Assembly: GCA_015143295.1 (NCBI GenBank)
Contig: CM026570.1
Location: 9,138,047-9,202,046 of the forward strand
Length of the DNA: 64,000 bases
From: Tetracentron sinense
Taxonomy: Eukaryota > Streptophyta > Magnoliopsida > Trochodendrales > Trochodendraceae
Direction of reading: 5' to 3'
The notes beneath the pieces were generated by a model, which saw only the letters and a list, made by a program, of their open reading frames with translations, had not been told where the DNA came from and did no database searches. Position numbers and translations under genes: made by a program. Positions within the stretch are counted from its first letter, which is position 1, and each line of letters begins with the position of its first letter. Below, piece after piece: positions 1 through 64,000 of this stretch.

Positions 1-155
1 ACTTTGTAAGACCGAATTGTGCTTGTATATCGCCGGCGGCTTGAGCCGGAACGTGGCTGTGGCTTTAGCTGAAAAGCAGAGAGCTTGGTAGCTTCAAGTT
101 TTTGTTTAGTGAGAGTGAAGGCAGGAGATGTAGTAGAGAAGTGAAGGGTTGCCAT
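1..155 (-). CDS. 5' exon of a probable plastid-targeted protein, partial
   Basis: On the minus strand an ATG at 155-153 opens a frame that stays open to the window edge (51 codons, then cut). The peptide starts MATLHFSTTSPAFTLTKQKL and goes on rich in Ser, Thr, Lys and Arg, with almost no acidic residues and a run of arginines near residue 41. That composition is typical of a chloroplast transit peptide: Met-Ala start, hydroxylated residues, basic stretch. The mature protein lies outside the window, so its function cannot be named. The ATG context is GCATGG, with G at +4. Upstream on the minus strand, 156-300 would be leader and promoter; GATAAG motifs at about 233 and 271 (plus-strand reading) resemble I-boxes but are too short to mean much alone. 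A spurious frame is possible but unlikely given this composition. Confidence 0.6.
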   Translation of the reverse strand, partial: MATLHFSTTSPAFTLTKQKLEATKLSAFQLKPQPRSGSSRRRYTSTIRSYK

Positions 156-299
156 GCTTTGTTTGAACTATGGAGTGGAGAGGAAATGAAAAGAGTCTTT
201 GGAGCATAAAGGGAATGTGTGGTGTTGGAACGGATAAGATTTTGTATGGGTGTTTATTTTATTTTTTAAAGATAAGTTATTATTAGGCGGAGCGCGCAC

Positions 300-720
300 C
301 CGGACCCGGTTGACATGTATTTGTTTTTAACCACCATTTAACCGTGGTTAAAATTTACTTACCTGACTCATCCATCTACATTTACTTAATAGAATTTTTT
401 TTTATTAAACTTGGGTTGACTATCTTAAACCATAGTTAATGTATATGCCTATAGGTTGCCTCTTGTCCCTTTCATAACACACTAATTTTGGTTAAGATTC
501 ACTCACCGCTAGGGTTCATCTGTCTACCCTTAGTTTTTAGAAAAAAAAAATTATCTATGGGTTGACAAACCTAAACTATAGTTAATGTGCACACCTACAA
601 GGTGCCACGTATCCGTTTTAACATCTATTAATTGTGGTTAAGATTCTCTCTTCCTTAGGTTCATTCATCTAACATATTTTGAAAACAAATCCAAAAACTA
701 TAAGGGGCAGTCAAGGAAAA
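300..720. repeat. decayed foldback-element fragments
   Basis: Three successive blocks share the signature found in many foldback elements of this window: a TTAACC(A/G)TGGTTAA-like core, then a 'gattcactcac..ctagggttcatc' block, then a 'ttttagaaaaaa' tract (cores near 340, 430-500 and 620). No clean ends or target duplications are visible, so these look like nested, broken copies. No gene is seen here. Confidence 0.45.
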
Positions 721-1190
721 CCCCCTTAGGCCGTTAGATTAGGAGAATAGTGTGGTCAATGATGGCAGCCATTAGAGAATGTCCTGGCTAAGCCATTAGA
801 TACTGTTTGTAATTTTTTAAATTTTAAATTAAAAGATTATTATTTTAAACATTAACATCAATGGGGAATTCAATTTAGATTTGAATGAATAGTTGAATTG
901 CAAATTTGATTTGGACACTTCAATAGATCTCCAACAAATTCAAATTGAATTCGACGCTTGAGATTCAATTTCAAATTTATTCTATTTTTTATTCATTGCG
1001 GATTGGAGTATACTCAGATGACTCAGATCCAGCTGTTTACAGCTCTCCACCCAAACGCGTCATATCTGTCTCAGTTCTGGTCGCCGCATTCTAGCTCCGA
1101 CGAGGCAACAGATTTCTTCCCACTCCTCTCAACCGATATATGTGTCGAGAAATTCAACTAGAAATCAAATTATCAAGACTCGGGAGTGCG
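721..1190. other. AT-rich intergenic sequence
   Basis: A short imperfect duplication of a 'caattTAGATTTGAAT' motif occurs near 870-990. The 67-codon frame at 958-1161 has no recognisable domain and I do not regard it as a gene. Confidence 0.4.
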
Positions 1191-1194
1191 GTTA

Positions 1195-1445
1195 CGCCAC
1201 TAACATTACTACGTATCCCTTTTGACAACCCTTAATTATGGTTAAAGTTCACCCACTCCTAGGTTTCATCCAGCGGTTTTTAGGAGTAAAAAAATAACGA
1301 AGAAATTTAACCTTGATTAAAATTCACTTGGTTTTTTTATTTTCTAAAAACCAAGGATTGGTGGAGAACCCTATGGGTGAGTGAATCTTAACCACAGTTA
1401 AGAGATATAAATAAGGACACATGGCAGCATTTGTTGCATAATCGA
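1195..1445. repeat. foldback MITE copy
   Basis: Two arms face each other. The left arm (about 1215-1310) carries 'ttaattatggttaaag' and 'cacccactcctaggt'. The right arm (about 1350-1425) carries 'aaaaaccaaggat', 'gggtgagtgaatcttaac' and 'ccacagttaa'. They flank an AT-rich centre. This is a diverged member of the family best preserved at 33320-33700; its ends are degraded. Confidence 0.5.
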
Positions 1446-1596
1446 ACTCCCCCAATCTGGTCATAACTGGAGATGATAACAAGTCAAATATCAAAGGCCG
1501 TTTCAAGCTCTCCCAAGATTTCTGATACCTCTAATAAATGGTCGAGTCGGGTTTATCATCTTCAAGCCAGTGGCAGAGCCAGGATTCTCTTGCAAG

Positions 1597-2202
1597 CAGG
1601 GCGGAGCTAGGAATTTTTCATTGGGGGGGGGGGGGGGGGGCCAAAATACATGTATAAAAAAAAAATTTGGTTTGAGGGTATGGGATTTGGGGGTTCGGGA
1701 GAAAATTTTTTTGGGGTAATTTTTTTATTTTGAATTTTTTTTTTCTCGGTAATACCTTTGAGGTCGCCACATGTCCTATTAATACCCCTTCATTGTCGTT
1801 AAGATTCACCCACCTATCCTTGGTTTAAAAAAAATATATCAAATTTCTTTTTGAACCCTTGTTAAAAATTCACTAACTCCTAAGATTAAAATTATTTAAA
1901 TATTTTTTTCTAAAATCAAGGATAAGTAGGTGAACCATGAGATTGGGTGAATTTTAACCATAGTTAAGGGGTGTCAATAGGGACATGAGCATAAGGGGAC
2001 TCCATTGAGGGCCCACTATATATGTGACAAAAAAAATTGGGAGGGCCACTACATCATATAGGACAAAAAAATTGGGGGGCCAAGTATACTAAATTTTTTT
2101 TTTTAAATTGAGGGGCCCACTAGTCATACTAGTACAATAGGGATTTACAAAAAATTTGGGGGGGCCATGGCCCCCCCCCCCCCCCCCCTGGCTCCGCCCC
2201 TG
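1597..2202. mobile_element. nonautonomous hAT-type element with 8-bp TSD
   Basis: The termini are inverted (CAGGGCGGAGCTAGG at the left, ...CTCCGCCCCTG at the right) and are flanked by an exact 8-bp duplication, CTTGCAAG, at 1589-1596 and 2203-2210. An 8-bp duplication and C/T-A-G-type ends are hallmarks of hAT elements. Homopolymer runs sit just inside the ends (G-run about 1622-1640, C-run about 2171-2188) and are self-complementary. The interior (about 1745-1990) holds a nested foldback copy of the 9-bp-TSD family described elsewhere. No transposase is encoded. Confidence 0.75.
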
Positions 2203-2214
2203 CTTGCAAGGGAG

Positions 2215-2385
2215 TTAACACTTGGGGTTCGGTCGTAGTTCTCAATTTTCTTTGAGGGTCAAATTCAAAGGTCATCATGTCTATTTGTAAAGAACATATA
2301 TTTTTTTCTAAAAACTTTAGGTAGAGCTAGAGCCCCCCTCCCTCAACCTCGGTTATTCTTCCACACTATGCCCCTATTAGTATTA
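2215..2385. repeat. fragment of a dispersed repeat (family also at 15149, 40090, 51180)
   Basis: The order of motifs ('gagggtcaaattc', a phrase like 'atgtctatttgtaaag', 'ctttaggtagagc', 'tagagccccc') reappears in reverse at about 15210-15360, in forward form near 40320-40390 and in diverged form at 51185-51300. It is a repeat of unknown class with GC-rich 'gggcggag' ends, possibly hAT-derived. Confidence 0.4.
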
Positions 2386-2394
2386 TAGTATATT

Positions 2395-2427
2395 AGCAAA
2401 ACCCCTGTGCGATGCACAGGTTGAATA
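2395..2427 (-). repeat. Helitron-like 3' terminal hairpin
   Basis: Read on the minus strand this gives CCTGTGCATCGCACAGG followed by a short AT-rich tail containing CTAAT. A GC-rich palindrome about 10 bases before a CTRR end is the usual 3' end of plant Helitrons. No matching 5' TC end was identified, so the assignment is tentative. Confidence 0.35.
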
Positions 2428-3320
2428 AATAACTGAAAATTTTAAAATATATTAAAAATTATATTTTATCACATTATAATTCAAATATAAGAAATATAAA
2501 GAGAATAAATATATGCAACCAATTTAATAAACATTAACCTACGACAAACTATAGAGAGCTGGAAAGAAAAATCAATTATTATAGATTTTTTTGAGAACCT
2601 AAAAATTTAAGTTAATTCGGAAAACAAATAGAATCTCAGTTTCAATTCTCACCAAAAGTCTCAAATATATCTCCCCACTTGATATCTCTCCCTCTTTTTA
2701 TTGCCACATGTCGGATGATGTGTTGAGCCTAAGACCATTTTTCTGGCATCCACTAGAGACAACCTGATGCCCCTTAGATATATGTTAAAATCCAGCACTT
2801 ACAATAGCAATATCATCTCCTACTAAAATAATTGAAACCTTAGGAAGTGTTGCTCCATTTCTTAATCGGCTGGACTAACTATTAACTCAAGTAGCTACAA
2901 TTTTATTGGATAAACATAATCACACTAATAGGTAAAAGAAGATATCCAACCCCAACTTATAAAGATTAGCCTAAATACATGCATATCTTTTGTAATATTG
3001 TCATAGATTTTGAATATCCAGTCACATATTTTGTACTCCTTTGTTATAAATAGAATCCAAACCAATGCAAAAGTAGGTTGAATTTACAGCAGAATTCTCA
3101 AGTCCTTATATATGTCATCAATGGGGCTTTTCAAAAAAAAAAAAATTCGGGTTAATGGAGATCCAAGGAAGTGTTGCTTCCCTATTGGCTGTATGGGTTT
3201 GATTAGAGGATGGCGGACTAATGAGGCCTCCATTCACCTTATTACCTTGCACAATCCGACACCATCCTCCAGGGTCGAGAGTGGTAGGCAAATCTTTGTA
3301 GTCGGATTCCTCCTTTAACA
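2428..3320. other. AT-rich intergenic sequence with repeat fragments
   Basis: A block at about 2670-2770 ('cttgatatctctccctc', 'tttctggcatccac') is a half copy of the foldback family seen at 41039-41512 and 51848-52030. The overlapping frames at 3112-3321 on both strands have no recognisable domain. No gene is called. Confidence 0.4.
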
Positions 3321-3477
3321 AACTCTATCTGATGTCTTGTTTCCTACACAAAGAAGAATCCAAAAATGCAGGATTTGCGTAGTGTGTTAGAGACACTGGC
3401 GATGCAAAAAAGTTACAGAAAGAGGGTGATTTATATAGGGACAAATGCCTATTAGAGTTTAAATAGCAGCATTTAAT

Positions 3478-5416
3478 ACAAAAGGAGGTGTGTGTAATGG
3501 GAGGGGTGTTCGACAGACGAAGGGCCAAAAAGGAGAGAAGAGGGAGAGACAAGTTCAAACTTCAGATGCCATTGTAGAATAGGAAAGACAAACACTTCAG
3601 ATGCCGTTGTAGAATGGAAAAGACAAAGGAGACTAAAATTCATCATTCAGTTGAGAATTCGAATAGATGCATCAATAATATTGGAAGGAGAAGAGAGCAG
3701 TGTGTCCCATTTAATTGATTTGATTGTGTTGACAATTAAGTGTGTGTATTGAAACTATAACGTACCACAATTATCTATCTAACTTTGGAAGAAGAAAGGT
3801 TTAACTCTTTATGTGGAGAGAGGAAGAGAGATAAATTGGGGCTGATTAATGAGGGGGGATTAACGTGGGCAAAGAGGGAAGAAAGAGAAAGAATGTATTT
3901 TAATTAGTGGAATTAATGGGGGGTGGGAAGAGATTAATGTGGAGGCAGTGGTTATATGGCATCTTAAGATAGATGAGTGGGGTCCACAAACCAACATTTA
4001 TTAGAGTAGACACGTGGCAAAAACCTGAAGCTAAAATTGAAGCTTTTGAAGGTATCCAAGTGAATACCAACAACTATATAGTAGTAGTAAGATATACAAA
4101 ATGAGGTGTGTGTAATGGGAAGGACGTTCGGTAGACGAAGGGCCAAAAAGGAGAGAAGAGGGAGAGATGAGTTCAGACTTCAGATGCCGTTGTAGAATGG
4201 GAAAGACAAAGACTTCAGATGTCGTTGTAGAATGGGAAAGACAAATACTTTAGATGCCGTTGTAGAATGGGAAAGACAAAGGAGACTAAAATCCATTGTT
4301 CAGTTGAGAATGTGAATAGATGCATCAATAATATTTAAAGGAGGAGAGAGCAGTATGTCCCATTTAATTGATTTGATTGTGTTGACAATTAAGTGTGTGC
4401 ATTGATAACGTATCACGTTATCTATCTCACTGTGGAAGAAGAGAGGTTTAACTCTTTATGTAGAGAGAGGAAGAGATAAATTGGGGCTGATTAATGAAGA
4501 GGGATTAACGAGGGCAAAGAGGGAAGAAAGAGAGAGAATGTATTTTAATTGGTGGAATTATTGGGGGGTGGAAAGAGATTAATGTGGAGGCAGCGCTTAT
4601 GTGGCATCTTAAGATAGATGAGTAGGGTCCACAAACCAACATTTATTAGAGTAGACACGTGGCAAAATCCTGAAGCTAAAAGTAGACAACTCCTTTTGAA
4701 GGTATCCACGTGGATACCAACAACTATATAGTATTAGTAAGATATAAGATATACAAAAGGAGTTGTGTGTAATGGGAGGGACGTTCGGCAGACGAAGGGC
4801 CAAAAAGGAGAGAAGAGGGAGAGACGAGTTCAGACTTCAGATGCCGTTGTAGAATGGGAAAGACAAAGACTTCAGATGCCGTTGTAAAATGGAAAAGACA
4901 AAGAAGACTAAAATCCATCGTTTAGTTGAGAATGTGAATAGATGTATCAATAATATTGGAAGGAGGAGAGAGCAGCGGGTCCCATTTATTTGATTTGATT
5001 GTGCTGACAATTAAGTGTGTGCATTGAAACTATAGCGTATCATTGAAACTATAACGTATCATAGTTAGCTATCTTATTTTGGAAGAAGAGAGGTTCAACT
5101 CTTTATGAGGAGAGAGGAAGAGATATAAATTGGGGCTGATTAATGAGGGGGGATTAACGTGGGCAAAGAGGAAAGAAAAAGAGAGAATGCATTTTAATTG
5201 GTGGAATTAATGGGGGGTGGGAAGAGATTAATGTGGAGGCAGTGCTTATGTGGCATCATAAGATAGATGAGTGGGGTCCACAAACCAATATTTATTAGAG
5301 TAGACACGTGGCAAAAACCTGAAGCTAAAATTGAAGCTTTTGAAGGTATCCACGTGGATACCAACAGTTATATAGTAGTACGTGGATACCAATAGTTATA
5401 TAGTAGTAGTAAGATA
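3478..5416. repeat. three-unit tandem repeat, about 617-665 bp per unit
   Basis: Three head-to-tail units begin at 3478, 4095 and 4752, each opening with 'tacaaaa(g/t)gag(g/t)tgtgtgtaatggg' and ending in 'atatagtagtagtaagata'. The units stay clearly alignable throughout, with scattered substitutions and small indels. Unit 2 is longer mainly because a 34-bp submotif ('acttcagatgccgttgtag' onward) is present three times (4178, 4212, 4246) rather than twice. Each unit carries one ACACGTGGC box (4010-4018, 4655-4663, 5304-5312). No open frame spans a unit. The third unit ends with a small duplication of 'cgtggataccaa(c/t)agtt'. Confidence 0.85.
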
Positions 5417-5601
5417 TTGTTTTTTCAAAAGTCCAAGGGGGCTTCAACCCCTGGCCCCGTGTGGCTCCGCTCTTACCTTCAACCAACATGTGGAAAAAAA
5501 TTTAAGGAAAAATCAAAATATCAAAAACAGTTTCAATATCCTTCACATCTTTTTATTTTCTTCTAATTTCTTACATGTCAACTGTAGAGATTATGTCAAG
5601 C

Positions 5602-6080
5602 AAGGCTTTAAATTTTGTTGAAAGTTTGAAAATATTTCATGAAATTTTGGTTTCGTTACCACCCCCAAATTGAAATGATTAGTATTTTAGATTTGCAAAT
5701 TTCAGCCGAAATTAGAGAATTACGGCCGAAATTTTAGAAATTTATTTTTAATAGTTCTTTAATCACTTTTTAAATAAAATTTAAAATATAGCGAAAATTT
5801 TAAAATATTCAGAAATGTTTATCGAATTGTCACTAATTTTTGATTTTTTTTTAAAAAAATCATACTTTTTATATAAATATATTAAAATTTAATGAAATAC
5901 TCTTTTGACCAAAATTTTCTGAATGTCCGGTCGAATTTTGTGAAATATCATGAAAATATTTAAATTTAGGAAAAAATGAAATATTAAATATTAAATTTTC
6001 ACTGATAAATCCAAAGTTTTCGAATTTTTTATTCAGGTTGGAAGATTAAAATTACTGATACGATTTCAAACCTAAATGTT
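5602..6080. mobile_element. diverged relative of the hAT element at 61813-62274
   Basis: The left side begins 'caaggctttaaatttt' and the right side ends 'gatttcaaacct', matching the CAAGGTTTGAAATTT inverted ends of 61813-62274. The interior is full of 'gaaattt' and 'cgaaatttt' motifs, as in that copy. No flanking target duplication can be read, so the insertion is old or incomplete. Confidence 0.4.
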
Positions 6081-6289
6081 GTGTATTTCTGCAAGAGGAA
6101 ATCTGTTGCCAACACCCTGTAAGTAGGATGGTGCTAAGAATTTTTCCATGAGGGGTTGAAATACATGTATCAAGAAAACTAATGAGTTTTGGTGTATAAG
6201 GCCGGTTTATTTTTTTTTTTCCCAATAATGGGTCCATCATGGTGATAATATTCATTAACGTTATATTTCAATAAAGATCCGGTAACATG

Positions 6290-7070
6290 TCTCTTTTGAG
6301 AGAGCCATTATATAAATGAAAGGATAATAGATATCGGACTACCCATTTAGCCATGTAGTTAAATGCCGGTCCTTATCAGTCTACACTCCTTTTTAAGACC
6401 CCTAGAGTTCATTCATCCATCAAACCTTGGTTTTAAAAAAAAATTATTAACCTTAAAAGAAATGTTAAAAGGGTCATGGACCACCATTTGGCTATCCAAT
6501 CGAATGCACGGTCTGCTAATGACAGCTCTAAATAAAATTAACTATAATTCCAAATTAAATAATTATATTTTTAATTATTTAAATTATACATATAAGAAAA
6601 TTACAATTTCTTTTAAGGGACCAAACTTCCCATGTCTAATTAAAGTTATTTTGGGAGCACTATACATACACAATAGTAAAAATATATTTTGCTAATACCA
6701 TGGGGGACCTGATTCTTTTCGCGAAGTGTTTAGTTGGACGGAACGCGTGTGCCTCTACACATGTCCTATTGGTCTTCCTTTTAACTGTGGTAAGCTTAAT
6801 CACCTAAAGTTAGTTTTTTCCTCTAAAAACCAAAGAATATTAGATGAATGAACCCTAGGGGTGAGTGAATCTTAACCACAGTTAATGGATGTTAAAAGGG
6901 ACACATGGTGGCTTGTAGAGTTTCTTTAACTATGATTAAACTTAACTAAGCTAAGGTTAATATTTTTTATTATTTTATTCTAAAAACCAAAGTTGGATGA
7001 ATGAATCCTAAGGGTGAGTGAATCTTAACAAGAGTTAGTGGGCGTTAAAAGAGGCTTGCACGGAAACAAT
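6290..7070. repeat. cluster of foldback-family fragments
   Basis: At least three partial copies of the TTAACC..GGTTAA foldback family occur (about 6360-6470, 6760-6910 and 6930-7060). The clearest signs are 'ccctaggggtgagtgaatc', 'ttaaccacagttaa' and 'gttaaaagggacacatgg' at 6850-6908. The 110-codon frame at 6363-6695 lies across them and shows no domain. Confidence 0.5.
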
Positions 7071-7155
7071 CAAATTCCCTACTATGTAATATAAAAAATT
7101 CAAGAAAAAATTGGTGTGGGTGTTTGACAAGTGTGTAGGGGGGTGGGAGGATGGC

Positions 7156-7468
7156 GGATTCTCTCTGGCCATGCCAGAAAAGTGCTCTCTGGCCTCCACA
7201 CATGAAACATCAGCTGGCTGGAGAAGTTATTTCATGGCCCCAAGATTTTGACTTCTCCGACCTTTATTTGACAAGTGGTGATAAAATGGTGAGATAAAAA
7301 CGAGGGGGGAAGTCAAAATAGGGGATAAATTAAATGACTTCTCCCTTTTTTCAGCCAGCTGGCGCTACATGTATGGAGGCCCAAGAACACTTTTCTGGCA
7401 CGGGCCAGAGAGAATCCTACATGTATGGAGGCAGAGAACACTTTTCTAGCACGGGCCAGAGAGAATCC
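7156..7468. mobile_element. foldback MITE in the OAS-TL upstream region
   Basis: The left arm 'GGATTCTCTCTGGCC..GCCAGAAAAGTG' is repeated in inverse at the right end. The right arm exists as two direct copies ('acttttct(g/a)gcacggg' at about 7390 and 7440, roughly 60 bp apart), so one arm has been duplicated. 'cagctggctggagaag' and 'cttctccc..cagccagctg' form the inner arms. The ends lack an exact target duplication. It sits about 135 bp upstream of the TATA box of the cysteine synthase gene. Confidence 0.6.
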
Positions 7469-7602
7469 GAAGCCGGCGATGGCCCCTGTCTCTAAGCATC
7501 TGTCTAGGTACACTATTGCTAGCTTTCTAAATTCTAACCGTTTCGTTTTTAAAAAAATAATAGGCCCGGGAAAGATGGAGAAACAGTCAAAACAGATTAA
7601 GC

Positions 7603-7609
7603 TATAAAT
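7603..7609 (+). promoter_or_regulatory. TATA box of the OAS-TL gene
   Basis: TATAAAT lies about 480 bp before the start codon and about 130 bp before a good 5'-leader donor site (7742). A transcription start near 7635 would give an untranslated first exon ending at 7741. A GGCCC motif at 7563-7567 precedes it. Confidence 0.5.
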
Positions 7610-7741
7610 TCAAGGCGATTCATTTCGATTCCTCCACTTCTCAATTCGCATTCGTTCGAAAGGTAGTGTTTCGCAGAGACAAAAGTTTTCTCTGTGAGAG
7701 TTGAAGATTTGTCTGAAAGTTTTGCCTCTGTCCCAGAGCTT

Positions 7742-8072
7742 GTAAGTTTATTTTGTGGATTCTATTTTAGTGCTTGCTATGGCTTCAGCTTGATTATTTC
7801 ATGAATTTGAAAAATTCAGCTCTGATTAGAAATGGGTTTCTTTGTTTGGCTTAGATTTTTGTTTTATGGATAAATGGATGTAGAAATGGTGTTTTTTGTT
7901 TTAGGTTGGTGGATAATCTTAGGTTTTGGTGAAACCCTTTTGTTCTTACTGCTTTATTCAATTAAAATTAAATGGTTTTGTTTATATTCCTTTTATTTTT
8001 ATTTTCCAGTTCATCTGAAGATTGCAAGAAGCAATTTTTTTCTGATCCTTTCTCTTCCTTATCTGATTTCAG
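7742..8072 (+). other. 5'-UTR intron of the OAS-TL gene
   Basis: The sequence 'agagctt|gtaagttt' gives a strong donor and 'ctgatttcag|taatctg' a strong acceptor 12 bases before the ATG. The T-rich intron between them matches a leader intron. The 83-codon frame at 7874-8125 lies mostly inside it and is not a gene. Confidence 0.6.
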
Positions 8073-8084
8073 TAATCTGTGAAA

Positions 8085-11726
<3,642 letters not shown>

Positions 11727-11830
11727 GCTGTTCCCAGCTCCAGACTTGCTTTTTTGTTGGTTGTTGGTTGTTGTCTTTTTTTTTTTTTTGTGCTGCTCTT
11801 AATAAATGTACTTTGTAAAATCGAAACAAT
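11727..11830 (+). other. 3' UTR of OAS-TL with AATAAA signal
   Basis: AATAAA lies at 11801-11806, 75 bases after the stop codon, preceded by a long T tract (about 11776-11789). Cleavage probably occurs shortly downstream. Confidence 0.5.
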
Positions 11831-12028
11831 TCCTGATGTTTGAGCTGGAATTGATTACGTAAGCTAATGAAAATTTAATAAATGAAGTTTCAGAAGAATT
11901 CCTGATTGCTATATAATTTTGTTTTCTGCTTAAAGCACTTGAAACCACAGTGGTCCAATTTCTTCTCAGGTTTATGCTATCACAGCTTTTATTTCTGAAA
12001 CAAATGCCCATGCCACCATTGTTTGTTG

Positions 12029-12556
12029 CAATGTTACCTGGTTCGCTGGTTCGCTCGGTTCAAATTCCGGTTCATAATTCGCAATTCGCCACTCTAGAGT
12101 GAACCCGGTTCGCTAGGGGTAGGATGAGTCGATTCGCTTCTCGGTTCGCTTGGGTTTTTAGTTTGGTTCGCTAGCTTGGTTCGCTTATATAATATTAATA
12201 TATTATATAAATAATTGTGTAAATAAATATATTATAAATAATTATTTTTAAAAAGGCATTAAAAACACATTTAAAATTAAAAAAAAAAAGGTTTTATGGC
12301 CGGTTCGTGAACCCAGAAAACAAATTCGTCAAATTCAAAGTATAAGTTCGCTGAACTTAAAGAACAAATTCGTTAAATCCAAATAAGAAGTTCGCTGAAT
12401 CTAAACAAAAAGTTCGTAGAATCCGCAAAACAAATTCGCTGAACCATAGCTATTGGGTTTGCTAATTTTCACGAACCGGAACGAATTGAACCACGAACTG
12501 GTTCGCTCCGAACCAGTTCGCTGTTTGAACTAGTGGTTGCGAACTAGGTAACCCTG
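12029..12556. mobile_element. nonautonomous hAT element with 8-bp TSD GTTTGTTG
   Basis: The ends are inverted (CAATGTTACCTGGTTCGC and, reversed, CAGGGTTACCTAGTTCGC). They are flanked by exact GTTTGTTG copies at 12021-12028 and 12557-12564. The interior is full of 'ggttcgct', 'gttcgc' and 'aattcg' motifs pointing both ways, with an AT-rich centre. There is no transposase frame. A sister copy in opposite orientation lies at 15493-16539. Confidence 0.85.
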
Positions 12557-12564
12557 GTTTGTTG

Positions 12565-13560
12565 TGTGCCTTCACATCTTTGCATATGCATCGATTTGGA
12601 TCGTACAATCGGTTGACCACTACTTGAATGAAAATCATACCCCATCGAGAACTCGAACTCCAGCAAAACTTGGACAAAAAGATTACAGGCCATCTGATTG
12701 AATGAATCGATTGAACAAGTGGGTGGACTAAATGCAAATGGAAGGGTGGAATACAAAGTTTAATAGATCAGGCTTAGGAGATCTTTGTTTGACCTGATCA
12801 AATGACCATAATCATCAGATTTATCCCATTCTTATAGGTCATAAATGCAAATAGTTGGGATAAGAATCCGGAAAAAGCATTGATGATGATGATCTAAAAT
12901 TGCTTAACAGATGATGAAAATCATACATTCCAGTGGCAAATATCAAATGGTATCCCACAACAGTTGGGAATTAGTCTTCGCAGGGGTATATAAGGGGCCA
13001 TCAGTCAGTCCTTTTCGAGGGATTGCGTGGAGTTACCCTTATGGCACCTTAGTGTGTGTATTTAATGTGTTACATTATCACTTAACCAAAAGAAAAAAGT
13101 CCCATCCCTATTTAGGGCACTCTGAATATATTATGTCGTTGATGGACCGTTCTTGCACCCAGCCGCTTGCTTCAATGGTAGGGTGTGGCCTCTCTTATGA
13201 GAGAGAGGTCTAGGTATCCATTCCCACCGGATGACGACTAAGCAAGAGCTTCACTCCCCAATTCTAACCACTAAACAGTGCTACTAACCATAGGTAAATG
13301 ATATCGACAGCAAAAAAAAAAAGGACCGTTCTTATGGTCTACCACCTTTAAGATGTATATTATATTAGTAATACAAGGGATGACTAAAATACTTCCGACA
13401 TAACGCTAGCCCAACCAAAACATAAGGAGGATATAGACAAAATTTCCAGAATCATGCGGGTTATTTTCGCTATTCAATTTATAGTTGAGATTCGCCCATA
13501 GGAAATGTGAGAGAGTCTGCAAGCATAATTCATAACCCCCTTAAACTACGCTTCCAGATC
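12565..13560. other. intergenic sequence between OAS-TL and PFD2
   Basis: No domain-bearing frame is seen. A stretch at about 13000-13110 ('cttagtgtgtgtatttaat' then 'cttaaccaaaagaaaaaag') resembles the sequence at 18400-18465 and may be an old SINE tail. Confidence 0.35.
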
Positions 13561-14319
13561 CCCCGGCGCAGGTTAATGTATGCCATCGTAGCAGCTCTAC
13601 CTTGAAACCATTTACCTGAAACGAAGGTCAGCTTCTCTTCCTTGCTGTATTCGATTTTATCATCTGTTTATTTCTTGATTTTTTCTTTTCCCTTAATCAG
13701 ACGTAGTTGAATGCCTTCTCTAACAATCGATTTTGCGACAGATTATCTAGGGTTTTACACCAAACAAATAAGGTTTCGTTTTTTTTTTTGGGCCGAAAGG
13801 GTTTCGTTTTGGTGAAGAACACATGCTAGATTTATAAAAAGCTTGAATTTCACAACAACAACAACTTGAATTTATTAGGGCTTCACGTTTTCAGATTTGC
13901 TTAAATTTGGAAGAAAAAAAAAAAAAAAAAAATCAAGTTTAATTAATGTCTGGGTGCTTTCATAATCGAGGAACGCTGCCTCATGCTGGTTTTGATTGGA
14001 TATTTTGTGCTTGAAAAAAAAAACCAAGCTTGAATTACACAAAGGGAATTTGGGTGCCCTTTGTTTGTTTTCCTCCTCTTAAGTAGTACTTGTAATTTAT
14101 GAGCATGAATTCTGTCTATGCTCAAATGGCAAGATATAATGCGAGCGTGTTGCAAGCATCGTGGTCATTGTTAAAAAATGTTGCATGAAGAGTATAATTG
14201 GCTTATCCATTAGTATGATAAGTAAACCCTGAAAACATAGGCAAGAGTGTCACTTTCTTACCAATGTGGAAGTATTGGAAAATTGAAAATTTATATGATG
14301 AGATTGGTGTATCAGTTTA

Positions 14320-14719
14320 TTGCTTCCTTGCTTTCATGAGCGTCTTGAGGAAAGAATATATGCGTTTGAGGATTTCCTTTGGATTCATTTGCGCGGAAGA
14401 CTAATTAGGAGTGATGGGAGGTTTGGACTTGGTACTTTGATAGGTAGTTGCTTCTTATGGCTTAAAAGAGGCATTCCAAACTTCAGGGAGATGTGGGATG
14501 TTCATCATTTATATTGGGGTCATGTTTAATGGGATAATAGACTTGGCTTTGGAACAGCATAATTTTTCTCAGAAAATATTTGAACCTATAACTACAAGCT
14601 TGAAGAGATGTATGACTAAGATTCCTAAAACTTTGGATGATCGTCTATGTGATCCAAACACTCTGATCAAAATGCTTGTTAGGTTGCCAAAGCAAGAAAA
14701 GGCTGAAAGCGAGAACTGA
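14320..14719 (+). pseudogene. unassigned coding-like fragment
   Basis: Two overlapping frames (14320-14529 and 14498-14719) read as ordinary protein, for example WIHLRGRLIRSDGRFGLG and, in the other frame, LALEQHNFSQKIFEPITTSL. A single frameshift near 14500-14528 would join them. Composition and codon use look coding, unlike the AT-rich flanks, but I recognise no family. It lies inside the presumed PFD2 leader intron and has no start or splice context. It may be a captured or retroposed gene fragment. Confidence 0.3.
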
Positions 14720-15148
14720 AGAATATTGTTCCACTGATTTTAAAACTGACAGAGCAGACAATTGATATTTGGAATATTGTCAGGAGTTTATCCTCTTTGA
14801 GTTGGTTTTGGCACCATTTTCGTTGCTTAATGGATTCTTGCCTCTTCTGATTACAATTAAGTCTTCATTAAGAAATACTTACCCAAACCAGTTGTTCAAA
14901 TATCAAAACCTAATGGAATACACTTACATTTACTAGAGAGATTCTGTTCATGTCAATTGGCATTTGCATTGTTGACGATGCAATTAAAATTTTCCCGTCC
15001 TATACACAAAGGAAATATGTTGGCTCTATAGTCCTATATTAAACTTTAGGCCTGTATACAGATTTATCTAGTTGGGAAAAGTGTGAGAACTGAGTAACTT
15101 TATGGACCTTTATATAAGGACATATAAATGCTATCTTCATGTGTGCAC

Positions 15149-15410
15149 AGGGGCGGAGTCACATGTGGCCCAGGGGGATTGAAGCCCTCCCTAGAAATTT
15201 TGAAAAAAAAAATCCTATAGTACTAATAGGGGTGTAACCTGGGAGAGGGGTAGAGCCGGGGGCTCTAGCTCCCCTAAACTTCTGAGAAAAAATAAATTCC
15301 TTACAAATGGACACAAACTGATGCGATGACCCATGAACTTGGCCCTCAAAAAAAAAATATACTGGGGCTACGCCCCCGAATCTTATGGCATGTGTGTAAG
15401 ATTCAGATGA
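15149..15410. repeat. dispersed repeat fragment with hAT-like left end
   Basis: It begins CAGGGGCGGAGTCACATG, like the left end of the element at 1597. The interior repeats, in reverse, the motifs of 2215-2385 ('agccgggggctctagctcc', 'aaattccttacaaatgg'). 'catgtgtg' occurs on both sides (about 15138 and 15389) and could be an 8-bp duplication, but the right terminus is unclear. The frame at 15159-15428 on the minus strand is incidental. Confidence 0.4.
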
Positions 15411-15552
15411 CATGACATTTAGAGTCATGTATGTATATATATATATATATATAGATATACATAGTTTTTTTTCTATTTTACATGATAAAGACTAGGGTTA
15501 ACTGATTCGCTACCTACTATGCCGAACCACGAACTGATTTGCTCTACAATTA

Positions 15553-16094
15553 GGTGGCGTTTGGTAACACTAATCTAAATAGGTAGAGCTAAATTGAAAA
15601 TTGTGCTTAGTTGGACTTTAGATTGTTAAGTTGAATGTTAATTGGATGTCTACATCTTTTTGAAGTAGGGGTTTTACCTCTAAAGAAAAAAGTAGAGACT
15701 TTAGATTGTTAAGTTGAAGGTTAATTGGATGCCTACATCTTTTTAAAGTAGGGGTTTTACCTCTAAAGAAAAAAGTAGATACTTTAGATTGTTAAGTTGA
15801 AGGTTAATTGGATGTCTACATCTTTTTAAAGTAGTAGTTTTACCTCTAAAGAAAAAAGTAGAGACTTTAGATTGTTAAGCTGAAGGTTAATTGGATGTCT
15901 ACATCTTTTTAAAGTAGGGGTTTTACCTCTAAAGAAAAAAGTAGCTCATAACTATTTTTTTCTTAAAAGGCATAACTCATACTTTAAAAAGATGTAGACA
16001 TCCAATTAACCTTCAACTTAACAATCTAAAGTCCAACTAAGCACAATTTTCAAATAAGCTCTACCAATTTAGATTAGTGTTACCAAACGCCACC
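15553..16094. mobile_element. Tourist-type (PIF/Harbinger) MITE with TTA duplication
   Basis: The ends GGTGGCGTTTGGTAACACT... and ...GTTACCAAACGCCACC are perfect inverses over at least 16 bp. The inverted similarity runs on for about 100 bp ('agattgttaagttgaa', 'ttaattggatgtctacatc'). TTA flanks both sides (15550-15552, 16095-16097), as expected for PIF/Harbinger MITEs. The left arm has expanded into an 83-bp tandem array. Confidence 0.85.
15614..15945. repeat. 83-bp tandem array, four copies, inside the Tourist MITE
   Basis: Copies start at 15614, 15697, 15780 and 15863, exactly 83 bases apart. Each reads 'actttagattgttaag', then 'ttaattggatgtctacatc', then 'ttttacctctaaagaaaaaa'. Only a few substitutions separate the copies, so the expansion is recent or homogenised. 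Confidence 0.9.
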
Positions 16095-16777
16095 TTAGTG
16101 AAAATTAGCGAATTAGTGAACCCCATAATCGTACCGGGTTTGGTGAATTTTCTTTGAGTTCTTCGATTTTTTTTCTTCGGGTTCGTCGAATTTGTACTTT
16201 GGGTTCGGCGAATTTTATTTTTTTTGGGTTCACGAACTGCTTATAAAAAGATTATTTTTTAATGGTTTTTTAAAATAAGTATTTATAATACATTTTATTT
16301 ACATGCTTAAGTAAGCAAATCTCAAGTATGATGATTGTAAATGGTTACGTGCATATATTTTATATAAATGTATTATGATGGCTACATGATACATATATAT
16401 ATACACACACACATATAAAAGCGAACCAAGCTATTGCACTGAGAAACAAATTGTCTCATCCTACTCCTAGTGAATTGGGTTCACTCTAAAGTGGCAAACT
16501 GCAAACCCAAATTTGAACCGAGCGAACCAGGCAACATTGATGAAGACTATCTATGAGTGATAATCACCATGTACAAACTACAAACAGAAAATTAGATATT
16601 TTCCATGTATTGGACTTGGACTCTCATAGATTCATCCTTTTCCTTCTTTGTTCTGTATGCATGGTGCCTTGCACTTCAAAACACTATGAGCATTCGGTGG
16701 CAATGACAAAGAAATATACATTGAATGCTTCCTCCTCTCCAATATTTTGAAACCTTTTCTTTTAATTATTCAGAATC

Positions 16778-17230
16778 ATGACCAGCAAAGCTGAAGGTGA
16801 TGGTGATGGTAACGAACAAATCAATGAGCAGGCAGTCGCCAACCTATATGGCTCCATGAGGGCTGAAATGAACCAACTTTACTCGAAAATTACAGAATTA
16901 GAGATGGAAATGAGTGAGCATTCCTTGGTGATTGGAACCATACAGCTACTCGATCCCTCCAGGCGATGCTTCCGCATGATTGGAGGCATGCTGGTGGAGA
17001 GAACAATCAAAGAGGTCCTGCCAGCAGTTCAGCGTAACAAGGAGGGTCTTGAGGAGGTGATTTCTCGACTGAACGAGGCATTGGAAAAGAAGAAAAATGA
17101 AATTGCCGAGCTTGAAGCAAAATACAAAATTAGAATAAGAAAATCTGATGGTGAGCAGAAGGATGATGGCAGCCAGAAGGAAGGTTCTGCTCAGGGAGTT
17201 CTTGTGGGTCCTGCTAGTGCAAAAGAATGA
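16778..17230 (+). CDS. PFD2: prefoldin subunit 2
   Basis: The product is a subunit of the hexameric prefoldin (GimC) co-chaperone, which holds nascent actin and tubulin and passes them to the cytosolic chaperonin CCT. The single coding exon encodes 150 residues, close to the usual length of plant PFD2. Two amphipathic coiled-coil helices (about 15-55 and 85-122) flank the conserved beta-hairpin segment LLDPSRRCFRMIGGMLVERT (57-76), diagnostic of beta-class subunit 2. The tail after residue 122 is acidic, glycine-rich and disordered, as in plant homologues. The ATG at 16778 follows a 3' splice site at 16773, so the coding exon is probably the second exon. There are no internal stops or frameshifts. 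Confidence 0.95.
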   Translation: MTSKAEGDGDGNEQINEQAVANLYGSMRAEMNQLYSKITELEMEMSEHSLVIGTIQLLDPSRRCFRMIGGMLVERTIKEVLPAVQRNKEGLEEVISRLNEALEKKKNEIAELEAKYKIRIRKSDGEQKDDGSQKEGSAQGVLVGPASAKE

Positions 17231-17990
17231 TTGGCCCGTATATTGTTTTCTCTAAAGTTTTCTTTCCTGGGCTTTTTTGCTTTTATACAATCCTCTCTAG
17301 TTCCTGTTAGTATATATATTAGGTTTTTCGTAATTGGTGTTTAGTGATTAGAATGTGAGATGATGTTTCATACTTTCATGGTGGGAACAGACATTTAGGG
17401 TTGTTCTGTTGCAAAGAGTTGGTATTACTGATGAAGCTTTAATAGTAGGTATCCCACCCCATGCATGCGCTCTTGTTCATGTAAGGATGCAACTCTTTTG
17501 ATTTTAGTCTAAAGTACAAACTGATCAAATTTCTAGGACTTGGGATCTTTTCCAATAGCTGTGGGCGAGGAGACTACTAGTGATGGCTCTTGAATTTTAG
17601 TTGGAGACAATTTCCTAAAATGGCTACGGGTGTTAGTGAGTTTGAAAGAACCCCAAGAACCAGCGTCTCGTCCCTCGTTTTGAGGAGTGTTATTTTGAAA
17701 TGTGATTGGTTTTTTAAAATTTTATTAATATTTTTAATCATGATTTTCTAACAAAGCAAATAATTCTCTCCTGGACCGTTGCTCCTCACCGTCTTACAAG
17801 TTTTAATCCTGTGATTAATTTTATTTTATATTTTCAAAAATGGTTGTTTTTTTGTACTAATGGTTACTGGGTTAGTGATTTTGATCACAGTTACAAGGAT
17901 TTCTAACTACCCTTGAATTATGATTATAGCCTTTGAATTAAGATCAATTTAGGACCCCAGGCAACCATTATAAATGCTTCTTTTAATGAT
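17231..17990. other. PFD2 3' UTR and tail-to-tail spacer to U2
   Basis: No gene is seen. The 3' UTR of PFD2 probably ends within about 250 bases of the stop. The convergent U2 gene starts from the other side, so the two transcription units run towards each other. Confidence 0.5.
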
Positions 17991-17991
17991 T

Positions 17992-18191
17992 TGGGAGGGG
18001 TGCGCCAGGCCCATGCAATAGTGCAACGCAAGGGCGACGCTCGAGGACCCCAATAGCAAGCTACTGTGGTGGGACCTCCCCCAAAGAAAAATTAATTTAA
18101 TATCATGTGGACCGATGGCCCACGTATCAGATATTAAACTGATAAGAACAGATACTACACTTGATCTTAGCCAAAAGGCCGAGAAAGGTAT
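17992..18191 (-). ncRNA. U2: U2 spliceosomal snRNA
   Basis: On the minus strand the 5' end reads ATACCTTTCTCGGCCTTTTG and continues with the invariant U2 domain, including the GTAGTA branch-point recognition sequence (in AAGTGTAGTATCTG) and the stem IIa region. The Sm site (AATTTTTCTTTGG) follows at about 18080-18095, then stem-loops III and IV ending in CCCCTCCCAA. The length of about 200 nt fits plant U2. The conserved bases look intact and both promoter elements are present upstream, so this is likely an active copy. The exact 3' end is uncertain by a few bases, and no clear 3' box was identified. Confidence 0.95.
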
Positions 18192-18213
18192 GCTTTTCCT
18201 CTCCTCTCATTTC

Positions 18214-18224
18214 TTTTTTTATAA
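18214..18224 (-). promoter_or_regulatory. TATA box of the U2 gene
   Basis: On the minus strand TTATAAAAAAA lies about 25-30 bases upstream of the U2 5' end. Confidence 0.75.
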
Positions 18225-18256
18225 TCCCTCTATGCTTCAAACTCCTCTTTACCTGT

Positions 18257-18268
18257 CCGATGTGGGAC
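18257..18268 (-). promoter_or_regulatory. upstream sequence element (USE) of the U2 gene
   Basis: On the minus strand GTCCCACATCGG matches the plant snRNA USE consensus RTCCCACATCG exactly. About 32 bases separate it from the TATA box, the longer spacing used by pol II snRNA genes (U1, U2, U4, U5) rather than the shorter pol III spacing of U6. Confidence 0.9.
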
Positions 18269-18289
18269 TAAAACTAAAGTCTACGCTCT

Positions 18290-18965
18290 AGTCTTTTACA
18301 ACGAACTCATCTGGGCTGGTTAAGATGACTCAAAACCTTGGGCCTAACTCTCCAGAGTTAGTAATTAGATGAGTTGGATCCAAGCCTCATGTGGTCCGTG
18401 TGTAGTTGGCCTATGTGTGTGTGAATTCTGCATTTTACCTTAACCGAAAAAGAAGAAAAAAACAAAGATGGCTCAAAACCTATGGCCAGATGCTTGGAAG
18501 AAACGTAATTAATGTTCTTTGTCCCATTAAACCCTACTATTAAACCGTTTGAGATGGTTATATGAGTAATTTCATTAATATAATATAATTATATATTTAT
18601 ACTTATATCAGGTGTATGTGTAGGATTATAAACATTAGTTACGGTGTAGCAACTTATGAGAAGGGTCAGGCTTCAAGGGGCCAGGCAGGGGGTACCCTAG
18701 CTCGGCCCTACAAAGGAAGGGTTTGGGGATTTTGGGCCCTACCTGGCCCAAGGGTCGGCGAAGGGAAGGTCTTTGGTGGGCTGGGTACCCTTCGTTAAGG
18801 GCTGTTTTGACATCCTTAACTGGAAATGTGCTACTACCTTGGGCATTGGGCTATGAATCGGTCGGGTTTGGGATTGTACTTTCATGATTTTTGAACAAGC
18901 CTGGCCCATTTACAAAGAAGATTTTGTAGCCCAACTCGTTGACACTCCTTGTTGACAGTGGAAAA
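18290..18965. other. intergenic sequence with GC-rich repeat remnants
   Basis: The patch 18660-18800 is GC-rich and repetitive ('gggccaggcaggggg', 'ggcccaagggtcggcg'), like the interiors of the hAT elements at 37132 and 47090, but clear ends are lacking. The 60-codon frame at 18616 is incidental. Confidence 0.35.
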
Positions 18966-18968
18966 TTT

Positions 18969-20077
18969 GTAGTCATTGATAGCGTCGACACAAAAATTTC
19001 GTGATTGAAATAATGAGGATCAAAATAACCATGTATAATTTAAAATGGAATACTCTCAATAATAAATTTTAATAATAATAAAATAATAACAGTCAGAGTA
19101 TTTGAAAAATAATAAAATTTAATAAAGAGTACAAATGGCCAAAAAGCGTGTTCTTCGTTCCTCTTTAAGCTTTGGGTGACTCTTTTCACTTCGACAAAGA
19201 TCGGGCTTTTGCTTTGGCTTTATTTCCCTTGAAGGTTGTAGTGGCTTTCTTCTTCCGTGCTTCGCACTATATTAGCTAGGAATGTGCCATTTTGTTCCTT
19301 GGAAGACTTGCTTTTTTGCTTTATATTTTTTCTTTATTGGAGAGCTTTGAGTCCTTTGATTTCTTTTCCTTCTTAACTTTTTGATTTTCTAGATCCTCGG
19401 ATCAAAGCATGACTCGATCTTGTTTGAAGGTGTTGATGTAGCTTTTCCTTTCTTCCGGGTTTCGCGCTTGATCAGCTGGAAAGTGATTCTAGAGAAGAAC
19501 GGACTTCTTTATACCTTTGTCTTCTCTAGAATACTTTGATTTATTTTCCCAGAAGGAAGACTTGACTGCTTCTTTATGGAGAATGCTTGATTCGTGTTAT
19601 TTGATGAATTTTCTGAATGCTTCTTTCTGAGTCTTCTTTTTGAATCCTCTTCTTTGGCTTCTTCTGAATTTCCTTCTTGGATTTCTAAATCATCCCCAAA
19701 TTTCTAAATTTGAATCTTATATATAGACGTTTTGAGATACGAATCTCAAGAGTCCCACTTCATTTAGTGGTTTAAGGGACTTAGGAGATTTTGATGGGTC
19801 TCACCCATCTTCTTGAGTATTGAGTCCATACTCAGCTTCTTGTATAAACGGATTGACTCATTTGTTGAGTGTGTGACCCATTTGAATTTAGACTTGAGTT
19901 TTAGGTTTATGGGCTTTCTACTTCGTGCCCAGACCCGAGCCATAGGAGGCCCATGCCTTATCATTAGGCCTAATTTAAATGTGTAGGACTTTTAAAATGA
20001 TTTTAGGCTCATTGTATAATTTTACGAGTGTGTAGAGAGACCTTTGTATAAAATTGATAAATTTTAGGGTCCTACAG
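18969..20077 (-). mobile_element. candidate solo LTR, minus orientation
   Basis: The interval begins TGTAGTCATTG and ends GGGTCCTACA, giving TGTAG...CTACA termini. On the minus strand it opens TGTAGGACCCTAAAATTT, a common style of plant LTR start. Its centre is T-rich on the plus strand with no gene. The five bases flanking each end (AAATT and GACAG) do not match, so the boundaries or the solo-LTR call may be wrong. The 66-codon frame at 19764 has no domain. Confidence 0.35.
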
Positions 20078-20269
20078 ACAGAATCCCATAAACCAAGTGA
20101 GTATTGCTAACAGAGACCTGGATAGTCTATCACACTCTCATGTAGTCATGTAATATACAGTTGGGGCCAGACCATTTGTCGAATGCTTTTGTGCTCGAAA
20201 TTAGTTGAGGTTGAGTGATAAAATCATCTACTTATATGACTTTAGATGATAATAAATGTCCTTCCAAAA

Positions 20270-20358
20270 GGAGAGCTGAGGGGAGCCCTAGACTATAATC
20301 GACCTCGAGATCTCCAAGTTTACGGTTCATCCTTTGGCCACTGGGCTACACCCTGGGG
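20270..20358 (-). mobile_element. tRNA-derived SINE fragment
   Basis: On the minus strand 'gggtgtagcccagtggcc' is an A-box-like sequence, followed by 'gaaccgtaaac' and 'ctcgaggtcgatt', matching the head of the SINE at 22793. The B box is partly degraded. Confidence 0.5.
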
Positions 20359-20359
20359 G

Positions 20360-22750
20360 TTCAATAATTTTAAATTCATGTACTAGGAATATGTTAAATA
20401 ACATGAATTTTCAAATAAAGCCCGCAAAAAGAGAGGTTTATATTACATTGCTTAGCTATCATGTGTCTAGCTTCCACTTGATTCACACAAACCCTCCTTC
20501 CTTTTCAAGCTTTTCCTTTCGAGAAGATGATGGCCTGTCTCTTCTTTCTTCAGTGGTTTTCTAGGGTTTTTGTCAAAACAAAGATTATAGGCTTTTTCCT
20601 CTCTTTTACGTATGGAATTTTTGGGAAAATCTTTTATCCATTTTTTCTTGAATCTCAAGTATGAAATGAATTAGTGCAGATGATTTTTTTTTTCTATTGT
20701 TGCAAGGAAGCTATGTACAAGGTGAAGCTCATTTCTCATGAAGCCTGCTTTTATTATGTCTCATTTAGTGGTCAAAGAGACTATTAGTATAAGAAGTGAT
20801 TGGATAGGTTTGAGTCCTAGGCTTAGGGTGAGGTGTTGAGCAAGTATCGTTGGATTGAAACCTAAGCCACTTACTTCTCTACAAATATCTCATGTAAAAT
20901 GTATGCTCGGCCAACCTAATATAATGAGAATGAGATACCTATATCTCATTTCTCACTTCCCGTTTCTTAAAGATTTTTAAGTTTTGCTTTCCGCTCTCCC
21001 TCTTTTAGAGATAATGTTAGAGGCGGGAACTAAGTCAACTAACTAATAAATGTTTTGATCCAAATCAATTCTCCAAGATTAGCAGAGAGATTATCCCCTC
21101 CCTTTTGGGTTATTAATTAACTACTTAATTAATTAGTTTGAATTAGAAGCCATTAATAGAAAATGTTTCTTAATCCAACTATAATTCCAAATGGATTAGA
21201 TTTAACTATTATGTTATACTACAAGAGATACAAAAGGGGGGTTTTGGGACCCTAATTTTGGTCCCTGAGTTTCTTTAATTAACTATGGTTGACTTAAAAT
21301 GTTCACACATAATTAATTAATTATTACTAAAACGCCAAGAAGCATACTAAAGAAGCCCAATAAATACTGATGAATATCATCTCTCCTATGAGGAGGATGG
21401 ATTCCTTGTTAAGCATTGCACACTCCTCCTACACCATGTACATGACCCAATGTTCCTGTTTATAGTCTCCTATTGGACATCATCGGTTGACATCTTCAAA
21501 GTAATGCACACAATGCATGAAGAGATGTCAATCTCTTAGGTTTAGGACAATTTGTATCTTTGTATAATGAACTTCCTTTTTGTAATCTGATGGTCATTCC
21601 ATTGATTGTTCATTATTGATTTTATTCAGTACATGTAAGTTACATGTACCCATTTGCCAGCTTGAAAGTCTCTACTCTATATGATTGAGATTCACCATAC
21701 TATTTGATAGAAGCCTAATAAATGTAAGTCATAATAGAGTATGAATACTCATAGTTTAGAACAATTATTCTAGGTTTACAAGAACTGAAAAATCATATCT
21801 CTTGTCTCAGGTTCATATACATTATTTTTCTACAATGTTGCCTAAGGAACCTTATAAAGTTGATTGATGAGTCATTAACATATAATAATATCATTGTGAT
21901 AAAATATGTGTCAAACTGGTGCTATTAAATTAGAGACAATTACAATGAAGATATCGTCTCTTATGCCTAATTTGTTCTATTACGCTCGCATTGCTCCAAC
22001 CTCATGGATAGATCATGAATATGCTTTAAATTATTGATTTATGAGGCATTGCTCCAACCTCATGGATAGATCATGAATATGATTTAAGTTATTGATTTAT
22101 GACCAATTTTTATGTTTTTACTCAATTTTATTAGTCTTTGTTTTCGTAATGAAAGTGGTCAAATGGTGTGATTTTAGTTTGTAGCTAGCTAATAAAAGAA
22201 TTCACTCAACTCCTCTAGTTAGAGGATGAACCACATAAAAAAAAGTATTCTTAGCTCTTAATAGACATTTAATGGAATCTTAGATGAAAATATATTACAT
22301 TATAAATGCTGAGATTATTTTCGAGAATGTAGGACCTATTCATCAGAGACCAACCCATTACCACCACTAATTATTGCTTATTGGTGAAAACCTTTCTTTA
22401 TTATGATGCCCTTGAGTGCAATTATTAGGAGTGAAAAAGAGAGACATACATGAAATAACATGTTGGCACTCTCATAGCAACCTCAAAGCCCCATCCATCG
22501 ACGATGCTCGATTTCAGCAACTATTGCGTTCGCACTTGTCACACTTGTAAACCCCAAGTTTACCACACCCGATTCTTCAAGAGGGCATGTTCGACATCCC
22601 GGAGTTGCTAAAAGCCTAAAACCATGTAGCCATACCCCATTGGATGACAATCCTCGTGTAGATTAACAGGATATCAATTTTATATGACTCCCTAAAAATC
22701 CTAAATATTTAATCCAATACACAATCTAAATGGAGTCCCGAAAATTGCAC
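20360..22750. other. AT-rich gene-poor sequence
   Basis: No frame with a recognisable domain is present. The only clear structure is a direct duplication of about 58 bp at 21989-22106 ('ttgctccaacctcatgg', 'atagatcatgaatatg'). The stretch 20800-21250 has the look of an old retroelement flank but shows no primer-binding site or polypurine tract that I can identify. Confidence 0.4.
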
Positions 22751-22756
22751 CCGCAA

Positions 22757-22776
22757 CCCCCCCCCCCCCCCCCCGA
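22757..22776. repeat. poly-C run
   Basis: About 19 consecutive C residues lie just upstream of the SINE head. Similar G/C homopolymers occur inside the element at 1597-2202. Confidence 0.8.
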
Positions 22777-22792
22777 CCCCTCCCAAGGGTGT

Positions 22793-22955
22793 AGCCTAGT
22801 GGTCACTTGAACGAACCGTAAACCCGGAGGTCTTGAGTTGGATTCCTGGCTCCCCTCACTAACGGTTGCATGGGGTGGGGTATTCCCTATGTAGTCTGTG
22901 GGATTAGTCTAAGCTTTCAAGGCTCAGGATATCCACGATTATGAAAAAAAAATTT
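22793..22955 (+). mobile_element. tRNA-derived SINE
   Basis: 'GTGTAGCCTAGTGGTCA' fits a pol III A box, and 'GGTCTTGAGTTGGATTCC' about 30 bases on fits a degenerate B box. A tRNA-unrelated body follows ('gggtggggtattccctatg', 'gtgggattagtctaag') and it ends in 'atgaaaaaaaaa'. This order is that of a plant SINE. Relatives lie at 20270 (minus) and perhaps 37835. It stops just before the LTR-like unit at 22967. Confidence 0.65.
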
Positions 22956-23019
22956 CGCACCACCGATGTAAGCACCCAATTTTTACACCCTGTAACCACA
23001 GTCCTTCCCCAGTAGAGTC

Positions 23020-23360
23020 CCCTGTAAAACCCTAGACAAGTCCTAGGTATACCCTAAACCTTAGGAAAGCCCTTTGGACTCAAGGCCCAGTACCTTTAGA
23101 ACCCCTAAAACCTAGATCAAACCCTAGGTAAGCCTTAGTTAAACCCTAGCTAGATCATAGGCATACCCTAAACCCTAGCCCTAGGTAGGTCCTAAACCCT
23201 CAAACCCTAGAAACTAAGCTATCCGGGCTCTAGGCCTATTACCCCTAGAACCTTTAAACCCTAGCTAAGCCCCAGTGTAACCCTAGCTAAACCCAAGATC
23301 TAACCCTAAGAGAGCCCTAGACCAAGCCCTAGACCTAACCCTAGCCCAAGCCTTAGCTAA
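23020..23360 (+). repeat. degenerate CCCTAAA-like tract within the LTR-like unit
   Basis: Motifs such as 'aaaccctag', 'accctaaacc' and 'ctaggtaagcc' recur every 10-20 bases, with C-rich and T/A-rich steps like the plant telomere repeat but without regular 7-bp periodicity. It is probably a simple-sequence expansion inside the LTR rather than an interstitial telomere array. Confidence 0.6.
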
Positions 23361-24349
23361 AACCTAGGCAAAGCCCTCGCGGGCTCAAGGCCCACTAGGT
23401 AAATCAAAAGCCAAAATTGTGGTCCAAGGCCTTTATGGGCCCAAACTTGGGCCCACAACACTCTAGGGTCCACTAGGGTGGGGCCCACACCCTCATAGTT
23501 CAAAGTCAGGCGGGAACAACCCTAAAATAGCAAACCCTATCGTTCTTGCGGCCTAAGTGTGCGAGGGTTTAGCCCAAACAGGTAAAAGCCCAAGGTGTCA
23601 GCAATTGGATTACCGACACCCTAAAAAACCAAAGCTTTGAAAGTGGCTGTAATTCGATTACCGCCACCCTAAAGATTTACAGAATCGCATATCAGCAGCT
23701 TCCTTGGCACATTGGGGCTGCTCCCATTAGTCCCCCATGCAACCTTTAATGCCAATAATGCCCCAGGGCACTTCCCCTCTTCTTCTATATAAGCCGACCA
23801 CTTCCCCTTGGTTTAGGGACCCAACTTTCACATCCAAACCCTATCCAAGTGCAAGAAACTTCGGCCAGCCCAACCTCAGCTTCACCAGAGCTCCACCCCT
23901 TGTCTCAGAACCCTACCAGGCCACCTTAGGTTGTCCCCAAACTCCACCAAGCTCCAACTAGCCACAGGCACCACCGTAGCCTCTGTGTAAGGATAATCCC
24001 CCCACTGTTATGCTTTTCCCTTTTGCATATCAGTGTGAGCGACCCCTAGTCTTATTCCAGGGGTCCCTTTTTGCATTCCTTGGTGTTCTGTAGCGTCCCA
24101 GGCCAAGGACAGGGTCCCCATCCTTCTTCATAGGCTTAGGGGAATCCCTCGAGGCTTAGCACGGGTGCAACACCCCTCTCCCCTTGCATGGTTACTCCCC
24201 ACAAGGGTCTGGGGGTCCCTCAGCCCATGAGGAAACCCTCAGACCCCTGCTGGTTCAAGGTCAGCAGGGGAAAATCGTTTTTTTTTTTTTTTTTAAATAT
24301 GCTAGTGGTCGGTAATCTCTTTACCGCCACTATCTATCCTTGACTATAA

Positions 24350-25345
24350 CAGCCCATTAACCATGGTTAACTCAGGCCCTGGTCAATTCGAGAGTCATGT
24401 TAGTTAGTCCTGATCCTTAGCTACCTCCCTACCAATTTTTAGACCGTAACTCGTGGTCTAACCCTGGTTAACAAAGCCTTAAACCCAAGTTAGCAGACTG
24501 TCTGATTACCGACATTTTAGAGTTTTTTAACAGATACTTTGGGCCCTTGTAGGCCCACACCACTCATGCCCTGTGGCCCACTCAAGGTCTATTGGACTCC
24601 CCTGACTCTCCTCTACACCCCTTTAAAATTTCAGACCTCAAATCAAAGGTTAACCAGGGTTAGCATGACCCTAAACTTGGGTTAACCAAACTGTTCAGAC
24701 TGTCAACAGTTTAATTGCCAACATTACAGACTGTTTTTATTGTAATTTTGGGCGCTCACACCTGAGCAGCTCTTGGGCTGAGACCTGACCCATTTTCTTA
24801 CTTAGACTTCAGGCTATCTGTACATATGCTTACTTTCCTTAGAGGTGATCCTAACCCTAGTTAACTTAGTGCAAACCTTGGTTAAAAAGTTACTGTAATT
24901 GAGGTAATCCGATTACCTCAATTCTTGATTTTTTTAATTTTGGGCTATGCACTGGGCCAGAACCTGGTAAGAGGCCATTCTAGGCCCTGCCATACCTTCT
25001 GGGCTCATTTTTGACTGACCTTGACCTTTAACCATGGTTAAAGTGGCCCCCCGATTAACTTTTAACCATAGTTAAGCACCCCTTAACCTTACGAAAATCT
25101 GAAAAAATCATCAAAAATCAAGAATATTCCTTGGATTCTAGAAATATCTTCCATGATTGGTTTCACTTTGGTTAGACTACTTAACCATGGTTAAACCCTA
25201 TGTTTGGTTAACTTTTAATCATGGTTAAGCACCCTTTAACCTCACAAAAATTTGGAAAAATCCGAAAAAATCAAAAAAATATAAAAGACCAAAAAATTAA
25301 CTTTTTGACCTTTTTAACCATGGTTAACACATTTAACCATGGTTA
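24350..25345. repeat. dispersed TTAACCATGGTTAA palindromes
   Basis: The 14-bp palindrome TTAACCATGGTTAA, or forms one or two bases away from it, occurs about a dozen times (for example near 24357, 25027, 25182, 25315 and 25333). It is separated by pyrimidine-rich or 'ctaaccctggtta' spacers. The same core sits near the ends of the window's foldback elements. Confidence 0.75.
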
Positions 25346-25929
25346 ATCCCCATTTTAACCCCAGTTAGAGACCCTAACCCTGGGTTAACACACCCCTTAG
25401 CCTCTAGGCTTCACCCTTAGTCTACCGGACTTCTCCTTGGCCTATCAGGCTCATACTTTACACATTGACCAACCCCGGTCAAGCAAAATCCTAATCACCG
25501 GATTAGGTCAATTAGCCACCTTTGGTGCACACACACACCCCCTAGCCTTAGCACGGGCTCACGTGCTAGACCTATGCTCGGTCTGATCTCACCCCTATGT
25601 GAGTACGTAGGCAACCCAACCCGGGTTCGATCCTAGTTAGTTTTTCTTTTTTCCGTTTAGAATTAACTTAAACATTTTGGCATTTGATTAACTTTGAACT
25701 TTGATTTGGCTTAAATCTAGTAAGTAGGGAACCACTATAAGCGGAAGTGTCGGGGTGCCTAACCCCTTCCCCAAACTTAACCGAACCTCTTACCCTGGTC
25801 CCTGATCGGAGACTAAGACCTTATCCAACATCCCGGAGGACTTATCCATTCTGAATGAATAGGTGGCGACTCTAAACACTTAACAAACCCCTTGAGATTA
25901 ATTTCAGGGAATGAAATCCCGCGCTAACA

Positions 25930-27550
25930 ATCGGAAAAGGCATTAACATATTAATCGATCCATTGGTTTGGGTGCTCATGCTACTGGTAATAGTTATGTT
26001 AGGTTGTAGACCTAATATACCATCTCCAACAGTATTCCCTCTCACTTGGTATGGGTGTCTTATGGTCACAGCCATACTGATTCTTATGTAGGTGCACAAA
26101 ACTAATATGTCAAGTTCGATATTGTTATATGTCAAGTTCGATATTGTTATTTCTAACATTTCCAGTAACATTCCCTCCTAGATGATATGCACCTTCTCTC
26201 ATAACAGTCATAATGTCGGGTCTAATAACATTCCCTTACACATGATATGTACCTCCTCTCGCAAACAGTCATAGTAGTGCTCAAATATGGATTTAGAACT
26301 AATATGCCGCATCTACAAGCATTCTCTCCCATATAATATGGACGTCCAATAGTTGTAGTGGTGTTCATCACAGCCACACTGGTGCTCACTGTCATAACTA
26401 CATCAGTGGTTACGTACGTGCCTATATATCATCTTCAAAGTCTTAGCAATAAAGATCTGAGTGTATATATATACATATACTAGTAAAGATGCACGTGCTT
26501 TGCAAGTTTAAATTTTAAATATTAAAGAATAAAATAAGATGAAATTAAAAATGAATATTATTATTAATTATAGTTTTATGACTTCAATATGATGATATTA
26601 AAAAATAATATAATCTATAAATATATAATTAGTAGTAGTTTCTTTAATAAAGTAGATAATACATAATTAATAATACGTAAATACAATAAAAATTTTAAAT
26701 TAATAGTTTTTAAATAGTTTACTTATGTTAAAATTTTAATTACATACTTTTGCTGAAATAAATATCTACATAGTTTGTAATAGATAAATGTTATCTTCTA
26801 ATTTATTTTTAATTAGAATAAATTGTGTTTTAGTAGAAATTAGCGATTAGTAATGGAGTGAAACTGGATAGTAATCACTTGTTACAAGGAAGAACTTTCT
26901 ATTAGAGTCCTTCCAAGTCTCTATTATTAATTAGAGGGTCTTATTAATAACAATATCTTCATATTAAATATTATTATGTACAAAATAAATGTACTGGTAA
27001 AGTTTTTGTAAGTGATATATACACTAATTATTTATTAAGAATTATTTATAATTAAAATTTGTAGAGTTTTACTTTATTGTAAAGACTAAAGGTAATAATT
27101 GGGTCTCAATAAGATAACTACATAGATAGACTTTAAGAAGTTTACCTAAATCAAAACTTTTAACTACGTACTTACATAATAGTATACATTATAATTTAAG
27201 TAAAGGGTAATAACGTCCAAGAGATGTTCTCTAAAGCTAGTATGATCTACAAATAGAACCCCCAACAATAACATCAAATGGGTATAAATTTCAAAGGTAT
27301 TTCCAACATTAGCAAGACAAGTTCTCAACCTAAAGACCACAATACAACCTGTATGGAGAGCCTGTACGTGGGAGAGATATCCCCTACTCCAACAATAAGA
27401 TGAGATGAGAAAAGCTTCAAACGTATTTTCAACAGTAACTTGGCAGGTTTTTAATTTGAAGACTACAACACAGCCTGCATGGAATAAAATAAATTCAAAT
27501 GACCAGTTATAATTTTCTATTTTTTTAGGAAGAACTTAACTAATGAGTAA
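25930..27550. other. AT-rich intergenic sequence
   Basis: A 22-bp direct duplication ('atgtcaagttcgatattg') lies at about 26107-26150, and weaker repeats of 'acattcc..cataatatg..gtcata' run through 25960-26400. From 26500 to 27250 the sequence is strongly AT-rich. No gene is supported. Confidence 0.4.
26478..26512 (-). repeat. Helitron-like 3' end
   Basis: On the minus strand a hairpin (GCAAAGCACGTGC) is followed after seven bases by CTAGT, the usual Helitron 3' layout. The stretch to its right is AT-rich and non-coding; no 5' end was found. Confidence 0.35.
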
Positions 27551-27849
27551 ACATTCATGATTGTCCACTTTTATTACCATTTAAAATCTTGGGACCAATG
27601 GAAAAATGCCAAATATATTCCAATAAAGTTGTTGAATTTTGTCATTATATGCAGAGAAAGAAGAAAGGTTTTCACACACACAAACTTGAATTTCACAATT
27701 TGTGACAGACAAGCTCTTGGTGGAGAATCTAATCTCATTCCACTTTCTTAGTAAGGTTTTCATGAAAGATATTTCAATTTCGAACCTAGTAGATATTTCT
27801 CATTGAAGTCCCCCACATCGCAATCAAACTTATTTAGATATTATCTACA

Positions 27850-28200
27850 TTAAACTCCAATATAACACATCTGAGTAAGAATTTAAACATCTAAAAAAGG
27901 AATTAAAAAAAAAAGATATATACAAAAATGGCTCAGCTATCTCATATTTCAGATGTATTTCTGAGTACAAACGAGAAGAGTTCATGAACATGCAAAAATT
28001 CCACCAATCCAATATCTTTGCATACCCAGTGACAGGCAACTTCAAGTCTCGTAAAATACAGAAAACATCAGTTATCCAACTCTTTGACACTTCCTATGCA
28101 ACCGGGCAGTAAGGAATCCATGAGTCCAGGCAGTACTCCTCACCGATTTCGATGCCCTCCTTCTTCAATGTATTACACAAATACGAGTGAAATTTAAGGA
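27850..28200 (-). pseudogene. unassigned coding-like fragment
   Basis: The minus strand reads protein-like in one frame apart from a single stop: NTLKKEGIEIGEEYCLDSW, a TAG soon after, then EVSKSWITDVFCILRDLK and on through TGYAKILDWWNFCMFMN. Composition suggests former coding sequence with an interrupted frame. I recognise no family, and there is no start, splice or promoter context. Confidence 0.3.
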
Positions 28201-28249
28201 GTGACAATGAAGGAATTGGTGAAAGAACATAAATAATTGAGATAGACTT

Positions 28250-31200
28250 TATGAAGTTTATCTAAAGCAAAACTTCTCATGAGTCTCTACATTATAATTT
28301 AAAGTTACGTAATAGTATACATTATAATTTAAAATAAAGGTTGATACATCCACAAAAAGTTTAGTATACTCCTTATACTTTTATTAGTAGAATGATATAT
28401 ATATATATATATAGTTAATGGATATATTCCCAAGTATACTCCAATATACTCTTGAATCCTAATCCTTTAATTCAAATAATTGAGGGTCAAAATTAGATTT
28501 GGCTTGACTTATGTTTTTCATTTTCTAAAGTCAAATCAACTCGAATATTGACTCTTAATTAATTGAAATTAGGGGTTAAGATTTAGGAGTATATTTGAGA
28601 GTAGAACAAAAATTAAGTCAACCATGTACCTTGAGGTGGTGCAATTGGGGATATCCAATGACAACTAATCCATTAGTTACAAAAGCATAAAAAAAAAAGC
28701 TCTCTCAAGTTCTTCTAATGTAGGCAGTCGTGGTGGTGGGAAGACATTCCTGTATAATTAAGAATGAAAAATACGGCAATAAGAAATATGAGTTTGGTAA
28801 ATAATAATATGAATGGACAAAAATATTATTCTCTTGTCCATTTATATGCCAAAACAGACTTAGCTCAAAGTGTTCTCGGTCCTAACCATAAACGTAAGGT
28901 CTGTTAAGAGATTAAAACAATAGGAAAACTCATATAATTCTAATTACACTGTTAAGATGAGTAAAAATCAAAACCAACAAAAATTCAGTTGTAAAAGACC
29001 ACTTTACAAGGGAGCTAATAGCTCTCAATTATTATTTTTTGACTCTCTAGTTAGCATGGTTAATATATGTTCTGAAGTTTGAAGAAATCAACCATTCACA
29101 CCTTCATAACTAGAACCCGGACCTATCATTTGGTGCTATATATGCACACACAACCAGTGGGGCAAGCATCACTTCCCAACTAGGATAAGTTATTAACAGG
29201 AGGTAATAGACTAATAGTAGATCATTGGATTAACCAGAAATAATGTGATTATTGAAAAACAGAACAAAGAAGCTTAAAACCAGAAATACAAAGGTAATGG
29301 TAATATAAATCAGAATTCTATTGAAAGAACGCGCTAGATGGCCGTCGCAACTAAATCATAAGAACATCAAAAACTCTATCAACCAAAGAGTAAAAATAGA
29401 ACAAAATTACCTAAGAAATCTTACATGTTGGGATGAATAAAAAGAAAAAATACAATAGAAGAAAACTCACTTGATAGTATGAATCAGAATGAAGAGAGCC
29501 TATCGATGTGAAATTTTACTTAGAAAAAAGTTGTCCTCGAAAAATAGAGCTTGAACATCATAAACAAGATTGAAAAAAAATTCAAAACTAATATCAAGAT
29601 CGTTAACTATTATTAACCAAAAAACTATTTTATTGAAAAACAAAGCAAGAAACCTAAAACCATAAAAATTCATAGAGGTAATAGCAAATGATCACTCGAG
29701 TTTCCCCAAATTATAGGCACTATTAAATGAAAGAAGAAGAGTTGAGAACTCTACTACTGTCGAGAGCTACTGAGCATCACCTAACTGAAAATTTTGGAAA
29801 TGAATTGACTGACAAAAGAAAATATTCAATTGAATATGTATCACCTTAACATTGCAGAAGATTCAATAGATGCACTGTTTAACCAAGAACCGGCGCAGTT
29901 CGATGAAAGTGATCCACTTACCTTTCTAACGGATGAAACAATATTTCAGATCAACGCAGAACCGGTATAGATTAATGCAAGCGATCCATTGAACTTGTCA
30001 AATGTTTGATTTGCTTTTCAGGAGCATGGATGGCGATGTATCGATGTCGAATTTGCGGGTCTGACAAGATGATTTCACCTTTGGGATTCTCCAACTCAAC
30101 TTAAGGACGTGATCGAAACGGCCTTTAACTTGCCCAAGAAGACGGGTTTTCTATTGAAAAATATAGGAGATGTAATGATTAACGTGATACAAGCAAAAAT
30201 GTCGGAGGATCTTTACTACTTATCACATTGAAGACAGTTTAGATCTCGAAACAAGAGATAAGATTGGATTTTACGACTTGGAAACATGAAAAGGCATTTT
30301 CGGATTTTACGACTTTATCTTTGTTTAACAATTAGAGGAAACTTGCATTGTTCCAATTTTGCTTACCACAAAATTATTTAAAAGCTTATAACTTTGACTA
30401 AGTTGAAGGGAAAAAAAAAGAGTTGAGAAGTCAACTGAAACCAAAAAACAATAGAGCGCACCGAGCTCGAAGTTCTAGACTAGAAAATTAAAGAAGCCCT
30501 CATATAGAATTGAGAACTCAGCTGAATTTGACGCTTCAAAATGAAGTAGTAGTTCTAAGGGATATCGAGCTGATCCTAGTAGTGGGAGGCTCAAGTTTGT
30601 TAATTTTAAGATATATGAAAATGCAAATTGTGATTTCTAGAGCTAGGAAGAAGACTTTTTTTTTTTTTTCATGACAAATACCCCATATTCGGCGAAACAA
30701 GTCAAAGGGGCTCCTTAGTGACATTTTGGAGATGAGTTGGTGATTTTAAACTAAAATAAAACTCATTATAATAAGACTAGAAAAATAAAAGTGCGTTCCA
30801 AGCTTAAAAAGTTCCTATTGCCCCCCCTTCATAAGGAGCCACTAATTAGCAGATCAAATTATAGGGAGGAAGAAGAGTAGGTCTTATACTTAACTGGAGG
30901 CTCATATAAAAATAGAATAAAAAGGAATAGGAGATAAGAATGTAAAAATTTAAGAAATGAAAATATTAAATTGAAAACAATACCAACCTATACTACTGTT
31001 AATAGATCTCCTTCAATGCTCCTCTCATTCTTTCTTCTTTTTGATATTTCTAAGGAATTCCTAAAGGGCTAAGACAAGGTTAAAGGGGCTAGAAAATTAA
31101 TGAGAAAAAATATACTTGACAAAAGTTTATGGCTCCTTTAATACTTGAGAGAGTGAAAAATTTAGTAGTGAGCGGAAATAGGTTTGGAGGAGATACTTAT

Positions 31201-31549
31201 AGGATGAGAATGGGAGGAGAAATCCTCCCACTTTCAATGTGGGACTAAAGTGGTTTAGGAGTATCTTAACCATGCGATGACACTTCTGTAAATAAGAGGT
31301 CCAAAACCTATGAATTAAACAGCTTCTTAAGGGTAAAATCCGTCAAATTCAAAGTAAAAGAACATTTTAGAAATGACTTGATTTTATTAAAAATTTGAAA
31401 TCACACATATCCTACAAATTAAGTTTTTAGACCATTTGAATTCTAGAAAAGGTTTGTTTTCATCAAAATTATAAAATCACCCTTATTCTACAAATTGAGT
31501 TTTAAATAACTTAAAATAACATTCAAGATAAACAAAAGTATCATTAGAA
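28250..31549. other. gene-poor sequence, probably old retroelement debris
   Basis: AT-rich, with a (TA)n run at 28388-28410. The patches 29820-30230 and 31190-31270 ('ctcccactttcaatgtgg', 'gactaaagtgg') are less AT-rich. A short protein-like stretch at about 30080-30180 (plus strand, LKDVIETAFNLPKKTGFLL) could be remnant coding sequence but cannot be assigned. No gene is called. Confidence 0.35.
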
Positions 31550-31561
31550 TCCATTAAAATT

Positions 31562-32721
31562 AAATGCAGAATTCTCCGTGAAGTCTGCATATCACTGCCT
31601 CACGGAGTTGGATTGTGCTCCTAGATATAATGCGCAAAATTTATCCTCCTCCCAGGTTTGGAAACAATTATGGAAAATGAAATGCCATCTGCAGGTAACT
31701 CATTTTCTTTGGAGATGCATGAAAGGTGCCTTACCGTTCAAAGTAGAGTTCGCACGGAGAAATATATGTGGGGACATGTCCTCTATGTGGTAGTGAGGAA
31801 GAGACCTTATTTCATCTTTTCACAAAGTGTACTTTGGTTAAACGAATATGGTTCAGCTCTCACCTAACTTTGCGTACTGACAACTTACCGTATAGTTTCA
31901 TGGAAGAATGGATTTCTTCTTGGTGGGATACTGGCCAGGGGGCACTTTCTGACAACTCTCTAACAGTGGCTTTTATGGCCATCTGTTGTTAGCGAATTTG
32001 GAAAGAAAGAAACCAAATTGTATTTGCTCAAAAACAATTTAACCCTGTGTTGGTGCTTCAGGATAGTTATAAATTATTATCTGAATATTTTAATTCAGCT
32101 ATGGGCCGGGAGCAAACAAGGGCCAACTGTTCTGACTGGGGTGCCAATGACAACATTGCCAGAATCCAGAGTGAGGCAGCATCTCAGGGACCATCACTAG
32201 GAGGGCGAGACCCTCAAGGCGGAAGCAAATTTATATTGCGAATTGATGGTGCAGTAGACACTTGTCTTTTTTGTTAGCTATAGGTGGGATTATATTGGAT
32301 AACTGTGGCCGAATTTTGAGATCTTTTTCTAAACGGTTTCGTGGAGATTATAGTCAAGTGGCTAAAGCACTAGCCATCCGGCACGGTTTGATGCTAGCAA
32401 GAGAATATGGCATGGATCCTCTCGTGGTGGAATCAGATGCTAAAGGTCTCATTGATGCTTTGTCTCGACCCGGCGACGTTGAGTGGGAGGTTTTGCCGCT
32501 TATTATGGATATCCGACATCTGGCCACTGATTTTAATTCTATACAATTTCGTCATATTTGTCGAATTAAAAATGTAGACGCCCATAATTTAGCTAAGCAG
32601 GCTCTGCATGTGGGGAATGTGGGCAGTGCATCTGTTCTTCACAATGAGACTGCCTTGTCTGTTCCTTAGCTTTGTGTTTTGTTGCTATTGTTTATTCACT
32701 ACCAACAAAAAAATAAAAGAG
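31562..32721 (+). mobile_element. 5'-truncated non-LTR retrotransposon (LINE) with 12-bp TSD
   Basis: The insert is flanked by exact 12-bp copies of TCCATTAAAATT (31550-31561, 32722-32733) and ends in an A-rich tail (accaacaaaaaaataaaag). It retains only the 3' part of a LINE ORF2: a reverse-transcriptase zinc-binding domain and then an RNase H domain. Truncation at the 5' end, an A-rich 3' end and a long direct duplication are the signs of target-primed reverse transcription. Confidence 0.9.
31578..32669 (+). pseudogene. LINE ORF2 3' part: zf-RVT and RNase H domains, frameshifted
   Basis: Frame A (31578-31793) gives the start of the zinc-binding reverse-transcriptase domain (VWKQLWKMKCHLQVTHFLWR). 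Frame B (31768-31992) continues it with CPLCGSEEETLFHLFTKC. A TAG then replaces the expected Trp before RIWKERNQIVF, a motif typical of plant LINEs. Frame C (32262-32669) holds an RNase H-like domain: GGIILDNCGRILRSFSKRF, an AKALAIRHGL helix, VESDAKGLIDAL with its Asp, and a final KNVDAHNLAKQAL. At least two frameshifts and one stop make it non-functional. Confidence 0.88.
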
Positions 32722-32733
32722 TCCATTAAAATT

Positions 32734-33310
32734 TTGTATATATTGCTTATGGTCGGGACCCATTTTAGAGGTACCAAAATGATCAAAATATTTCTCCTGG
32801 ATCGTGCCAAATAGGGTGTCTACAGCTGTCCTCTTTGCTAGGTTTGGCTACTAAAAAGGCAAAGACAAAAATCACAAGTTTATTTTGCACGAAAAAGATG
32901 ACATGCATATTAAAAATAATCTCAAATGAATTTTTAAAAATGCTCCTTAACTCTTTGAAAACCAAAAATTTAGATATTTTCTAGCAAATAAAAGAAAAAT
33001 GAAGTTAAGCCCAATAGTATAAACATGGCATGGACCTCCACTCCCTCACTAACTCGGCCTCTGGGGTCATTGCCCATCTGGGCAGTTAGTGCAACATGAA
33101 TATAAGTGTTGACAATTTTAATTGTGTGTTTTAGGTGTTATATTACCTCTTATGATGGATCGAACCAAATGTTATTATCGGAACATAATCTGGATATAAG
33201 AGATTGAATTCCAAATAAGTACGAATGAGCCCTAATTATTTTCAAGGTGTGGGATGGTTATGTCATGGATATATAGCCTTTATCTCTACAAGTGCATCTA
33301 TTATTTGGCT
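32734..33310. other. intergenic sequence
   Basis: AT-rich, with no supported gene or clear repeat boundary. Confidence 0.4.
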
Positions 33311-33319
33311 TTAAGTATA

Positions 33320-33700
33320 GGAGTCAAATCCTCTACGGTGATAACCGGATTTGGCAAATCCGGTTATCACCCCTGGAGGTCGCCATGTGTCTCCTTTGAC
33401 ACCCCTCAACTGTGGGTAAGGTCCACCCACCCATTTTTGGTTTTTTTTTTTTAAAATATCAATTCTTTTTTTTAAATAAAAAAAACTGTTTTTAGAGTTT
33501 TTTAATATTGAAAACAGTTTTTTAATTTTAAAAAAAGAATTAATATTAAAAAAAAAAAAAAACCAAAAATGGGTGGGTGAACCCTAGGGGTGGGTGAACC
33601 TTACCCACGGTTAAGGGGTGTCACGGGAGACACGTGGTGACCTCTAGGGGTGATAACCGGATTTGCCAAATCCGGTTATCACCGGAGATGATTTGGCTCC
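33320..33700. mobile_element. foldback MITE, best-preserved copy, 9-bp TSD, hairpin-capped ends
   Basis: Long arms (GGAG(T/C)CAAATC...) run almost the whole 381 bp. Each arm has three parts: an outer hairpin (16-bp stem GGTGATAACCGGATTT with a 3-base loop), a middle block with 'acccctagaggt' and 'gacacccctt', and an inner block ending 'cccacccatttttggttttt'. The centre is AT-rich. Flanks are TTAAGTATA (33311-33319) and TTTAGTATA (33701-33709), 8 of 9 alike, pointing to a Mutator-like origin. No coding capacity. Confidence 0.88.
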
Positions 33701-33884
33701 TTTAGTATATACTAGTTAAGTTTTACGGGGGCAAGGTCCATGCATGTTTTTCACGTCAATATCGAACTCTAGAACACTGAGATTTCCAATCATATAGTTG
33801 CAATATATGAAAAATTCGATATAAATATGTCATATTATCGAAGAACGTGACCATATTAGTTATCGCTTTTCAAACTAATTATTG

Positions 33885-34050
33885 GCTTACAGTGTAAGAA
33901 GTTGCTCCAGATCACCAATGGCAGCTGGAATGCACCTGAGAAATCATTGCTAGAGAGGCCTTTGGAATATTCATGACGTACAAAAGAGGTCCTGTATAGA
34001 GGTGGAAGCCATGGAGAACACAATTGCAATATGTCTTTCAACTTACATTG
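33885..34050 (-). pseudogene. leucine-rich repeat receptor fragment, frameshifted
   Basis: Minus-strand frame GLSSNDFSGA runs into IPAAIGDLEQLLTL after a one-base shift, reproducing an LRR unit (SSNDFSG.IPAAIGDLEQLLTL) of receptor-like proteins or kinases. A stop follows immediately. An LRR-like string on the plus strand nearby (FLDLKSFDGRIPVGPT, 34084-34131) may be an inverted fragment or chance. Confidence 0.45.
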
Positions 34051-34389
34051 CATGAAGATTGATTATTCGACCTAATTCAACAGTTTCTGGATTTGAAATC
34101 GTTTGATGGCAGGATTCCAGTAGGTCCAACTAGAAATTTGTTAGTTTGAAAAATGCAAGGATAAGGAAATGTAATTTGAAAAGTTTACAGTAAAAAATAT
34201 TAACGTTATTAAAATGAGTCAATCAATACTTACGGATATGTTAAAACTCTTTAAAAGTACTCCAAAAGTTAGGAGTCTCACAACTGGTTCATTGTTGTGC
34301 AAAGCTGATTTTTATCGCCAATTAGTTGTATGAATTGAATTTATACAATATTTTTAACATGTTATCATGTTTTCTTCAGCATAAGCCTG

Positions 34390-34700
34390 ATGGTGCAGAC
34401 ATTTCTTCTCAAGGATCTGCACAAAGGAAGACTCCTCTGTAAGAACATACATTAGAGCCTACCCAAGTGTCTAAGATCCCAAATGGGTGATTTATTCTTG
34501 CTAATTTCCGAGTTTGGAGATCTGTTAAGCTCTGTGTGAAGCCTTGAACTTGAAGATCTAGATGGCGGTAGACTTTCAGTTTTCCCGCCAATCCAAATGC
34601 CTCCACCACCACCATCACCACCAAAACAGTTTTTGTTGGAATTATTGGGAGGAGAAGAGCCAATAATCAAAATTTCTCCATTTTCATGTTGATAAACAAA
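34390..34700 (-). pseudogene. leucine-rich repeat extensin (LRX)-like N-terminal fragment
   Basis: Minus strand: a glycine-rich GGGGGIWIGG segment in one frame, then in another frame HPFGILDTWVGSNVCSYRGV followed by CADP. This matches the N-terminal cap of LRX/pollen extensin-like proteins, whose conserved core is 'DP..ILKTWVGSDVCSYKGVFC'. At least one frameshift separates the pieces and the LRR and extensin parts are absent, so it is a relic. Confidence 0.55.
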
Positions 34701-34952
34701 AATTAGTATTTGTAAGCTGTGCATATGGAGTCTAGTATTGAAGAACAAAAATGTGTTTGTAAGCGTGTGCCAGTCATGCTTTAATATACAAGAACCATAG
34801 AGAATGCTCCTCCAAAATTTAACCTGTCTAGAGCCATGAACAAAGGCTAGATTGACTTGCATTTTAGAAGTATCTAGATTAATGATTTTATTTGAGAGAT
34901 TTGATAATGATTTTATTTGAGAAATGTGAGTGTGCTCTACGGTTTCCCACAC

Positions 34953-35540
34953 CTCTTGATTGAAAATACATTGCTTCTCTTTTCCCCTTTTCTAGAGATG
35001 ATGTTAAACTCTATTGATCTTATACTTTCCTAAAATTTTCAAGTGTGTTGAAAGCCATCTAGAGGTTTGTTAAACCATTATGAGATATCCTTCAAGCTCA
35101 ATTCATTGAGTGTTGGCCGGCGAGGAGCCGGAGCCACAGCGGTGGAGATCGAACTTGTAGGTTCGTGGTGTGTTGTTTGGCGTGAGCTAAAGCCATCATT
35201 TTGATATCAAAAATCAGATTTTTCAGATTGACAACGATCATTATTTTATGAGTGAACTAGAATTGACAGAGATCGACCGTGTTAGATCATGGTTTGTGAG
35301 AACTTCGTGATTGACAATAATAGGTTAGGCTTGGGCTACCTATAAGCCTGTTTAATAATTGGGCCGCAACTAGGCCAGTCTGAACCCGGACCGTTGACAC
35401 CCCTAACCTAAACCATGAAAAATAGCAAAAACATATAGAAAATAGGGTTTGGGTTGTTTCGTTGACCATTACCTGAAACGGATGCTGATTCGTACTATAC
35501 ATTGTCCAAGTCATCTTCCACGCAAGAGGTTGGATAGGAC
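34953..35540. other. intergenic sequence
   Basis: No recognisable gene. The long minus-strand frame at 35287-35757 runs through the MITE at 35541 and is not a gene. Confidence 0.4.
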
Positions 35541-35747
35541 TGGCAAAAGGTTTACTCTTGAATATCCCTCTGATGAGCTTAAGATCAGTGGACAAAAAAA
35601 TAAGTAAAAAGGAAAAAAAATTGAATGGAAAGAAGTCAAAAAATGAACGGAAAAAAAAATAACTTATGGTGAGGTGACGTTTTTGTCCACTGATCTTGTG
35701 CTCACCTGAGGGATTCTCTGGTGAGCACAAGAGTAAACCTTTTGCCA
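35541..35747. mobile_element. foldback MITE with 7-bp direct flank ATAGGAC
   Basis: TGGCAAAAGGTTTACTCTTG at the left and its inverse at the right are near-perfect. Inner arms repeat 'aagatcagtggac' and 'gtccactgatctt'. The flanks are exact ATAGGAC copies (35534-35540, 35748-35754). Family unknown. Confidence 0.75.
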
Positions 35748-35952
35748 ATAGGACCACTGTTAAAGAGTAGTCGTACCAGAGACCTAAGATCCAATCTACC
35801 TACATCAAGGTTGGGTAACCCAATTGTGTAGCCCATAGCTCTGTGGCCTCCAATGAACAAAAAAAAATTGTGATTTTACTTTTTGTGAAATCTATGAAAT
35901 TGCCGTACGTAAGCATTCTTGGAACGAATTGCATGGTGAATTGCCTAAAAAA

Positions 35953-36990
35953 AACTAGGTACTGCTATGCACACCAATATTTACCAATATTTACTGATTA
36001 AACACAAAACTTAAAACTACTGAGTACACCCATTAATTAAAATACTATCTTCTTCCTCTCTCCTTTCCTCAAAGATCCACAAGGTAGGAACGCCTGCCAC
36101 CTTCATCTCTGGCAACCAAATTGTATGAGGCAACAATAACTAGAATTTGTAGGTGATTTACCTCTGGCGCCAGTGTAAATGCCAGAAGGGAATCCTTTCT
36201 TACTATATGATTTACCACCACCACTGGTGTACTCTCACAATCATCCTCAGGTGAGTTCTGCTCCAAACCCAGGCTTCCCCTTTCCAAACATCCTTGAATC
36301 AGAAACAAATTTATTTTATTGTACAACCAATCCCAATCATAGGTCTTCCATCCCGCAACCGCTTCCATTAACATAAATAAGACAATATGAGATAGTATTT
36401 TAACCAACAGCTTTTGTTGTTCATCATTGAGGGCGATGATGGTAATTATTGTTCCACTACTGTGCGATCTCTAATGTTTTGCCTACATATTTTAGTCATT
36501 TTTGCCTCCTACCATTGGATTGCTGGAGACTAGAGGTGGTAGGGGTTGCTGCCTTGTTGTATCTTTAGGCTGTATTGTGTTCGGTTGGCATGAAAGTGGA
36601 TGGGAGAAAAGAAAATAGAGTAAAAAAAAAAAGAGATAAAGGAAAAGAAAAGAAAGTGGCTTTGTCGTTTGGGAAGAAAATTTTAGAAGAAAGTGATTGG
36701 GTAAGGTACATTTATGGGTAAAATGATAAATTTGTATCATTCTTGAACCAAGTGTTTTACTTTCTCCCAGAATAACCACTGGTTTTGAAGGAAAGTTTAA
36801 AAGAAGGTGCCGGAAAACTGGGCTGAACTTTCTTGTGCTTTCTAGAGAAAATAATCATTTCTTGCACACCGCCTTAGGGAGAGGATATAGGAAAAAGATT
36901 GTGTTTTAATTAGTAGTGTGTCTAATAGTTTTAAGTTTGATGTATAATCAGTAAATATTGATGTGTTTGTAGCACTAGTCAAAAATTAAA
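35953..36990. mobile_element. foldback element of about 1 kb with ~100-bp TIRs and a unique interior
   Basis: The left arm (35953-36065: 'tactgctatgcacacc', 'aatatttactgatta', 'acttaaaactactgag', 'ccattaattaaaat') is mirrored at 36890-36990. The 825-bp interior lacks repeats of the other families and holds two minus-strand frames (36069-36407, 112 codons; 36492-36779, 95 codons) with no recognisable domain. A direct ACTAG lies outside each end but is short. The interior could be captured sequence or a degenerate element core. Confidence 0.6.
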
Positions 36991-37131
36991 GAGATTAACT
37001 ACAAACAAAAGCTTTGGTTTAAGAAATAACTTGAGCTCATAAAATTTATGCCTACGGAAATTATGTAAAAATACTTGTATGAACAAAATACAGTCTTTAT
37101 ATTTATCAACCCCCAAAAATACCCTTGTAAT

Positions 37132-37661
37132 TAGGGTTGTCAATTAGGACCTCATGTGAGAGTGTCCACAAAAGCAAGGGCTTTTTCTCATTTATAAAGC
37201 CCGCAAGCCCAGTGGGCCCATTGACATGAGTATCGGGCTTAGACAATGGCCCGTAAAGATCGGCTGAAGTCCAAGTCCTTATTATATTTATATATATATA
37301 ATGACCTATATAACTTTCTTTAGTAGAATATTTATCGGGTTATCATAGTATTTTCACTATCATATCCCCTACTTAAAGACCACCTACCATCAAGAGACTT
37401 CTAATTCAAATTATCTAATTTACCTCCCTTTCATTCTCTTTGTTATTCTAGTATCCCTATCGTCACTTGTTAGCTCGTGATCGTTTAGAATTTATTTTGT
37501 GATAAATATTATGACAATTTTTTAATTATTTGCTTTTCAAACCCAGGCATAGACGAAGCCTAGCCTTGACCTTGAGGGTAGGGCTTGGACCGAACTCTTA
37601 CGACTGAGGGTTGGGCCAAGACAAACCTTGGCTCGACCCCAGTTGGCCCATTAACAGCCTA
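37132..37661. mobile_element. probable hAT-type element
   Basis: The ends TAGGGTTGTCAATTAGG and, reversed, TAGGCTGTTAATGGGCC match the TAGGG-TGT-AA style of the other hAT insertions here. The interior has 'ggcccg', 'aagcccg' and 'gggcttggacc' motifs and an AT-rich centre. The 8-bp flanks do not match, so the boundaries are less sure. Confidence 0.45.
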
Positions 37662-37834
37662 CGAGAACTCCTGTTTGTAGTTGTAATTACTATCGGTGAA
37701 ACCCAAGCAAATGGGTGGACACATGGTGACTTTAGAGAGGTTAGTGAATACGTGGTGGGTTTAGAGGTGAACCTTCAAAAAAAAATGGAAAAACAAGAAA
37801 AAGACAACATAATAATATGGCTTGAAACACACCG

Positions 37835-37930
37835 TGGGAATAGCCCAGAGGTAGTGTTTCCCCTCACTAGGAGGGAGGTTCTGGGATCAATCCCGTGGGA
37901 GAGAAGTGAGCATAGTTGTTACTCCACCTG
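37835..37930 (+). mobile_element. possible tRNA-derived SINE fragment
   Basis: 'AATAGCCCAGAGGTAGTG' resembles an A box and 'GGTTCTGGGATCAATCCC' a B box, with spacing near that of a pol III promoter. It does not fold as a complete tRNA. Confidence 0.4.
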
Positions 37931-38183
37931 AAATAGATACGAACCCCTATTAACCAGAATGTGCAAAACACAAAAAGTCTAAACACAAAAAGTCTGGCCT
38001 GAAACTCAATCATATAACACGGAGAGGATATCGACAGAAAGGCGATCAAGAGAAATAGAGTTCTCCAATACTCAACTATTCATCTTCCTCCAAGTGCCAA
38101 TCTTGATGTGCTTTTCTTCTTTTTTTTAAATACGTATTTGCCTTTCTTTTTATGGAAAGAATGGAGGAGGTCATAGTCAGAGA

Positions 38184-38434
38184 TAGGGTTGTAAACGGAT
38201 CAAATTTGGATCAGATCTGTCTAGATCCGAATCCGATCCGATTAAGAATCCGACAGATCCAAATCAGATCTGAGATCTATCAGACTATGAATTATCCACT
38301 CTAAATCCGATTATAATTCAAGATCCAAATCCGTTCCGTTTGACATTAATATATCTTAAAAATATATTTTAATTAAAAAATAATAAAAATTATAATTAGT
38401 ACTACAGTAATTTTTCTAAAATTATATAAACATT

Positions 38435-38477
<43 letters not shown>

Positions 38478-38636
38478 TTATATTAGATTTTAATTGGATC
38501 GGATCACTATAGATCCAAACCCGATCCGATTATAATCGGATTCAAGATCTTGGATCCGTATCCGATCCGACAGATAATAGGATTAAGATCCGTTTAATCG
38601 GATTGGATCCGGGTCAAGATTCTATTGACAGCCCTA
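38184..38636. mobile_element. hAT element with 8-bp TSD GTCAGAGA
   Basis: TAGGGTTGTAAACGG at the left and TTGACAGCCCTA at the right form the ends. Exact GTCAGAGA copies flank it (38176-38183, 38637-38644). The arms are packed with 'gatccgatccg' and 'agatccgaatcc' motifs; the centre is an (ATT)n run (about 38431-38480). No transposase. Confidence 0.9.
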
Positions 38637-38649
38637 GTCAGAGATTTGT

Positions 38650-39800
38650 CATTGAGGAGCAAATATGCCCCCGAAGAGGGAAGACGATTTTGGATAGAAT
38701 AAGACACATACAATTGACTGGAATTTCTGCAATAAGTTTATGGGTGACATTACATTGAATAATAGGTTAGAAATTGAAAACTTATTAAGGATGAGTCGTC
38801 TTGGGAATAAACATCATGAAGTTCTATTCATTTCTGGAGGTGTCTAGAATTTGTAAAAAAAAAAAAAAAAGGACCATAACAGCCTTATTAATAGTATCTC
38901 CTACAATTTACAGAAAATTTTAAAAAAAATATTTGAGGCCCTAGCCCAAAGGTCCCGAGGCTTGAGAGGGTGTTTTTAGTAAGGTTGTTCAGTCTCGATA
39001 CAAATTAATTTATATTGTGCTGAATAGATATGTAGGAGTAGGACACTATTGAATGTAGAAATGGGTCAAGTTAAGAGGTCATCTCAAATGTAAATTTTGT
39101 ATCAAAGCAGGAGACTAAGCTCGGTTGCATTGCCAGTCTGATTTCTGAAGCCCAAAGTGGGTTACGGTTTAGCAGCCAATGTATGACTTCTCCAATCGCC
39201 ACCGGTAAAGAAGAAGATGGGTTAACCTGGTAACCCGACCCACTTAAACAAGTATTTTTGCTTTTTTTTTTTTTGTTTGGGATTAGTTTGACCGAACAAT
39301 GAGAATCCAATCCAACCCTGTTAGACATTTCTAATGAAAGTTAGAAGGTCTTTTTGTATTATAGGGTTATAAAGGACTACTAGAATGCGGACAACATCAA
39401 GAAAGTGCTAGTCTGCCCCTTTAACTGCCTTAAACTCTGGTGAAGAGGTTTTAACTTATACGGTTATTTTATGAAAAACATTTGTTTAAAAGCAAGAATA
39501 GATATTTTAACCCTAAGGATGAGTAAATCGTAACTATAGTAAAAGGGTGTTAAATAGGCCAGGTGACTATAAAAGGGAGGCCGAGACCCTCCTTCAATCC
39601 ACCAGCGAGGGGGTGACAATTTTCCTTTCAAATAAATCACAACTAAATTTTATTATTAAAAAGAGTTGGGAACCTCTTGACAGAAGGGGGTGAAAACATC
39701 TCTAGCTTTCACTAGGAAATGACACCTACTCAGGTTTTGAAATTTGTATCCCAGAAACTTGAATTAAAAGTACTAGCCTTAGGAGTTAAAACTTTTTACC
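38650..39800. other. intergenic sequence
   Basis: No gene. A half foldback block sits at about 39500-39570 ('ttttaaccctaagg', 'atgagtaaatcg', 'aagggtgttaaatagg'). Confidence 0.4.
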
Positions 39801-39805
39801 CATAT

Positions 39806-39951
39806 GCTCCGTTTGTTTCGAAGTAAAATAGAGGAAAACAAATGAATTTCACCGAAAATGTCAGTTGTCCTAAAGAAAAGTATACTTGGAAAATGGTATT
39901 TTCCATGGATTTCATTTGTTTTCCCCTATTTTACCTCAAAACAAACGGAGC
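39806..39951. mobile_element. short foldback MITE
   Basis: GCTCCGTTTGTTTCG and 'aaaatagaggaaaacaaatg' at the left face 'catttgttttcccctatttt' and AAACAAACGGAGC at the right. The whole 146 bp folds as one hairpin around 'ttggaaaatggtattttcca'. No target duplication is evident. Confidence 0.7.
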
Positions 39952-39974
39952 AATAGTCAAAAATGACACATGTT

Positions 39975-40918
39975 GAGTTGTGCAAAAAAACCCATAGAAG
40001 TCAACACGTGCTTATGCCAGAGATGATCCCCCTGTCTTGTATGTGACTTTTTAAAATATGTCAGCATCAAGGAAGGGTCGGGATTTTCTTGGAAGGGGCT
40101 AGCAATAGGTGTGGAGTTCGGGGGTAGCCTCCAATTTTATTTTAATTTTAGGACCAAGTTCGTAGGTTTTGTTTTTTTAGGACTAAGTTTGCAGGACATT
40201 TTGTATTCTTGTGACATTTCTAGGTTTTGTTTTTTTAGGACTAAGTTTGTGGGACATTTTGTATTCTTGTGACATTTCGTGTTTGTTTGTATATGTTTTG
40301 TAAAAGATATATTATTTTCTCAAAAGTTTAGGGGTAGAGCCGCTCATCCCCCACTCCGCCTTGCTCCCAGGCTATGCCCCCAGTTCAGGGCCCTTGCGCA
40401 ACAAGATATTGGTCTTTTGTAGTCTGGGTTATCAAAGGCTATAATTATCAAGTTTCACTCTATTTCCTTACCCTAGATTTTAAGGGTGATGTAAGAGTTG
40501 TGCAAACAAACCCATAGAAGTCAACACGTGCTTATGCCAGAGATGATCCCCCTGTCTTGTGTGACTTTTTTAAAATGTCAGCATCAAGGCAGAGTGGGGA
40601 TTTTCTTACAAGGGGCTAGCAATAGGGTGGGGATCGGGGGTAGCCTCTAAGACCAAATTCGTGGGACATTTCGTGTTTGTTTGTATCTTTTTTTGTAAAA
40701 AATATATTTTTTTCTTAAAAGTTCAGGGTAGAGCTGCCCATCCCCCCACTCCGCCTGCTCCCAGGCTATGCCCCCATTACTACTAAAGAAATTTTATTAT
40801 TTAAAGTTTTGCTCAACATGTTATTGGTCTTTTGTAGGATGGGTTACAAAGGCTATAATTGTCAAGTCTCACTCTTTTTCCTTACCATAAATTACAATTT
40901 TAAGGGTGATCTAAGAGT
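39975..40918. repeat. tandem segmental duplication (520-bp and 424-bp units)
   Basis: Unit 1 (39975-40494) and unit 2 (40495-40918) share the same order of blocks: 'gagttgtgcaaa', 'cccatagaagtcaacacgtg', 'cttatgccagagatgatccc', 'ggggctagcaatagg', 'gtttgtttgtat', 'caggctatgccccca', 'attggtcttttgtag' and 'aaggctataatt'. Unit 1 is longer partly because a 62-bp segment ('ttttttaggactaagtttg') is doubled within it. The units contain the repeat also seen at 2215 and 15149. Confidence 0.8.
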
Positions 40919-41038
40919 TTTTTTGCTACTAGTAGATGAGCTATTAGTCTCAATCTTGCCAAATAGGGTGGGGCTAAAGTGGTGAAAAATGTGGACCCCT
41001 TTCGAGCTACAACCTCAGCTGTGCATACAAATAAAAGG

Positions 41039-41257
41039 CATAGGATTACCTCTGACGGACGCCCGAGGCCAGCCTCGGTCATTCATTCATCACCCAGCAT
41101 GTGACACTAAAAAGGGGAGAAGTCATTTCATTTTCTCGCCTGTTTTTTTACTTCTCCCCAGTTGATATCTCTCCCCCTTTTTATCACCACAAGGCAGGTG
41201 ATGAATGGACGTCCGATGCTGGGCCTTGGGTGTGTGCCAAAGGTAATCCGATGCCCA
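41039..41257. mobile_element. foldback element A of an adjacent pair
   Basis: Outer arms 'ggcataggattacctctg' and, reversed, 'gggcatcggattacctttgg'. Inner arms 'cattcatcacccagcatg' and 'gcaggtgatgaatggac'. The centre holds 'ggggagaagtcatttcatt' and 'gttgatatctctcccccttt'. Confidence 0.65.
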
Positions 41258-41512
41258 AATAAAAAGGGCTCAGGATTGTCTCTAGGCGATGCGAGAATTT
41301 TTTTTTCCTGGCATCCACAAGTCAGCGGACATGTGGAGATAAAAAGGGGGAGAGATATCAAGTGGAGAGAAGTCAAAATCATGAGGAGAAAATGAAATGA
41401 CTTCTTCCCTTTTTATTGCCACATGTCCGCTGATTTGAGGATGCCAGAAAAATAATTCTTGTCATCGCCAGTGACAATCGTGAGCCAATAAAAAGACCCC
41501 CTAGACTTATTT
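41258..41512. mobile_element. foldback element B, abutting A
   Basis: Outer arms 'aataaaaagggctcagg' and, reversed, 'aataaaaag..ctcacg'. Inner arms 'ctggcatccacaagtcagcg' and 'cgctgatttgaggatgccag'. The central block ('gagagatatcaagtgg', 'agaagtcaaaatca', 'gaaaatgaaatgacttctt') is shared with element A and with 51848-52030. Its left end directly meets the right end of A. Confidence 0.65.
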
Positions 41513-41519
41513 GCAGGAC

Positions 41520-42885
41520 GGATCTTACAGGAAACGCGTTTGGTGAAATAACAGGAGACAGGAGGGCAGATAAGAAGGGTTGTGTGACTCATACGATGGC
41601 TATTGGCAGAAGGCACAAACCAACAATTTGACAGATTATGTTGCTTCCTTTCAAAGGAGCATTACGACCAAAACGTGTGGGTCTCTCTCTCTCACTCTAA
41701 CCACTCGACATCTGATTGCGTTCTTGGAGGTGTTTAATGAATGAAGACTAAGGGCACTATTACCGCAGTAAGGGTCTCTGTCATACTGTTAGCCTGTTAG
41801 CGTGAATGATGAGATACTACTATACTACTGTTAATTATACTCGTAATTTTGGGGATGTGCACTGTTGCTGTAAACAAGGAAAATATGAAGGTGGGTTTGG
41901 ATCTTTCAAGGGACCCATGTAAGAGATCCCTAGGCCCATTAGATCACTTTGAGGCTTTTTCTTTCCTTTTTTGAATGAAATCTTTGAGTAATTGATTGAG
42001 CTACACTACCCCATCTAATTAATGAAGGTTTTCTTTACTACAGTTTCTCATATATTAGGTTTTTATCATATGTAAAAATGTAACTATTCAAATGGTTAAG
42101 ATAATCCAAATGGATTGTTTTGAACTTCGGGCTTGAAAATATCTTCGGTTAGGCCTACCAATTATATATCGTGATTGATGAGTATAATACGACAGAGCAT
42201 GGTAGAATTTTTCACTATCAATTATTATATTTGATTGCATTTGCAGGATGGCGGTTTTATGTAATTCGCTATAATTAGGAAATATATTAGGAGTATTGTA
42301 ATATTTTATAGAGATAAACTTGAATGATGTGTATTTCACTCCTTCATCTAATTTAATTGATGTTATTTTAAGATTGTGATTAGATAAATTTGAATAATAT
42401 AATGTATCTCACTCACCTTATTCAGTTTTATTTTGTTCTTTGGAGGTCACATGGACCTATGGGCTCTATAATGAGAGGTAGTCCTCTCCCTCCCATAAAC
42501 CTCCGGAACACTGATGTAGCCAAAAGATTTTACCAACTAAATTAGCTGACACCTATATATATATTTTCTCAAGTTGTAAGAGAGAGTTTAAATCCTAGAT
42601 TTACATATGGTTGTAAATAGATGATGAAATATAATTTGTGTTGATATTTGAAGCAAGAAGATGAATTATCCGGTGTCTATAGATATATCAAATTAAAAGC
42701 AGATTGTCATCCAATCAAATCAAATCATTAATTAAAATAAATGTATGGATAATAAATCACAACAGTTATTGTTAATAATTATACCAAACTTTTTTTTTTT
42801 GGCAATTATATGGGTAAAAAACGGAATAATAATAATAATAATAATGAAAGGAAACCTGAATACAAATATACTTGCTTAAGTTATA
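41520..42885. other. intergenic sequence
   Basis: No gene with a recognisable domain. An (AAT)n microsatellite lies at about 42827-42844. Confidence 0.4.
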
Positions 42886-42890
42886 AGGGG

Positions 42891-43073
42891 TTAATCCAAT
42901 GGATATTTAGAAAACACTCTTGTTCAAGTTATAAGGAGATTTTTTCTTGTTAAGAAAGTTATAAAGAGTTAATCCAATGGATATTTAGAAAACACTCTTG
43001 TTCAAGTTATAAGGAGATTTTTTCTTGTTAAGAAAGTTATAAAGAGTTAATCCAATGGATATTTAGAAAACAC
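42891..43073. repeat. 78-bp tandem repeat, about 2.3 copies
   Basis: 'ttaatccaatggatattt' starts at 42891, 42969 and 43047, exactly 78 bases apart; the two full units are nearly identical. Confidence 0.85.
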
Positions 43074-43483
43074 ATGGAATCTTTTGAGCGGGTAATCAAA
43101 GACAACATTTAAGATTCCCTACTATTATTGTTTTTGTTTGGCTCTACTTGTTATCCAACATGTACATTTGAGCTCATTGTAATCCAAACGTTGTCTGTAT
43201 ATTAGTTACTTGATAACATCATAACATACATACCCACATGATCATCGTCTATCCAGACCGGCCAAACCTAAGCTCGCCAGCAAAGGGGCCCATATCCAAA
43301 AACCAAAACTGACCAAACAATCGCTACCGTCCGATCTAATGATTATTCACTACATCAAATTCCATGATTTGAACCCTTTATGGAGTTCCTAGATCTTAAT
43401 AATGGAGTCTCCTAGAGACAATGGGCCTAGAGTAATTGTTACCTAAACCTAACTAACATTACAAATTATTTACTATTATGTGT

Positions 43484-43690
43484 AACTAGCGGGTGGCACG
43501 TGAGAGCGAGGGAAAGGAGTTAACCACAGTTAATAAAAGTTAAAAGGGACACGTGTTAACCTGCAGGTGCGATTGAACTCGCTAGTGGCATGTGCGATGC
43601 ACGTGAGAGCGAGTGGAAAGAGTTAACCTAGGTTAATAAGAGTTAAAAGGGACACATGTGAGCCTGTGGGTGCGATTGAACTCTCCTCGA
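43484..43690. repeat. 102-bp tandem pair joining a Helitron-like hairpin and half foldback elements
   Basis: Each unit reads 'ctag(c/t)gg..gcacgtgagagcgag', then 'gagttaac', 'gttaaaagggacac' and finally 'ggtgcgattgaactc'. The anchor 'gcacgtgagagcgag' occurs at 43497 and 43599. The second unit carries a GTGCGATGCAC palindrome next to CTAG, resembling a Helitron 3' end read from the other strand. Confidence 0.6.
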
Positions 43691-43699
43691 GTTCAATCA

Positions 43700-44110
43700 T
43701 GATTGGCAGTGATTCTAAATAGATTGATGAACAACAGTTAGTTTGGAAATTATAAAAAAAAACATTAAATCAAAGGCAAGGCATATGTTTTTATATATAG
43801 GTAGTTTGGGAATTTTGATAAAATCATCTACCCATGCCTCTTAAAGAAAAGATAAATAAAACTACAAAAGCATCACACTCATCTATGGTAGTATTTCATC
43901 TCTCTCCAGGGATCTTCCTTGTCTGTCTCCCCCATCTATTAAAAAAATGAGAAAAGAAAAATCCAGAAACTAAATAAAAGGATAAAGTTATAGATAATCA
44001 CTAGAAAAGAAGATAAAAAGCAAAAGCACAACAGAAATTCCTCAGATATATATTGATGAAAATAGATGAACAAAAAACGGTAGTAATAATCTCATGATGT
44101 GACAAAATAT
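43700..44110. other. OFP 3' flank
   Basis: AT-rich sequence downstream of the OVATE gene, presumably including its 3' UTR. No other gene. Confidence 0.4.
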
Positions 44111-44111
44111 G

Positions 44112-44759
44112 TTACACAAAATGCCGTGAATCCGTACACCGGCCGGAGACTTCAGAATCCGGGCGAGCTTCGTCAGTCGAGGACATGAGACAAACGAGAA
44201 GATCGGCAAAAGCTCCAATGATGAACTTGTGGGTGTGTTTGGGGTTGAGCGTAAGATAGCACAAAAGCAACTCGTGCAAGTAATCCCAATCAGCTCTAAC
44301 GTCTAACAAGTCTCTTACCTCGACCATCTCTTGCATTGATCGCCGGAAATCCATGTACGGATCTGGGGAGAAGGTCGGAATAGGAACGCCTCCGCCGATA
44401 AGTTTGTCAGATTCCGGCGGACATTCCGGGGATTCGATAATGGAGTTGGAGCGGCCGGGGGAGGAGAAGAAGAAGCGTTGGGAAGCGAAGACGGTGGCGA
44501 AGTCGGGGGTGGTGGTTTCGGCGCCGTAGTCGGAGTCGGAGGAGGAGACGTCGTCGGTGGAGGGGGTGGGAGATTTGGAGGTGGAGTCGGAGGTGAGATC
44601 GTAGAGGGAGTTGAAGTTCTTGATGAGGATTGATGAGGTGGTGGTGGTTGGGATGTGTGATGGACGGCTGTGATCTTTTTTGGAAGGGGATTGACTTGTG
44701 GGTGGCCATTTGAGCTTTGAGAAACACAGATGGAGGTTCTTCCCAAGAGTAGTGGGCAT
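44112..44759 (-). CDS. OVATE family transcription repressor, OFP12/OFP16 type
   Basis: The product is a plant-specific repressor that binds TALE homeodomain and other regulators and shapes organ growth. One intronless frame encodes 215 residues, the usual size for this subgroup. It starts MPTTLGKNLHLCFSKLKWPP, the conserved N terminus of the class. Next come a Ser/Thr/Pro-rich linker (20-90), the motif FASQRFFFSSPGRSNSI (91-107), and the OVATE domain at 131-191 (SPDPYMDFRRSMQEMVEVRD, YLHELLLCYLTLN, HTHKFIIGAFADLLVCL). OFP genes usually lack introns, which fits. Overlapping frames at 44315-44746 and 44407-44727 are shadows. The 5' leader on the minus strand is CT-rich. I see nothing broken; the exact paralogue number cannot be fixed from the sequence alone. 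Confidence 0.95.
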   Translation of the reverse strand: MPTTLGKNLHLCFSKLKWPPTSQSPSKKDHSRPSHIPTTTTSSILIKNFNSLYDLTSDSTSKSPTPSTDDVSSSDSDYGAETTTPDFATVFASQRFFFSSPGRSNSIIESPECPPESDKLIGGGVPIPTFSPDPYMDFRRSMQEMVEVRDLLDVRADWDYLHELLLCYLTLNPKHTHKFIIGAFADLLVCLMSSTDEARPDSEVSGRCTDSRHFV

Positions 44760-44783
44760 TTTCTGATCTTGTTCTCTAGATTC

Positions 44784-44786
<3 letters not shown>

Positions 44787-44815
<29 letters not shown>

Positions 44816-44881
44816 ACAGAAGGGAAGGTGAGGTTTTATTTGTGGTGTTGTGGTGTTGTGTAGAGAGAGAGAGAGAGAGAG
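44787..44881 (-). repeat. two CT microsatellites in the OFP 5' leader
   Basis: (AG)n runs on the plus strand at about 44787-44815 and 44862-44881 read as (CT)n in the transcript direction, 30 and 100 bases upstream of the ATG. CT-rich leaders are common in plant genes and can affect expression. Confidence 0.8.
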
Positions 44882-44999
44882 GCTTCTTGTTGTTGTTGCA
44901 TTAATGTGCTTTAGACAGCCGTATACGACTGTGCACCATTGTGGAAGAGAGGAATGCCAACCCAGACGCACACTTCTAAACTCACTGTGGTAGGAAGTT

Positions 45000-45500
45000 A
45001 TCTAAGCTGACTGCTGTGTCTCGTGTTCATTTTAACACCTCTTTAATCATGATTAAGCTTAATTAAATTAAATTTAAATTTTTGTGTCTTTTGTTTTCCT
45101 AAAAAACATGATTAAATTAATTAACCCTGATATGAGTAAATCCTAACCACAGTTGATGAGTGATAAAAAAAAAAAAGGGACATGGAGATCCCGGGTTAGC
45201 TTTGTTTTCCATTTCCCCTTCTTTTTTTTTGCCCTTTTTTTTTAATAGGAAAATGATAAACGGGCCTCAGGTCCTCTTCTAAATGGACCACCCTGAGGTC
45301 CTTTTCTAAATGGACCACCCAATTGTTAAGAGACACGTGATAATAAAAAAAAATGTATTTTATTATTTGTCATTTTCTCTTTCCCAATGTTTTCGTTAAA
45401 AAAAGATTTCCGATTTGAGGACCTCTTCCAAGCTAATACCTCCGATCAAATTTTAACACAAGAGTTAATATGTGGCAGAGGCACAAAGCTCTGTTTCATA
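45000..45500. other. OFP upstream region with a foldback fragment
   Basis: A partial foldback copy lies at about 45030-45185 ('ttaatcatgattaag', 'gagtaaatcctaaccac', 'gttgatgagtg'). A 28-bp direct duplication ('gaggtccttttctaaatgg'-type, 45268-45320) follows. No gene. Confidence 0.45.
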
Positions 45501-45512
45501 TCATTGAGGGAA

Positions 45513-45890
45513 GAGAACAAATCCTCTACAGAGAGAACCGGATTAGGAAAATCCGGTTATCACCCTTGAGGTAGCCACATGACCCTTTTTATACCTTTTA
45601 ATTGTGGTTAAAATTCACCCAACCCTAGGGTTCACTCACCCATCTTTGGTTCTTAGAAAAAAATTATTAATTCTCTTTTAATATTAAAAAAAAGATTCTA
45701 AGGGCTTTTTAATATTTAAAATATATTTTTAAAAAAATTAATATTTTTTCCTAAAAACCAAGGATGGGTGGTGAACCTTAAGGGTGGGTGAATCTTAAAC
45801 ACAGATAAGGGGGTGTTAAGGGATATGTGGTGACCTTAGGGGTGATAACCTGATGCCAAATTCGGTTATCACCGGAGAGGATTTGGTTTC
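45513..45890. mobile_element. foldback MITE with 9-bp TSD, sibling of 33320-33700
   Basis: It has the same architecture and outer hairpin type as 33320-33700 (AACCGGATT..AATCCGGTT at the left; GGTGATAACC..GGTTATCACC at the right). The hairpins have decayed by indels. Flanks TTGAGGGAA (45504-45512) and TTGAGGAAA (45891-45899) match at 8 of 9 bases. Confidence 0.82.
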
Positions 45891-45987
45891 TTGAGGAAAA
45901 CTCCTTTTAATGTGTAGTTGACAGTGCAGTAATACGGTAATTGAGATTAAATATGAACAGCGGGTCGGTTGATCATGCAATCAGAGT

Positions 45988-46426
45988 TAGGAGTGTATAG
46001 GCTAACTCTGCTCGGCTCTGTTTGGAATTTTTTCATCTATGGTCGAGCTCGACTCGGCTCGGCTCCATTGTAGTTCGAAAAGCTTAGTTCGAATCAGCTC
46101 GGTAGGGTTGAGCTCGGATTGAATTATTAAAAAATTACTTTTAAATAAAAATAATAATATTTTATTATATCTATAAAAATATATATAATAATTATATTAT
46201 TTATATACATAGTAATGATATATATTATTATTATTATTATTTTTGTATAATATTCAAGTCGAGCCGAATCAAATAGGCCTTGGCTCGAGCTCAACTTCAA
46301 TACATTTTCATACTCAAAAAATAGTTCATAGTTCGGCTCGGCTCAATCGAGCCTATTTTTCGAGCTCAAGCCCAGCTTGATCGGGCCAAGCTGAAGTTCA
46401 GCTAACCTAGTTTAGATACACCCCTA
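45988..46426. mobile_element. hAT element with 8-bp TSD
   Basis: The left end TAGGAGTGTATAGG and the right end ATACACCCCTAA are near-inverse. Flanks ATCAGAGT (45980-45987) and ATTAGAGT (46427-46434) differ by one base. The arms are full of 'ggctcgg' and 'tcgagc' motifs in both directions, around an AT-rich centre. Confidence 0.85.
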
Positions 46427-46434
46427 ATTAGAGT

Positions 46435-47080
46435 AATCTTTTTTTTTTAAAAAAAACCTTGAACAAAAATATGGTTATTTTTATCACTATTTTTTTTTTC
46501 TTAAATACCCTTTCTAAAGGTTTTTTTTTTGTTTTTTTTGTAATTATGTTAAGATGTACTAACAATTTTACGAATATTTTTCTTTCCATAGATCTAAGAT
46601 TGTCAATGCCCCTCGACTAAACATTTCTTGAATAGAGGATATTAGCATAGTGACAAAAGTTAGAGTTTGGGAATAATTCAGTAAGGGCCAAGTTCGAAAA
46701 ATTTCAAAAAAATCCAAGAACAGTTCGAAAAAAAGAATTATTATAAAAAGATATTCAATAATTTGATTAGATAATATACAAAATAAATAATTTACTTTAT
46801 CGAATTAAATGAATTATTGTGAACTTTGCCAATAAATTAGGATTAATTTGAGAAATTTGAATAACAAATAATTCATCACACATAAAATTCATGAATAATT
46901 CATAAATTTTTTAAAAATTCAAAGAACTTTCTTATTGTATTAAGACACTCTCATTTGATGGGTATGAAATACAAATCATGTGCCCAAGCATGTGATCTGT
47001 GTAGAAAGTAGAAACACACTGATTGCGAGTGAGTAGTAGTGTATCACTTGTCGTGGACAACGAATAAAGTTAACACTCTC
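46435..47080. other. AT-rich intergenic sequence
   Basis: T-rich and A-rich tracts; no supported feature. Confidence 0.4.
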
Positions 47081-47089
47081 TATCTAGAT

Positions 47090-47478
47090 TAGGGATGGCA
47101 ACGGGAGGGGGTTGGGCCGGGGCGCTCCCAACACTACCCCGCCCTTAATGGAAAGACTCCTACCCTCCTCTCGTCCCTAACCCAAGGTCTGGTGAGGCAG
47201 GTCGGTTATGATTTATCAAGAACCTTCTTAATCTCGGTGAGCACTACTCGGGTGGGTAGCCAATATTTCATATTATAAGTAATATGTTAATGTGATTTTA
47301 AGACTAATTTAAGGGTAAAATAATACTTTCACATTACAAACGAGACGGGTAATTTAACATATTTCCAGCCCGAACCCAAATCAAGTTTAACCTTCCATTC
47401 TCAAACCCGTTTAAAAGCACACAAACCCGTTCCAAAAGGGATAGGTTACTCTATTAACCTGACCCGTTACCATCCCTA
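47090..47478. mobile_element. hAT-type element
   Basis: TAGGGATGGCAACGGG and CCCGTTACCATCCCTA are inverse ends. The interior is GC-rich at the ends and AT-rich in the middle. Flanks ATCTAGAT and ATTTAAGA agree at only 5 of 8 positions, so the duplication has decayed or the boundary is off by a base. Confidence 0.65.
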
Positions 47479-47486
47479 ATTTAAGA

Positions 47487-48040
47487 TAATACGATGGTGT
47501 AAAAGTAAAAAAAAACACGGCGTACATGCAAAAGGGATGGAGTGAAGACCACTTTTTTTTTTTGTTAACTCTAGGTGTCCCTACCCCTTTGGGTCAGGTC
47601 AGAACTAATCTCGGAGGGTGCAACGAGAGCCCGCAACTCACCGGACTGAATTTGTTGATATTTCTATTAGATAAGCCCTTTTTTTTTCCCTCAAGCCCTA
47701 CAATCATGTCCACCGATAAGATCATGTGCACGATAAGATCAACCTCAGCAAACATAAACATAATAGTCCTTTGTTGAAAACGGTGAGGGCGGAGTGAAGA
47801 CTACTGCCCTACACTTACTTCGTTAAGGGTATATTCGTTATTTTATTTTGAGTAATGCTGAAGGATCTGATGATAGTGCTGGTCTTATCAGTTCAATAGA
47901 CTTTTCTTACGTGGACTTGTCTTAGTCTGGGTACCACCACTTGCCTTGCATGTATGTCAGGCGTACGTGTTACGCTGAAAAGCTGACTCACGAGGTGGTG
48001 GATCAAGATCGGCTGTATTTTATGAACTAACAGCTGCTTA
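47487..48040. other. intergenic sequence
   Basis: The 83-codon frame at 47526-47777 has no domain; no gene is called. Confidence 0.35.
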
Positions 48041-48041
48041 A

Positions 48042-49139
48042 GAGCATTCTTAACAGCCACACCAAATCTTACTCATCAAAATAATCAAAAATCGCTTTTT
48101 CCTAGACTATCCATTTATTTAAAACACTTCTAGCTCATCAAAAATTAACCAAAACTCACATTATTTTATTATTTATGTAAGATCACAATAGTACAAATCA
48201 AGAAAGAAACCTTTATTTTATTATTTAGTGAATACTTTGCACTCACCTAATCGAAATGGTTATTTTACAGAGATTGATGGAGACCTTTTAGAGCATTCCT
48301 AGCAACCTCACCAAAATGACTTTTTCAGTTTTGTGAGCCAAATAGTTAAAAAGTATTAAATAATGCTCGCAGCTACCTCACCAATTTGACGTTTTCGGTT
48401 TGGTGAGTATAGAGTATTCACCAACTTTGGTGAGTCACTATACACTCACCAAAGTTAAATATCTATCTTTCCTTCCTTTGTGGCCCACACAAATAAAATA
48501 AAGGTTTCTTTCTCCCTTTATTTTTTAATCGAGGAAGTGACACAAATAATAAAATAATGAGAGTTTTGACTATTTTGGTGAGGTTGTTGGGAGTGTTTTA
48601 AAAAAGTGGCTCACCAACATGACTTTTTGTAAGTTTTGACTATTTTGGTGAGTAAAATTTGGTAAGGAGCATTCCTAGCAGCCTCGCTAAAATGACTTTT
48701 TGGTCATTTTGGTGAGCCATATAACTAAAAAGTGCTAAATTACACTCCCAGTAGCCTCACCAATCTGATGTTTTCGGTTTGATGAGTGTACAGTACTCAC
48801 CAACTTTGGTGAGTCACTTATACACACCAAAGTTAAAAATCTCTATTTCCCTCATTCTTTGTGGGCCCACACAAATAAAATAATAGTTTCTCTCTCCTTT
48901 TTTTTTTAATTGTGAAAGTGACACAAATGATAAAATAATGAGAGTTTTAGTTATTTTGGTGAGATTGTTGGGAGTGTTTTAAAAAAGTGGCTCACCAACA
49001 TGACTTTTTGTGAGTTTTGACTATTTTGATGAGTAAAATTTGATGAGGTTATTAGGAATGCTCTGAAAGCATTTTTTAGTACTTTAGCTCACCAAAATAA
49101 CTTTTTGGGTTATTTTGGTGAGGCTGCTAGGAATGCTCT
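48042..49139. repeat. nested cluster of GAGCATTCCTAGCA-ended MITEs
   Basis: The terminus 'GAGCATTCCTAGCA(A/G)CCTC' occurs forward near 48042 (diverged), 48291 and 48667 and in reverse ending near 49063 and 49139. TA precedes the 48291 end and follows the 49139 end. The interior is duplicated with a 379-base offset ('gttttcggttt' at 48391 and 48770; 'gtggctcaccaacatgac' twice). The layout suggests one MITE inserted into or recombined with another of its kind, then tandem duplication. Confidence 0.7.
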
Positions 49140-49321
49140 AACAAGGAGAGAGACATTTTTTGTGTGTTGGTTGGCCTGTGTGGGTGAGTTGTATATTATA
49201 ATTACCATTTACTAAAAAATTAGCAAAAAAAAAGGAGAGAGATATTTTAGCTTTAAAGAAAATAAAATAAAATAGAGGGAGAGGCATTTTGGTTGGGCAA
49301 CAGATTTGCAGGGTATAATAC

Positions 49322-49526
49322 GAGATTGAATCACAGCCAATTGCACTCGCGAACATGTTCATTTTTAATTGTGGTTAAGATTATTAATGTTTGGAGTTTC
49401 ATGATATATCATTAACTTTTAAGAAAAAAAAATATTTAACCAACAGAGGTTAAAATGACACGCGTTGACTTGTGGGTACTACTAAACACACTCGAGTTCA
49501 ATCACAATTGGTTGTGATTCGATCTC
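49322..49526. mobile_element. short foldback MITE with exact 9-bp TSD GTATAATAC
   Basis: Ends GAGATTGAATCACAGCC and, reversed, GAGATCGAATCACAACC. Exact GTATAATAC lies on both sides (49313-49321, 49527-49535). The right end can itself fold (AATCACAA..TTGTGATT). Internal blocks ('taattgtggttaagatt', 'gacacgcgttgacttgtgg') tie it to the 33320 family despite its different end. Confidence 0.88.
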
Positions 49527-49610
49527 GTATAATACTCAGGCACAACCTCTTTGCCTAACGCGATGACAGATGTTAGTAAGGAGGTGATAGAATGCATGCG
49601 TTTGTTCTGT

Positions 49611-49924
49611 TGGGCAGTATGCCCACACCTCCCCAACTTGCCCACACCTCCCCAACTTACCATGTATCTTTTTTGACACTCATTAATTAACTGTAGTTAA
49701 AACTCACTCAACCTTATGATTGTATAATCTAACATTGGTTTTTAGACATAATATTTTTTAAAAATTAATCATATGAGTAAGTGAATCAAAACCAAAGTTA
49801 ATTTTTTTTCTTCTAAAAATCAAGGTTAGATTATTTAACCCTACTCATGAGTGAATTTAATCACGGTTAATGAGTGCCAAAGAGAATATGCGGTGAGTTA
49901 GGGAGGTGTGTACTGCCCAACCAT
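49611..49924. mobile_element. foldback MITE, GGGCAG-ended subfamily
   Basis: The left arm TTGGGCAGTATGCCCACACC and the right arm, reversed, TTGGGCAGTACACACCTCCC face each other. Inner blocks share the TTAACTGTAGTTAA and 'aaggttagatta' parts of the family. 'gcccacacctccccaactt' is duplicated in tandem in the left arm. No exact target duplication. Confidence 0.6.
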
Positions 49925-50072
49925 ATGCCCGAGTATTATGCTTGGGCATCTGCCAGAGGAAAGAAATTTGTTGCATTTTGGTAGTATGAATGAGGATCCA
50001 CCGTTCATCAAAAAAAGAATGAGGATCCACCGTAAGATGAATTCTACTACAGAGGGACTGTAATAGATGAAG

Positions 50073-50435
50073 ACTGGTGATCTTCTCCGGTTGTAACCGG
50101 TTTTTGACAAAACCGGTTACTCCCCTATGGTCACCAAATGACCCTTTTTGCACCTCTTAACTGTGGTTAAGATTCACCTACCCCTAGGGTTCACCCAACT
50201 ATATTTGGCTTTTAGAAAAAATGTTTAAAATAAATTAACCCTAGGAGTTGGTAAATTTTAACCACGGTTAACAAATTTTTTAATATTTTTAAAAAAAACC
50301 AAGGATAGTTGGGTGAACCTTAGGGGGTGAGTGAATCTTAACCATAGTTAAGAGGTCTCAAAAGGGACATGTGGCCACCTCAGGAGTGTAACCCGTTTTG
50401 GCAAAACCGGTTACAACTGGAGAGGAATAGGTGCC
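50073..50435. mobile_element. foldback MITE with 9-bp TSD, GTAACCGGTTTT hairpin subfamily
   Basis: Structure as in 33320-33700, but the outer hairpin stem is GTAACCGGTTTT..AAAACCGGTTAC. Flanks TAGATGAAG (50064-50072) and TAGATGAAA (50436-50444) match at 8 of 9. Inner arms have 'ttaactgtggttaag', 'cctagggttcaccca' and 'aaaccaaggat'. Confidence 0.85.
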
Positions 50436-50706
50436 TAGATGAAAGTGGGGTGTGCTGAGTAAGGGTCGTTTGACATTGTTCTTTGAAAATGTTTTTTCTT
50501 ACGATGAGAATAAGAAAATATGTAAATACATTTAATAATTGATTTTTTAGAGAACAAACGTTTCATCGGTAACTTGTTCTTTTTAGAAAATGATCTTAAG
50601 AATTGTTCTATTTCGACACAATTTTAACAAAAAAACGGAGGCTTCTTAGAATTAAATATGAGAAATACGCTTGAAACAAATGATTGAATGAATAAGATAG
50701 GTAGGA

Positions 50707-50928
50707 CATAATAAAATTTTAAGTATTTTAACTAATATAATCATATTTAATGGTTACAATAATTATGTTTCATTTTCTTTTCTTTTTTCATTAAAAGGTG
50801 AAGTATATACTTAATAAAATCTTAAGTATTTTACTAATCATAAATACGTTGATGAATATAATCATATTTAATGGTTACAATAATTATGTTTCATTTTCTT
50901 TTCTTTTTCCATTAAAAGGTGAAGTGTG
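50707..50928. repeat. tandem duplication, about 121-bp offset
   Basis: 'atataatcatatttaatgg', 'ttacaataattatgtttc' and 'attaaaaggtgaagt' occur in the same order twice; anchors at 50735 and 50856. Confidence 0.8.
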
Positions 50929-50929
50929 T

Positions 50930-51840
50930 GTGTATATATATATATATATTTATTGATTTTGACTAATAACTGTCATTTGAAAATTTATGATTTTTTTTTT
51001 CAAAATGAGAGAATCACCATAAGTAAAGTCATCAATCTATAAGATTATAAAATTAGGGTTAAGGATTGGTGTTAGGGTTTTGTAGGCACGTTTTGAACCC
51101 TAACCCTACAATTCTATGTTGCACCCCCATTTTTCTTCTGCAGTGATTTGATGAAAATCTCTCTTGTTGCTTGATATCTTCATTAGCAAATGCCCCCTAA
51201 CTTCTGAAAAAATAGGAAAAAAACTTTCAAATGCACACAAACAAATTGATATGGTTCACAAACTTGGCCCTTAAAAAAATTTAAGGTTACACCCCGAACT
51301 CCCTTGGATCCAATATATCCTGTATCCGCCTAATTAATGATTTTCAACAAACCCATCAATAATTACTAACATTAATATAATTGACCATCACTTGCTCCCA
51401 CAAGAAAAATTCTGGTTCCGCCCCTAAATGCATGTGGCATTTTGCATATCCCCGTGTTACATTATCTAGTGACGAGTGGATAGGCCATCATGTTTAGTCT
51501 ACTTCTAAGTTGGACCGTCGAGTGTAACTTACTAACCACTACTAACCAACCTAACTGTATTCGACTAAAAAAAAACCATATGATGCACGTAAATGGATAA
51601 CCTACCATTAGGCAATTTCAACTAGCGCTCAGATTCTTTCCGGTTGAAAACCCAAGGATATATATATGTGAGACGATGATCTTTTGATTTTGCTTCCGAG
51701 ACCGCCTAGGACAAAGACTGCCTGAAACCGTGCATGGATTAAAAATTTTTTGAAAACCATTTTTTTTTTTGTTTGGTTCTAGACGGTTTGTGGACAGATT
51801 GTACTATTGTCTGTTTTTTACCATTTTGTTTTGGCCTCAA
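50930..51840. other. intergenic sequence with a dispersed-repeat fragment
   Basis: (GT)n/(TA)n at 50926-50950. 51185-51430 is a diverged copy of the repeat at 2215/15149/40320 ending in 'tggttccgcccct'. No gene. Confidence 0.4.
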
Positions 51841-51847
51841 ATTTTCC

Positions 51848-52030
51848 CTGTGACTGTCGGAGCCAAGCGCTCGAGCATCAGATGGGACATGTGCCATTTT
51901 AAAATGGAGAGATATCAAGTGGGGAGAAGTCAAAATCACGGGGAGAAAATGAAATGACTTCTCCCCTAAATTATCACCAGATGCCCTATCATTTGTGGAT
52001 GTCCGAGTGCTTGGCTTGGACTTCCACCGT
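51848..52030. mobile_element. foldback element related to 41258-41512
   Basis: Arms 'gagccaagcgctcgagcatc' and, reversed, 'ccaagccaagcactcggac'. The central block ('gagagatatcaagtgggg', 'agaagtcaaaatcacgggg', 'gaaatgacttctccc') is nearly identical to that of the 41.0-41.5 kb pair. Confidence 0.65.
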
Positions 52031-52039
52031 ACCCAAAAT

Positions 52040-52570
52040 TTTTCCTTTTGCTTTTGCAACCTTAAGAATTAGATTAACAAATTCAGGACACATGACGCAA
52101 CGGTGAGACTGTTCGTTCCATCAAAGAGATTGTTTTTGCGTGCTAAGCCAAGCTTCAAACTGACCGAATCAGATAACTGTAACCCATGAACCAAAACAAA
52201 GAAAAAGATAATTTTATCAACCTTTTTGTAAACTATCTTACAAAAGGATTTGATAGAGCTGGACGATTGCAATCATTCAACAAGGTTGGTCTTCTGCCAT
52301 TTGGAGATCTTGGCATCGAAAGGTGGATCCCATCACCTTGTTATTTGACTTATTTCCCCTATCATGGAATGCTGTTTAATTTTAGTTGACATGTGTTGTT
52401 CAATAAATATATTCTCACTAATTTCAAGAAAATAGTAAAATAGAGAAAGAAAAAAAAAAGATTTTTAATACAATAATTCATATTTTTGTCAAACAAATTT
52501 AATCTCATCTTATGGATTCCATTTCCTAACCTAAGGCATCCACCTATTGGTGGATGCCCTCCTCTTAAAT
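52040..52570. other. intergenic sequence
   Basis: No supported gene. 'ggcatccacctattggtgg' near 52535-52555 is a small hairpin. Confidence 0.35.
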
Positions 52571-52760
52571 GCTCACCATTATGGTAGAGGTGAACAAACA
52601 AATGAGATTAGGGTTGCTCACCATTATGGTAGAGGTGCACAAACAAATGAGATAAGGGTTTTGTCGGTCTTACCAGCTTTATCCGTTTCCATAACTCAAA
52701 CCAATGGATTAGGAGTGGAATGAGATTAGGGTTTTGCCGGTCTCACTAGCTTTATCCATT
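52571..52760. repeat. short tandem duplications
   Basis: A 45-bp unit ('gctcaccattatggtagagg' onward) occurs at 52571 and 52616. Immediately after, 'gagat(a/t)agggttttg(t/c)cgg' with 'agctttatcc(g/a)tttcca' is repeated at about 52650 and 52724. Confidence 0.75.
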
Positions 52761-52827
52761 TCCACAACTCCGGTTGCTTGATGCAACAGCCACCTCTATC
52801 AAAGTCTGGATTCCGGATCCTCTCTAG

Positions 52828-53110
52828 CAGTGTTGTCAGAATCGGACCGGATCGGCCAGTGGAACCGGCCCCCTCGAGGTTACCAAAACCCTTAAAACCG
52901 GTATAATTTAAGAACCGGCCAAAACCGGTCAAAACTGGTAGAGCCGGTTGGGAACCAGTTAGACCCAGGGAAAAAATTAGGAAATAATGAAAAAAATGAT
53001 TTATTTATTTTTTTGCAAAAAGTACACGGTTGAACTGGATCGATTGAATCGGCGACCCGGGAACCGGCTACTCTACCGATTTGATGCCTGGTTCGGTTCT
53101 AACAACACTG
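52828..53110. mobile_element. hAT-type MITE with 8-bp TSD CTCTCTAG
   Basis: CAGTGTTGTCAGAATCGG and GGTTCTAACAACACTG are inverse ends. Exact CTCTCTAG flanks lie at 52820-52827 and 53111-53118. The interior is built of 'accggtc' and 'gaaccgg' motifs. CAGTGTTG ends are a recurring plant hAT MITE signature. Confidence 0.9.
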
Positions 53111-53119
53111 CTCTCTAGA

Positions 53120-54060
53120 AGAAGCGCGTGACAGAATTAATTAAAGACCATACCTATTAGTTTTAAAAAAAATTATTCTAAAAACTAGGGTTAGAAGTAT
53201 AATCTTAAGAGTTACAAGCTTCTTAACCAAATTAAAAAGACACACATATTGAGTTGTGCAAAAAAGCCAGCTGAGAGAATTCCTAAATCCCTCTATCATG
53301 ATTTTGGAACGGCAATACAGCTCATGGAATGTTAATGCTTATACAACCATCCTCTATTCATGCAAATTACCCCAAATTGAGCTACTGATCAATATATTTT
53401 TCTTCCCCCAAAAAAAAGAGAGTATCCTTATACATCGAGTTGCATTGCATGATGCATATAAAGCTTGTTTTCTTTGATACAAAGACTACAAGAAGGAATA
53501 TATATCTTACATGTACATATAAAGGAATTAAGACGTGACATTGCGTGTGACTGTCATTAAGAACAAAACTGGCTCTGAGAGTTCAACGTCGATCACCTGT
53601 AAAGAAGAGGTTTCTGCATGATTGTCCTTTAAAGCACTCACGAGAACATGTCCTACTTTTCCCATAAACTGCTAATGGTCCAATATTTCCTTGTGACTTC
53701 CATTGCTTCAGTAGTAAAAGTACCCTTTTTCCCCCGCTCCACCTCTTCCTTCCTTGGTGTTTGTAACAAATCAAGCTGATGGAAACGTAATCACATGACA
53801 GATGTAGGCCCATCTGACATACCATGTGTTGCCTGCAAATTCTATTTCAATAATTGGGATATTCCACGAGTCCCCCTTCTTATAGACAGTTGTTACTGTG
53901 TATGTACTGCAAATTTTTTATTTTTAAATCACATAATGAGGTTTGCTAGATCATAAATCAACATCAAATGGGATGATTGTAAACGCGCAATCAATACCGT
54001 TTGTGAACGATTGGGTGGTTGTGATCATCGGATCAAGTTGACATTTGACTTACTAGATCT
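53120..54060. other. intergenic sequence
   Basis: A half foldback block at about 53160-53260. The minus-strand frame at 53583-53825 (80 codons) has a Cys-containing tail but no domain I recognise. No gene is called. Confidence 0.35.
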
Positions 54061-54068
54061 CCTATGGT

Positions 54069-54539
54069 TAGGATTGTAAATAGGGCGGATTCGAAGCAGA
54101 TAGTGATATATCCGAATCCGCATCTGATTATATATTCGAATATTCAAATCCGAATAAATATCTAGCGGATAGTGAAATATGATATCCGTATTCAACTCCG
54201 ATTAAAATATCCGATTTCAACTAGTATCCGGATTATCCGATTACTTTTAAAAATATAAATTAATATTTAAAAAATGTAAGAATATATAAATTTGTATTTA
54301 AAAATATATTATAAAGATTATATTAATTTTATAAATTTAATATATATATATATATATATAATCAGACGAATATTTATAGGATCAGATATACTAGTATCTG
54401 AATTCGTAAACGATTATAAACGGATAGTAATTTTACTATCCTAATTCGTTCTGCCGGATACTTATTGGGATAATTATCCGACTAAATGGATTCGGATACA
54501 AATCATATACGGATTATATCTGCATCCGTTTACAACCCT
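54069..54539. mobile_element. hAT element with 8-bp TSD CCTATGGT
   Basis: TAGGATTGTAAATAGG at the left and CCGTTTACAACCCT at the right. Exact CCTATGGT flanks lie at 54061-54068 and 54540-54547. The arms have 'atccgaatccg' and 'ggattatccg' motifs in both directions and a (TA)n centre. Architecture as in 38184-38636. Confidence 0.9.
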
Positions 54540-54708
54540 CCTATGGTATGAAACACAAAGTTAACTTGGTAAGTGTGGAATTTTAAGAATACCCTCACAA
54601 TCTCTATTCTCGCATTTCTTATATAACAAAACAAAGAGGTGTAGCAAAATTAAAAAAAGAACACTTGCATTTTTAGTTGAGAGTAGGGAATGCTTTAAAA
54701 GAGTTAGG

Positions 54709-54790
54709 CTAGCACGACTCTAAAACAAATGACTTTGCGTCAGTCCATTTGTGGACTCATACAAAGTCATTTGTTTTAGAGAAGTGCTAG
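54709..54790. repeat. 82-bp near-perfect hairpin
   Basis: CTAGCAC-ga-CTCTAAAACAAATGACTTT at the left is matched in inverse at 54763-54790 with only a two-base mismatch, giving about 28 pairs. The 26-base loop holds its own small stem (AGTCC..GGACT). The 60-codon frame at 54720-54902 crosses it and is not a gene. Confidence 0.8.
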
Positions 54791-55486
54791 TGGCAGTCTC
54801 AAAATTTAAATTTTTTTTCAAAGTCTCGTGGTAATAATTGTATACCCATTTCAATAGGTTAAAAAGGTAAAATTTCAAACAAGAGTATGTTATGATTTGC
54901 ACCGGATCTCAAAGTAATAGGGAGATGTAGCGACGTTTGTTGCTACCACCATGACTCGTGAGACTTTGGAAGTCTGAGATTGGGGCTAACATTTCTCTTT
55001 GTTTTAGTTTTATTATGGGAAAATAGTGAGAGTAGGGATTAAGAGAGTAGGCTTAGCATTCTTAAAAATGTTGTTTCCCTGTATTAAAAATATAGGGGTT
55101 TTTCCCAGATTGCCCTCTAGTATGGGGTTCTTCCCTAAATACCCACGTTTTGAAAACCCTTCTCTAAATGTCCTCATACACTTGTGCATCCATTCACACA
55201 TGCGAATTTTTCCCATTTTATCCAAATCATTTGAGGTCCCCACCACATTTCTGACGAGTTCTTCGTTCCCACCTCATTTCCGGCAAGAGTTCTTCATTCC
55301 CACCCCATTTCTGGTGAGAGTTTTCAATTCCAAGAAGAAGAAGATACGTACGTGGATGAGATGAATGAAACTCACCCACTCCCCTCATCTTCCAAATACC
55401 CCTCTATTACCATCTATATTGGTTTTGAAAGAAGAAAAAAGATTAAAAAATCGCCAAAATCTGAGTTTCGCAAAGTTTTTAGCGCG

Positions 55487-57064
55487 TAGGGTCGATACAA
55501 TGCATCGACCTCATGCATTTTATGCATCGATCCCGTACAAAATGCATCGACCATGTACAAAATGCACTAGGTTGATATAATGTATCGACCCCCTGCATTT
55601 TATGCATCGACCCCATACAAAATGCATCGACCCCGTAAAAAATACACGCATGTATCAACCTAATGCATTTCATGCATCGACCTTGTGCATTTTATACATT
55701 GACCCCGTACAAAATGCATCAACTTTGTACAAAATGCACTAGGTTGATTCATTGTATCAACCTAGGTCGATACAATGCATCGACCCCGTGCATTTTATGC
55801 ATCAATCCCGTACAAAATGCATCGACCCCGTAAAAAATGCACGAATGTATCAACCTAGAGCATTTCATGCATCGACCCCGTGCATTTTATGCATCGACCC
55901 TGTACAAAATGCATCGACCCCGTAAAAAATGCACGAATGTATCAACCTAGTGCATTTCATGCATTGACCTTATACATTTTATGCATCAACCCCGTACAAA
56001 ATGTATCGACCACGTACAAAATGCACTAGGTTGATACAACCTAGTGCATTTCATGTATCAACCTAGTACATTTTATGCATCAACCCTTTACAAAATGTAT
56101 CAACTCCATACAAAATGCACATGTATCGATATAGTATATTTATGCATCAACCCTGTACCAAATGTATCGACTCCGTGCAAAATACACTAGGTTGATACAT
56201 TGTATCAACCTAGTGCATTTCATGTATCGACCTAGTTCATTTATACATCAACCCCGTACAAAATGTATAGACCCCGTGCAAAATGCACTAGGTTGATACA
56301 TTGTATGAACCTAGTGCATTTCATGTATTGACCTACTGCATTTATGTATCAACTCTGTACAAAATGTATCGACCCCATTGCAAAATGCACTAGGTTGATA
56401 CATTGTATCAACCTAGTGCATTTCATGTATCGACCTAGTGCATTTTATGCATCAACCCCGTATAAAATGCACTAGGTTGATACAAAATGCACGAGGTCGA
56501 TACATTTTGTACGGGGTTGATGCATAAATGAACTAAGTTGATACATGAACTGCATTAAGTTGATACAATGTATCAACCTGGTGAATTTTGCACGAGATCG
56601 ATACATTTTGTACGAGGTTGATTCATGAAATGCACTAGGTCGATATATGAAATGTACTAGGTTGATACATTGTATCAACTTAGTTCATTTTGTACGGGGT
56701 CGATATATCTTGTACGAGGTTGATTCATAAATGCACTAGGTCGATACATGAAATATACTAGGTTGATACAATGTATCAATCTAATGTATTTTGCACGATA
56801 CATTTTGTACGGGGTTGATGCATAAATGCACTAGGTCGATACATGAAATGCAGGTTAATACAATGTATCAACCTAGTGCATTTTGCACGGGGTCGATATA
56901 TTTTGTACGGGGTTGATGCATAAATGCATTAGGTCGATACATGAAATGCACTAGGTTGATACATTGTATCAACCTAGTGCATTTTTTACGGGGTCGATAC
57001 ATTTTGTACGGGGTTGATGCATAAAATGCACTAGGTTGATTTATTATATCAACCTAGTACATTT
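55487..57064. repeat. 20-22 bp palindromic satellite array, left part
   Basis: Units such as TGCATCGACCCCGTACAAAA and TGCACTAGGTTGATACAATG alternate, often pairing head to head (GTTGATACA..TGTATCAAC). Up to about 56480 most 'cgaccccgt' units read forward; after it they read in reverse (acggggtcga). Many small frames here encode repeating Met-His-Arg-Pro/Thr-Lys-Cys peptides, which merely reflect the repeat. Confidence 0.85.
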
Positions 57065-59686
57065 TGTGAACACCCCATTTTTACACCCCTAAAATTCCTT
57101 TTTCTAATTTAATTTAATTAATTATTTTTATATATTTCTTTAATTTATTTTTCACATTATTTGTTTGGTCTCAAGAGAGAGAAAGATTGAGAGAGTTGGG
57201 GAGGGGTTCAAGTCCAAGTTCAAGACCAAGACCAAACCCCATCCAATTCCTAAAAACCAAACCCCAAATTCAATCCAGGGTCTTCTAAAGCCCAAAAGCC
57301 CATACCCATGTCTATAAGATCAAGAGATAGGGTTTAAAATCCCAAACCTCATTCGGTTGAGAACAGCAGCCCCCACTCTCTCCTTCTCTTCTCTCTCCCG
57401 ATCTCAGTCCAACGGCGAGGACAGCGCCCCCACCGTCTCAGCAACAACCTTCTCTCCCTCTGCTTCTCTTTATCGCCAGCGGCACCACCTTTGATGAGGG
57501 CCTCCACCATCGTGCATCTCCATCTTCTAACATCAGATGCCATCCAATTTCGGCCAGACCAGAAGCTCCGGCGAACTAAGTTAGCATCAAATCTCTTCAA
57601 TCAGCAGCGTTGTTGGCGTCTAGCATCCCTTCTCTTCTCAAATTCGGCAGTTGCTCCGGTTATCTTCTCAGGCCAAGATTCACCTCATCCAGTACCTCCA
57701 ACCAACAGCTTTTCTCCGGCGAGCTCGATCAGTGCTGGTCACCTGATTACGCCCCATTCTCTCCTAATCTCACTCCACCAAATCCAATCTACTTCTATAT
57801 CCTTCACCTCCGCCAACGACAGTGCCTCCGGTCAACTTCCCTCTCTCCCTTCTCCATCAAATCAGTTGCTCCATCTCCCATGAATCCGACTAGAAACATC
57901 CCAGCTCCATCATCACCGACAACAACTTCAAGCTATCTAGTTCAGTCCAGTTCACCGGAGCCGCCATCCCATCACCAGTCCAGTGTGAGATCAGTTCCAA
58001 TCACCCTCTCCGGCGAGATTCAACATCAGTTCCAGCCATTAGCTCATCTTGTTTCTCAGATTTGGTGCATCAACCACCAGCAGCCCATCGGATCCCTTGC
58101 CTCTTCCTCTTCTCGGATCAACGGAGCAGCCACCATTATTGCCGATCTACCATCAACCATCGCAGGTGTGATCCATTCATGTCTATTTAATTTCTTTGCA
58201 CAGTAACTTGGTATGGTTTGTTTTCTGGAATCCGACAATGGTCGGGGTCCCCTTTATTTATCTTTGTTGTGGGATCATTGGTTAAAAAGGGATCAGGCTT
58301 GGTTTAGTTGCTTTGAGATCTGAGGCAATAAGGGATTTCCTATTGAAAACTATGATCAGGTTATGATTTAATGGGTTTTGAACAGAAATTTTTTGTCTCA
58401 ATTTGTTTTGATTTCTAAAAAAAAAAAAAAAAATAAATTGAAAACATGATCATTTGTTTCTTTTTTTAAAAAAAAAAACCAGTGATGGAGTTTTTGTTGT
58501 AACATTGTTATAGATCTGAAATCTTACTTAGAGCATAACTAGTTTGAGGCTGGGGATAACCATTGAACAAGTGTTGGCCATAACATCATTTTCTTTTCAT
58601 TTTATTTCTTCTAAACTGGTCGTAAGTTAGCATGTCATACCAATTTTAAATAAATCCTTCATTCGCACCAGATCCAATTTCTCTTATAGTGTTATTGTGC
58701 CGAAGTTGGTTGGCTAATTTCATTAGTCCATTGGCCCTGGCATAGTAATTCTAAATAGACCTCAACCTGATCTCTGGATAACTTTTAACCTCGATAGCAT
58801 ATGATAATTTAATTAATTTTATTTAGTTCATTCTTGAAATCTTTATAATCTTTAGGCCTAGCAAGCCTGATTCTTAATTTGGTCGCCCTCTTGTAATTTG
58901 TTGGTAATTTTATTCTTGTATGTGTGTGCAATCATAGGATTAGGCCGTAGCTTATTTTTTTCTTTTTGCCTACCTTGGGCGCTTAGGTGATTTCTTACCC
59001 TAAACAACTTGCCTACCCCGTTAGTTAAAAAATACAAAAAAAATCAAAAAATGCAAAACAACAAAAACATTCAAAAAACTCACAAAATTCAAAAAAGACC
59101 TACCCTAATAAATGAACGCCCCCTAGCGCTCCCCCATGAGCACCTAGCTGCGTAACCAAATCCCGGAGTGAGATTCATAAATCTCAACTCCGCTTCCCCC
59201 AACTCAAACACGAGTTGGAAGTGACCATACTCCGAAACGAGTATAAAAACAGTCACGGACCCCCGAACTACTATGAGGGTCTGATTCCGACTAATCGGAT
59301 AAGTAGGCAGCCCAAAACCAGGGTTCGACCCCAACCAAAAATAAAATTTTTACACCCCATATTGATTTGTGTTTGATTAGCAAAATTAATAATTATTTAG
59401 GAAATTTTAAGTGATTTTAAATGTTTAGCTTGGACCTAATGAGTAGGTTACCATCATTGGATGGAGGTCCTGGGGTGCCTAACCCCTTCCCCAGGACTTA
59501 AAGGGATCTCTTACCTAGACTACTCTGGACCGTAGACCCCCTTATTTTGGATTATCTCGAGATCCTACTTCCCCTAAGTAGGTGGCGACTCTTAGAATAA
59601 ATTTAGCGTTATTCCTCTACTCTCGGACCTTATCTCGACACTTAGAGTTGAGAGGGGAGGAAAGGCGGTAAATTTTGGTGTTTACA
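57065..59686 (+). mobile_element. solo LTR, 2.6 kb, with 5-bp TSD CATTT
   Basis: It starts TGTGAACACCCC and ends TTGGTGTTTACA (TG...CA). Exact CATTT lies on each side (57060-57064, 59687-59691). The last 350 bp have the modules 'gtaggcagcccaaaacc', 'gggttcgacccc', 'ggggtgcctaaccccttccc' and 'aggtggcgactctt', shared with 22967-25929 and reminiscent of Tat/Ogre Ty3/gypsy LTRs. A promoter-like, CT-rich stretch with Pro/Ser-rich frames lies at 57350-58200; these frames overlap on both strands and are not convincing genes. No gag or pol, so this is a recombined single LTR. Confidence 0.8.
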
Positions 59687-59691
59687 CATTT

Positions 59692-60115
59692 TGTACGGGG
59701 TCGATACATTTTGTACTGGGTTAATGCATAAAATGTACTAGGTTGATACATGAAATGCACTAGGTTGATACAATGTATCAACCAAGTGCATTTTGTACGT
59801 GGTCGATACATTTTGTACGGGGTGATGTATAAAATTCACGGGGTCGATGCATGAAATGTTCGTGCATTTTTTACTGGGTCGATGCATTTTGTACGGGGTC
59901 GATGCATTGTATCGACCAAGGTTGATACAATGTATCGACCTTGTGCATTTTTTACGGGGTCGATGCATGGAATGCACTAGGTTGATACATGTGTGCATTT
60001 TTTGCGGGGTCGATGCATTGTATCAACCTAGTGCATTTTGTACGTAGTCGATGCATTTTGTACTAGGTTGATGCATAAAATGCACGAAGTCGATGCATTG
60101 TATTGACTCTGCGTG
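59692..60115. repeat. 20-22 bp palindromic satellite array, right part
   Basis: The array resumes directly after the LTR in reverse orientation ('acggggtcgatgcatt', 'taggttgatacaatg'). It is the displaced end of the 55487-57064 array. Confidence 0.85.
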
Positions 60116-60829
60116 CACAAAACTTCAGGAAACTCAGATTTTTGAGACTTTTTCATATTTTCTTATTCTTTCAAAACCAGTATAGATGTTAATGGAGGGA
60201 TATTTGGAAGATGAGGAGAGTGGGTGAGCTTCATTCATCTCATCCACGTACGTATTTTCTTCTTCTTCTTCTTCAAATGAAGAACTCTCGCCGGAAATGG
60301 GGTGGGAACGAAAATCTCTCATCCACGAACCTAAATCCCTCTTCTTCTTCTTCTTCTTTTTCTTTCAAAATCAGTGGAGGGGTATTTAAGACTTTACATA
60401 AATACTGAATTATGAAAAATGGATCATAAGGGCATTTAGAGAAGGGTTTTCAAAACCTGGATATTTAGACAAGAACCTCATATTAGAAGGGCAATCTGGG
60501 AAAAACCTCAAAAATATGCTTCAACCTGCAGGGACGAAAATCCCAAGAAATGGGGTTGCATTTATACGCGGGTTGATCCGCCCGTAATGGATAGACATGG
60601 GATCTTCTCCAGTTGCAACTAGTGAAGAGACCACTAGCATTCAACTAGGAAGCGCCACACATTTGATTGCATGCCTTTTAAGGTGTGTGTACAAGAACCA
60701 AAGATTTGGTCCAGGGTATGTGTTTTGGTTGGTGTGCACACATCTTGAAAGGCGTGTACAAGGGTATGTGGCGGTTGATTGCATTGGCGGTCTCCTCTCC
60801 AGTTGCAATCAGAGAGAGTTGGGATCTCA

Positions 60830-61070
60830 GAGAGAGTTCAATCGTGATTGAACTCTCTCTGAGTTCAATCACACCCACAAGTCAACACGTGTTCTTTTTA
60901 ATCTCATTAACTGTGGTTAAGATTTACTAATCTTTATCGTTCAACAATCTTAATCTTAGTTTTTTTTAAAAAAATTTACCGTAAGAGTTAAAATTTCTTC
61001 ACCAGGATAAAAAAGAAAAGAAAAAAAGAGGGCATGTAAGTGCAAAGGAACTCTCAGAGTTCAATCGCAT
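60830..61070. mobile_element. foldback MITE with a perfect terminal hairpin
   Basis: The left end GAGAGAGTTCAATC-gt-GATTGAACTCTCTC is a 14-bp perfect hairpin (60830-60859). Family blocks follow ('cacacccacaagtcaacacg', 'ttaactgtggttaagattt'). The right end near 61045-61066 ('gaactctcagagttcaatcg') is also a hairpin. No clean target duplication. Confidence 0.65.
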
Positions 61071-61370
61071 AAGTCTTATGAATAATGAGTGTGAACTAAT
61101 TCACGCATTAGTACAATCACGTACCAGACACTGATAGATGGAACAATTCTAAGGCTGAGTGAATTTTAACCACAATTAATGAGTGTTAAAAATGAGGGTG
61201 GAGAAGTATGGAAATGCGTTGTAAGTTAAAGAGTTTTCCAAAAAATTGTATAATATTTATTTGGAGGGTCAACCAAAATCTATACTATTTCATAATTGAT
61301 TACACACAAAGATCTGATTCTTGATAAACTAAAACAGTTTAAATACAAAGAGAAGCTGATGTTGAGCGGA

Positions 61371-61496
61371 GCTCCCCTTTTTAGACTATCGCAGTGGTAA
61401 TCTTGTAATTATGTTGTATTGCAAATTGCCTCCATCTCTTATACTAATTACAAACATGCCATGACCATAGTGAAAAAAGGGGAGCTCTGCTTCAAA
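61371..61496. mobile_element. short foldback MITE
   Basis: 'gagcggagctcccctttt' at the left and 'aaaaggggagctctgcttc' at the right face each other; inner 'cttgtaatt' and 'aattacaaac' extend the arms imperfectly. Related family unknown. Confidence 0.55.
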
Positions 61497-61609
61497 GCGA
61501 GCTTTGGCTTAAAATTAATCTCATAGCTAAAATGGTGAAACAAGATTCTCATTGGCCATTGCCCACCCCAAATAGTAGTAAGGCAAGAATAATAGAAAGA
61601 GTAATGTTT

Positions 61610-61740
61610 CTAAGACCGTCTTAGGGCCGAGACCACCGTGCTCTTATAGCATGTTCTCGGTGATCTCGGCCCTAAATGGTCTCCGTAGCAAAGTCCTAAA
61701 AAAATGGTCTCCGTAGCAAAGTCCTAAAAGAAAAGGCTCG
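61610..61740. repeat. inverted repeat with a 34-bp direct duplication
   Basis: 'ttagggccgagaccaccg' and 'gatctcggccctaa' are inverse arms. 'aatggtctccgtagcaaag' with 'tcctaaaa' is repeated directly at about 61675 and 61704. A diverged partner ('gactgtctcagtggtctcag', 'ccctaagatggtc') lies at 63150-63205. Confidence 0.5.
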
Positions 61741-61812
61741 CAAAAGGAAATTCATTTGTTAGGCAATTAGAATCATTTAATTAAAATTTTCTTCCAAGCT
61801 CCAACCCATATA

Positions 61813-62274
61813 CAAGGTTTGAAATTTTGAAATTTGTAGAGATTTCGGTCAGCCAACCCGAACCGAAATCCTAAAAAATTGCGGGATCTCGGTAAAATTT
61901 CGAAATCCGAAATATTAATATTTTATTAATTATATATATTTTATTAAACATATATTTTAAAAAATAATATCTCATTAAATTTTGTATATTTATATAAATA
62001 TTATTATTTCTTTCTAAAATTAATATATAAATTTTCGAAATTTCACGAAATTTTAATAAAAGTATCAAAATATTTCATAAATATTTCAGAATTTTAATTA
62101 AAAAACAATAAAAAATCAATTTATGAAATATCGCCGAAATTCCGAAATCTTTGAAATCCGACATTTGACCCCGAAATTTCCGAAATCCGTTTTCCGTAAT
62201 TTTCTCCGTATCAATGTCATTGGGGTAAGACGAAACCGAAATTTCGCGAAATTTCAACGAAATTTGAAACCTTG
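61813..62274. mobile_element. hAT element with 8-bp TSD CCCATATA
   Basis: CAAGGTTTGAAATTT and AAATTTGAAACCTTG are perfect inverse ends. Exact CCCATATA copies lie at 61805-61812 and 62275-62282. The arms are made of 'gaaatttc' and 'cgaaatcc' motifs; the centre is AT-rich. A diverged relative sits at 5602-6080. Confidence 0.92.
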
Positions 62275-62289
62275 CCCATATATGATTTC

Positions 62290-64000
62290 AGGCGGTAAAG
62301 GTCCATCAACAATGACGGGCGCTGCCCCATTATAGACTTTTACTTCATAATTCATAAAATTAGATGGATTATGATTTCAATAATAATAATAATAATAATG
62401 ATAGTTATTGTTATTATTATTGATAGAACTTATTATTATTGTATTAATATAATAGAAGTGAGTACAGGGTTCCTGCTTCTCAGTAAGCATTAAAATACTG
62501 TCCGACAATATATGAAGGATATTTTTATGGTCCACTTGATAATTAGATATTATCTAATCTAATAATAGAAGATTGAGGAGCATGTGTGAAGTGGGACTTG
62601 TTTAAATGGTGGTTTAACTCATGTGGGCATTCCAGTGCCAAATCAGTTTTTGGATCGACATGCAAGATCCGTGGTACGTTTGACTCTGTTTCACTTAAAA
62701 TAATCTAATACCACTTTCTTGCACTTTCCCAGCGATATCTTAGGAAGCTCATGCCCTGCAAGATTAGTGTGCCAATGCAGAGCAACATGGACTTCAGTAT
62801 CTTAGATCAGAGCTGTTTATTTGTTTTTGTTTGATTTTTTAGTCACAAGCCAGCCAAACTTAGGTCCACAAATGCAGTCTCTCTCTCTCTTAAAATAAAT
62901 GGGTGTTGAGTTAGTTTTAACTGATCAGGAACTTGGTTGAATTTTTTTTTTACAACACATGCTTTAATAGAAGATATGATTGTTGATAGACTAGAATGAC
63001 GGAACATAATTCAGATTGCCGATCTCAGGTACTTTGAATGAGATACTGATGACAAAGAAGATGAGAGTGAAATAATTTCGATGATGTCTCTATGTTTTAG
63101 TTCAGTTATGTGGATTTCACATAGTGGGCCCACCTAAAATCCCTTGCCCGACTGTCTCAGTGGTCTCAGGCCCCTAAGATGGTCACAGAAGCTTTGTCCT
63201 AAAATCTAATATCTAAGCGTAGAATGGTTGCTTCATGTCATCCTGCCTGTTTTGGATCCTCTTTATCTTCTTGTGTATTTTTGGAGTTTCTCATTCTGTA
63301 TAGATTAGAGCTGTTAATTGGCCAGGTTTTAGTCCTAGATAACTGCAAGGCCTGATAGTTGAATGAGTTGGGCTTTATCATTATATTCATGGCTCAATGG
63401 GCCATTGTCATGCATTTTTGTTAGCTGAAATCTTTATGCATCTATGCTTGCTTTTACTCCATTAGAAACCCTTGTTTGTTTATCAAACCAATTTGTTGAA
63501 CACTAGATGAAAGAGTCGAGCCCATGTAATTTGGCTGTTGGTGCTCTCAGACAAAACATGGACGCCACTCACAGTTCCGTCATCCCTTCGACTATCAGTT
63601 TGGCCATTTGGTGATGGTAACCGGCCGGCCTTGCACTCTATGCTATGCAAAGAATGAGGGTATTTTCTAGTATCTATAGCCCAAGGGCTAGGTTGGGCCT
63701 GTTTTTATAAAACCCACTCACTTGAGGATTGGACTTGCTAAAGACTATGTAGAGCCTGGCCCATCCCTCATGCATATATTGCAGTGTATAGTAAGATCTA
63801 ATAAATTATCTTTTTTGTAACAGTAATTAACGGGTTACAAGCAAATGCGATTGTAATTTCTACCACCCTTACCTTCCAAAAAATATACAATAGGAAATTT
63901 ATGAACTTAACCCTAGTTTCTTTATTCTCATTTCTTTTGCTTAGACGCAAACAATACAACCTTTGCTCTCTTACCTCTCAAAGTTAAAAACTAAATCTCA
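62290..64000. other. right-hand intergenic sequence
   Basis: (AAT)n at 62379-62399. A weak 'tagagctgttaattggcc' at 63306 resembles a hAT end, with GC-richer 'gggcctg' sequence up to about 63760, but no right end or target duplication is clear. No gene with a recognisable domain reaches the window edge. Confidence 0.35.

Follow-up and report, generated by a model that had tools for sequence, protein, structure and literature searches.

How does a transposable element come to possess two long arms that match each other in inverted orientation, both filled with the same short satellite? The question is raised by an element at positions 55095-60509 of a stretch of 64,000 nucleotides (C20:9138047-9202046; the window, to which coordinates without a locus or contig name refer) from a host genome of 1.16 Gb in 1479 contigs. 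The origin of the long matching arms of foldback elements has been discussed as a proposal, for example in the available text on Galileo (PMC3573991). Our reading of the present locus, to which we give a probability of roughly three in four, is that the element is a non-autonomous MULE of a large family, the foldback form of which arose from a single inverted copying of a satellite arm onto the other end and then moved as a unit.

Anatomy of the window element

The limits of the element are set by the family end GGGGTTTTTCCCAGATTGCCC and by 9-bp flanks, and computations on it were run over 55097-60507 or 55097-60508. The flanks form a target-site duplication, AAAAATATA on the left (55086-55094) and AAAAATATG on the right (60510-60518), with eight of nine positions in agreement. 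The left outer arm (TIR; 55095-55482, plus strand), which starts with GGGGTTTTTCCCAGATTGCCC, is followed by the left satellite array (55483-56484, plus strand), by an orientation switch (56468-56488) close to the centre of the LTR-free element, by a right array in two parts (56485-57064, made predominantly of reverse monomers, and 59692-60097, both on the minus strand) and by the right outer arm (TIR; 60098-60509, minus strand). The right array is divided by a later insertion into this arm, a solo LTR of 2622 bp (57065-59686; TG...CA, TGTGAACACC...GGTGTTTACA) flanked by a 5-bp duplication, CATTT, at 57060-57064 and 59687-59691. The sequence-only reading had rightly recognised an LTR here, and only its right limit needs amending, as the end proposed, 59691, takes in the CATTT duplication. 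No second copy of the solo LTR was found within the window; a 92-bp piece at 25705-25794 resembles it at 74%. No ORF of at least 150 aa overlaps the element outside the LTR.

With the LTR set aside, the window element is a single inverted repeat. The outer arms measure about 390-410 bp each, and the remainder of the LTR-free element, which is about 2.79 kb long, is satellite. The flanking arms previously described are present: the pair 55286-55479 and 60119-60319 matches at 84-85%, the pair 55097-55177 and 60426-60507 at 89%. Between the left members of the two pairs, about 100 bp (55178-55285) match poorly. After removal of the LTR and one CATTT duplication, the alignment of the left half with the reversed right half scored 1576.5, with 1085 of 1236 ungapped columns identical (87.8%) and 313 gap columns, as against 37.5-85.5 for three single-base shuffles and 283.5 for the left half with the forward right half. 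The inverted diagonal expected once the LTR is removed is continuous, yet interrupted by gaps, many of which correspond to about one or two satellite units. The predicted RNA fold of the LTR-free element reaches -1713 kcal/mol, compared with -674 to -710 for eight dinucleotide shuffles; given so extreme a predicted hairpin, a transcript could feed small-RNA silencing.

The satellite was mapped by a 17-nt degenerate core, TGYATCRACCYNGTRCA, which marks 92 monomers in the element at up to 4 mismatches and 91 at up to 3, mostly spaced by 18, 20 or 22 bp (elsewhere in the window the core has 4 matches at up to 3 mismatches). Left of 56485 the monomers are predominantly forward (39 forward, 8 reverse), while on the right 9 are forward and 36 reverse, the flip lying near 56470-56485, close to the centre of the LTR-free element, where the sequence-only reading had placed it. 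An inverted monomer and its neighbour form a palindromic dyad, CTAGGTTGATACAWTGTATCAACCTAG, and the nested palindromes proposed earlier are real, as both the monomer map and the self-comparison attest. For the analysis of blocks, the arrays of 18 of the 21 one-armed copies introduced below were split at every inverted monomer; that each block has one inverted monomer thus follows from the way of cutting, and the result lies in the regular spacing. Of the 150 blocks obtained, 69 consist of 4 monomers and 46 of 5, the other 35 having different numbers, with 80 bp and 101 bp as the commonest lengths (39 blocks each), so that inverted monomers recur mostly every 4 monomers (80 bp) or every 5 (101 bp).

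The two monomers of the dyad diverge less than the other monomers, both in 4-monomer blocks (0.093 and 0.116 vs 0.142-0.143) and in 5-monomer blocks (0.045 and 0.056 vs 0.064-0.097), an observation compatible with constraint and also with homogenisation. The length of the satellite varies within the element family, from 3 to 80 monomers among one-armed copies, and neutral slippage together with unequal exchange is enough to account for array growth. A tentative and rather doubtful suggestion is that selection may have shaped the array as a landing platform with many sites, used by the transposase or by a host protein, and that arm copying may have been favoured because it left a platform at both ends; selection would then have produced foldback transposons repeatedly, as outcomes of arm copying and not as accidents.

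A family of one-armed and two-armed copies

The exact 19-bp TIR end occurs 341 times in the genome (168 + 173), and its reversed control not once. Among the first 100 ends listed, 23 of the 24 adjacent pairs less than 8 kb apart have a spacing of 1108-1767 bp; the ends of the remaining pair are 7322 bp apart and on the same strand. The loci read comprise 20 chosen from TIR matches, 12 distinct ones among the 30 top satellite places and one extra locus. TIRs lie on both sides of the satellite at all 12 top satellite loci, 8 of which were absent from a list of TIR matches, and likewise at the extra locus (for the window copy, the right side was taken from self-comparison). Furthermore, 9-bp target duplications are exact in 15 of 28 copies and agree at 8 or more positions in 21 of 28, figures reached by 2 and 28, respectively, of 756 mismatched flank pairs; exact duplications of 8 bp are found in 20 of the 28 copies and of 10 bp in 2. 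With these duplications, the repeated exact ends and the TIRs on both sides, the earlier claim that the window element is one mobile unit is supported.

The 9-bp duplications point to the Mutator superfamily, and long TIRs are present too (outer repeats of roughly 240-400 bp, with imperfect matching between the two ends). The hAT and P superfamilies, the latter including Galileo, make target duplications of 7 to 8 bp. They were considered and rejected, the 15 of 28 exact 9-bp duplications exceeding the expected chance extension of the 8-bp ones (20 of 28), by judgement and not by computation. A search for the MULE domain (PF10551) scored 150 places of 1282 candidates, and among those scored no transposase tied to the family was found; the 48 such places on C1-C6 lie at least 38.5 kb from the 100 listed exact ends, a list that reaches C6:33.5 Mb and holds mismatch-free ends only.

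The sequence-only reading had also proposed a genome search for a link between the satellite and the flanking arm sequence, and such a link is seen in the loci read. The 59 fetched loci, many of them overlapping, contain 62 arrays of 4 or more monomers; a TIR match lies within 500 bp of 61 of these, and the exception, in locus L028, belongs to a copy that an insertion has broken in two, of which it forms the far half. A genome-wide search for the exact dyad, a motif typical of the 101-bp form, gave 44 occurrences in 15 loci. Of these, 42, at 13 loci, fall in elements with TIRs on both sides; the others are at C6:519 kb (518-521 kb) and C18:37.70 Mb (37.700-37.703 Mb), outside the set read. This linkage covers the loci read, lower-ranked satellite loci falling mostly outside the set, and in the loci read no array was seen outside mobile elements. 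The TIR end and the satellite had no match in collections of virus and prokaryote contigs. That the satellite is an independent genomic repeat which sits in the element by chance could draw on the 2 of 15 dyad loci outside the read set and on a cross-listing in which only 13 of 40 satellite loci have a TIR match nearby, among the TIR matches listed; the cross-listing is uninformative, because loci with TIRs known from sequence scored negative. Since the 61 of 62 arrays close to a TIR (the other being in the split copy) include loci that the cross-listing missed, this explanation is hardly credible.

The split copy of L028 (about 930-8050 of that locus) is one-armed and is interrupted by an insertion of about 7.1 kb with edges TTCAAAATATCGGTATCGG and its near inverse; it is read as split because the array, 7 kb from the TIR, runs into the family middle (96% over 254 bp). 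The insertion contains a tandem array with steps of about 105 bp at 5605-7067. The copy in another locus, L019 (6612-8819), has an additional TIR-like stretch in its interior (7484-7582) and an array in two blocks, possibly as a result of nesting or rearrangement.

Both ends were read in 27 copies, of which 21 are one-armed and 6 two-armed (five insertions), a proportion that is not a genome frequency, because the copies were picked by similarity to the window element. Left out of this count were L009 and L028, whose second end lies beyond the stretch read, and L013, which has 3 monomers and is included among the 28 copies used for duplications. One-armed copies, more frequent than any other form in the set read, carry the satellite at one TIR, then a unique middle (about 270-280 bp in most) and finally a satellite-free other end, 446-592 bp being without satellite at that side. 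The inverted-alignment score per base was 0.38-0.64 in the six two-armed copies vs 0.21-0.28 in the nine one-armed copies tested. Two of the two-armed copies, L010 (C515:4000-13100) and L011 (C2:44863267-44872000), have matching flanks and are versions of one insertion, counted twice among the 6 two-armed and among the 28 duplication copies; they are identical at 2353 of 2396 positions outside gaps and differ by indels of 20, 73, 39, 22 and 2 bp. The pair may consist of alleles, haplotigs or duplicates, and is probably a haplotig or a duplication. In L059 (605-2527), an array of 80 monomers has an internal inverted segment; with no second satellite arm, this copy was counted as one-armed.

How the second arm may have arisen

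The tree built from 47 arms is divided by a branch of support 1.0. On one side of this branch lie a single arm from every one of the 6 two-armed copies (L-type, the left arm in the window), the incomplete copy L009 and 11 satellite-free ends; on its other side stand the other arms of the two-armed copies (R-type, the right arm in the window) and the satellite arms of the one-armed copies. Support is weak at most inner nodes, and no well-supported clade unites the L-type arms alone; the supported split partly mirrors the chimera described next, because it also contains satellite-free ends. Comparison in 80-bp segments shows that at positions 50-180 the L-type arms resemble satellite-free ends (median 98-130 vs 26-59; 6/6), while from 250 on they resemble satellite arms (85-139 vs 18-31; 6/6). 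The scores swap sides at about 150-280 in 6/6 L-type arms and in 0/6 R-type arms, the latter being closer to satellite arms throughout (6/6). The change-over lies within or close to a homologous stretch of about 45 bp common to both kinds of end, placed approximately, by eye from the alignment, at 55254-55300 (plus strand) in the window. Every two-armed copy has, therefore, one chimeric arm, with an outer part like a satellite-free end and an inner part and satellite like a satellite arm.

The sequence-only reading had held that the satellite grew inside the TIRs, and part of this stands: arrays do grow and shrink within the element, from 3 to 80 monomers and by the indels that separate the C515 and C2 copies. 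Growth in both TIRs does not stand, the satellite being one-sided in one-armed copies and one arm chimeric in two-armed ones. An independent expansion in the two TIRs would agree with the changes of array length in both arms, but the arms have similar starting units beside the same inner sequence, and in 6/6 two-armed copies one of them is a chimera joined at roughly the same point, which makes such a course very improbable.

A second line of evidence comes from the centre of the element. Three two-armed copies, on C6, C1131 and C23, retain part of the middle of the one-armed form, about 70 bp in C6 and more in the others, and in all three the remnant stops at the identical base, ATTAATCATACAT, after which an inverted satellite unit follows. 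A genome search for the junction pattern, with up to one mismatch allowed, gave 3 matches, all in these copies, against 0 for its control. The junction alignment took in 20 of the 21 one-armed copies, and in these 20 the middle continues beyond the junction point of the two-armed copies. If the foldback form were ancestral and the one-armed copies had lost the satellite of one end, the inner sequence and satellite start common to the arms of both forms would be accounted for; a middle truncated at one common junction in three two-armed copies, and running past it in the 20 aligned one-armed copies with a polarity unlike the product of a simple deletion, argues against this order, which we regard as improbable. 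As the three two-armed copies have this junction in common, and the genome contains it just 3 times, the foldback form probably arose once and then spread.

The copies in the window and on C515/C2 are without a middle; the place of the window copy in this lineage rests on its chimeric arm, because it has kept no remnant of the middle. Duplications flank the foldback form at three insertions (8/9 in the window, 9/9 in C515/C2, 8/9 in C6); the C1131 and C23 copies have no recognisable target duplication and their right ends are uncertain. The comparison of the switch region between copies was only partly informative.

The sequence of events that we favour would begin with a single founding event, in which the satellite arm of a one-armed element was copied, inverted, onto its other end. 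Synthesis, started in the satellite-free end, would have jumped to the arm at the opposite side somewhere in the approximately 45 bp of common TIR sequence; it would then have run through the satellite into the middle, copying part of it, and have joined a satellite unit again at a 6-nt match, ATACAT. This motif is common in the satellite and the match at the junction could be due to chance. The polarity and truncation of the middle are those to be expected of a one-armed element that gained, at its satellite-free end, an inverted duplicate of its own inner arm, array and part of the middle, and a template switch during copying fits this. The product would then have moved as a unit, presumably by means of a transposase encoded elsewhere, and array lengths would have changed afterwards; the copies in the window and on C515/C2 would later have lost the centre, and the solo LTR would be what is left of a retrotransposon that entered the window copy.

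The same final order of blocks would result from recombination between two elements, either inverted neighbours or partners in an ectopic exchange at the common TIR stretch, followed by a deletion through which the middle came to abut the other array. Many copies are present, the junction zone is homologous and the R arm of the window copy has closer relatives in some other copies than in the L arm of that element, all of which would suit such an exchange; it requires, on the other hand, two elements and a second event, and an intermediate with two full elements is absent among the copies read. Recombination of this kind is a possible source of the second arm, albeit a rather unlikely one.

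Known foldback systems and the surroundings of the element

The element shows traits of the FB class, namely long TIRs consisting largely of short tandem repeats, a repeat number that differs between copies and, by prediction, hairpin folding of the whole strand. The sequence-only reading had started from the premise that the arms of most foldback elements are unique or simple and had seen in the repeat-filled arms a distinguishing mark. The premise does not stand up, as FB elements have composite TIRs with tandem repeats (PMC3169594), and the mark does not distinguish, since the available texts describe tandem-repeat arms in FB, Galileo, Tetris and Tm1 (PMC3169594, PMC3573991, PMC4079207). 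Tm1, a Mutator/Foldback family of root-knot nematodes, is similar in its 9-bp duplications and in TIRs made mainly of short tandem repeats (13-15 bp), variable in number within and between copies; it differs in its animal host, in the putative transposase of some members and in that the account at hand speaks of tandem repeats, with no regularly inverted monomer (PMC3169594).

Galileo, of the P superfamily in Drosophila, likewise has long TIRs with internal repeats, in which binding sites for the transposase domain are reported (PMC3573991, PMC3688188). Its authors propose that copying of TIR1 at the site of TIR2 brings in neighbouring sequence and lengthens the TIR, an idea in line with the one favoured here; the element belongs to another superfamily, however, its tandem repeats are of about 210 bp, and a shared founding junction is not described in the portion of that work available (PMC3573991). 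Tetris, from Drosophila virilis, is also an apparently non-autonomous foldback with tandem repeats in its TIRs, but its repeats are of about 220 bp and, according to the accessible text, also form satellite-like arrays of kilobases (PMC4079207), whereas no free arrays were seen in the loci read here. Among plant Mutator-like elements, MuTAnT and FARE (the latter as cited in the same work) have a foldback structure too, with modular TIRs or long palindromic repeats, a higher-order satellite not being described in the available part of the report (PMC4486113). Plant MULEs with multiple TIRs resemble the present family in their duplicated TIRs, for which slippage and recombination were weighed as causes; the text at hand concerns duplication of TIRs and not satellites, and leaves the origin open (PMC3310237). 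Among the titles and abstracts brought up by searches of open-licence papers, none described a plant MULE whose arms hold a higher-order palindromic satellite.

Tandem-repeat arms themselves being already known, the significance of the family lies in the unusually clear intermediates of foldback formation preserved in one genome: the order of events can be read because one-armed copies survive in it beside two-armed ones, some with a truncated centre and a common junction, others lacking the centre. Moreover, a short satellite with regularly inverted units, confined in the loci read to one transposon family, can be used for the study of array growth and of a possible role of the inverted monomers.

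Other features of the window include two host genes, one for a prefoldin subunit (16778-17230, plus strand; PF01920) and one for an Ovate-family repressor (44112-44759, minus strand; PF04844). The Ovate family is plant-specific, and gene content such as this suggests a plant host. Two further tandem repeats are present, an 83-bp unit in four copies at 15614-15944 (95% matches) and a 381-bp unit in two copies at 48291-49042 (86% matches).
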